A stretch of 38,899 bases of DNA from Candidatus Cloacimonadota bacterium. GTDB taxonomy: Bacteria; Cloacimonadota; Cloacimonadia; Cloacimonadales; PWNZ01. The position numbers and the translations under genes were made by a program. Positions 1 through 38,899 of this stretch are shown here, in pieces; the first letter of the stretch is position 1, and the number at the start of each line of letters is the position of its first letter. The stretch lies in the NCBI GenBank assembly GCA_003564135.1, contig PWNZ01000228.1:1-38899 (forward strand), read 5' to 3'. Below the pieces are notes generated by a model. It was not told where the DNA came from. It did not search any database and worked only from the letters and a program-made list of their open reading frames with translations.

Positions 1-67
1 TCTTTAATAACAGGAGCTAATCCTTTGGATGGTATAGAATGATAGAAGTAGAAAAAAAGGAGGTATT

Positions 68-3000
68 ATGAATAAAATTGTTAGAAAATTAAGATTGTAT
101 AGTCTATGGACTATCCTTTTACTAGTCATTTCAGTAAACTGCTTCGCACAGTTTGCTGGTGGTAGAGGCACAGCAGATGATCCATGGCAGGTCGAGTCAG
201 TAGAGCATCTAGTTAGCATCAGAGAGTATTTAACAGAAGAGCATGCAGAAAAACATTTTATCCAGACTGCAAATATAGACTTAAATATAGAGCCTTGGAA
301 TGATGGAGAAGGCTGGCAACCAATTGGATCACATGATCATGGCTTTTTTCATGGCACTTATGATGGTGGAAGTTTCCATATAGCAAACCTGATGATAAAC
401 AGGGAAGCTGAACATCAGGGACTGTTTGGTGTCGTTAGAGGAGCAACTATTAGAAATGTCGGTTTGATTAATGCAAACGTTACCGGTGGTCATTTTGTTG
501 CCGGTATCGTAGGGCAAATGTACTCAGCCGAACAAGGAAGGATTGAGAACTGTTATGTTGATGGTATCATTACCGGTCAAGATTATGTTGCCGGTCTAGT
601 TGGTGTCGTCCACGAAGGTCATGTTGTTATACAGGATTGTTATTCAACGGCTACTATACGTATTCGAGAAGGTCATTGTGGTGGAGGTATCGTAGCTGAA
701 GCTGAGCAAGGAGTTTTAGCTCGCTGTTATTCAATTGGCGCATTTGAAGTTGAAGACATTACCGAAGCAATGGGAGCTATTGGTGGTGTTTTACATGCAT
801 TCGAAATAATGCATGTCTATTTTTCAGAGGAATTAACCGGAATAAGAGAGGGTATAGGTGTGATGCCTGGTGAGTTCGGCGGTAATACAACCGAAGAAAT
901 GATGCAATTGAGAACTTTTGAAGGTTTTAACTTTGATGAGATCTGGCATATCAGTGAGGGAACATCTTTTCCCTATCTTCAATGGCAAGGTGAAGAGCCC
1001 GATGAGCACAATTTACCCCCTTTGATGCCGCCTTCAAATCTTACCGCAACACCGGGTGACAGATTGGCGAATCTATCATGGAATGCGCCACCTGAAGATT
1101 TAGCCAGACCTGATGGTTATAATATTTATCGTTTCGATGAACGGATAAATGAAGAACCGATTGTTGAGACAGAATTTCAAGATACCGACTTAACTAATTT
1201 TACCGAGTATACTTATACCGTTACAGCTCTTTACGAAGAACTTGAATCTATGCCCAGCAATTCAGTTAAAGCTGTACCGTACAGTTTCCCCGGGGGTAAT
1301 GGTACAGAGGATAACCCTTATCACGTATCTAGCGCCGAAGAATTGCACGGTATTAGATTTTTTGATTATTACTTTATCCAGACAGAGAATATCGATTTAG
1401 GAATAGCTCCCTGGAACGAAAATGAAGGCTGGATGCCAATAGGTTCCGATCCGAATAATAGCTTTAGTGGTTCTTATGATGGTGATAATTATTATATTAC
1501 AGGACTGACAATTAACCGTCCCGAGTCAAGTTATCAAGCTTTATTTGGTTCTTTTTCCGGAGAAATTATTCAACGATTAGGTTTAAGGGATGTTGATATT
1601 GCCGGCTCAATGATGGTTGCCGGTCTAGTGGGTAATGCTCATGGTGCTTCGACAGTTCAACAGTCGTATGTGTCGGGAACTATCGAAAGTTTTGGAGGGT
1701 TGTCTTATGTTGGAGGTTTAGTGGCTTATCAGTCTGGTCAGGGATCTGCAATATATGATTGTTATACCAATGTTCATATTGTTACCCGGGGTACTTTAGG
1801 GCATCAATTTGCCGGCGGAGTAATATCTTACCTCTATAACGGTGATGCACGAAGGTGCTATGCTGCCGGATCGGTTTCGACCGCCGTGGAGACAATCAAT
1901 AGCGGTGCTGTGGTAGGTAATGTCAGGACTGAGCATGCGACTTATGGTCAGTTTTTCTGGAATAGAGATACAGCCTTACAGGAAGCAGGTATAGGTAATG
2001 TTGATGGTATTCTTGGCTATTCTACTTTGCAGATGATGCAACAGCAATCATACGCAGGATTCGACTTTAATCAATTATGGAACATAGAAAATGGCAGTTC
2101 TTATCCATTCTTAAGATGGGAAGGAGATGAACCTCAAGATCATAATAGGGCTCCATTGTTACCACCCCAGAATCTTACCGGTCAGGGTGGAGATACTATT
2201 GTCAATCTTTCCTGGAATGAACCGCCGGATATAATTGGCAGGCCTAATGGATACAACGTCTATAGGGATGGAGAAAGAGTTAATGGCGCTCTTATCCAAG
2301 ATACTAACTATCAGGATACAGGCCTGAATAACTGGGTTAATTATAATTATTACGCTACAGCGGTTTATGATGGTAGGGAGTCATTCCCCAGCAACAGGAT
2401 TGAAGTTATTACTGTAGCTTTTGCCGGTGGTAACGGAACTCCTCAATCACCTTATCTGGTGGAAACTGAAGAGCAGCTTAATGCAGTTAGACTAAGGTTA
2501 GATGCTAACTATAGACAGGTTGAAGATATATTTATCGCTGCCGAAACCTGGATTCCTATAGGTGATTATGCCAATAATAACATACAAAATACATTTACGG
2601 GTACCTATGACGGCAATGGACACACCATTTCGGGCATATCAATCATCGGTGGCGAGAGGGCCGGCCTTTTTGGCACGATAACCAATGGTGCAACTTTGCG
2701 AAATATCGGCCTTGAAGGTGTCAATGTCAGAGAAGGTGGCTTCTATTCAGGCACTTTAGCCGGAGTAGTTTCCAACTCTTACGTATCAAACTGCTATGCA
2801 ATTGGCAACATGACTGCCGTTAACAGATCGGGAGCTTTGATAGGAGCTGCCCAAGGTTCGCAGGTTAATGACTGCTGGGCTAATGTCGAGTATACTACAA
2901 CAATTGGGCCGGGTGGTGGCTTGATCGGGACTATTAGTCATAATACTATTGTTACCAGATGTATTAGCAGGGGTAGTGTGATATCGACTCAAGCCGGAAC

Positions 3001-3661
3001 CCAAGATATTGGCGGCTTGATCGGATGGGTTAATACTGGTATAGTATCCAACTCATATAGTAGAAGTCGGGTAACTACTCACCAGACAGCATCCAATATA
3101 GGTGGCTTGATTGGCAGAAATCAAGGAACTGTTACGAATACTTTTGCGCTGGGAAGGCTAGTGTCCGGCGAAAACTCAGTGGGTGGTCTGATAGGGAATA
3201 ACAGCGGCAATGTTACCGGTAGTTATTGGAATACCATGACAACCGAAAGAGAAAACTCTGATGGTGGAGAACCAAGAACAGCGGATGAAATGATTTATCC
3301 TTATGAAGGTGACAATACGTTTGTTAATTGGGACTTCAACAATATTTGGTTTCATGATGAGAATAGGACATTTAACAGCGGATATCCGGCACTTAGAAAT
3401 CAACTAGAAGATATCGAACCTCTCGAGACTCCTGAATTGACAATTTACAGTGAGACAGTTTACAACATCGACAGAGTATATTTAAGTTGGGAAGCTATAG
3501 AAGGAGCTAACTCATACAGGATATATGCCTCCGATGATCCACTTAGTATAAATTGGGGACAACCTATTGCTGTTACAGCAGAGACAGAATACTCCGAGGT
3601 CGTTGCTGAAAGAGAAAAGAGGTTCTACTATATTGTAGCTTCAATAGCTGACGCTCCTTAA
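68..3661 (+). CDS. Secreted three-module GLUG/fibronectin type III protein
   Basis: A 1197-residue protein with a Sec signal peptide (basic start, hydrophobic core about residues 11-24, likely cut after CFAQ). It is three copies of one module. Each begins with F-x-GG-x-GT-x(2)-P (about residues 29, 407 and 786), continues with beta-helical GLUG-like repeats (V-A/G-G-L/I-V/I-G followed by x-N/D-C-Y), and ends in a fibronectin type III-like domain (about 320-405, 699-785 and 1117-1197). GLUG repeats are common in cell-surface and adhesin-like proteins, so a surface or extracellular binding role is inferred; no catalytic motif was seen. Unlike the secreted protease at 26903-30442, it has no NYPNPFNP-type sorting domain and stops inside or just after the last FN3 domain. 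The start is supported by AAGGAGG just upstream. It appears to be a single-gene unit. Confidence 0.88.
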   Translation: MNKIVRKLRLYSLWTILLLVISVNCFAQFAGGRGTADDPWQVESVEHLVSIREYLTEEHAEKHFIQTANIDLNIEPWNDGEGWQPIGSHDHGFFHGTYDGGSFHIANLMINREAEHQGLFGVVRGATIRNVGLINANVTGGHFVAGIVGQMYSAEQGRIENCYVDGIITGQDYVAGLVGVVHEGHVVIQDCYSTATIRIREGHCGGGIVAEAEQGVLARCYSIGAFEVEDITEAMGAIGGVLHAFEIMHVYFSEELTGIREGIGVMPGEFGGNTTEEMMQLRTFEGFNFDEIWHISEGTSFPYLQWQGEEPDEHNLPPLMPPSNLTATPGDRLANLSWNAPPEDLARPDGYNIYRFDERINEEPIVETEFQDTDLTNFTEYTYTVTALYEELESMPSNSVKAVPYSFPGGNGTEDNPYHVSSAEELHGIRFFDYYFIQTENIDLGIAPWNENEGWMPIGSDPNNSFSGSYDGDNYYITGLTINRPESSYQALFGSFSGEIIQRLGLRDVDIAGSMMVAGLVGNAHGASTVQQSYVSGTIESFGGLSYVGGLVAYQSGQGSAIYDCYTNVHIVTRGTLGHQFAGGVISYLYNGDARRCYAAGSVSTAVETINSGAVVGNVRTEHATYGQFFWNRDTALQEAGIGNVDGILGYSTLQMMQQQSYAGFDFNQLWNIENGSSYPFLRWEGDEPQDHNRAPLLPPQNLTGQGGDTIVNLSWNEPPDIIGRPNGYNVYRDGERVNGALIQDTNYQDTGLNNWVNYNYYATAVYDGRESFPSNRIEVITVAFAGGNGTPQSPYLVETEEQLNAVRLRLDANYRQVEDIFIAAETWIPIGDYANNNIQNTFTGTYDGNGHTISGISIIGGERAGLFGTITNGATLRNIGLEGVNVREGGFYSGTLAGVVSNSYVSNCYAIGNMTAVNRSGALIGAAQGSQVNDCWANVEYTTTIGPGGGLIGTISHNTIVTRCISRGSVISTQAGTQDIGGLIGWVNTGIVSNSYSRSRVTTHQTASNIGGLIGRNQGTVTNTFALGRLVSGENSVGGLIGNNSGNVTGSYWNTMTTERENSDGGEPRTADEMIYPYEGDNTFVNWDFNNIWFHDENRTFNSGYPALRNQLEDIEPLETPELTIYSETVYNIDRVYLSWEAIEGANSYRIYASDDPLSINWGQPIAVTAETEYSEVVAEREKRFYYIVASIADAP

Positions 3662-3689
3662 TAGCTTCGAGGGACAATGAAAAAAAATA

Positions 3690-3722
3690 GAGCAGAGGCA
3701 TATTTCATTACAGCCTCTGCTC
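3690..3722 (+). terminator. Possible terminator hairpin after the GLUG protein gene
   Basis: A perfect 10-bp stem (GAGCAGAGGC pairing with GCCTCTGCTC) with a 13-base loop lies 28 bases after the stop codon. There is no immediate U-run; the T-rich stretch comes later, at about 3740-3752. It may be a terminator or an mRNA-stabilising hairpin that separates this gene from the STAS gene. Confidence 0.5.
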
Positions 3723-3760
3723 ACTTCTCTCTAAAGAAATTTTTGTTTTTTTCGACTGTG

Positions 3761-3776
3761 TGGCACGTAAAATGCA
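3761..3776 (+). promoter_or_regulatory. Sigma54 (-24/-12) promoter candidate
   Basis: The sequence TGGCACGTAAAATGCA matches the sigma54 consensus TGGCACR-N4-TTGCW at all but one defined position. The invariant GG and GC are exactly 10 bases apart. The expected start site, about 12 bases after the GC, falls near 3788, just ahead of the AAGGAGG ribosome site of the STAS gene at 3803. No upstream activator site could be identified, so this rests on the motif and its placement only. Confidence 0.55.
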
Positions 3777-3802
3777 TATGTGTAAGAAAAAAGGAGGTTA
3801 AC

Positions 3803-4108
3803 ATGAACGTCTCTCTTGATATTTATGACAATAAGGCTCGACTTAAAGTTGATGGTTCAGTTTCCGGTGAAGATGTCGTTGCATTGAAGAACAGACTCCA
3901 CGAAGTCCTTGACTCCGGTGCAGATGTCTTGGAGATGGATCTGTCAGATTGCAAAAGTATCTGCAGCTCAGGTATAGGAAAAATTCTTTATTTCTATAAA
4001 GATTTCCAAGAGAAAGATGGCCAGTTTCAGATTACTAAGTCCTCACCAAATATCTATGATCTTTTGACTACCATTAAGCTTAACCAGCTGTTCCCTATCC
4101 ATATATAA
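3803..4108 (+). CDS. STAS-domain protein, anti-sigma factor antagonist-like
   Basis: A 101-residue single-domain STAS protein of the SpoIIAA/RsbV type. Such proteins bind a kinase/anti-sigma factor and are switched by phosphorylation of a serine. The diagnostic turn is present near residue 56 as DLSDCKSICSSGIG, keeping the SSG that carries the phosphorylated serine in SpoIIAA, but with Cys where Asp usually precedes it. The start is the ATG with a strong AAGGAGG seven bases upstream; the frame is open 126 bases further upstream, but that stretch covers a hairpin and the sigma54-like site. No partner kinase, phosphatase or sigma factor lies in the window, so the target is unknown. It could act in partner switching or simply as a regulatory adaptor. 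Confidence 0.85.
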   Translation: MNVSLDIYDNKARLKVDGSVSGEDVVALKNRLHEVLDSGADVLEMDLSDCKSICSSGIGKILYFYKDFQEKDGQFQITKSSPNIYDLLTTIKLNQLFPIHI

Positions 4109-4126
4109 ATCACCTTGGTGTTGATC

Positions 4127-4158
4127 ATGTTGACAGTTTCCTGTCAACATTGTATACA
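4127..4158 (+). promoter_or_regulatory. Sigma70 promoter overlapped by a perfect palindrome
   Basis: TTGACA (4130-4135) and TATACA (4153-4158) are separated by 17 bases, with TG just before the -10, a good housekeeping promoter for prmC-murA. The -35 and spacer are covered by a perfect inverted repeat: ATGTTGACAG (4127-4136), a 4-base loop, then its exact complement (4141-4150). No U-run follows, so an operator for a dimeric regulator is more likely than a terminator. It could still be a hairpin ending the STAS transcript. Confidence 0.55.
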
Positions 4159-4254
4159 GGGGGTTTTGTAAGGGATGTTTTGTGATTACTTGCAGCAATG
4201 GCCGCTTATACGGCAATTCATCGCCATTTTCTTATGGCAGAAGGACATTTTTTA

Positions 4255-5142
4255 ATGAACACGGTAGCCCAATTACTAAGTTTTGCAACAAAAGAGTTAA
4301 AGACCGATAAGCGTATTAATAACGTTGAATTTGAGGCATCATATATTTTGTCTGAAGTTTTGAAAGTTCCTCGCTTGCAGCTCGCACTTATAAGAGAAAA
4401 GCTAGTTAATAAAAAAGAACAAGAAAAAATAGAAAATGCTATTCTTGAAAGAGTCGGAGGCAAACCTTTACAATACATTTTTTCGGAAACCGAGTTCTTG
4501 GGTTTAGTATTTAAAGTAAGTCAGAAGGTACTGATACCGAGGATAGACACGGAGTTTTTGATTGATAGAGTAGCTACAGATATTAAGGAGATTTTTTTAT
4601 CAGCCGAGGGATATTTAGACCGATCAGGGTTTGACAGACCAAATATCAAGGTTTTGGATATTGGTACCGGATCAGGAGTTATTGCTATTTGTTTGAAGTC
4701 CCTGATACCTTGTTTAGATATAGATGCTGTAGACATAAGCCAAGCTGCTATAAAAATAGCTAAACAAAATGCAGCGAACAATGAAGTTTTGATAAACTTT
4801 TTTGTTTCAGATCTGTTCGTTAAGGTGTCAGATAGTTATGATGTTATAGTTTCTAACCCACCTTATATATCAGCAGAAGAATATCTCCAGCTTCCTGATG
4901 AGATAATTCAATACGAACCTGAATCAGCTCTTAGGGCCGATGAGCAAGGCGCATATTTTTATCGCAGGATATTAGATGAAGCATCCAGCTACCTCAAGCC
5001 TAATGGTAAAATATACTTCGAAATTGGCTCAAAACAAGCCTTGAAGGTTAAAAGATTATCCGAAAAAGCCGGCTATAGAATTACAAACATTGACAAAGAT
5101 TATGCAGATTTAGACCGTGTTATTACTATTGAAAAGGCTTGA
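4255..5142 (+). CDS. prmC: PrmC (HemK), release factor glutamine N5-methyltransferase
   Basis: About 295 residues, near the usual PrmC length. This SAM-dependent enzyme methylates the Gln of the GGQ motif in release factors RF1 and RF2, raising termination efficiency. Visible are the helical N-terminal domain, the Rossmann motif VLDIGTGSGVIAI, and the catalytic NPPY (Asn201-Tyr204), which holds the glutamine side chain. Two in-frame ATG codons lie upstream (4198 and 4234), but 4255 has AAGGA about ten bases before it and gives an N-terminus (MNTVAQLLSFA) like other PrmC proteins. murA follows 40 bases later on the same strand. prmC is often next to prfA; no release factor gene is present here. 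Confidence 0.93.
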   Translation: MNTVAQLLSFATKELKTDKRINNVEFEASYILSEVLKVPRLQLALIREKLVNKKEQEKIENAILERVGGKPLQYIFSETEFLGLVFKVSQKVLIPRIDTEFLIDRVATDIKEIFLSAEGYLDRSGFDRPNIKVLDIGTGSGVIAICLKSLIPCLDIDAVDISQAAIKIAKQNAANNEVLINFFVSDLFVKVSDSYDVIVSNPPYISAEEYLQLPDEIIQYEPESALRADEQGAYFYRRILDEASSYLKPNGKIYFEIGSKQALKVKRLSEKAGYRITNIDKDYADLDRVITIEKA

Positions 5143-5182
5143 TTATAGCTTGCTCAGGATAAAATAATGAAGAGGTAATAAC

Positions 5183-6433
5183 ATGGAAAAACTGCATATT
5201 ATCGGAGGGAATAAGCTGGAGGGCGAGGTTAAAACATCTGGTGCCAAGAATGGTGTTCTTCCGGCTATGGCTGTTGCCTTACTTACTCCCGGAATATTTA
5301 CCATAGAGAATGTTCCTTTATTAAACGATATCAAAATGATGGCTCATTTGTTAAGAATTATCGGAGCCAGAGTTGATTATTCAAGTGACCTTTTACAGAT
5401 TGACTCAAATAATTGTTCTTATTTTGAAGCCCCGTATGAACTGGTCAGTAAAATGAGAGCATCAATCTATGTTTTGAGTCCATTGTTGGTTAGGTTTGGA
5501 AAGGCTAAAGTTTCACTGCCAGGAGGTTGTGCGATAGGAGCAAGACCTATAGATCTACACCTAAAAGCATTACAAAAGATGGGGGTGGAAATCAAGATTG
5601 AGCATGGCTATATTAACGCTTGTTGCCCAAAGTTACGAGGTGCAGACATTTTTTTCGATAAATCAAGTGTGGGTGCGACCATAACTGTTTTGATGGCCGC
5701 TGTCAGAGCTGAGGGTGTAACAAACATAGTTAATGCAGCCATAGAGCCCGAGGTTACCTATGCTATTGATCTGCTCTTAGATATGGGTGCAAACATTGAA
5801 GGTAAAGGCACGACTAACTTGAAGGTTATTGGAGTTGATAAATTGAAACCTGTAAAGACTAGTGTTTTGCCGGACAGAATCGAAGCAGGGACGTTTCTGA
5901 TAGCCGGAGCAGTAACCTGTGGAAATGTAATGGTAAAACAGTGTGTTCCGGAACATCTGAAAAGCCTAACTGAGAAGCTACAGGACATTGGTTGTGATGT
6001 TCTCCAAGGAGACGACTATATCAAAGTTAATCTTGACAAAAGGCCTAAAAGCACTGATATTACAACTAAACCATACCCCGGTTTTCCGACTGACCTGCAA
6101 GCTCAATTTTTAGCCCTGATGGCTATAGCAGATGGAACCAGTTTGATTGAAGACACGATCTTCCCCGAAAGATTCCACCATGTGCCTGAGCTTAACCGTT
6201 TACACGCAGATATCGTATTGGATGATAATAGGGCTATTGTAAAGGGCGTCGATAAACTTAGTTCGGCTCCGATTATGGCAACTGATTTGCGGGCAAGCGC
6301 AGCATTGGTTATTGCCGGATTAGCAGCTGAAGGTGTAACAGTTGTGTCCCGAATTTACCACCTAGATAGAGGTTATGATATAATGGAAAAAAAGCTGCAG
6401 CAGTTAGGTGCTGAGATCCACAGATCAGTTTAA
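5183..6433 (+). CDS. murA: MurA, UDP-N-acetylglucosamine 1-carboxyvinyltransferase
   Basis: A 416-residue protein of standard MurA length. It transfers enolpyruvate from PEP to UDP-GlcNAc, the first committed step of peptidoglycan synthesis in the cytoplasm. The catalytic loop LPGGCAIGARPIDLHL is intact with Cys116 (E. coli Cys115), the residue alkylated by fosfomycin, so a Cys-type, fosfomycin-sensitive enzyme is expected. The N-terminal SGAKNGVLPAMA and the late TDLRASAALVIAGL motif are also typical. AGAGG precedes the ATG. It sits between prmC and a nucleotide-sugar epimerase, probably in one transcription unit. Confidence 0.97.
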   Translation: MEKLHIIGGNKLEGEVKTSGAKNGVLPAMAVALLTPGIFTIENVPLLNDIKMMAHLLRIIGARVDYSSDLLQIDSNNCSYFEAPYELVSKMRASIYVLSPLLVRFGKAKVSLPGGCAIGARPIDLHLKALQKMGVEIKIEHGYINACCPKLRGADIFFDKSSVGATITVLMAAVRAEGVTNIVNAAIEPEVTYAIDLLLDMGANIEGKGTTNLKVIGVDKLKPVKTSVLPDRIEAGTFLIAGAVTCGNVMVKQCVPEHLKSLTEKLQDIGCDVLQGDDYIKVNLDKRPKSTDITTKPYPGFPTDLQAQFLALMAIADGTSLIEDTIFPERFHHVPELNRLHADIVLDDNRAIVKGVDKLSSAPIMATDLRASAALVIAGLAAEGVTVVSRIYHLDRGYDIMEKKLQQLGAEIHRSV

Positions 6434-6475
6434 TATAGCCTTAAATTATCAGAAAACTAGACAGTAGGAGAGTAC

Positions 6476-7450
6476 ATGAAATTATTAGTTACCGGCGGTG
6501 CCGGCTTTATCGGTTCCCATCTATGTGAAATGATGTTGAAAGCAGCACATGAAGTTGTATGTGTCGACAACTTTTGTGATTTTTATGATCCAAAAATTAA
6601 GTGGAGTAACCTTGAACACTGTTTACAGGATAATCGCTTTAGGCTTTTCAAAGGTGATATACGAGACAGAGATTTTTTAGATGAATTAATCCTTAAAGAG
6701 GATTATGATGCCATAGTACACTTAGCAGCCATGGCCGGGGTTAGGCCTTCAATTGAGAAGTCACAACTTTATTATGATGTCAACATTAATGGTACTTTCA
6801 ATCTTCTTGAAAGCATAAAAGAAAATACACAAGAAAAAAACCGTCCTAAAATAATATATGCATCCTCTTCATCAGTTTATGGGAATAACCAAAAAGTTCC
6901 GTTCAGCGAGAATGATCCGGTTGATAATCCCATCTCACCCTATGCAGTAACTAAAAAAGCAGGTGAACTGATGTGTTATAATTATCACCATCTATATTCT
7001 TTAACAGTTATTGCCTTACGTTTCTTTACTGTATATGGCCCCCGACAAAGGCCTGACTTAGCTATTCATAAATTTGCTAAGCTAATTCTTGATGAAAAAT
7101 CTATTCCTGTTTTTGGTAATGGCTCTACTAAAAGGGACTATACTTATATAGACGATATCATTCAGGGAGTGGTAAAAGCCATAGATTATGCTCTCGATAC
7201 AAAAGATAGGCCCCTTTATGAGATCTTTAATTTGGGGGAATCCAGAACTATATCTTTAAATCAAATGATAATAGCATTGGAAGAACACCTCAACAAAAAA
7301 GCCATAAAAAAAGGATTACCCGCTCAACCCGGAGATGTAAAGCAAACCTATGCAGACATAACGAAAAGCAGAGATCTACTCGGTTATAACCCTTCTTTTG
7401 AATTCGATGAAGGTATTGAATTGTTCAGTCAATGGTTGAACAGAAAATAG
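6476..7450 (+). CDS. NAD-dependent nucleotide-sugar epimerase, UDP-glucuronate 4-epimerase-like
   Basis: A 324-residue extended short-chain dehydrogenase. The NAD-binding glycine motif TGGAGFIGSH is at residues 6-15, the catalytic Ser lies in the YASSSSVYG stretch, and the YxxxK pair is Tyr156/Lys160 (PYAVTKK). The segment RFFTVYGPRQRPDLAIHKF and the spacing of the other motifs resemble CapI/LpsL UDP-glucuronate 4-epimerases more than GalE, but substrate cannot be fixed from sequence. The product would feed capsule, O-antigen or other surface glycan synthesis. AGGAGAG lies upstream of the ATG. It is the last gene before a convergent hairpin and probably ends the prmC-murA unit. Confidence 0.87.
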   Translation: MKLLVTGGAGFIGSHLCEMMLKAAHEVVCVDNFCDFYDPKIKWSNLEHCLQDNRFRLFKGDIRDRDFLDELILKEDYDAIVHLAAMAGVRPSIEKSQLYYDVNINGTFNLLESIKENTQEKNRPKIIYASSSSVYGNNQKVPFSENDPVDNPISPYAVTKKAGELMCYNYHHLYSLTVIALRFFTVYGPRQRPDLAIHKFAKLILDEKSIPVFGNGSTKRDYTYIDDIIQGVVKAIDYALDTKDRPLYEIFNLGESRTISLNQMIIALEEHLNKKAIKKGLPAQPGDVKQTYADITKSRDLLGYNPSFEFDEGIELFSQWLNRK

Positions 7451-7456
7451 GTCAAT

Positions 7457-7489
7457 AAAAAACCCCTTCTCAGTTCACTGGGAAGGGGT
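7457..7489 (-). terminator. Intrinsic terminator of groES
   Basis: Read on the minus strand, a 12-bp stem (one G-U pair) with a 4-base loop at 7462-7489 is followed at once by six U residues (7457-7462). It lies 30 bases beyond the groES stop and 12 bases past the epimerase stop on the other strand, so the same hairpin may serve both converging transcripts. Confidence 0.85.
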
Positions 7490-7519
7490 ATAAATGCTTC
7501 TGACAATTCTTCTGGTTTA

Positions 7520-7786
7520 CTAGATCTTAGCTAAAAGGTCGTTACGTGAAAGAATTATTAGCTTTTCGTTTTCAACTTCAATTTCTGTACCGCTAAACTT
7601 AGCATAGAGAACCTTGTCTCCGACTTTCACTACGTCTTGTAACTCTTTATCGGTTCCAACGGCTACAATCTCCCCCATTAGAGGTTTTTCTTTAGCTGTG
7701 TCGGGTATAATAATCCCGCCAACTTTTTTTTCTTCATCGTTATTAACCTTTACAGCTACCCGATCGTCAATAGGTTGTATTTTCAT
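7520..7786 (-). CDS. groES: Co-chaperonin GroES (Cpn10)
   Basis: An 88-residue GroES, near the normal 95. It forms the heptameric lid of the GroEL folding chamber. Typical segments are PIDDRVAVK at the start, the mobile loop region KKVGGIIIPDTAKEKP, G-E-I-V-A-V-G, and GDKVLYAKFSGTEIE. A strong AGGAGG precedes the ATG on the minus strand. groEL does not follow: a terminator sits directly after this gene, so it is transcribed alone. Upstream is a CIRCE-like inverted repeat, so HrcA heat-shock control is expected. Confidence 0.96.
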   Translation of the reverse strand: MKIQPIDDRVAVKVNNDEEKKVGGIIIPDTAKEKPLMGEIVAVGTDKELQDVVKVGDKVLYAKFSGTEIEVENEKLIILSRNDLLAKI

Positions 7787-7819
7787 AATATTCCTCCTTA
7801 TTTATCGACTGATTAGTTT

Positions 7820-7846
7820 TTAGCATTTAGAGCTTTCGAGTGCCAA
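7820..7846 (-). promoter_or_regulatory. CIRCE element (HrcA operator) of groES
   Basis: On the minus strand the arms are TTGGCACTC and AAATGCTAA, separated by exactly 9 bases. The CIRCE consensus arms are TTAGCACTC and GAGTGCTAA; one arm matches 8 of 9 and the other 7 of 9. It lies 33 bases upstream of the groES start codon. A TTGACA (7867-7872, minus strand) sits just upstream as a plausible -35, placing the operator over the start of transcription, as is usual for HrcA. No convincing -10 was found. Confidence 0.8.
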
Positions 7847-8007
7847 TTTTCTGAAGAGCCGAAAATTGTCAATAATTTTATTAGTTGTTTTCACGCCGTT
7901 ATTCGCTAACTGTGACCTACTTTTTGGCCAATAGCAGTTCTGGGCTGTTGAGAAAAAGTTAGAGAAACCCCGAGTGATTAGATTAATGTTATATCGGATT
8001 GTATTTT

Positions 8008-9291
8008 TTAGCGGTGTTTTTTGCATTTCTCATTCATAATAGCGACAATCTCGTCATTCTTATATCTACTTTGCTCCTCTTTTCTGAGATTCTTGATAGT
8101 GACGGTATCGGTATTTTTTTCATCTTCACCGATGATAGCGGTGAAGTTGGCTCCGGATTTCAAAGCGGCTTTGAATTGTTTGTTAAACGAGTTTTTCTCT
8201 ATTTCAAATTCTACTTTTAGCCCATTTTTGCGCAGCTTAGCAGTCACTAGCATTGCCTCTTTTTTGGTGCTGATATCATTATTGATGACATATATATCCG
8301 GTTTAGGTTGTTCTCCGAAGGGTAAGTTTTCTTTTTCCATTGCAGCTATCAATCTCTCAATTCCTCCAGCCATACCAATCGCAGGCGTGTCTTTACCACC
8401 AAGAAATTCTATCAGGTTATCATATCTGCCACCACCTAATAAGGCGGTTTGTGCTTCAGTAGCTATATCAATTATTTCGAATGCTGTTCGATTGTAGTAG
8501 TCAAGCCCTCTGACGATCTTGGGATTAACTATGTAATCGACGTCTAATGAGTCCAGATGTGATTTTAGCTGTTCGAAGTGTTCTTGACACTTTTCATCTA
8601 AATAATCCAGCATAGAGGGTGCATTGTCTGCTAAAGATTTGCAATTCGGCACTTTACAGTCTAACAGTCGTTTAGGGTTGTTTTTTATTCTTTTTTGGCA
8701 GTCACTACAGAGTTGATCGGTATATCTTTGGAAATATGTTACTAAGGCTTTATTATACTGTTCCGAACATAGAGAACACCCGATACTATTGATTTCCAAG
8801 CGGTATTTCTCCAGCCCTAATCCTGACATAAGATAATCTGAGAAGAGAATTACTTCTGCATCGGCAAAAGGGTCAGCAGTGCCGATATACTCGATACCAT
8901 ACTGATAGAATTGTCGGTATCTCCCTTTTTGAGGTCGGTCGTATCTAAACATTGGCCCATTATAAAAAAGCTTGGAGATACTATTGCCGGCTCGCAGGTT
9001 ATTTTCGATATAACTCCTGACTACTGGGGCAGTTCCTTCAGGTCTTAAAGCCAATAGCCGACCTTTTCTATCTTTAAATTTATACATTTCTTTTTCAATT
9101 ATATCTGTTTGATCGCCGACTGATCTTTCGAACAGTTGGGCACTTTCGAAAATAGGCGTTACCAGCTCTAAGTAGTTAAAAGAAGCTGCAACTTGCTTAA
9201 ACTTATCGCTAATCCACGCCCATTTATAACTTTGATCAGGCAAAATATCATAAGTGCCTCTCGGTGCTTTGATCATTTTCTGTTTGCTCAT
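8008..9291 (-). CDS. hisS: Histidyl-tRNA synthetase
   Basis: A 427-residue class II synthetase of normal length; it charges tRNA-His. Visible are the opening APRGTYDILPDQ, motif 1 region (LVTPIFE), the histidine-adenylate segment ALRPEGTAPVVR, motif 2 (FRYDRPQKGRYRQFYQYGIE), the histidine-specific GLDYYNRTAFEI, motif 3 (GMAGGIERL), and a C-terminal anticodon-binding domain. AAGGA lies 8 bases before the ATG. It starts 41 bases after the SRP RNA terminator on the same strand and precedes groES by 221 bases. No independent promoter stood out, so readthrough from the SRP RNA is possible. Confidence 0.97.
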   Translation of the reverse strand: MSKQKMIKAPRGTYDILPDQSYKWAWISDKFKQVAASFNYLELVTPIFESAQLFERSVGDQTDIIEKEMYKFKDRKGRLLALRPEGTAPVVRSYIENNLRAGNSISKLFYNGPMFRYDRPQKGRYRQFYQYGIEYIGTADPFADAEVILFSDYLMSGLGLEKYRLEINSIGCSLCSEQYNKALVTYFQRYTDQLCSDCQKRIKNNPKRLLDCKVPNCKSLADNAPSMLDYLDEKCQEHFEQLKSHLDSLDVDYIVNPKIVRGLDYYNRTAFEIIDIATEAQTALLGGGRYDNLIEFLGGKDTPAIGMAGGIERLIAAMEKENLPFGEQPKPDIYVINNDISTKKEAMLVTAKLRKNGLKVEFEIEKNSFNKQFKAALKSGANFTAIIGEDEKNTDTVTIKNLRKEEQSRYKNDEIVAIMNEKCKKHR

Positions 9292-9326
9292 TAGCTATAT
9301 CCTTGTTTAGAATTGTTTTATAATAT

Positions 9327-9346
9327 AAAAAAAGTGCACCTGCACT
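9327..9346 (-). terminator. Intrinsic terminator of the SRP RNA
   Basis: On the minus strand a short self-complementary stem (AGTGC, loop AGGT, GCACT) is followed by seven U residues. The stem bases may also take part in the 5'/3' closing helix of the SRP RNA. Confidence 0.7.
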
Positions 9347-9607
9347 CGATATCTATCTCGTCCGCGAAAAAGAGTAGTTAGCTCAGAGCAAATTGTCCGA
9401 CGGCACATAACGAGATCTGCTTATTGCTGCTTCCTTCCGGATCTGACAAGGTTCGCAGTTCATTATTGCGTCGGGTTTGCTCATCAACACCACTTGCTCC
9501 CATCACGGGGAGAATCGATATTCTCATGCAGGAATTCAGCCCCTCTGTAGCGGGTTGAGGGTTACAGGGCACCGCTAGCTCCCCACCTAGCACAGAAAAC
9601 AAAGTCG
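9333..9607 (-). ncRNA. ffs: Signal recognition particle RNA, large type with Alu domain
   Basis: The minus strand carries the conserved domain IV that binds Ffh: a GTCAGATCCGGAAGGAAGC core ending in AGC (around 9426-9448). It also carries an Alu-domain 5' part at about 9562-9595 (GTGCTAGGTGGGGAGCTAGC followed by GGTGCCCTGT). This closely resembles the ~270-nt Bacillus scRNA (GTGCTAAGCGGGGAGGTAGC) and not the ~114-nt E. coli 4.5S RNA. The 3' side includes GTGCCGTCGGACAA and GAGCTAACT, again as in Bacillus. The ends are set by eye: the 3' end at the terminator, the 5' end near CTTTGTTTTCTG. TTGACA lies about 30 bases upstream on the minus strand; a -10 is unclear. The RNA directs ribosomes making membrane and exported proteins to FtsY. 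Confidence 0.93.
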
Positions 9608-9753
9608 TTGAACCTTGTTTTAATGTCAAGAAATGATTTAATCTAGTAGCTTTTATGGCACTGGAAAGCCTACAAGGAAGGTGATAAAAAATAATCGCTT
9701 CGCTGCAGATATTGTCAGCCGTTAATTTTTGTTCGCTGGCTAGCGTATACTTG

Positions 9754-10020
9754 GAGACCGTTCAGGTGAGAATTCGCTATAGAAGGTAGATTGGTGGAAG
9801 TTTATTGAGAAAAAGTGGGCAAAATTGTTTAGTTTGGGTTCGTCTTCAGAATTGACAGAATAAACTGATGATTGTGGATGCTCTTCAGAATCATCAGTTT
9901 TCATTTTTTGACCGGCAGGAAAGCCGTTTTTTTGTATTAAACCTTTCCACAATAATTATCGTTTCTCAACTAAAATCAAGAATGCTGCCTGATTAGAGGC
10001 TCTCTTTTCTGAACGGTCTC
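9754..10020. repeat. Inverted repeat of 12 bp bounding a 243-bp segment
   Basis: GAGACCGTTCAG at 9754-9765 is exactly the reverse complement of CTGAACGGTCTC at 10009-10020. The enclosed segment is non-coding and contains two terminator-like hairpins. A 10-base core of the repeat (ACCGTTCAGG) recurs upstream of the mechanosensitive channel gene at 31551-31560. A small non-autonomous element or a folded RNA are both possible; no target-site duplication was seen. Confidence 0.45.
9862..9933 (+). terminator. Tandem terminator-like hairpins
   Basis: The first is a perfect 12-bp stem (AAACTGATGATT, 15-base loop, AATCATCAGTTT; 9862-9900) followed by TCATTTTTT. The second is a 4-bp GC stem CGGC-AGGAAA-GCCG (9913-9926) followed by seven T. 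No coding gene on the plus strand precedes them, so they may end a small RNA that starts near 9757. Confidence 0.5.
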
Positions 10021-10340
10021 GACCGGTGAAGTCAGAAAACAGTCTGTTTTTATTGTATAACAGACCGCCGGGCTGTTACACTTAACGGCCGAGCCGTCCG
10101 TAGCAAAGGGTGTAGAGTTTAGTGTTGAGAATGGATGATGTAGATTTCAAAGATAAATTCAGACCTCCTGACCCCATATATTTTGTGATTTTGCTTTACC
10201 CCTTATGCTTGACTTTATAGAGGTTCGTAAGAAAAAACTTTACATTTATTGATCAATATTATTGATGGCGGTGAGTGTGCTCGATAAGAGTAGGTACCCT
10301 ATCGGTCACAATGAGTTCATAAATGTTATATGGGGATATA

Positions 10341-10658
10341 ATGAGGTCATTTGTAAAAAAGAAAGAACGAGAAGCCAAGAGCAGGAAGATTAAAAAGACG
10401 ATATATTGGATAATAGTCTTCTCCTTTGCCTTATATATGCTGTTTGGCACAAACTATAATGTCATTCAGTTATGGCGTGTAAGGGTCACCAACAGGAATC
10501 TGAAAATTAATTTAGAAAGGTTCGCTAGTGAAAATGAAGAGTTACGTGAACATATATCTGAACTCAGAGAAAATCCGGAAGCTTGGGAGAGAGTTGCAAG
10601 AGAAAAATACGGCATGCAAAAAAGAGGAGAGAGAGTTATTATCTTCAGAGATGAATGA
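10341..10658 (+). CDS. FtsB/DivIC-family septum formation initiator
   Basis: A 105-residue bitopic membrane protein: a short basic cytoplasmic start (KKKEREAKSRKIKK), one transmembrane helix (about 20-38), a coiled coil (about 45-75), and the family signature W-E-R-V-A-R-E-K-Y-G-M near the end, as in V-E-x-I-A-R-E-x-L-G-M of FtsB and DivIC. These proteins join FtsL and FtsQ/DivIB to control septal peptidoglycan synthesis. An in-frame ATG at 10323 exists, but the ATG at 10341 has GGGGA at the right distance. It stands alone, with 139 bases before the next gene; FtsB genes often follow eno, which is not here. Confidence 0.85.
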   Translation: MRSFVKKKEREAKSRKIKKTIYWIIVFSFALYMLFGTNYNVIQLWRVRVTNRNLKINLERFASENEELREHISELRENPEAWERVAREKYGMQKRGERVIIFRDE

Positions 10659-10797
10659 GTGCGGCTTTTTCCCTGTATTGCCTCACTGATTGCTTAGTTC
10701 AAGGTCGAGGAATGCTTTTGCCACAAACAATCAGGAATAATTGGCAACTATATTAACAGGTATCCTTAACAAATGAAAGAATAATACGTCAAACACT

Positions 10798-12516
10798 ATG
10801 AGAATCACATTAACAGCTATCAATTCCAAGTATATTCATACAGCTTTATCGATATTATATCTGAAAAGAATGACCGAGCTTTCCGGGCGATATGAAGTTG
10901 ATTTAGTCGATGTAACAATCAATAACAGCTCTTATGATATTTTAACAGAGATATATGACTGTCAGCCCGATGTGATTGCTATTTCTGTATATATATGGAA
11001 CAGTACGCTGGTGCATGAGCTTTTAGCGGACATAAACGCAGTATTGCCGTATGCGAAGATTGTTTTAGGCGGGCCGGAGGTAAGCTATAATGCCAGTGAC
11101 TGGCTAACTAAGTTTCCTTTTATTGATTTCATAGTAACAGGCAGCGGCGAGAAGAGTTGGCGGTTACTATTAGATAATGGTTTCGTTTATAAAAATCAGA
11201 TTATTTCAGAGCCGAATATCTCCATTAATGCATTACCATTTCCGTATTGCGAAAAACTGACTGCTGATAGTGTTGTTAACCGAAACAGGATTGTCTACTA
11301 TGAAAGCAGCCGGGGTTGCCCTTACAAGTGTTCTTTTTGCTTGTCTTCAAGGGAAGAGGCGAGGCTGGAGTATAGAAGCTTAGATTTGGTTAAAAAGGAG
11401 CTTAATTTTTTCGTAAAAAGTCGGTTACCTTTAGTGAAGTTTGTTGATAGGACCTTTAATTCGAGTCGCAAACATGCCCATGCAATTTGGAAACATATAA
11501 TCGATATTAGTGGCGAGACATGTTTTCACTTTGAGATCAATCCTTATCTTCTCAACGAAGATGACTTAAATCTTTTGAAGCATGCTCGCAAGGGAATGAT
11601 ACAATTCGAGATTGGTATCCAGTCCACAAACCGTGAAACATTGATCGAAATTAACCGCTTAAATAACAAACAAAATATCGAACCGATACCCCCAAAACTC
11701 AAGAGTGTAATTGATCAGTTAGAAGGTATTATTCCTATCCATGTTGATTTGGTTTTCGGGCTCCCTTTTGAGGGGTATGAACAGGCACAAAAATCCTTTA
11801 ATGATGTTTATCGATTGCAAGCTAATCATTTCCAGGCTGGTATGCTGAAAGTTTTACCGGGAACGGTGATGCAAGAGAATAGCGGTCATTACGAAATGGT
11901 TCACCAAAGAACTCCGCCTTACCGCATTCTGAAAAACAGATGGATATCTCTTGATCAGTTAAGCCGATTGAGAAACCTAGAGCGGTTAGTAAACTCGCTT
12001 TACAACAGCCATCAATTTGAGAAGACCTTAGATTACCTGATAGGTCTTTACGAAACACCTTTCGATTTCTTCGATTCATTATTGGATTTTTGGGCTTCGC
12101 AGGAGCTTGATTTTTGGATGAAAAACTGGTATAAAATCGCACAATTACTGGTACAGTTCTTTGATGAACGTGAAGAACCGGAATGTTTGCTCGATTGTTT
12201 AAGGTGGGATTTGTGTTTTTCTACCGCTATAAAGAGTTATCCCGGCTTCCTTGACGATGAAAAGATCAGGGCTGAGAATAAAGTCTGGACTGCATGTAAG
12301 AAGATGCTGAAAAATAAAAACAGCAAGCAACTTCCTGAATATCTGCTGCTATCACATAAGTCGCTCTTTTTCAGGCCTCAATCAGAGCAGTTTCGATTGG
12401 CAAACAGTGTTGATGAAGACGAATGTTTTATAGCCGCTACAAACGATGAAGGTGAAGTTGTCGCTTATCGCATAAAACATGTCCAAATAATGACTCTATT
12501 GGAGAGTAATAACTAA
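10798..12516 (+). CDS. B12-binding radical SAM protein with DUF4080
   Basis: A 572-residue protein in three parts: an N-terminal cobalamin-binding-like Rossmann domain (about 1-135, with VLGGPEVSY), a radical SAM barrel with the cluster motif CPYKCSFC (Cys174, Cys178, Cys181; spacing Cx3Cx2C), and a C-terminal DUF4080 domain (about 370-560). Family members transfer methyl groups or rearrange substrates using SAM and cobalamin; the substrate of DUF4080 enzymes is not established. It requires anaerobic conditions. The ATG lacks a clear ribosome-binding site, but the opening MRITLTAINSKYIHTALSILYL matches the family start. The next gene, a methyltransferase, begins 12 bases after the stop, suggesting translational coupling. 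Confidence 0.9.
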   Translation: MRITLTAINSKYIHTALSILYLKRMTELSGRYEVDLVDVTINNSSYDILTEIYDCQPDVIAISVYIWNSTLVHELLADINAVLPYAKIVLGGPEVSYNASDWLTKFPFIDFIVTGSGEKSWRLLLDNGFVYKNQIISEPNISINALPFPYCEKLTADSVVNRNRIVYYESSRGCPYKCSFCLSSREEARLEYRSLDLVKKELNFFVKSRLPLVKFVDRTFNSSRKHAHAIWKHIIDISGETCFHFEINPYLLNEDDLNLLKHARKGMIQFEIGIQSTNRETLIEINRLNNKQNIEPIPPKLKSVIDQLEGIIPIHVDLVFGLPFEGYEQAQKSFNDVYRLQANHFQAGMLKVLPGTVMQENSGHYEMVHQRTPPYRILKNRWISLDQLSRLRNLERLVNSLYNSHQFEKTLDYLIGLYETPFDFFDSLLDFWASQELDFWMKNWYKIAQLLVQFFDEREEPECLLDCLRWDLCFSTAIKSYPGFLDDEKIRAENKVWTACKKMLKNKNSKQLPEYLLLSHKSLFFRPQSEQFRLANSVDEDECFIAATNDEGEVVAYRIKHVQIMTLLESNN

Positions 12517-12528
12517 GAGGTAAGCGAC

Positions 12529-13284
12529 GTGAAACAATGGTATCAAGTACTATTCAAGAACTACAGTCGTAAATATGACCGAGAGCCATACACAAAGGGA
12601 ACGCTTGGAGAATGCAACTTTATTGAAAGAGAGATTAGCTTCGATAAGAATAAACGTATACTCGATATCGGATGTGGTACAGGTCGTCATGCAATAGAGT
12701 TAGCAGGCAGAGGATATGATGTTACTGGAATTGATCTATCGGTTTCTCAGATTGAACGGGCTAAGATGAAAGCTAAAGAGAGAAACTTATTTGTCGTTCT
12801 TGAGTTAATGGATGCTCGTGATTTGGCCTTTAGTGCAGAGTTTGATCTGGTTATTATGCTCTGTGAAGGTGCTTTTCCTCTCATGGAAACCGACGAAATG
12901 AATTATTCAATCTTACAAAATGCTTCCCGGTCTCTTAAATCAAAGGGGAAGATAATATTGACTACCTTAAATGCACTATATCCACTATTTCACTCATTGC
13001 AAGATGCTCTTGAACAATATGAAAACGAGTCATACAGTTCTGTAAACTTTGATCTGATGACTTTTAGAGAGCGAAGTATAATGGACATAACCGATGATGA
13101 CGGTAATAAAAAGAGATTAGTTTGTGATGAGCGTTACTACACTCCACCGGAGATGAAGCTTATGCTTAATCAAGTTGGGTTTCATAAGGTTGATATATAT
13201 GCGGCGCACTTGGGCAATTTCAGTAGATCTCATAAACTTCAGACGGATGACTTTGAGATGCTGGTAGTAGGGTGCAAGCCGTAA
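12529..13284 (+). CDS. Class I SAM-dependent methyltransferase
   Basis: A 251-residue enzyme with a GTG start and AAGAGG upstream. Motif I is ILDIGCGTGRHAIEL (about residues 44-58), followed by the acidic VTGIDLS that binds the SAM ribose, and a DLVIMLCEGAFPL strand in the motif IV position. The layout fits the Methyltransf_25/11 small-molecule methyltransferases, but the substrate is not evident. It is 12 bases downstream of the DUF4080 radical SAM gene and probably co-transcribed. The two may act on the same substrate; this is inference from position only. Confidence 0.88.
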   Translation: MKQWYQVLFKNYSRKYDREPYTKGTLGECNFIEREISFDKNKRILDIGCGTGRHAIELAGRGYDVTGIDLSVSQIERAKMKAKERNLFVVLELMDARDLAFSAEFDLVIMLCEGAFPLMETDEMNYSILQNASRSLKSKGKIILTTLNALYPLFHSLQDALEQYENESYSSVNFDLMTFRERSIMDITDDDGNKKRLVCDERYYTPPEMKLMLNQVGFHKVDIYAAHLGNFSRSHKLQTDDFEMLVVGCKP

Positions 13285-13391
13285 TATTAAGCTATCTCTT
13301 TTCTGTGTAAAGTGAAATTGACGGGTTTTTAGTTGACATATCAGCAGAAGACGAAAGTCAGGAGATGAGTTAACATTTTAAAGGAGAAAAA

Positions 13392-13997
13392 ATGGGCGAT
13401 TTTTTTGCTGGAGATTCAGTGATATTTAGCTTAGTGATTATTCCTCTTCTAATCTTCTTGTCGAGAATAGTTGATCAGAGTATTGGTACTATCCGTATTA
13501 TCTGCGTTTCCAAAGGGATGAAGTATATATCTCCATTATTGGGGTTTGTTGAGGTACTTTTATGGATAGTTATCATGGGTCAGATATTCCAGAACCTGGA
13601 TAACTATCTGTACTACGTAGCTTATGCAGCCGGGTTTGGTATGGGCAATTACGTTGGCATAGTTATTGAAGAAAAGATGGCTATGGGCCTGACTATTGTC
13701 AGGGTTATTCCACAGCGTGACAGTCATCTTTTAACTGATTTTCTGCGGGAAGCTAATTTCAGATGCACAACTATAAAAGGTCATGGTGTCGAAGGGCCGG
13801 TGGAGATAATTTTTTCTGTGATCAAGAGGAAAGATATTAACGAGTTTACTTGTTTGATCAAGAAATTTAATCCCAAAGCCTTTTATACAATCGAAGACGT
13901 CAAGTTCGTAAATAATGAAGAGATGTGCACTAACCTGCTAAAGCAAGATGTTTTTAAGATAAGAAAAAGATACCGTCAATTAAGAAAATCAAAATAA
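13392..13997 (+). CDS. UPF0316 (DUF5698/DUF2179) membrane protein
   Basis: A 201-residue protein with three hydrophobic segments in the first ~105 residues, then a soluble DUF2179 domain (about 105-175) with the typical TTIKGHGVEGPVEIIFSVIKR stretch. The signature SRIVDQSIGTIRII in the first membrane region is diagnostic for the UPF0316 family. Function is unknown; DUF2179 also occurs in YitT-type membrane proteins and may bind a small ligand. AAAGGAG precedes the ATG. An M3 peptidase gene starts 15 bases after the stop, so the two are probably co-transcribed. Confidence 0.88.
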   Translation: MGDFFAGDSVIFSLVIIPLLIFLSRIVDQSIGTIRIICVSKGMKYISPLLGFVEVLLWIVIMGQIFQNLDNYLYYVAYAAGFGMGNYVGIVIEEKMAMGLTIVRVIPQRDSHLLTDFLREANFRCTTIKGHGVEGPVEIIFSVIKRKDINEFTCLIKKFNPKAFYTIEDVKFVNNEEMCTNLLKQDVFKIRKRYRQLRKSK

Positions 13998-14012
13998 AAC
14001 TTAGGAGCTATC

Positions 14013-15728
14013 ATGGAATTGACAAAAGATAAGGTCACTAAACGCAAGAGAAGATATTATCCGGAAGATCTCAATGTAGCTAATTGGGAAAGCGTAGGAG
14101 CATGTCTCGAAAAGCTAGAAGCTTACAAAATTAAGGACACTGATGACCTGATTAGGTTCATGGAGCAGTTCAGCGAATTACAGATGCTGATCTCTGAAGA
14201 GCAGGGTAGAAGATATACAAGGATGACTTGTAATACCGACAATGAAGAGTATTCGCAAAGTTTTAATGATTATTATAACAAGGTAGTCACTAAAGCAAAG
14301 CCATACAATAACAAGATGGACCTCAAATTTTCCGATAGCCCACACAAAAAATACCTAAATACTGATAAATATCAACACTTACAGAACATTATAGCTAACA
14401 GGATAAGTGTTTATTGCCAAGAGAATGTAGAGTTAGGTGCTAAGGAGCAACAGTTAAGCAATGAATATAGTAAGATAATAGCTCAGATGACCGTTCAGTA
14501 TGAAGGCAGGGAACTGACGATAGCTCAGTTAAATAAGTACTTACAGCATCCGGACAGAGAAGTAAGAGAAAAGGTGTGGAATCTCCGGTTAGAAAGACTA
14601 GGCCAGGATCGGGAGAAGCTTGATGTGCTTTTTGATGAGCTAATGGCTATCCGCCAGCAACAGGCAAAAAATGCCGGATTTGCTAACTATAGGGATTACA
14701 AGCACAAAGAGATGGGACGATTTTCCTATAGCAGCGAAGACGTGCATGAGTTTCACAGGTCTGTGGAGAAGGCTGTACTGCCGTTTCTGGAAGAAGTAAC
14801 CGCTCGCAGACAAAAAGACCTCGGCATCGATGCTGTCAGGCCTTTTGATACTGCTGTAGAGACAGATGGGAAAACATTAAAGCCTTTTGTTAATATTGAT
14901 GAACTGATCGATAAAGCTATCGCCATTCTTTATCAAGTTGACCCTAAATATGGTATCAATCTAAAAAAAATGAAAAACACCGGGTTACTAGACTTGGAGA
15001 ACCGCAAAGGTAAGTCACCGGGTGGATATAATTATCCTCTAAGGGAGTTAGGCTCTTCGTTTATTATGATGAATGCAGTTGGAGTACATAGGGATGTGGT
15101 GACTTTGCTGCACGAAGCAGGTCATGCCATGCATTCGTTCGCTACCAGAGACATGCATTTAATGGATTACAAGGAATGCCCACACGAATCGGCAGAATTA
15201 GCTTCTATGGCTATGGAAATGTTGACAATGGAATATTGGGGTGAGTATTATCCAAATAATGATGATTACAGAAAAGCCCGGAAACAGCAATTGATAAAGA
15301 CTCTTCAGTTCTTACCTTGGTGTATGACCATAGATGCTTTTCAGCAGTGGATCTATACCAACCCCAACCATACTGCGAAACAGAGAAGTGATTATTTTAG
15401 TAACTTAGTCGATAGGTTCAATACCGGCGTGGATTGGTCAGGCCTGGAAGGTAAAAAAGAGTACTCATGGATGCTGCAGTTACATATCTTCAAGTATCCC
15501 TTCTACTATATCGAATATGGAATAGCTCAACTGGCAGCCTTAGCTATCTATAGAAATTATACCGAGAAGGGGAACAAAGCGATAGAAGATTATGACCTGT
15601 TTATGCAACAAGGTTATAGCAAGCCTTGTGATAAGCTTTATGAAACTGGTGGTATAAAGTTCGATTTTTCTGAAGGATATATCAAACAGTTGGTACAATT
15701 TGTAGCTGAAACTGAGAGCAAAATATAG
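14013..15728 (+). CDS. M3 family oligoendopeptidase (PepF-like)
   Basis: A 571-residue zinc metallopeptidase. The site is HEAGH (His367, Glu368, His371) with the third ligand probably Glu395 in SAELAS, 23 residues on, as in M3 peptidases. There is no signal peptide, so it should be cytosolic and cut short peptides. The length and the N-terminal helical domain (about 1-200) match the oligoendopeptidase F group. TTAGGAG precedes the ATG. It follows the UPF0316 gene closely. The exact subfamily (PepF versus a related M3 clade) was not resolved. Confidence 0.93.
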   Translation: MELTKDKVTKRKRRYYPEDLNVANWESVGACLEKLEAYKIKDTDDLIRFMEQFSELQMLISEEQGRRYTRMTCNTDNEEYSQSFNDYYNKVVTKAKPYNNKMDLKFSDSPHKKYLNTDKYQHLQNIIANRISVYCQENVELGAKEQQLSNEYSKIIAQMTVQYEGRELTIAQLNKYLQHPDREVREKVWNLRLERLGQDREKLDVLFDELMAIRQQQAKNAGFANYRDYKHKEMGRFSYSSEDVHEFHRSVEKAVLPFLEEVTARRQKDLGIDAVRPFDTAVETDGKTLKPFVNIDELIDKAIAILYQVDPKYGINLKKMKNTGLLDLENRKGKSPGGYNYPLRELGSSFIMMNAVGVHRDVVTLLHEAGHAMHSFATRDMHLMDYKECPHESAELASMAMEMLTMEYWGEYYPNNDDYRKARKQQLIKTLQFLPWCMTIDAFQQWIYTNPNHTAKQRSDYFSNLVDRFNTGVDWSGLEGKKEYSWMLQLHIFKYPFYYIEYGIAQLAALAIYRNYTEKGNKAIEDYDLFMQQGYSKPCDKLYETGGIKFDFSEGYIKQLVQFVAETESKI

Positions 15729-15849
15729 CAGAAATAATTGTCATCTAGTAGTTGTATAGCCATTTATATTAATGTTCGTGGGCAGAATCAGCATGAAAAG
15801 CTTGACATTATAAGGATTATTGCAAAAGATCCATTCAAAGGAGCTACAA

Positions 15850-16515
15850 ATGAGAAGATTGATAAAATTAGCTATATTCATAACATTAGTTATGTTCACA
15901 GCGGTCGCTTGCAGTGATAGAGATACCGTCAAGGTCGGCATACAGTTTACTGATACGATACTACCTCTGGCAGAAGATAATTATTGGATATTTGAAGACT
16001 CTGTATTTGTCGCAGGTGAGTTCGACAAAGTAGAGACAAAGAAAATGGCGATCAACGGAGCAAGTCAAGTCGGATACGAAGGTGAAACGATTTGGGTTTA
16101 TCATTGGACTTGGTATGATATGCCTGAAGATAAGGCACAAACAAGAAGAAGCCTCGTACGTAATGAGGAACAGGGGCTAGCCTATTATGGCCAAAAGATG
16201 GGCTCAAGTTACACCGAATTGAACCGACGCCTATTCATCAAGTATCCCGTCGAGCCAAATGAAGAATGGGCTTATACTCAAGGTGCAATTGTACAATGTC
16301 TTGCGCTAGACAATGTATTTGATACCCATATAGGACAATTTGAGACGATTGAGTATAAAATGACACTGGGTGAGATAGTGCAATATCTTTACTATGTTCC
16401 GGAAGTAGGGTATGTTGGCATGGTTGAAAAAGAAAATGGATCTATTACAAGAATTAGAAGACTGAAAGATTACCACATAGAAACTGAAGACGTTGCATTG
16501 AGAGTTGGTTGGTAA
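15850..16515 (+). CDS. Putative lipoprotein of unknown function
   Basis: A 221-residue protein with a lipoprotein signal: basic MRRLIK, hydrophobic core, then FTAVAC with Cys21 as the probable lipidated residue. The mature part is rich in Trp, Tyr and Glu (DNYWIFEDSVF, WVYHWTWYDMPED) and looks beta-rich; no family is recognised. An in-frame ATG at 15820 exists, but AAAGGAG sits 6 bases before the ATG at 15850. TTGACA at 15802 with AAAGAT 17 bases later is a weak promoter candidate. The gene is separated from the M3 peptidase by 121 bases and converges on the recombinase gene, 36 bases away, with no hairpin seen between them. Confidence 0.75.
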   Translation: MRRLIKLAIFITLVMFTAVACSDRDTVKVGIQFTDTILPLAEDNYWIFEDSVFVAGEFDKVETKKMAINGASQVGYEGETIWVYHWTWYDMPEDKAQTRRSLVRNEEQGLAYYGQKMGSSYTELNRRLFIKYPVEPNEEWAYTQGAIVQCLALDNVFDTHIGQFETIEYKMTLGEIVQYLYYVPEVGYVGMVEKENGSITRIRRLKDYHIETEDVALRVGW

Positions 16516-16551
16516 GCTTTCTTTATTCGAAAATCTACCTTTATCAACCGG

Positions 16552-17463
16552 CTACTGCTTATCATCGTCCCTGTTTCTAGGATGTGCTAACCGATAGGCT
16601 TTGTTGATGTCTTTTATTGATAGATGTGTATAAACTTCTGTCGTTGAAAGGTACTCATGACCCAGCATTTCTTTTATGGCTTTGAGGTCAGCACCTCTAG
16701 AAAGTAAGTGGGTCGCAAATGAGTGACGGATAGTGTGAGTTGAATAACCTTTACTGCGAGCTATTAACCTAATATAGCGGTCTAATATTGCCCTGAGTTC
16801 ATCACTATGTAAAGATTTGCCGCTCTTTGATAAAAAAATTGAGTCATCACTTTTAACCGAAAGAAATTTGTGCCTAATTTTCAGGTAAGCATCTATAGCT
16901 TCTATTGCTTTTCTGCCTACAGGAATGGTCCTTTTCTTGATCCCTTTACCTACTACCTTAATAAGCTGAGATTGTCTGTTGAAATCGTTTAATTTCGCTC
17001 CGGCAACTTCCGATATTCTCAGACCACAAGAATACATTAGCTCAAGGATTGCTTTATTCCGGATGCCGTATTTTGTAGATAAATCGGGCAGGTTAATTAA
17101 AGCTTCCATTTCTTTTTCTGTAAAATAAGTAGGCATTTTTTTTTCGCTTTTAGGGTTGTTTACCAGAGCTGCTGGGTTTTTGTCGACATGTTTCCTTAGC
17201 AACAGGTATTGGAAAAAGCTTTTCAAGGAACTGATCTTGGAGCTAATAGAACTATTGCTTAAACCCTTGGTATGAAGGTGCCGTAAATAAGCTCTGATAG
17301 CTAAACGATCGAGATCTTTGATGGTGATTGAGCCATCCTGATATTCCTGTTTTATGTAAATGAAAAACTGTTTAACATCGGACTGATACTTTTTGATGGA
17401 GTTAGCGGACTTGCCGCCAGCCTTAATATATTGAATGAATTCTGCGAGATGGTCCTCAAACAT
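16552..17463 (-). CDS. Xer-type tyrosine recombinase
   Basis: A 303-residue integrase-family recombinase. The N-terminal SAM-like DNA-binding domain covers about 1-95; the catalytic domain has Arg149 (GLRISE), Lys173, His243-x2-Arg246 (HTIRHSFATHLL), His269 (GH) and the nucleophile Tyr278 (VYTH). Length and sequence match chromosomal XerC/XerD, which resolve chromosome dimers at dif with FtsK; the choice between C and D is not safe. No phage or integron context, att repeat or dif-like site was noticed nearby, so a housekeeping role is most likely. It is divergent from mnmG. Confidence 0.9.
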   Translation of the reverse strand: MFEDHLAEFIQYIKAGGKSANSIKKYQSDVKQFFIYIKQEYQDGSITIKDLDRLAIRAYLRHLHTKGLSNSSISSKISSLKSFFQYLLLRKHVDKNPAALVNNPKSEKKMPTYFTEKEMEALINLPDLSTKYGIRNKAILELMYSCGLRISEVAGAKLNDFNRQSQLIKVVGKGIKKRTIPVGRKAIEAIDAYLKIRHKFLSVKSDDSIFLSKSGKSLHSDELRAILDRYIRLIARSKGYSTHTIRHSFATHLLSRGADLKAIKEMLGHEYLSTTEVYTHLSIKDINKAYRLAHPRNRDDDKQ

Positions 17464-17656
17464 TTTAAACTCCTGCTATTGCTTAACAGCAAAGATCTCT
17501 ATATTCTCTAAGACCATAATAAGTAGATGAGCTTTACAAGCAAGTAAAAAATGAAGCACCCTATATATTTGATAGTGCTTGATTTACAAATGTCTTGACT
17601 TAGTAGGTGCATAATCAGGTATAGTTAACAACAAAAAAAAGAGTAAAATCAATTAG

Positions 17657-19540
17657 ATGAACAATAAGTATGACTATGACATTATAGTGATTGGTGGGGG
17701 GCATGCAGGTATAGAAGCTGCCTTAGCAGCAGCCAGAATGGGAGCTAATACGGCTATCTTTATAATTAATGAAGAGAGTATAGGCAGGATGTCGTGTAAT
17801 CCCTCCATAGGTGGCCCTGCTAAGGGACACTTAGCAAGAGAAATCGATGCTTTGGGTGGTGAGTTGGCTAGGGTTGCAGATATTACCGGTATTCAGTTCA
17901 GGATGCTGAACAAGAAAAAGGGGCCAGCTGTTTGGGCTCCCAGATCACAGAATGACAGGTATCTATATTCTGCGGAGATGAAGAATGTCGTCCTGAAACA
18001 GCCTAATCTGGAATTGTTGGTAGAAGAGGTTGCTGATGTCTTAACGGAGAAGATGAAAAATAATACTGCCAAAAAGATTAGAACAACAGGCGTTCAGACC
18101 GTTAACGGAAAGAAATACTATGCTCCTCGTGTGATCATTGCAGGTGGCACCTTTTTTAATGGGTTAATTCATATAGGTAAAGAGTCTTATCCTTCGGGAA
18201 GAGATAATGAACCGGCATCTTTATATTTGTCAAGATCGCTGGAAAAGATGGGTTTAAGGCTGGGTAGATTCAAGACTGGAACACCCCCCCGCATTGATCT
18301 GAATACTCTTAACTATAACTTAGTTGAAGAACAGCCGGGTGATGAACCACCGGAAGGATTCTCTTATTATAGAGGAATCGATTTAAAAAATCTTATTTCA
18401 TGTTTTTTGACCTACACAAATAAGGAGACCCACCGAATTATAGAGGATAATATAAAGGAATCTGCTCTTTATGGTGGTCGAATTAGAGGTACAGGTCCCA
18501 GGTATTGTCCATCTATAGAAGATAAGATAGTTCGCTTCCCCGATAAAGAAATGCATCATTTATTTATTGAACCTGAGGGCTTATCGACCAATGAGGGTTA
18601 TGTTAACGGCATATCAACCAGTCTTCCAGCCCAGATTCAAGATAAACTGGTTAAATCTATACCGGCCCTTAATAAAGCAAAGATATTGAAATACGGCTAT
18701 GCTATTGAGTATGATTACGTTATTCCCGGCCAAATTGAAACAACTATGGAAATAAAAAGGATAGCAGGTTTGTATACGGCGGGACAAATCAACGGGACTT
18801 CAGGATATGAAGAAGCGGCAGCTCAAGGCCTAATGGCCGGAGTTAATGCTATTTTGTCTATGGATAATAAAGATCCTTTCATTCTTGATCGTGGCAGCAG
18901 TTATATAGGGGTTCTAATTGATGATCTGATTATTAAAGGGACGAATGAGCCTTATCGAATGTTTACTTCAAGAGCTGAATACAGACTGTTTCTTAGGCAA
19001 GATAATGCCGACGAGAGGCTAATGCCTTTGGGTTATAAGTTAGGTTTGGTTTCTTCTGACCGGTGGTCTATATTCCGCAAAACTATGCAAATTATTCATA
19101 GAGAAATTGAGTTTTTAAAAAATAATAATACTCGGAAGAAATTGACTCCGAAAAATAAAGATCGTCAGGCAGAACCTATTAAATATGCAGCACTCTTAAA
19201 AAGACCGGAAGTAACGCTTAACGATTTGATTGAATATGGCTATAGTCCACCAACCGATGTCAGCAAATCAATATGGAGTCGCATAAGTCTGCAGATTAAA
19301 TATGAAGGCTACCTTAAAAGGCAGCAGCAAGATATCGAAAAGTTTCGTCAGATTGAGACCCTGATAATTCCGCAAAACATAGAATATAGCGCCGTCAAGA
19401 CTATAACAATGGAAGCAAGAGAAAAACTAACAAAAGTAAAGCCTAAATCTTTAGGACAAGCAGCAAGGATATCGGGAGTGAATTACACAGATATCACCTC
19501 ATTGATGGTCTATCTTAAGAGGAACGGATTCATTTCATAA
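17657..19540 (+). CDS. mnmG: MnmG (GidA), tRNA uridine 5-carboxymethylaminomethyl modification enzyme
   Basis: A 627-residue FAD enzyme of normal length. With MnmE it installs the carboxymethylaminomethyl group on U34 of several tRNAs. The FAD motif IVIGGGHAGIEAALAAARMG is at about residues 10-29, followed by MSCNPSIGGPAKGHL, FKTGTPPRID, and the late GTSGYEEAAAQGLMAG and FTSRAEYRL. The C-terminal helical tail is present. No good ribosome site precedes the ATG. Upstream, TTGACT (17595-17600) and TATAGT (17620-17625) form a weak promoter with a long 19-base spacer. mnmE is not nearby. Confidence 0.97.
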   Translation: MNNKYDYDIIVIGGGHAGIEAALAAARMGANTAIFIINEESIGRMSCNPSIGGPAKGHLAREIDALGGELARVADITGIQFRMLNKKKGPAVWAPRSQNDRYLYSAEMKNVVLKQPNLELLVEEVADVLTEKMKNNTAKKIRTTGVQTVNGKKYYAPRVIIAGGTFFNGLIHIGKESYPSGRDNEPASLYLSRSLEKMGLRLGRFKTGTPPRIDLNTLNYNLVEEQPGDEPPEGFSYYRGIDLKNLISCFLTYTNKETHRIIEDNIKESALYGGRIRGTGPRYCPSIEDKIVRFPDKEMHHLFIEPEGLSTNEGYVNGISTSLPAQIQDKLVKSIPALNKAKILKYGYAIEYDYVIPGQIETTMEIKRIAGLYTAGQINGTSGYEEAAAQGLMAGVNAILSMDNKDPFILDRGSSYIGVLIDDLIIKGTNEPYRMFTSRAEYRLFLRQDNADERLMPLGYKLGLVSSDRWSIFRKTMQIIHREIEFLKNNNTRKKLTPKNKDRQAEPIKYAALLKRPEVTLNDLIEYGYSPPTDVSKSIWSRISLQIKYEGYLKRQQQDIEKFRQIETLIIPQNIEYSAVKTITMEAREKLTKVKPKSLGQAARISGVNYTDITSLMVYLKRNGFIS

Positions 19541-19638
19541 AAAAAGCTTGAAATAAAAGCCTGTTATGATTATTGGACTTGATGCGTTTATCTGATGTAG
19601 CAATAGATAAATTGGAGTAAAAAAAATAGGAGAAAAAA

Positions 19639-20535
19639 TTGAAATACTACGGTAGAGATCGAGACATCCAGTATAAAGTCGGCTTCATGACCTTGCTGAC
19701 GATTATAATTCTCTTCCTTGGCTATAGCTGGCTTAGAGATTGGTTTGGCAGTGGTACTACTGAGGTGTCTGTTAGGTTCACTCATGCCGGAAATATCGAG
19801 ATAGGTGATCCTGTCTCCGTTTATGGAGTTAAAAGAGGCAGGGTAGATGATGTTTTAATAACTAAACAAGGGGTAATCCTCACTCTTTTAGTGGAAATTG
19901 ATTTTCCCCTGAGCGTAGATACGGAATTCTATATCAGTGACTCTAATTTGATGGGCAGCAGGCAAGTTGATATTATTCCCGGCAGCACTGAAAAATTCAT
20001 AACTTCTGAGTTTGTCGCCGAGGGAGAGAGTATGGGAAGTCTAGCTTCATTAGTTCCCAAGATAGACGCCGTAATAAACGAGATAAGTTCGCTGACTGAA
20101 TTGTTTTCTCGCGAAGAAGGATTGGGAGACAACTTACTGGAAAGTATACAAGCTCTGAATAACATAGCTGTTAGGATCGATTCATTTTTAGAAGACTCCG
20201 AGGCAGGGCTGACCGAAGCTGTCAGTAATATAAACACATTAGCAGCAACAACTAATGAGCTTTTCAGGCATAATAAAGAGAACATTGAACAAGTATTAAT
20301 TACTGCCGATACCAGTATGAAGAAGTTTGAAGAATCTCTTAACTATATTGATAGCTTGCTGAACGACTTGGCGCCGATTTCTAAGGCGATGTCCACTGAT
20401 GAAGGCACTCTAAAAAGGCTTATAAGTGATGAAGAACTCTATTTAAAGTTGCTAAAAACAACAGAGCAGGTCGATTCACTACTAACAGATATCCAAGATA
20501 ATCCGAGAAGATACTTTAAATTCAGCATTTTTTAG
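19639..20535 (+). CDS. MlaD/MCE-domain lipid transport protein
   Basis: A 298-residue protein with a TTG start preceded by AGGAGA. One transmembrane anchor (about residues 15-34) is followed by an MCE domain (about 38-118: VSVRFTHAGNIEIGDPV, VSVYGVKRGRV, DIIPGS) and a long helical/coiled-coil region to the end, which closes with NPRRYFKFSIF, a common ending in this family. MCE proteins form hexameric rings or tubes that carry lipids across the periplasm. The usual partners MlaE (permease) and MlaF (ATPase) are not adjacent. The next gene, 53 bases on, encodes an Omp85-type outer membrane protein. Confidence 0.88.
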   Translation: MKYYGRDRDIQYKVGFMTLLTIIILFLGYSWLRDWFGSGTTEVSVRFTHAGNIEIGDPVSVYGVKRGRVDDVLITKQGVILTLLVEIDFPLSVDTEFYISDSNLMGSRQVDIIPGSTEKFITSEFVAEGESMGSLASLVPKIDAVINEISSLTELFSREEGLGDNLLESIQALNNIAVRIDSFLEDSEAGLTEAVSNINTLAATTNELFRHNKENIEQVLITADTSMKKFEESLNYIDSLLNDLAPISKAMSTDEGTLKRLISDEELYLKLLKTTEQVDSLLTDIQDNPRRYFKFSIF

Positions 20536-20588
20536 GATTTTGATTATATGTGCGCTCCTATTAGATTTTAACTCAAGGAAGTAATTAT

Positions 20589-23576
20589 ATGAACTATAAA
20601 AAAATATATACATTAGTTTTAGTAGGCATTGTCTTGTTCTCATCCTTAACTTTATATGCCAAATTCGGTAAGAACAAAGTGCAGGTTGACAAGATAGATT
20701 GGGCGGTAATTGAAACACTACACTTTGATATCTACTACCCCAAAGGTGCCGATGAATTTGCCAAAAAACTGGCCTTGATGTCCGAAGAGGCTTACTATTT
20801 CTTACAAGATGCTTTTCAGGTTCCAATGTACGAAAGAGTCCCCTTGATATTTTATGAATCACACCGGGAGTTTCAGGTAACAAATATCATCTATCCGTTG
20901 CTAACCGAAGGCGTAGGAGGTTTCACCGAGTCCTTGAGGAACAGAATTGCCATACCTTACGACGGAAGTTACAAAAAGCTGGAAGAGACATTAATCCATG
21001 AACTAACACATGCTTATGTAAACCAAATCAAAAGTGACATGCAGTCAGCGATGTTTTTTAATGTTCAACGGATGCCTTTTCCATTTTGGTTTAACGAGGG
21101 TCTTCCTGAGTATTTTGCGATAGGTGGTGACGATAATTATAACAATATGTTTGTTATGGATATGGTCTTGAATTCCAACTTGAGACCTTTAGAACGTGTT
21201 GGAGGCTATGTCGCATACAGGCAGGGCGAGTCATTTTTGACCTATATTGATGAAGAATATGGCAACGAAGCAGTAATGCAGCTTTTCTATGCAGCTAAAA
21301 CCTCAGGGAGCATGGATTCTGCTTCACAGAAAGTTTTCGGAATGAATTTCGAAGATATTCAAAAACGGTGGAAAAACTATCTATTACGGAAATATACACC
21401 CTATCTCAACTCTCATAATATACCATACGAAACCTTCGAAAAGAGAACCGACCACGAAAGACAGGGATCATTTTACAATTACGGACCCAGTTTTTCACCC
21501 GACGGCAGCAGATACTTGTATTTCTCTAACAGAGATCAACGTACTAGTATTTGGAGGGCTTTGACTATTGATATCTTCGAGGATGAGCTAATTCTCAAAG
21601 GAGAGACTAAAGGTAGGTTTGAACAGTTCCATTTCCTGCGCAGCAATATCAGTTGGTTTCCCGACAGTAGACATTTTGCCTTTGTGGCTAAAACTGAGTC
21701 CGGGGATGTCCTCTATGTAATGGATGTAGAGACAAAAGAAATAACGGAGTCTATTGATATGTTCGATTTTGACGCTGTATATGAAATAGATATCTGTAGT
21801 GAAGGATCTAAAGTCGTCTTCTCCGGTCAGAAGGCAATGAATAATAACATTTATTACATGGATCTCGAAAGACGCGAAATTACCCAGTTGACTGATGATG
21901 CTTATTATGATCATCAACCAAGGTGGTCGAATGATAGATCAAAGATTGTCTTTACTTCGGAACGTGGTGAAAGAAAAGAAGCAAAGCATGAGCATATATT
22001 CAATAAACTGACAGATCAGGTCTTCTATTACGACTTAAAGCAAGAGGTTTTCTACCAAATAACTGACGATCAATTCAGCAATCATTCACCCTTTTGGAAC
22101 GGTCAAGATAGTATGATTCTATTCATATCTGAAGAGGATAAAATAGCCAATTTTCATGTTATAGATATAAAAAATAACACCCGCGCTAAAGTGACAAATA
22201 CTATCAATGGTGTCTTTAAGGGTGACATAAACTATGATGAAACCCTGCTGGTCTTTTCTGTTTTTTACGAGGATGGCTGGAATATATACATGCACCGTAA
22301 TCCTTTAAGTGAATTGGAGCATTATCCCTATCAAGAGCCGGAGGTTGTAGATTTACAAGATGACTTTTTCGAAAGATTCAGGCTTAACCGTTACCGTTAT
22401 TTTGGCAGAGATAAAGAACTGATATCAAACGATGATGATGATGAGAAAATTATCGAAAGGCATGATGCAGCGTTCTATCGTGTTAGGAAAAACAGTACGC
22501 TCCATCCTCGGCCTAACGAAATAAACGAGCCTCTTCTCAGACCCTATAAAGTCAGATTCTTCTTAGACCGCTTGTGGGGAGGGTTAGCATATTCTTCAAC
22601 CTACGGAACAATCGGCAGCCTGCATTTAGGCTTTAGCGATATGATGGGAGACCATACAATGGGGTTTCAATTAGGCATTACGGAAAACTTAAAAGATTCC
22701 GACTTTATATTCAGCTATCTTTATTTGCCACGCCGTATAGACCACGGATTTGGCTTCTTCTACCTTAACGATGACTATATCCGTTATTACCGAGATCTTG
22801 ATGTCTATATAAAGAGATTAGAAAGAGATGTAGGTGCATTTAGTTTGACTAGTTATCCACTCAACCGTTTTTGGCGGTTAGATTTTGAGAATGTTGCTTA
22901 TAACCGGAAACAAGACTACGAATATTGGAACAGTCACGACCAATATTGGGAAGAGCTGGACAGTATCAACCGATGGGTCTATTCACCGCAATTAAAACTA
23001 GTGCATGATAACATCCTCTATGGGCCTACGGGACCGATGACCGGCTGGCGAGGTATCACGGGACTCTCCTATGTTTTTGATGAAAAAAGCAATGATTTCT
23101 ATATAGCCCGAGCTGACCTTAGACATTACAAACTTTTCGCTAAGAAATATTCTTTTGCTACCAGATTGTTATTAGGCAGAACAAATGCTGAATCGGAATC
23201 CAATAGGTTAAGGATCGATGGTTATAATGGTATCAGAGGACTTACAGATTCATCGATCAGGGGTCAAAATCAGGCTGTGGCTACTATGGAGCTGAGATTT
23301 CCGTTTATTGACAGATTAGATATGCAGTTCCCCTTACCGATGACCATTGGTAATATTAGAGGAAGCCTATATACTGATGTAGGAACTGTATGGAACGAAC
23401 ATTCCAAATTCAGAGGCATGAAAGATGGGAAATTAAACGACATTTATCTTGGTATAGGCATGGGGCCCAGAATTAACCTCGGGTACTTCGTGCTTAAATT
23501 CGATACCACCTGGACTACCGATCTGAGTTCGTCCAGCAGACCGTCATTCTGGTGGAGCATAAATGAAGAGTTTTAG
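20589..23576 (+). CDS. Outer-membrane fusion: HExxH peptidase, beta-propeller, Omp85-type barrel
   Basis: A 995-residue protein with a signal peptide (cleavage near residue 24, LYAKF). Domain 1 (about 35-270) is a gluzincin peptidase MA-type domain with HELTH (His137, Glu138, His141) and the third ligand Glu170 in WFNEGLPEY. Domain 2 (about 285-590) is a TolB/PD40 beta-propeller with repeats such as GPSFSPDGSRYLYFSNRD and QPRWSNDRSKIVFTSERG. Domain 3 (about 650-995) is a surface-antigen/Omp85-type barrel, with YNGIRGL and the final strand ending in Phe. The natural reading is an outer-membrane barrel with a large domain assembly that processes or degrades proteins. AAGGA precedes the ATG. It follows the MCE gene by 53 bases. 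The substrate is unknown. Confidence 0.87.
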   Translation: MNYKKIYTLVLVGIVLFSSLTLYAKFGKNKVQVDKIDWAVIETLHFDIYYPKGADEFAKKLALMSEEAYYFLQDAFQVPMYERVPLIFYESHREFQVTNIIYPLLTEGVGGFTESLRNRIAIPYDGSYKKLEETLIHELTHAYVNQIKSDMQSAMFFNVQRMPFPFWFNEGLPEYFAIGGDDNYNNMFVMDMVLNSNLRPLERVGGYVAYRQGESFLTYIDEEYGNEAVMQLFYAAKTSGSMDSASQKVFGMNFEDIQKRWKNYLLRKYTPYLNSHNIPYETFEKRTDHERQGSFYNYGPSFSPDGSRYLYFSNRDQRTSIWRALTIDIFEDELILKGETKGRFEQFHFLRSNISWFPDSRHFAFVAKTESGDVLYVMDVETKEITESIDMFDFDAVYEIDICSEGSKVVFSGQKAMNNNIYYMDLERREITQLTDDAYYDHQPRWSNDRSKIVFTSERGERKEAKHEHIFNKLTDQVFYYDLKQEVFYQITDDQFSNHSPFWNGQDSMILFISEEDKIANFHVIDIKNNTRAKVTNTINGVFKGDINYDETLLVFSVFYEDGWNIYMHRNPLSELEHYPYQEPEVVDLQDDFFERFRLNRYRYFGRDKELISNDDDDEKIIERHDAAFYRVRKNSTLHPRPNEINEPLLRPYKVRFFLDRLWGGLAYSSTYGTIGSLHLGFSDMMGDHTMGFQLGITENLKDSDFIFSYLYLPRRIDHGFGFFYLNDDYIRYYRDLDVYIKRLERDVGAFSLTSYPLNRFWRLDFENVAYNRKQDYEYWNSHDQYWEELDSINRWVYSPQLKLVHDNILYGPTGPMTGWRGITGLSYVFDEKSNDFYIARADLRHYKLFAKKYSFATRLLLGRTNAESESNRLRIDGYNGIRGLTDSSIRGQNQAVATMELRFPFIDRLDMQFPLPMTIGNIRGSLYTDVGTVWNEHSKFRGMKDGKLNDIYLGIGMGPRINLGYFVLKFDTTWTTDLSSSSRPSFWWSINEEF

Positions 23577-23644
23577 TTTATTATTTCCCAAAAGATCACC
23601 GAATAGATTATACACAGAGAAATATATATTTTAGGAGCTTGATA

Positions 23645-25030
23645 ATGAAAGATGAGTTAATGATTAGCGTTTCAGGTATCAGAGGAATATTCGGAACAGC
23701 TCTCAAACCGGAAACTGTGCTAAAATATGGCGCAGCATTCGGCAGGTACTGCGAAAAGAAAAAAAAACAAAGAGAGGAACCAAACAAGCATAAACAAGCA
23801 ACAATAGTAATTGGCAGAGACAGCCGGACAACTGGAAAGACTCTCACTTATGCGCTAAAATCGGCTCTTTTAGGGGTTGGCTGTAAAGTTATTGATCTTG
23901 ATATAGTTGCCACACCAACTCTCCTTTTAGCGGTTAAAATGTTGCAAGCGGATGGCGGGATATGCGTTACAGCTTCTCATAATCCTGCCGAATGGAACGC
24001 TTTGAAGTTATGCAGTCATAGGGGGATGTTTCTTTATCCTGAGGAAGCTCAACAGTTTTTAGAGCTTGCTGGTTCGGATATTGACTATGCAGCTTGGAAT
24101 GAGCAGGGTGAGCTTGAAGGCAATCACCTGATGAGTGTAAGGCATATTGAAAAGATTTTAGCTATTCCTTACCTAAATATTGAGAAGATTAGAGATTGTA
24201 ATTTTAGAGTTGTGGTAGATTCCGTTAATGGTGCCGGTGGATTAATATCACCGCACTTACTCAAAAAGCTGGGCTGTACAATAAAAGAGATAAATAGTGA
24301 ACCCACAGGCTTATTTGCCCGAAAACCCGAACCATTAAGCGGTAATTTAGACCAGTTGAAAAAGGCGGTAGTTGATTTTCAAGCCGATATCGGGTTTGCT
24401 ACCGACCCTGATGTTGACAGGCTGTCCATTATCTCTGAAAAAGGGGAAGCTATAGGTGAGGAATTAAGCTTAGTGCTTGCTGCTAAATACGTTTTGTCCC
24501 AGCGTAAGGGCGATATTGTTACCAACTGTTCAACAACGATGGCTATTGACGATATAGCAAAAGAATCCGGGGTTAAGGTTTACAGAACTAAAGTCGGCGA
24601 AATAAACGTCGGCAAAATGATGACTGAGGTAGCTGCGGCTGTTGGCGGCGAAGGCAATGGCGGCGTCATCTGTCCCGAAGTGAATTATACTCGGGATGCA
24701 CCCGTCGGTATGGCCTTGATTTTGGCTCTGCTTGCTGAAAAACAGATTAAAATGTCGGAAATGGTCAATACCATCCCAAAATACTATATTACCAAAGACA
24801 AGATCAAAGGCGATGCGTTACAAATAGAACAGGCACTAACAAAAGCCGAAGAACAATATAAGAATGAAAAAATCGACAAGACCGACGGACTAAAAATAAT
24901 CGGAGATAGATACTGGATACACATCAGAAAATCAGGCACCGAACCCATTTTAAGGGTATATGTCGAAAGTGACTCTCAACAACGATCAAATCACTTGTGT
25001 CAGGATGCCATAAATAAAATTACCTCATAA
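23645..25030 (+). CDS. glmM: Phosphohexomutase, probable phosphoglucosamine mutase (GlmM)
   Basis: A 461-residue alpha-D-phosphohexomutase. The phosphoserine loop is TASHNP with Ser111; the metal loop is DPDVDRL; the sugar-binding loop is GEGNGGV; the phosphate-binding loop is RKSGTEPILRVY. The sugar-loop context (VGGEGNGGVICPEVNYTRDAPVG) resembles the archaeal-type GlmM subgroup found also in Bacteroidota-like lineages, which makes glucosamine-1-phosphate for UDP-GlcNAc and so feeds MurA. A phosphomannomutase/phosphoglucomutase activity cannot be excluded. A TTG six bases upstream is in frame, but TAGGAG is correctly spaced for the ATG at 23645. It is 68 bases after the Omp85 fusion gene. 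Confidence 0.87.
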   Translation: MKDELMISVSGIRGIFGTALKPETVLKYGAAFGRYCEKKKKQREEPNKHKQATIVIGRDSRTTGKTLTYALKSALLGVGCKVIDLDIVATPTLLLAVKMLQADGGICVTASHNPAEWNALKLCSHRGMFLYPEEAQQFLELAGSDIDYAAWNEQGELEGNHLMSVRHIEKILAIPYLNIEKIRDCNFRVVVDSVNGAGGLISPHLLKKLGCTIKEINSEPTGLFARKPEPLSGNLDQLKKAVVDFQADIGFATDPDVDRLSIISEKGEAIGEELSLVLAAKYVLSQRKGDIVTNCSTTMAIDDIAKESGVKVYRTKVGEINVGKMMTEVAAAVGGEGNGGVICPEVNYTRDAPVGMALILALLAEKQIKMSEMVNTIPKYYITKDKIKGDALQIEQALTKAEEQYKNEKIDKTDGLKIIGDRYWIHIRKSGTEPILRVYVESDSQQRSNHLCQDAINKITS

Positions 25031-25084
25031 TAACGCAAATAGTAGTTGTTTTTATTTGTTAACGCGAGTAAAAAAAGTAAATTA

Positions 25085-26659
25085 ATGAAAGATACTACAC
25101 GAAAAATCAGGTCACTCTTAAAAAAGGCCTACAAAGCATCACTCAAAGATTATTCTCAAGGCCTGTCATTTGTCAACCAAGCAGAGAGTTTGGCTTCGCA
25201 GTTGAAGCATCAGTCATTCAGCTTGGACTGCTTATCAATGAGAGCATTGATTTTAACTCGGACCAATAACGGCGATGAGTTTTTCAAGGCTAACAATTTA
25301 CTGATTGAGAAAAGCAAGCGCTGCAGTAGTTTTCTGCATCAAGCTAAAGCATTGACTAACCAAGGTCTGTTTTCTTGGAACCATGCCAGCTACAAACAGG
25401 CTTTAGAATGTTTTGAAGAAGCGGGAAAGCTGTTAAAAAAGTTTCGAGATCCTGAAGATATTGCCTTAAATTTTAGAAACATTGGTATATCTTGGTCTAA
25501 ACTGGGAGACAGTGATAAAGCGTTAAAGAACCTGCGTAGAGCGGTTATATGGGCAAAAAAAACTGATGACCGGAAGACGGAAGCGTCTGTACGCTACTGG
25601 TATGGCTACGTTTTACAGGCTGATTCCAGATTTCAATTAGCATTGAAGCATTTTTTGGTTGCTCTCGATATTTACAAGGATATAAAGGAAGCCCATGGAC
25701 AAGGTCTAACCTATAACAGCATCGGACTGATATATAGAGATACAGCAGCACAAAGACAAAAAGACTCTTTTAACAACTCCTTAGTGTATTTCAGAAAAGC
25801 TCTTCATTGTGCCGAAAAAACCTCTAATTACCGGCTGTTAGCCGATGTGTATAATAATATCGGGTTAGTATATCTCAAGAAAAAGAAATATGATCAAACT
25901 CTGCAGAACTATTTTTTGTCATTAAAGGTTAGGGTAATGTCTCCATTCAAGGAGAATGAAGCGATCACTTTGCAGAATATCGGCAACGTATATAAGATAA
26001 AAGGTGAGGATGATGCGGCATATAAATACTTCCGTCAAGCGTTAGATATCAGGCGTGATCTCGGTCAAAGATTCTATCTTATCAGTTCTTTGACATTGAT
26101 GCTCGAGTTTCTATCGGAGAAAAATATGCTTCAAGAAGCTGATCTGGTCTATGAGGAGATCAAGCAATTAGAGCCAAAAGTGAAAGATAAGTTCTCGAAA
26201 ATTACTATCAGAGAATCACTTTCAAAATATTTCGAAGCTAAAGGCGATTATAAGCAGGCTCTTATCCATTTCAAAAAAATGAGGTCACTTGAAGATGACT
26301 ACTATAATATCAAAACAGATAATCAGCTGAAAGAAATGGAGCTTAAACACAAAAGAAAAATAGTTCGCTTGAAACACGATAAAAAAATAGCTCGGGAAAA
26401 AGAGTATGCTGCAAAAGCTATGGCCGTAACTGTTAGCCACGAACTTAGCCAACCGGTGACGATCCTACAAGGTTATCTCGAGTTAATTATCATGCACAAT
26501 AGAAACTTTCTGGAAGACAATAAAAATAAGTACTATGTTGACAATATCAACATAGCTATGGCAAAGATTGACCTACTTCTTAAATCACTGAATCGCCAAA
26601 AACTTATTCGCTATGAACCCTACAGCCTAGATATTGATATGGTTACTTTGGAAAAATAG
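25085..26659 (+). CDS. TPR protein with a C-terminal histidine kinase DHp domain and no ATPase domain
   Basis: About 524 residues. Tetratricopeptide repeats fill about residues 10-400 (for example the NIGLVYLKKKKYDQTLQNYFLSL type). A highly charged coiled coil (about 405-445) leads into a HisKA/DHp phosphoacceptor domain with the H-box VSHELSQPVTILQGYLEL (His452). The protein ends at residue 524, with no N, G1 or G2 boxes, so it cannot phosphorylate itself through a normal HATPase domain. The frame downstream to 26902 has no such domain either. An in-frame TTG at 25046 exists; the ATG at 25085 is preferred, though neither has a strong ribosome site. It follows glmM closely. It may be a phosphotransfer or dimerisation scaffold. 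Confidence 0.82.
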   Translation: MKDTTRKIRSLLKKAYKASLKDYSQGLSFVNQAESLASQLKHQSFSLDCLSMRALILTRTNNGDEFFKANNLLIEKSKRCSSFLHQAKALTNQGLFSWNHASYKQALECFEEAGKLLKKFRDPEDIALNFRNIGISWSKLGDSDKALKNLRRAVIWAKKTDDRKTEASVRYWYGYVLQADSRFQLALKHFLVALDIYKDIKEAHGQGLTYNSIGLIYRDTAAQRQKDSFNNSLVYFRKALHCAEKTSNYRLLADVYNNIGLVYLKKKKYDQTLQNYFLSLKVRVMSPFKENEAITLQNIGNVYKIKGEDDAAYKYFRQALDIRRDLGQRFYLISSLTLMLEFLSEKNMLQEADLVYEEIKQLEPKVKDKFSKITIRESLSKYFEAKGDYKQALIHFKKMRSLEDDYYNIKTDNQLKEMELKHKRKIVRLKHDKKIAREKEYAAKAMAVTVSHELSQPVTILQGYLELIIMHNRNFLEDNKNKYYVDNINIAMAKIDLLLKSLNRQKLIRYEPYSLDIDMVTLEK

Positions 26660-26902
26660 AACTACCTATTCACTCAGCTATATACTAATGATACGCCAAT
26701 GGTGTTCCGGGGTCAGGTTATTCTTATACCGGATGATATATTTATAGTTGTGTCGATAAGCTTTTGGTGGATACAGCTGTTGCTCAGCGGCAGCTAAAAT
26801 TATTGGTTGGAATGAAAAATGCATTAAATTATGGTTAGTTGAGCAGTTAGCCAAACAAAAACGGCGCTTAATTAGATTATTCGTTAAATTTTGGAGGAAT
26901 AA

Positions 26903-29900
26903 ATGAGATTAAATAAGCAGAGATTGAATCAGATTTCAGCCTTTATATTGTTATCCGTCCTGACAGCTGTTCTCGGCGGGTCACTATTTGCAGCTTATAT
27001 AGAGGACTTACCGGTACAACTGGTGCAGCCTGATGGAGAGGTTATCGACTGTTATGCTACCGGAGATGAGTTCTTTAACTATGCGCATGATGAAAATGGT
27101 TTTACTATCATAGCCGGAGAAGACGGTTTTTATTATTATGGTGTAGAAAAAGATGGAGACGTAGTTGCTTCGGAATACCGTGTTGACACCGTTGACCCTG
27201 CCGCCGTAGGAATTGAACCGCGAGCGATGATTTCTGAGGAAGAATACCGTGCGAGACGGGCCGAGTTTGAAGTCCCTTTCGACAGGCAAGATACTCGGGC
27301 ACCGCATACCGGTGTAATGAACAATATAGTCGTATATATACGTTTCGCTGATGATACACCTTTTACTAGAAATATAAATCTCTATGATTCAAGGCTTAAT
27401 ACTGTAGAAGGCCAGTCGGTTAGAGACTATTTTATTGAGGTTTCGTACGACCAACTTGAGATAATCAGTCATCATTTCCCCGAACCTGATGAGTATAATG
27501 CTATCATGTCCTATCAGGATGAGATGCCTCGTGACCATTTCAGACCCTATCATGCTGTTAACAATCCGGAGGGATATAGAACCTCGCAAGAAAGACGATT
27601 ACGCGAACATTCTATGCTGGTTAGAGCCATTGAAGCTGTACGAGATGATATACCGGAAGATTTAGAAATCGATGCTGACGGCGATGGCAGGGTTGATAAT
27701 GTTTGTTTTATCATCAGAGGAAATGCTGATGCATGGGCTGACCTGTTGTGGGCACACCGTTGGGTGTTAAGGTCTTTTGAAGTAGATATTCATGGGAAAA
27801 GAGTCTGGGATTATACTTTTCAGCCCGAAAATCAGACAGGAATTTCGACTTTGGCCCATGAGATGTTCCATACATTAGGGGCGCCTGACTTATACAGATA
27901 CAGTCATGATGGCTTTACACCGGTTGGTAGATGGGATTTAATGGCTTCCGGATTTGTTCATATGGGAGCATGGATGAAGTACAAATATGCTGACAGAAAC
28001 TGGATAACCGATATACCTGAAATTATAAACTCCGGTGAATACTCTCTAAAACCCCTAACCTCACCGGAGAATAATGCTTTTATGATTCGTTCTCCCTATT
28101 CTAATAGAGAATTCTTCATCTTAGAGTATCGCCGAAGATTAGGAAGATACGAGTCTAGCGTTCCGGGCAGCGGACTTTTAGTATACAGAATTAACAGCTC
28201 GATAAACGGCAATGCCAGTGGCCCGCCAGATGAAGTTTATGTCTTCCGCCCCGGTGGTACTCCGACAACGAACGGCAATGTTAATATGGCTGCTTTTAGT
28301 GAGCAAGTAGGAAGGACAACCATAAATGATTTTGATACTGATCCTGCCAGTTTTTTAGCCAACGGAAATCCTGGCGGACTCGATATTTTTGACATAGGTG
28401 CCGCCGGAGATTCGATTACATTTTTCGTAGAGATGATAGGGGATCTGATAGCGCCAATAAAAGACAGGCCTATTGACGGCGCTACCGATGTACGTTTGAA
28501 TCCTACTTTGGAGTGGGGGTTCATTAATGTTGCAGATTATTATAGCTTGCAAGTGGCAACTGATACGGACTTTGATAACATAATTATTGATGAACCGATT
28601 ATTACCGAGACCGAATATAAGGTTAACCAACCCTTAGACGTCGAACAAACATACTACTGGAGATTAAATTCTTCCGATGACGAAGAAACCTCAGAATGGT
28701 CAGATCCTTGGCAGTTTACCATTTCTCACTTTTCTCCGCTTGCGATCGATATTTCAGGAGCTACCCATGGTGATATCGCATGGGCCGATTTGAATAACAA
28801 CGGCTTCCTTGATCTAGTTATGACAGGCGAATACAGAACGGTCATCTATGAGAATAAAGGGGATGGATCATTTGAACTTGTAGATATTCAACTACCACCC
28901 TTGAGCCGCTCGGCTTTATCATTAGGAGATATTAACAACAACGGATACTTGGATATTGCCTTAACGGGAAGAGGGCTCGATAATGAGCCTGAAGCATATA
29001 TCTGCATCAATGGTGGAGAATTTAGCTTTGCATTTATGGATGCCGGTCTGCAAGGTGTCATGAATGGGAGTATCGAGTTCGGCGATTATAATAGAAATGG
29101 CCTATTAGACCTGATTTTAGTGGGCGCTGCCGCTGATGATCAAGTAACTATGCTGTTCGAGAATACAGGAGATAACAACTTCAATCTTGTCGAAACACCA
29201 CAAATTCCCGGCTATAGATTTGCCGATGTTGCTTGGGGTGACTTTAATAATAACGGAAGGTTAGACCTTATTATCTCCGGTACATCAACCGATGGCCCCA
29301 AAACAGAAATATACTATCAAAGTGTAGATGGCAGCTTTATAGCCGGGGACTTAGGATTTATGAAAATTACCGGGAGCTCAATAAGTGTTACCGATTTCAA
29401 TAAAAACGGATATTTAGATTTTGCCGTATCGGGAAACTCATTGTCAGGTTCCGTGACCAAGATCTATCGTAACAATGGCGATGGAACATTCACCGATATT
29501 GAAGTAGATATGCCGGGTATTGCCTTAGGCGCTATCAAGTGGGGAGATCTGGATTTTAATGGATATCCCGATCTGCTTCTTACCGGATCAAATATGGCGC
29601 TTATTTTTAGAAATAATGGCGATGAAACTTTCACAGAAGTAGTTTCCGGACTCAATAATACCAGCTTCAGCGCCGTTTCATGGGGAGATATGGATAATGA
29701 CGGAGACTCAGATATAGCGTTGATCGGATCCGCTAGCGGGGGAGCAGCTTTACATATTTACCAAAACAATCTTGGCGAGAGTGAATTTAGAGCTAATACC
29801 TCTCCCTCGACACCTCAGAACTCTTATGCTTTCGTAAATCAATGTTCAGTTACTTTGACTTGGGATGAAGCTGAAGACCAAGAGACTCCTAATCAAGGGA

Positions 29901-30442
29901 TTACCTATAATATTAGTATTGGAACCGAACCCGGAAAAGAAGATTTCTGGTCGTCTATGTCACATTTAGACTCGGGTAAAAGGAAGATACCTGCTGCAGG
30001 AAATGTTGGATCAATAAACGAACTAAATCTCTTCTCAGTTCCTATAGGTATTTACCATTGGCGAGTTCAGGCTGTTGATGGGATGTTTGCCGGATCAGAA
30101 TTTACTGCGGAAGGTACATTTAATGTAGATACCGTCTCAGCTGAAAAAGAAACATGTGAACCTAAACTGACAACCCTAAACAAAAACTATCCCAATCCCT
30201 TTAACCCCGACACAAATATCAGTTTCACTATAGCGAGTGAGGAGCATGTTAACCTGTCTGTATACAATATACTGGGGCAGAAAGTTAATACCTTAGTTGA
30301 TGAAAAACTCAAAGCCGGTGATTATACAATAACTTGGACACCTGCTCAAAAAGATGGTACATCGTTAAGCAGTGGGGTATATCTGTACAGAATGGAAACA
30401 GATAGCTTCTCCGCATTAGAAAAAATGCTGTTTCTAAAATAG
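26903..30442 (+). CDS. Secreted M6-type metalloprotease with VCBS repeats and T9SS-type sorting domain
   Basis: An 1179-residue secreted protein with a signal peptide (cleavage near LFAAYIE). An N-terminal propeptide-like region precedes an M6-type catalytic domain with HEMFHTLGAPD (His319, Glu320, His323, Asp329), the HExxHxxGxxD metal site. After it come an FN3-like domain (about 515-605), a long set of FG-GAP/VCBS repeats (about 610-965, with D-x-N-x-N-G-x-x-D calcium-loop motifs), a second FN3-like domain (about 975-1080), and a C-terminal domain starting NYPNPFNPDTNISF and ending LEKMLFLK, as in type A T9SS sorting signals. An extracellular or surface-anchored protein-degrading role is inferred. 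GGAGGAA precedes the ATG. Confidence 0.92.
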   Translation: MRLNKQRLNQISAFILLSVLTAVLGGSLFAAYIEDLPVQLVQPDGEVIDCYATGDEFFNYAHDENGFTIIAGEDGFYYYGVEKDGDVVASEYRVDTVDPAAVGIEPRAMISEEEYRARRAEFEVPFDRQDTRAPHTGVMNNIVVYIRFADDTPFTRNINLYDSRLNTVEGQSVRDYFIEVSYDQLEIISHHFPEPDEYNAIMSYQDEMPRDHFRPYHAVNNPEGYRTSQERRLREHSMLVRAIEAVRDDIPEDLEIDADGDGRVDNVCFIIRGNADAWADLLWAHRWVLRSFEVDIHGKRVWDYTFQPENQTGISTLAHEMFHTLGAPDLYRYSHDGFTPVGRWDLMASGFVHMGAWMKYKYADRNWITDIPEIINSGEYSLKPLTSPENNAFMIRSPYSNREFFILEYRRRLGRYESSVPGSGLLVYRINSSINGNASGPPDEVYVFRPGGTPTTNGNVNMAAFSEQVGRTTINDFDTDPASFLANGNPGGLDIFDIGAAGDSITFFVEMIGDLIAPIKDRPIDGATDVRLNPTLEWGFINVADYYSLQVATDTDFDNIIIDEPIITETEYKVNQPLDVEQTYYWRLNSSDDEETSEWSDPWQFTISHFSPLAIDISGATHGDIAWADLNNNGFLDLVMTGEYRTVIYENKGDGSFELVDIQLPPLSRSALSLGDINNNGYLDIALTGRGLDNEPEAYICINGGEFSFAFMDAGLQGVMNGSIEFGDYNRNGLLDLILVGAAADDQVTMLFENTGDNNFNLVETPQIPGYRFADVAWGDFNNNGRLDLIISGTSTDGPKTEIYYQSVDGSFIAGDLGFMKITGSSISVTDFNKNGYLDFAVSGNSLSGSVTKIYRNNGDGTFTDIEVDMPGIALGAIKWGDLDFNGYPDLLLTGSNMALIFRNNGDETFTEVVSGLNNTSFSAVSWGDMDNDGDSDIALIGSASGGAALHIYQNNLGESEFRANTSPSTPQNSYAFVNQCSVTLTWDEAEDQETPNQGITYNISIGTEPGKEDFWSSMSHLDSGKRKIPAAGNVGSINELNLFSVPIGIYHWRVQAVDGMFAGSEFTAEGTFNVDTVSAEKETCEPKLTTLNKNYPNPFNPDTNISFTIASEEHVNLSVYNILGQKVNTLVDEKLKAGDYTITWTPAQKDGTSLSSGVYLYRMETDSFSALEKMLFLK

Positions 30443-30478
30443 TGGCTGACTAGAGTACCGGTAAAACCGAAATTGTTT

Positions 30479-30516
30479 ATAAAGGCTGAGCTATTTTCTC
30501 TCAGCCTTTATTTTAT
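30479..30516 (+). terminator. Intrinsic terminator of the M6 protease gene
   Basis: A 12-bp stem with a 9-base loop (core arms AAAGGCTGAG at 30481-30490 and CTCAGCCTTT at 30500-30509) is followed by a T-rich tail (ATTTTAT). It lies 36 bases after the stop codon. Confidence 0.85.
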
Positions 30517-31032
30517 CCCCAATAATGCCGTTGACTTTCCGAAACGCCGTGTTCAATACTTCCCTTTACCCATGAATGTATCTGAGCAGGAGACTAAAAC
30601 AAGGGCAGGGACCCAGTTAAGTAAAAAAGACGACTTAACGTTTTAAAATGCGCTTGTGACCTTGGTCAAGCTCCGGAAGACCTTGATACATTCAGTTTAG
30701 TAGTCAACGTAACATTATCTGTCACCCTTTACCGATGATTTCGTTAACGAAACTTTTATAAAATGATAGAATGACTTATTGCGCCGGCAATTTAAACTCA
30801 AATAATGCAGTAGATTTCCGGAACGCAGGCAACGCTGCTTGCCAGCCTCATAAATTCAGCGTTCCGTTACACTTATAGAAAACAGTGCCGCGGACTAGTC
30901 ACTGTGACTGCATTATCCGGGTTAAATATCCACCATTTTCTTAAGCCAACAACCTGTTGGGATTATCAGGGATATGATGTTTTTCTCATATTGTTTTTTG
31001 AGTCTTTGATCGGGCCATGTGATTATGGACGC
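30517..31032. other. Non-coding block with palindromes between the M6 protease and trxA
   Basis: About 515 bases with no credible gene; a reading frame at 30904-31221 on the plus strand is mostly the opposite strand of trxA. The block holds GTTAAGT...ACTTAAC (about 30623-30646) followed by GTTTT, a perfect 14-bp palindrome TTTCGTTAACGAAA (30739-30752), and GACTAGTCACTGTGAC (about 30892), a relative of a sequence on the other side of trxA (GATTAGTCATAGTGAC, about 31536). It looks like a patch of decayed dispersed repeats or a lost gene. Confidence 0.55.
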
Positions 31033-31067
31033 AAAAAAAGGCCTCAGGTAATCTTATCTGAGGCCTT
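31033..31067 (-). terminator. Intrinsic terminator of trxA
   Basis: On the minus strand a perfect 10-bp stem (AAGGCCTCAG and CTGAGGCCTT, about 10-base loop) runs into a run of seven U. It lies 21 bases after the trxA stop codon. Confidence 0.92.
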
Positions 31068-31088
31068 GGTAAAAGCTATTAGAAACTT

Positions 31089-31397
31089 CTATGCGTTTTC
31101 AATTTTATCTTTTAAAGCTTTCTTTGAGGCAACTCCAACTGTCGATGAAACAGGTTTACCGTCTTTAAAAACGATTACTGTGGGGATGCTCATTACGTTA
31201 TACTTTACAGCTATTTCCTGATTATCATCAATATTAACCTTAGCGAACTTAATGTCAGGCATCTCTTGTGATAATTCATCTATGAGCGGTGCTATCATCT
31301 TACAAGGGCCACACCAAGGTGCCCAAAAATCTATCGCTGCAACACCTTCGGCTATTTCGTTATCAAAATTCTCTTTACTCAGTTCTTTAACTGACAT
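31089..31397 (-). CDS. trxA: Thioredoxin
   Basis: A 102-residue classic cytoplasmic thioredoxin with the redox site WCGPC (Cys29, Cys32), the cis-proline loop SIPT and the closing glycine region. It reduces disulfides in enzymes such as ribonucleotide reductase, receiving electrons from thioredoxin reductase, which is not in the window. CGGAGGT precedes the ATG on the minus strand. It is transcribed alone, with its own terminator and a probable promoter. Confidence 0.97.
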   Translation of the reverse strand: MSVKELSKENFDNEIAEGVAAIDFWAPWCGPCKMIAPLIDELSQEMPDIKFAKVNIDDNQEIAVKYNVMSIPTVIVFKDGKPVSSTVGVASKKALKDKIENA

Positions 31398-31427
31398 AAT
31401 ACCTCCGATTTATTTTCATTTTATTTG

Positions 31428-31447
31428 ATTGGTTTACCAATAATATA
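31428..31447 (-). promoter_or_regulatory. Probable trxA promoter with adjoining palindrome
   Basis: On the minus strand TATATT (31442-31447) is a 5-of-6 match to the -10 consensus, with a weak TTGCTT 16 bases upstream. Immediately downstream is ATTGGTAAACCAAT (31428-31441), with 6-bp complementary arms, placed where a repressor would block transcription start. Confidence 0.45.
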
Positions 31448-31686
31448 GCTGATTACCATAAAAAAGCAAAAATTTCGAGTGAAAACCGTCAAGCCATTTA
31501 TCTATATACAGAGTAAGCTACTCTTAAACGGCAGGATTAGTCATAGTGACACCGTTCAGGATTGATACTAAGCTCAGCAGCAAAAGCGGGCATTTGGCAA
31601 TTGCCGTTAATATGTTTGACAATAAGGGGAGGTTAAAGAGATTGGACTGGTTCATATAAACAAAAAAATTGGTGAAATGAGGATTT

Positions 31687-32919
31687 ATGGAAGGAAGATG
31701 GTATGATCTTTTTTATGGCGCAATAACGACAAATTATTGGTATACATTGCTTTTCCTGATTATAGGGGCCTTTTTGCTATATCTGGTTACCTTGAAGCTA
31801 ATCTTGCCTCTGGTGAATTATCTGGTAATCAATAGCCCGACCAAGATTGACAATGCCTTGATGGACAGGAAGGTCTTCAAGCGCTTAGTAATGATCCCCT
31901 CGTTGATATTTCTTTACCATTATTCATTTTTAATTCCTACTATGGATGAGTTGATTAAGAGGATAGTTACCGCAGGGGCTATATGGGTTTTCGTGTTAGC
32001 TTTTGATCGCTTTGTCTTAGCAGTTAACGATGTATATGAAAAGTTACCACGGGCGAAAGGTAAGCCCATCAAAGGTTTTGTTCAGATAATTGAGATCATT
32101 GCTTATTTATTCGGGCTAATAACGGTTATTTCGGTGCTAATGGCTAGATCACCATTGGTTTTGTTGAGCGGTTTAGGTGCCATGACTGCTGTCCTGTTAT
32201 TAGTGTTTAAAGACACGATCCTTTCGCTAGTAGCCAGTGTCCGCATAACAGCTAATGGTTTGATAGAAATTGGCGACTGGATTGAGATGCCGCAATACGG
32301 GGCAGACGGAGATGTAATTGATATAGCGCTGCATAGTATTCAGGTGCAAAACTGGGATAAAACTATTACCTCTATTCCGACTCATAAGCTGCTTGATGAT
32401 TCATTCAAAAACTGGAATGGAATGCAGCGAGCCGGTGGCAGAAGGATCATGAGAAACCTATTGATAGACACGGACAGTATACAGTTTTGTGACCAGAAAA
32501 TGTTAGCTGAGTTTGAGAACATACACCTGCTGAAGGATTATTTAGAAATAAAGAAAAAAGAAATATCGGCCTGTAACAGAGAAAAAGGGATCCCGGAAGA
32601 TGACTATACAAACGGCCGTCACTTGACAAATATCGGGACATTCCGGGCCTATGTGGTACAATATGTCACCAACCATCCCAAGATTAATACCGAACTGATA
32701 ATCCTTATCAGGCAGTTGCAGCAGGAAGCCACAGGACTTCCCATACAGGTCTATGCATTCACTAATACAACCGCCTGGAAAGAGTATGAGGATATTCAGT
32801 CTGATATCTTCGATCATCTTATAGCGGTAGCTCCCGTATTTGGCCTAAGAATGTTTCAGTATCCTTCCGGAAGGGATTTACGAGGTTTAAAGCAGATTAA
32901 TCCCGAACAGCTACATTAG
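31687..32919 (+). CDS. Mechanosensitive channel of the MscS family, YbdG-like
   Basis: A 410-residue inner membrane protein. Four or five hydrophobic segments occupy about residues 15-190, the last being the pore helix region (LSGLGAMTAVLLLVFKDTILSLVASVRI), followed by the MscS beta domain (GDWIEMPQYGADGDVIDIALHSIQVQNWDKTITSIPTHKL split into the usual strands). The downstream stretch with RAGGRRIMRNLLID and the long C-terminal soluble domain match the YbdG/miniconductance (MscM) subgroup, which releases solutes on osmotic downshift. GAGGA lies just before the ATG. It appears to be a single gene, 146 bases before the Rnf operon. Confidence 0.9.
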   Translation: MEGRWYDLFYGAITTNYWYTLLFLIIGAFLLYLVTLKLILPLVNYLVINSPTKIDNALMDRKVFKRLVMIPSLIFLYHYSFLIPTMDELIKRIVTAGAIWVFVLAFDRFVLAVNDVYEKLPRAKGKPIKGFVQIIEIIAYLFGLITVISVLMARSPLVLLSGLGAMTAVLLLVFKDTILSLVASVRITANGLIEIGDWIEMPQYGADGDVIDIALHSIQVQNWDKTITSIPTHKLLDDSFKNWNGMQRAGGRRIMRNLLIDTDSIQFCDQKMLAEFENIHLLKDYLEIKKKEISACNREKGIPEDDYTNGRHLTNIGTFRAYVVQYVTNHPKINTELIILIRQLQQEATGLPIQVYAFTNTTAWKEYEDIQSDIFDHLIAVAPVFGLRMFQYPSGRDLRGLKQINPEQLH

Positions 32920-33065
32920 CTCTGATTAAAATTACTGTCTGGTTGTTGTCCGGCACCTAGTAGAGAGTTTATTCAACCATTATTAGGCTACTGATACAAG
33001 AAAATACTTGCAATGATAACGGCTTTAAAAAATATGACCCAAAAGACAATAGATGGAGAATGTAT

Positions 33066-34379
33066 ATGGGATTTATGACGTTTCCCGGCGGAATACACCC
33101 GGATGACAACAAAAGGTACTCAAAAGATGCCAAAATAGAATTATATCCTCAACCTGATAAGGTGGTGATACCTTTGAACCAACACATAGGGGCTCCGGCC
33201 AAAACTATCGTTAAAGTTGGTGAAACAGTCAAAACCGGTCAGGTTATAGCAGAGGCTGGAGGATTTGTCTCCATACCGATGCATTCGAGCATAACGGGAA
33301 AGGTCTCCAAGATCGGCAGATTCCCTCATCCTTCCGGCAGCATGCAAATGGCTGTAGAGATAACTAAGACCGATGCTGATAACTGGGTTGATCTAGTTGA
33401 TGATGATTATCAAACCTTAACGCCCGATGAAATGAAAGAGCGAATCAGATCAGCCGGTGTATGTGGCATGGGAGGAGCAGGTTTCCCAACAGCTGTTAAG
33501 CTTTCACCACCAAAAGGTAAGGATATTGATACGATTATTATCAACGGCGTGGAATGCGAACCTTATCTAACCGCTGATCATCGATTAATGCTCGAAAAAA
33601 GCGAAGATATTCTGAACGGTCTAAAAATTTTCATGAAAATAGCTGGAGCTAAACAAGCTTACATAGGAATAGAAGCCAATAAACCAGATGCTATTGACAA
33701 AATGAAAAACCTGGTTAAATCGGAAACTAACATCGGGGTTGTAGCTCTAAAGTTGAAGTATCCTCAAGGTGCAGAGAAACAGTTGATATATGCTTGTACC
33801 AAAAGAAGAGTTCCCAACAAAGGCGGGCTTCCTTTAGAAATTGGTGTTATCGTTCAAAATGTCGGCACTGCCCTGGCTGCCTATGAAGCTGTCAGATACA
33901 AAAAGCCTCTCATTGACAGAGTAGTAACTATTTCCGGGAAAATTGTCCAGCATCCCAAAAACTTGCAAGTCAGGATCGGAACACAATTTAGTGATTTATT
34001 AGAATGTTGTGGCGATACTACTGCAGAAATTAGCAAGATCATTTCCGGCGGACCTATGATGGGATTTGCAATTTCAACTCTTATGGCACCGGTCACCAAA
34101 ACGAGTTCCGGCCTGATACTTCTCGGAAAAAAAGAGAGTCGCACCTACGAAGAGCAAACCTGTATCAGATGCTGCAGATGTGTTGACGTTTGTCCGATGA
34201 ACCTCTTACCCAGTAAAATCGCTATTGATGTTAAATATGAAGACTGGGATGGAGCCGATGAAGCAGGTGCTAGTGACTGTATTAAATGCGGGTGCTGTGC
34301 TTATGTATGTCCTGCCCAGATCAGATTGATTCAATGGATAGACATTGGTAAAAATAAATTAACTGAAATGAAAAAATAG
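33066..34379 (+). CDS. rnfC: RnfC, NADH-binding subunit of the Rnf complex
   Basis: About 437 residues. RnfC is the peripheral subunit that binds NADH and FMN in the ferredoxin:NAD+ oxidoreductase. Visible are the opening FPGGIHPDDNK, the NADH/FMN region GVCGMGGAGFPTAVK and IINGVECEPYLTADH, and two [4Fe-4S] motifs near the C-terminus: CIRCCRCVDVCP (from Cys366) and CIKCGCCAYVCP (from Cys405). The start is uncertain between ATG codons at 33060, 33066 and 33075; 33066 is best spaced from GGAG. First gene of rnfCDGEAB, an order also seen in Acetobacterium woodii. A weak TTGCAA/AATATG promoter may lie near 33010-33040. Confidence 0.95.
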   Translation: MGFMTFPGGIHPDDNKRYSKDAKIELYPQPDKVVIPLNQHIGAPAKTIVKVGETVKTGQVIAEAGGFVSIPMHSSITGKVSKIGRFPHPSGSMQMAVEITKTDADNWVDLVDDDYQTLTPDEMKERIRSAGVCGMGGAGFPTAVKLSPPKGKDIDTIIINGVECEPYLTADHRLMLEKSEDILNGLKIFMKIAGAKQAYIGIEANKPDAIDKMKNLVKSETNIGVVALKLKYPQGAEKQLIYACTKRRVPNKGGLPLEIGVIVQNVGTALAAYEAVRYKKPLIDRVVTISGKIVQHPKNLQVRIGTQFSDLLECCGDTTAEISKIISGGPMMGFAISTLMAPVTKTSSGLILLGKKESRTYEEQTCIRCCRCVDVCPMNLLPSKIAIDVKYEDWDGADEAGASDCIKCGCCAYVCPAQIRLIQWIDIGKNKLTEMKK

Positions 34380-34435
34380 CCTGATGATCAAGGCTAAAAA
34401 TTACCACTTAAAAAAATAACAGAGAATGAGTGATT

Positions 34436-35554
34436 ATGAGTAACAACGAAAAGAAATTGAAACAAGTCGGACAGAATAATCAGGATCTATATTCAGTTAC
34501 CGTTTCTCCTCACATGAGTGAATACCGTAGTGTTAAATCGGTTATGTGGAACGTTGTCTTTGCCTTGCTACCGGCACTGATAGTCGGTATTTATCTGTTT
34601 GGAATGAGAGCTTTACTGTTAACAGTTTACGGGGTGATAGCGGCTGTCTTGTGTGAGGCGTTGATTCAAAAGCTTCGTAAGCAGCCAATAACCGTTAATG
34701 ATGGCAGTGCCGTAATAACCGGCATGTTAGTCGCTTTTAACTTTCATGCAGCTGCTCCATGGTGGATACCTGTATTGGGATCGATATTTGCCATAGCTAT
34801 CGGTAAGCATGTGTTTGGTGGGTTAGGACACAACCCGATGAACCCGGCCTTATTGGGACGTGTTTTCCTGGTTGCTTCGTTCCCGACATACACAGCTGCA
34901 GGGTGGATACCAACATTAAGAAACTCGATAAGCGGCATCACATCTAATATGGATATTCCGGCTGTGACAGACTTAGTTAGTTCGGCAACTCCCTTAGCAG
35001 TCATTAAATCATTAAGAGATCCGAGTTTCGTAAATAATATTAATGAAGCTTTTCCCAATGCCTCTCAGATTTTGATGGATGAGGCTGCCAGTTTACCGAC
35101 TATCCAAAACTTGTTTTGGGGGAATATCGGTGGATGCATCGGTGAGGTGTCGGCAGCAGCTCTGTTATTAGGAGCCTTATGGTTAGCATGGAAAAGGATC
35201 ATAGAGTGGCGCATTCCGACCTTCTTTATACTGACTGTATTTGTTTTAACCTTCATTTTTGGTGGTATTGACGGACTGTTTTCGGCATCAATTCTTTTGC
35301 CGTTTTTCCATATCTTTGCCGGAGGCTTGATGTTAGGTGCCCTTTACATGGCTACTGATATGGTGACCTCACCATTAACTAAAAAAGGAAGAATAGTTTT
35401 CGGTATTGGATGCGGGTTCATGACGGTAGTTATCAGGTTTGTCGGTGGTTATCCGGAAGGAGTCACCTTCGCAATACTGCTAATGAACTTGATCGTACCA
35501 TTGATAGATAAACACACAAGACCAAAACCATTCGGGTTTGTTCCCGATAAATAA
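34436..35554 (+). CDS. rnfD: RnfD, membrane subunit with covalent FMN
   Basis: About 372 residues and many membrane helices. Signature segments are NDGSAVITGMLVAFNFHAAAPWW split around the membrane, HVFGGLGHNPMNPALLGR, and the flavinylation motif SSATPLA with Thr185 as the likely FMN attachment site. It forms the membrane core with RnfA, E and G. An in-frame GTG two codons upstream exists; the ATG at 34436 is preferred. Ribosome site weak. It lies 56 bases after rnfC. Confidence 0.95.
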   Translation: MSNNEKKLKQVGQNNQDLYSVTVSPHMSEYRSVKSVMWNVVFALLPALIVGIYLFGMRALLLTVYGVIAAVLCEALIQKLRKQPITVNDGSAVITGMLVAFNFHAAAPWWIPVLGSIFAIAIGKHVFGGLGHNPMNPALLGRVFLVASFPTYTAAGWIPTLRNSISGITSNMDIPAVTDLVSSATPLAVIKSLRDPSFVNNINEAFPNASQILMDEAASLPTIQNLFWGNIGGCIGEVSAAALLLGALWLAWKRIIEWRIPTFFILTVFVLTFIFGGIDGLFSASILLPFFHIFAGGLMLGALYMATDMVTSPLTKKGRIVFGIGCGFMTVVIRFVGGYPEGVTFAILLMNLIVPLIDKHTRPKPFGFVPDK

Positions 35555-35576
35555 GTATTATTTCAAGGATTAAAAT

Positions 35577-36149
35577 ATGTCATACTATATAAGATTAGGA
35601 TTGATATTGTTCTTAATAGCTGCGGTAGCCAGCGCAGTTCTAGCCTTTATTAATGGCCTGACGGAGCCGATAATTATTGAGAATCAAATCCAATTAGAAA
35701 TTCAAGCCCGGCAAGTCGTATTGCCACAAGCCGATACTTTCGAATATGTAGAGGATGAACTGCCATACTATCGGGGCTTGGATGAAGATGGTAATATTGT
35801 CGGTTATACTTTTATGGCTGTGGGATCAGGATATAGCGGTGATATAGATACTATGGTCGGGCTGACAGACGAGATGATAGTTTCCAACATACAGGTTATC
35901 CAACAAACAGAGACTCCCGGATTAGGAGCTAACTGCACCCGACCAGAGTTTACCGAGCAATATCAAGACCTTGACGCCGAGCAGGTAAAGATTGAACGAG
36001 ATGGTGGTAAGGTTGAAACTATAACTGGAGCTACAATCACCGCCAGGGCGGTTTCCAATTCAATATCTGAGGCTATGATACAGATGAAAAAACAGCTTGA
36101 AGCTGCACCAAAAATAAATATTGAACCTGACATTGAGGAGGCAGCATGA
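35577..36149 (+). CDS. rnfG: RnfG, FMN-carrying subunit
   Basis: A 190-residue protein with one N-terminal membrane helix (about 7-26) and a soluble domain outside the inner membrane. The flavinylation motif is ITGATITARAV, with Thr153 the likely FMN-bearing residue. The GLGANCTRPEF stretch corresponds to the conserved ETPGLGA region of RnfG/NqrC. AAGGA lies 8 bases upstream. Its stop overlaps the start of rnfE by 4 bases, so the two are translationally coupled. Flavin transfer would need an ApbE, which is not in this window. Confidence 0.95.
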   Translation: MSYYIRLGLILFLIAAVASAVLAFINGLTEPIIIENQIQLEIQARQVVLPQADTFEYVEDELPYYRGLDEDGNIVGYTFMAVGSGYSGDIDTMVGLTDEMIVSNIQVIQQTETPGLGANCTRPEFTEQYQDLDAEQVKIERDGGKVETITGATITARAVSNSISEAMIQMKKQLEAAPKINIEPDIEEAA

Positions 36150-36742
36150 GTTTGATCAAAGAAATGACCAAAGGTTTCTTCAAAGAAAACCCCGTATTTG
36201 TTATGGCTTTAGGGCTATGCCCGGCTCTCGCAGTATCCAGTTCTATAGAAAACGCTATAGGCATGGGTGGAGCAGCAACATTTGTACTGCTCTGTTCGAA
36301 TATATTAATCTCGCTGCTCAAAAACTTAATACCGTCAAAAATAAGAATTCCCTGTTATATCGTTGTAATCGCTTCATTTGTGACTATTGTCGATATGACA
36401 ATGAATGCCTATTTATTTGAATTACACAAGAATTTAGGCATATTTATACCACTAATAGTCGTTAACTGCGTTATTCTCGGTAGGGCAGAGGCGTTCGCAG
36501 GAAGAAACAACGTAGTAAAATCAATATTTGATGGTATCGGAATGGGTATCGGCTTTACCCTGGCATTAGTAGCAGTAGCTTTCTTTAGAGAGCTTTTAGG
36601 AGCAGGGCAATTATTGGGAGTTAACGTTATGCCGGCTAATTACCAACCTATTTTAATCGCTATCTTAGCACCCGGTGCATTCCTTACTCTCGGATTGTTA
36701 TTAGGGCTAATGAACTTGCTAAAAAAGCCCGAAGCTGACTAA
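36146..36742 (+). CDS. rnfE: RnfE, integral membrane subunit
   Basis: A 198-residue polytopic protein of the RnfA/RnfE/NqrD/NqrE family. The opening KGFFKENPVFVMALGLCPALAV and the LIVVNCVILGRAEAFA segment are diagnostic for RnfE/NqrD. In the known Rnf and Nqr structures RnfA and RnfE form a symmetric pair holding an iron-sulfur centre; the conserved Cys in GLCP and VNCV fits that role. GAGGAG overlaps the end of rnfG; the start codon sits in an ATGA overlap. Confidence 0.96.
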   Translation: MSLIKEMTKGFFKENPVFVMALGLCPALAVSSSIENAIGMGGAATFVLLCSNILISLLKNLIPSKIRIPCYIVVIASFVTIVDMTMNAYLFELHKNLGIFIPLIVVNCVILGRAEAFAGRNNVVKSIFDGIGMGIGFTLALVAVAFFRELLGAGQLLGVNVMPANYQPILIAILAPGAFLTLGLLLGLMNLLKKPEAD

Positions 36743-36823
36743 TAACGATACGTTGATGCAACTGTAACAAGTCATGAAGACAATTAAAATAAACCATTTT
36801 ACCGATTAATAACCGGAGGAATA

Positions 36824-37399
36824 GTGGGAATATTTACATTAGCTATATCGGCAATATTCATTAACAACTTTGTTCTGACAAGATTCTTAGGACTATGCCC
36901 TTACATCGGCGTGTCCAAGAAATTAGACTCAGCAATAGGGATGGGTATGGCTGTCATATTTGTTATGACGATGGCCTCTACCATAACCTGGCTGATCCAA
37001 AACTATATCTTAAACCCGTTTGACTTAGTATATCTGCAAACTATCGCATTTATTTTGACCATTGCAACGCTTGTGCAGTTCGTAGAGATGGTTATCCAAA
37101 AGATGGCACCGGCTTTATATAAAGCGTTAGGTGTTTTCTTACCGCTGATAACTACTAACTGTGCCGTATTAGGTGTTTCAATCATTAATATAAACGAGCA
37201 ACTTTCATTCGTCGAGTCAATTTTGCATGGTGTTTTTGCAGGGATCGGTTTCACCATAGTTTTGATAATTATGGCCGGGCTTAGAGAGAACTTGGAAAAA
37301 GCACCAGTCCCCGACAGCATGAAAGGGTTGCCTATATCGTTTGTTTTAGCCGGGCTGATGGCCATGGCCTTTTTAGGTTTCGCCGGATTTCAAATATAG
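36824..37399 (+). CDS. rnfA: RnfA, integral membrane subunit
   Basis: A 191-residue polytopic paralogue of RnfE. Typical segments are IFINNFVLTRFLGLCPYIGVSKK and LPLITTNCAVLGV, with the Cys of GLCP and TNCA as expected iron-sulfur ligands. The start is GTG with GGAGGAAT immediately upstream. An 81-base gap separates it from rnfE, with no promoter or hairpin seen. Confidence 0.96.
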   Translation: MGIFTLAISAIFINNFVLTRFLGLCPYIGVSKKLDSAIGMGMAVIFVMTMASTITWLIQNYILNPFDLVYLQTIAFILTIATLVQFVEMVIQKMAPALYKALGVFLPLITTNCAVLGVSIININEQLSFVESILHGVFAGIGFTIVLIIMAGLRENLEKAPVPDSMKGLPISFVLAGLMAMAFLGFAGFQI

Positions 37400-37451
37400 T
37401 TACCGGAACTAATTCTAACGGATAACAAAATAATTACATGGAGAAATATAA

Positions 37452-38441
37452 ATGATACATATAGCTTTACCCGGTATTCTCGTTGGAGGTTTGGGCTTAG
37501 CTTATGGGCTGATCCTAGCCCTTGCTTCAAAAAAGTTTCATGTTGAAATAGATCCCAAAATCGAAAAAATCGCCGATGCACTTCCCGGTGTTAATTGCGG
37601 AGCTTGTGGATTACCAGGATGCTCTGCCTATGCGGAGGCTGTGGTTAATGAAGGGGTGGGTATTAACCTGTGTGCACCGGGTGGTGCGGATACGGTTAAG
37701 AATATCGCCAAAATTTTAGGGATCGAAGCGACCGTCAAGGAACCACATATAGCCGTTATACTTTGCCAAAGCGGAGGGTATGAAAATACATTATTAAGAT
37801 ACGAATATAAGGGCATAGCAACCTGTAAAGCAGCAGTATTACTGTCTAATGGGCCTAACTATTGTAATTTCGGATGTGTATTCCAAAATGATTGTGTCAA
37901 ATCATGTAAGTTCGACGCTTTCAGAATAGACGAAAAAGGAATGCGAGTCATCTTACCGGAGAAATGCACCGGATGTGCCGCCTGCGTTAAAGCCTGCCCC
38001 AGAGACTTGATTAAGCTATTACCGACGACCAAAAAAGTCCACATTTTATGCTCGACTCATGATAAAGGACCCGAAGCAAAGAAAAGATGCGGGAATAATA
38101 CTGCCTGTATAGGATGTACCTTGTGCGTGAAAGTATGTCCCGTAGATGCAATCAGTATGCAGGATAACCTTGCCGTAATTGATTATAAAAAGTGTATTAG
38201 CTGTGGCTTATGTGCCACCAAGTGTCCGACTAAAGCAATCATTGACCCCATGGCCGGTAAAAGGAAAAAAGCTTATATCCTCGAAGAAAAGTGCGTCGGA
38301 TGTACCGTGTGCGCAAAAAAATGCCCTGTCGATGCAATTACAGGTGAACTAAAACAACTGCATTACGTCGAGTCCAAAAAATGTATAGGTTGCGGTATCT
38401 GCGTGCAAAAATGCCCGGTAAAAGCTATTCAGTGGAGATAA
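37452..38441 (+). CDS. rnfB: RnfB, multi-cluster iron-sulfur subunit (long form)
   Basis: A 329-residue protein: one N-terminal membrane helix, then the Cys domain NCGACGLPGCSAYAEA...CAPGG (one [4Fe-4S]), then three pairs of ferredoxin-like motifs: an unusual CNFGCVFQNDCVKSC, CTGCAACVKACP, CIGCTLCVKVCP, CISCGLCATKCP, CVGCTVCAKKCP and CIGCGICVQKCP. That is room for about seven clusters, compared with three in the ~190-residue E. coli RsxB. RnfB takes electrons from reduced ferredoxin and passes them to the membrane subunits. Last gene of the operon; no hairpin terminator follows, only AT-rich repeats. Confidence 0.95.
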   Translation: MIHIALPGILVGGLGLAYGLILALASKKFHVEIDPKIEKIADALPGVNCGACGLPGCSAYAEAVVNEGVGINLCAPGGADTVKNIAKILGIEATVKEPHIAVILCQSGGYENTLLRYEYKGIATCKAAVLLSNGPNYCNFGCVFQNDCVKSCKFDAFRIDEKGMRVILPEKCTGCAACVKACPRDLIKLLPTTKKVHILCSTHDKGPEAKKRCGNNTACIGCTLCVKVCPVDAISMQDNLAVIDYKKCISCGLCATKCPTKAIIDPMAGKRKKAYILEEKCVGCTVCAKKCPVDAITGELKQLHYVESKKCIGCGICVQKCPVKAIQWR

Positions 38442-38480
38442 TTAATATTTAATAAATACGATTAATAAAATAGCAAAGAT

Positions 38481-38578
38481 AATGTATAATGAATAATGAA
38501 TAATGAAGAATGAATAATGAAGAATGAATAATGAAGAATGTATAATGTACAATGTATAATGTATAATGAATAATGAAG
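38481..38578. repeat. Tandem array of 14 heptamers (AATGNNN)
   Basis: Fourteen consecutive 7-bp units, AATG followed by TAT, AAT, AAG or TAC, run without interruption. This phase explains the apparent 63-codon reading frames across it, which are not genes. It begins 39 bases after the rnfB stop. Confidence 0.9.
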
Positions 38579-38610
38579 GCACCTAAGCCTATGATTATAA
38601 CTTCTTTATT

Positions 38611-38637
38611 TCTCGGTGCCTTCGGTGTTCTCGGTGG
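38611..38637. repeat. Three tandem nonamers (YTCGGTG core)
   Basis: TCTCGGTGC, CTTCGGTGT and TCTCGGTGG follow each other directly. They lie in the segment that follows the first heptamer array. Similar CTCGGTG-rich strings occur between genes in many environmental genomes. Confidence 0.7.
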
Positions 38638-38645
38638 CTGAAATT

Positions 38646-38826
38646 GAATTTTAAGCATAATAAACGCTCATGACTTCGTCAATGAAGAATGAAGAATGAA
38701 GAATGAAGACACCCGAGGGGATGATTAAATTACCGGCTAAAGCCGACGTACCAGCCGACTGAAGTCAGCGTTCCGGAACCACTGGTAACTGGTAAATCGA
38801 TTTTAAACATAGTAAACGCTCATGAC
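38646..38826. repeat. Direct repeat pair in the compound repeat block
   Basis: A 27-base sequence ending in TAAACGCTCATGAC occurs at about 38648-38674 and again at 38800-38826, with only two or three mismatches (AAGCATAA against AAACATAG). Each copy comes shortly before a heptamer array, so the block is built from long imperfect repeat units. Between them sits AGCCGAC...GTCAGCGTTCCGG, whose TCAGCGTTCCG also occurs at about 30856. Confidence 0.75.
38681..38708. repeat. Second heptamer array (AATGAAG x4)
   Basis: Four perfect AATGAAG units, followed by ACACCCGAGGGGATGATTA, a phrase repeated after the third array (from about 38876) and in weaker form after the first (from about 38579). Confidence 0.85.
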
Positions 38827-38836
38827 AGTGAAAAGT

Positions 38837-38871
38837 AATGTATAATTTACAATGTATGATGTATAATTTTA
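38837..38871. repeat. Third, degenerate heptamer array
   Basis: Five units (AATGTAT, AATTTAC, AATGTAT, GATGTAT, AATTTTA) precede AAAGACACCCGAGG, the same flank as the second array. The block runs off the window end, so its full length is unknown. Confidence 0.65.
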
Positions 38872-38899
38872 ATAAAGACACCCGAGGAAATGATTAAAA

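Follow-up and report, generated by a model that had tools for sequence, protein, structure and literature searches.

A single gene in a stretch of 38,899 nucleotides from a Candidatus Cloacimonadota bacterium (the whole of the analysed stretch is called the window below) encodes a signal peptide, a metallopeptidase, a PD40 propeller and an Omp85-type barrel in one chain. In Cloacimonadota, this protein is tentatively read here as the zinc-peptidase Omp85 outer-membrane end of an MlaF–MlaE–MlaD (MCE) lipid transporter. The domain assignments themselves, taken separately from any MCE-coupled function, are highly probable, and the combined conservation of domains and residues in the protein is far above chance. 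The features of the gene and of the MlaD gene that precedes it are listed in Table 1.

Table 1. Positions, in the window, of the features of the focal gene and of the adjoining MlaD gene
Feature	Position	Strand	Details
MlaD (MCE) protein, directly upstream; putative partner	19639..20535	+	298 aa; PF02470 43 bits, cut-off 25.1
MlaD C-terminal strand NPRRYFKFSIF; beta-signal-like, putative docking element	20500..20532	+	conserved in linked MlaD
Focal gene: signal peptide, metallopeptidase, PD40 propeller, Omp85 barrel	20589..23576	+	995 aa, ATG start
Sec-type signal peptide, aa 1–24	20589..20660	+	by-eye reading, ends LYA/KFGKNK
Peptidase_MA_2 (PF13485), aa 82–265	20832..21383	+	Pfam 45.2 bits, cut-off 32.4
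HExxH, His137-Glu138-x-x-His141	20997..21011	+	45/45 in order, 90/91 overall
Glu170, expected third zinc ligand	21096..21098	+	45/45 in order, 91/91 overall
TolB-like PD40 propeller, ~aa 286–590	21444..22358	+	Pfam PD40 49.8 bits, cut-off 20.9
Omp85-type barrel region, ~aa 641–995	22509..23573	+	PF01103 aa 716–977, 34.7 bits, cut-off 24
GIRGL, Omp85 loop-6 (V/I)RG(Y/F) motif, Arg883	23229..23243	+	Arg 88/91
GMGPR, C-terminal GxGxR motif of Omp85 barrels, aa 957–961	23457..23471	+	Gly957 90/91, Arg961 88/91

Domain architecture

The sequence AAGGAAG is located 5′ of the start of the open reading frame, and the signal peptide is followed by the signature FGKNKVQ, which is kept across phyla. The initial annotation had read an HExxH peptidase, a propeller and an Omp85-type barrel in one polypeptide and had suggested a search with the corresponding models; Peptidase_MA_2, PD40 and Omp85 were all found, each above the Pfam gathering score used as the cut-off, and the reading was borne out. 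The top match of the propeller is TolB, both in NCBIfam and in the PDB. The linker between propeller and barrel (aa 591–640) is short and variable, with frequent gaps in the alignment. When 25 homologues were scanned individually, PD40 and Peptidase_MA_2 were found in all of them and Omp85 in 16 (E 0.01); POTRA models matched none of the 25. The proposal that the place of the POTRA domains is taken by a peptidase and a propeller, behind a single signal peptide, agrees with this result. AlphaFold2 models built from a three-sequence input had a mean pLDDT of 37 for the full protein and 39 for the peptidase domain.

The four residues that had been named as a gluzincin site (His137, Glu138, His141 and Glu170) proved to be the right ones: all 45 Cloacimonadota sequences have them, and among 91 aligned sequences, of which 80 come from other orders or phyla, the first three are each present in 90 and Glu170 in all 91. 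An HExxH motif with a conserved downstream glutamate is the mark of peptidase clan MA (gluzincin), and it is present here together with a PF13485 match above the cut-off. Since the catalytic residues are kept across phyla, the sequences support the prediction of an active peptidase. A profile search of the PDB with the peptidase part gave no significant match.

Barrel and Omp85 motifs

The loop-6 motif of the barrel, GIRGL in the window, is GVRGY or GVRGF in the relatives. The terminal Phe, which the initial annotation had noted, is the same throughout the order; overall, this position is occupied by F, Y, W or L in 89 of the 91 sequences. A profile built from the last 356 residues aligned over 277 columns with three Omp85 proteins that the same genome encodes (96.6% probability, E 5e-10), and the Omp85 motifs fell on one another. 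The protein therefore has the barrel profile, the loop-6 motif and the C-terminal GxGxR by which the Omp85 superfamily is recognised. A degenerate, divergent barrel that has no Omp85 insertase or gate role and merely anchors the peptidase in the outer membrane would be in keeping with the modest Pfam Omp85 score, with the 16 matches among 25 members and with a PDB profile search in which the barrel part found no significant match. However, the loop-6 arginine and GxGxR are kept in 88 of 91 sequences and align with the motifs of other Omp85 proteins, which makes such a barrel improbable.

Distribution and relation to known Omp85 proteins

Homologues with 63% and 41% identity were found in two Cloacimonadota MAGs, and 78 of the 79 genomes of the same order contain a relative, mostly of full length. 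Some match to the profile was present in 332 of 387 genomes; the weak matches among these are probably propeller-only. Outside the phylum, which here means genomes sharing only the domain-level label with the source of the window, 64 genomes have a match with E ~1e-100 or better in ORFs that are nearly all 930–1250 aa long, and several of these genomes carry two copies. The family is therefore widespread, and the order peptidase–propeller–barrel, which the survey traced well beyond one phylum, is not peculiar to the window. No relative of the protein was found in viral contigs.

A WD40-Omp85 subfamily lacking POTRA was named in 2014 by Heinz and Lithgow, who likened it to a fusion of BamA and BamB (PMC4104836). 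As described there, this subfamily shares with the focal protein the Omp85 barrel, the TolB-like propeller N-terminal to it and the absence of POTRA; a peptidase domain, which the focal protein has, is not mentioned in that main text. Set beside this description, the focal family likely belongs to the WD40-Omp85 subfamily. According to PMC11116518, Omp85 subfamilies without POTRA are largely uncharacterised. The propeller–Omp85 architecture is thus already known, while the MlaD/MCE gene context appears to be new: in the open-access literature, to which the search was confined, no paper tying the architecture to MCE transport was found.

Gene neighbourhood

Among the 39 relatives of the order whose loci include at least 0.8 kb of upstream sequence, 36 have the MlaD gene immediately before the focal gene and on the same strand. 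MlaD was also the sole neighbour in the window that was regularly conserved when 20 relatives were compared; GlmM and MnmG were rejected as functional neighbours, being not conserved in the relatives. In at least 18 relatives of the order, MlaD is itself immediately preceded by an MlaF-type ABC ATPase, and the arrangement MlaF–MCE–focal gene recurs in six of eight genomes of a further family within the class. Outside the class, MlaE–MlaF is found directly downstream of the gene in two of about 70 loci (G402 in L129 and G234 in L166), which belong to separate subclades of the family tree. A rough estimate, assuming a few MlaE per ~3500 genes, gives an expectation well below one such adjacency in 70 loci. 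Most distant loci of the family do not adjoin Mla genes, and the linkage is not general outside the class. A downstream ABC triad found in one clade was rejected as MlaFE, since it is a ZnuA–ZnuC–ZnuB zinc importer. The initial annotation had envisaged an outer-membrane machine that perhaps inserts or secretes substrates and had proposed a survey of neighbours; in this survey the Cloacimonadota gene almost always adjoins MlaD, and its neighbourhood is suggestive of a lipid transporter of the MCE (Mla) type rather than of secretion.

The likeness to the Mla system (MlaFEDB, MlaC, MlaA) lies in the linked MlaD and MlaF, and in MlaE in the two distant genomes. The numbers of MlaD and MlaE were equal in all 13 genomes in which they were counted, whereas MlaA (PF04333) and MlaC (PF05494), which are part of the canonical set, were each found in none of 14 genomes. 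The genome from which the window comes has one MlaE, on contig C207, with no MlaD nearby; it is plausible that this is the unlinked partner of the MlaD in the window.

The association with MCE genes is not obligate, as 9 of 45 carriers lack MCE genes altogether. In G022, and in G088 and G094, which are sisters of each other, MtaB and the focal gene have no MlaF–MlaD between them (loci L055, L163 and L204); in all, two lineages have lost MlaF–MlaD while keeping the focal gene. The family must therefore have a function that is independent of MlaD.

Several other genes were noted. In G007, MlaD and the focal homologue lie head-to-head with a divergent 977-aa paralogue (L053:10405–13335, minus strand; 22% identity over the peptidase part). 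A 612-aa protein (cluster c1), which by eye looks like a metallophosphoesterase, is encoded by the gene immediately following the focal homologue in six to seven distant loci, including L129. Within the window, positions 25046–26659 encode a 537-aa TPR protein with a sub-threshold C-terminal HisKA match and no match to an ATPase domain, possibly a truncated or unusual sensor kinase. The ORF at 26903–30442 encodes an M6-type metalloprotease of 1179 aa that carries FG-GAP repeats and has an above-cut-off match to a type IX secretion sorting domain, suggesting a T9SS cargo protein in Cloacimonadota. On contig C240 of the same genome (L065:5034–11034), a 628-aa Omp85 gene is followed directly, on the same strand, by a 1370-aa ORF; the two are possibly a TamA–TamB pair.

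The C-terminal strand of MlaD

In linked MlaD proteins, the C-terminus is formed by a conserved strand, NPxxYxxxxF, which the other MlaD paralogues in the same genomes of the order lack, and this tail is near-invariant in a cross-phyla alignment. In G009 and G020, MlaD is not adjacent to the focal gene, yet a tail-bearing MlaD is encoded elsewhere (L092 and L096). Outside the order, a tail-bearing MlaD was found in 25 of 36 MCE-containing carriers versus 7 of 72 genomes with a weak focal match or none (Fisher odds ratio 21, p 3e-10); as this test ignores phylogeny, uses an approximate regular expression and compares groups drawn from different searches, the association is a lead and not proof. 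The tail was rejected as an exclusive marker of the focal protein, because it also occurs in at least seven genomes that lack a convincing homologue. According to PMC10665443, such MlaD tails may instead build a six-stranded mini-barrel. Veillonella MlaD has a barrel of its own (PMC10665443), unlike the system considered here, in which the barrel belongs to a separate Omp85 protein outside MlaD.

Proposed function and alternatives

If the Cloacimonadota protein is indeed the outer-membrane end of an MCE transporter, the periplasmic part of this Omp85-superfamily protein would consist of the zinc metallopeptidase and the TolB-like propeller, which replace POTRA. Lipid would be loaded by the ABC pump (MlaFE) into inner-membrane-anchored MlaD, the C-terminal strand of which, NPxxYxxxxF, would dock at the lateral seam of the barrel, and the docked MlaD would let lipid reach the outer membrane. 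Recognition of a partner at the seam, for instance an MlaD tail left unpaired or an outer-membrane protein that has stalled, would fall to the peptidase and propeller, as would clipping or clearing it. This role of proteolysis is inferred, as are the membrane location, zinc activity, docking and lipid transport.

The precedent for such docking is the TamA–TamB hybrid barrel (PMC12800296), where a lipid conduit anchored in the inner membrane contributes its last strand, which pairs with the first one of an Omp85 barrel. TamA has POTRA and no peptidase, whereas the reverse is true of the focal protein, and the partner of TamA is of the AsmA type, whereas an MCE protein is proposed to partner the focal barrel. 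Besides this precedent, the MCE reading draws on the three domains above their cut-offs, with catalytic and Omp85 motifs kept across phyla; on MlaD being retained upstream when the other window neighbours are not, with MlaF before it in part of the order and in a second family of the class; on the MlaE–MlaF pairs in separate subclades; on the matching MlaD and MlaE counts in 13 genomes; on the absence of MlaA and MlaC from 14 genomes; and on a tail that, within the order, is limited to the linked type of MlaD and, outside it, is enriched among carriers. Against it stand the genomes that keep the gene without MlaF–MlaD or without any MCE gene, the distant loci away from Mla genes, the tails in genomes without a convincing homologue and their possible mini-barrel role, and an association test that ignores phylogeny. 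Extended to MlaA-less bacteria at large, with a focal-type protein as the MCE receptor, an MlaD strand completing a TamA–TamB-like hybrid barrel and the protease controlling the junction, the proposal is rather unlikely.

The protein may alternatively act in stand-alone outer-membrane quality control, where the barrel would provide a docking site, the propeller a BamB-like platform for substrates and the peptidase a BepA-like means of clipping or removing misfolded outer-membrane proteins; the MlaD linkage in one class would then reflect general envelope biogenesis or later recruitment. BepA, a periplasmic Zn-metallopeptidase at the BAM complex (PMC8423444), is by its description likewise a metallopeptidase at an Omp85 machine, but it is a separate soluble protein, whereas the focal peptidase and barrel form one chain. 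Survival of the gene after the loss of MlaF–MlaD, its presence in carriers without MCE genes and the conservation of catalytic residues across phyla are consistent with quality control, as are the Omp85 and TolB-like parts, which suggest protein handling, and the comparison of WD40-Omp85 with a BamA–BamB fusion by Heinz and Lithgow (PMC4104836). Quality control leaves unexplained why MlaD alone is kept adjacent throughout the order and class and why MlaE–MlaF adjoins the gene in two distant lineages. The family has an MlaD-independent function, and this explanation is nearly as likely as the MCE reading. It is also possible that the two are combined, with a general function later recruited to MCE transport in the Cloacimonadota class.

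A third explanation, type V-like surface delivery, in which the barrel exports its own peptidase–propeller domain to act outside the cell, is very improbable. It follows the export of the patatin domain first proposed for PlpD, as described in PMC4104836, but the enzyme domain of PlpD was later assigned to the periplasm with a lipid phenotype (PMC11116518), and the MlaD linkage lends surface delivery no support. PlpD resembles the focal protein in having an enzyme domain fused to an Omp85 barrel and is tied to outer-membrane lipid balance, its deletion shifting phospholipid levels (PMC11116518); it differs in combining a patatin phospholipase with POTRA, where the focal protein has a metallopeptidase and a propeller.

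Significance

Among diderm bacteria, MlaD, MlaE and MlaF are widespread, whereas MlaA and MlaC occur largely in proteobacteria, and the barrel borne by MlaD itself has been reported missing from the FCB and PVC groups (PMC10665443). The focal protein addresses the question of how lipids enter or leave the outer membrane in such lineages: an MlaD-linked Omp85 protein that is near-universal and mostly single-copy in Cloacimonadota is a concrete, testable candidate for the outer-membrane end. Independently of this role, a metallopeptidase–Omp85 fusion conserved across many bacterial families would place proteolysis within an outer-membrane machine.
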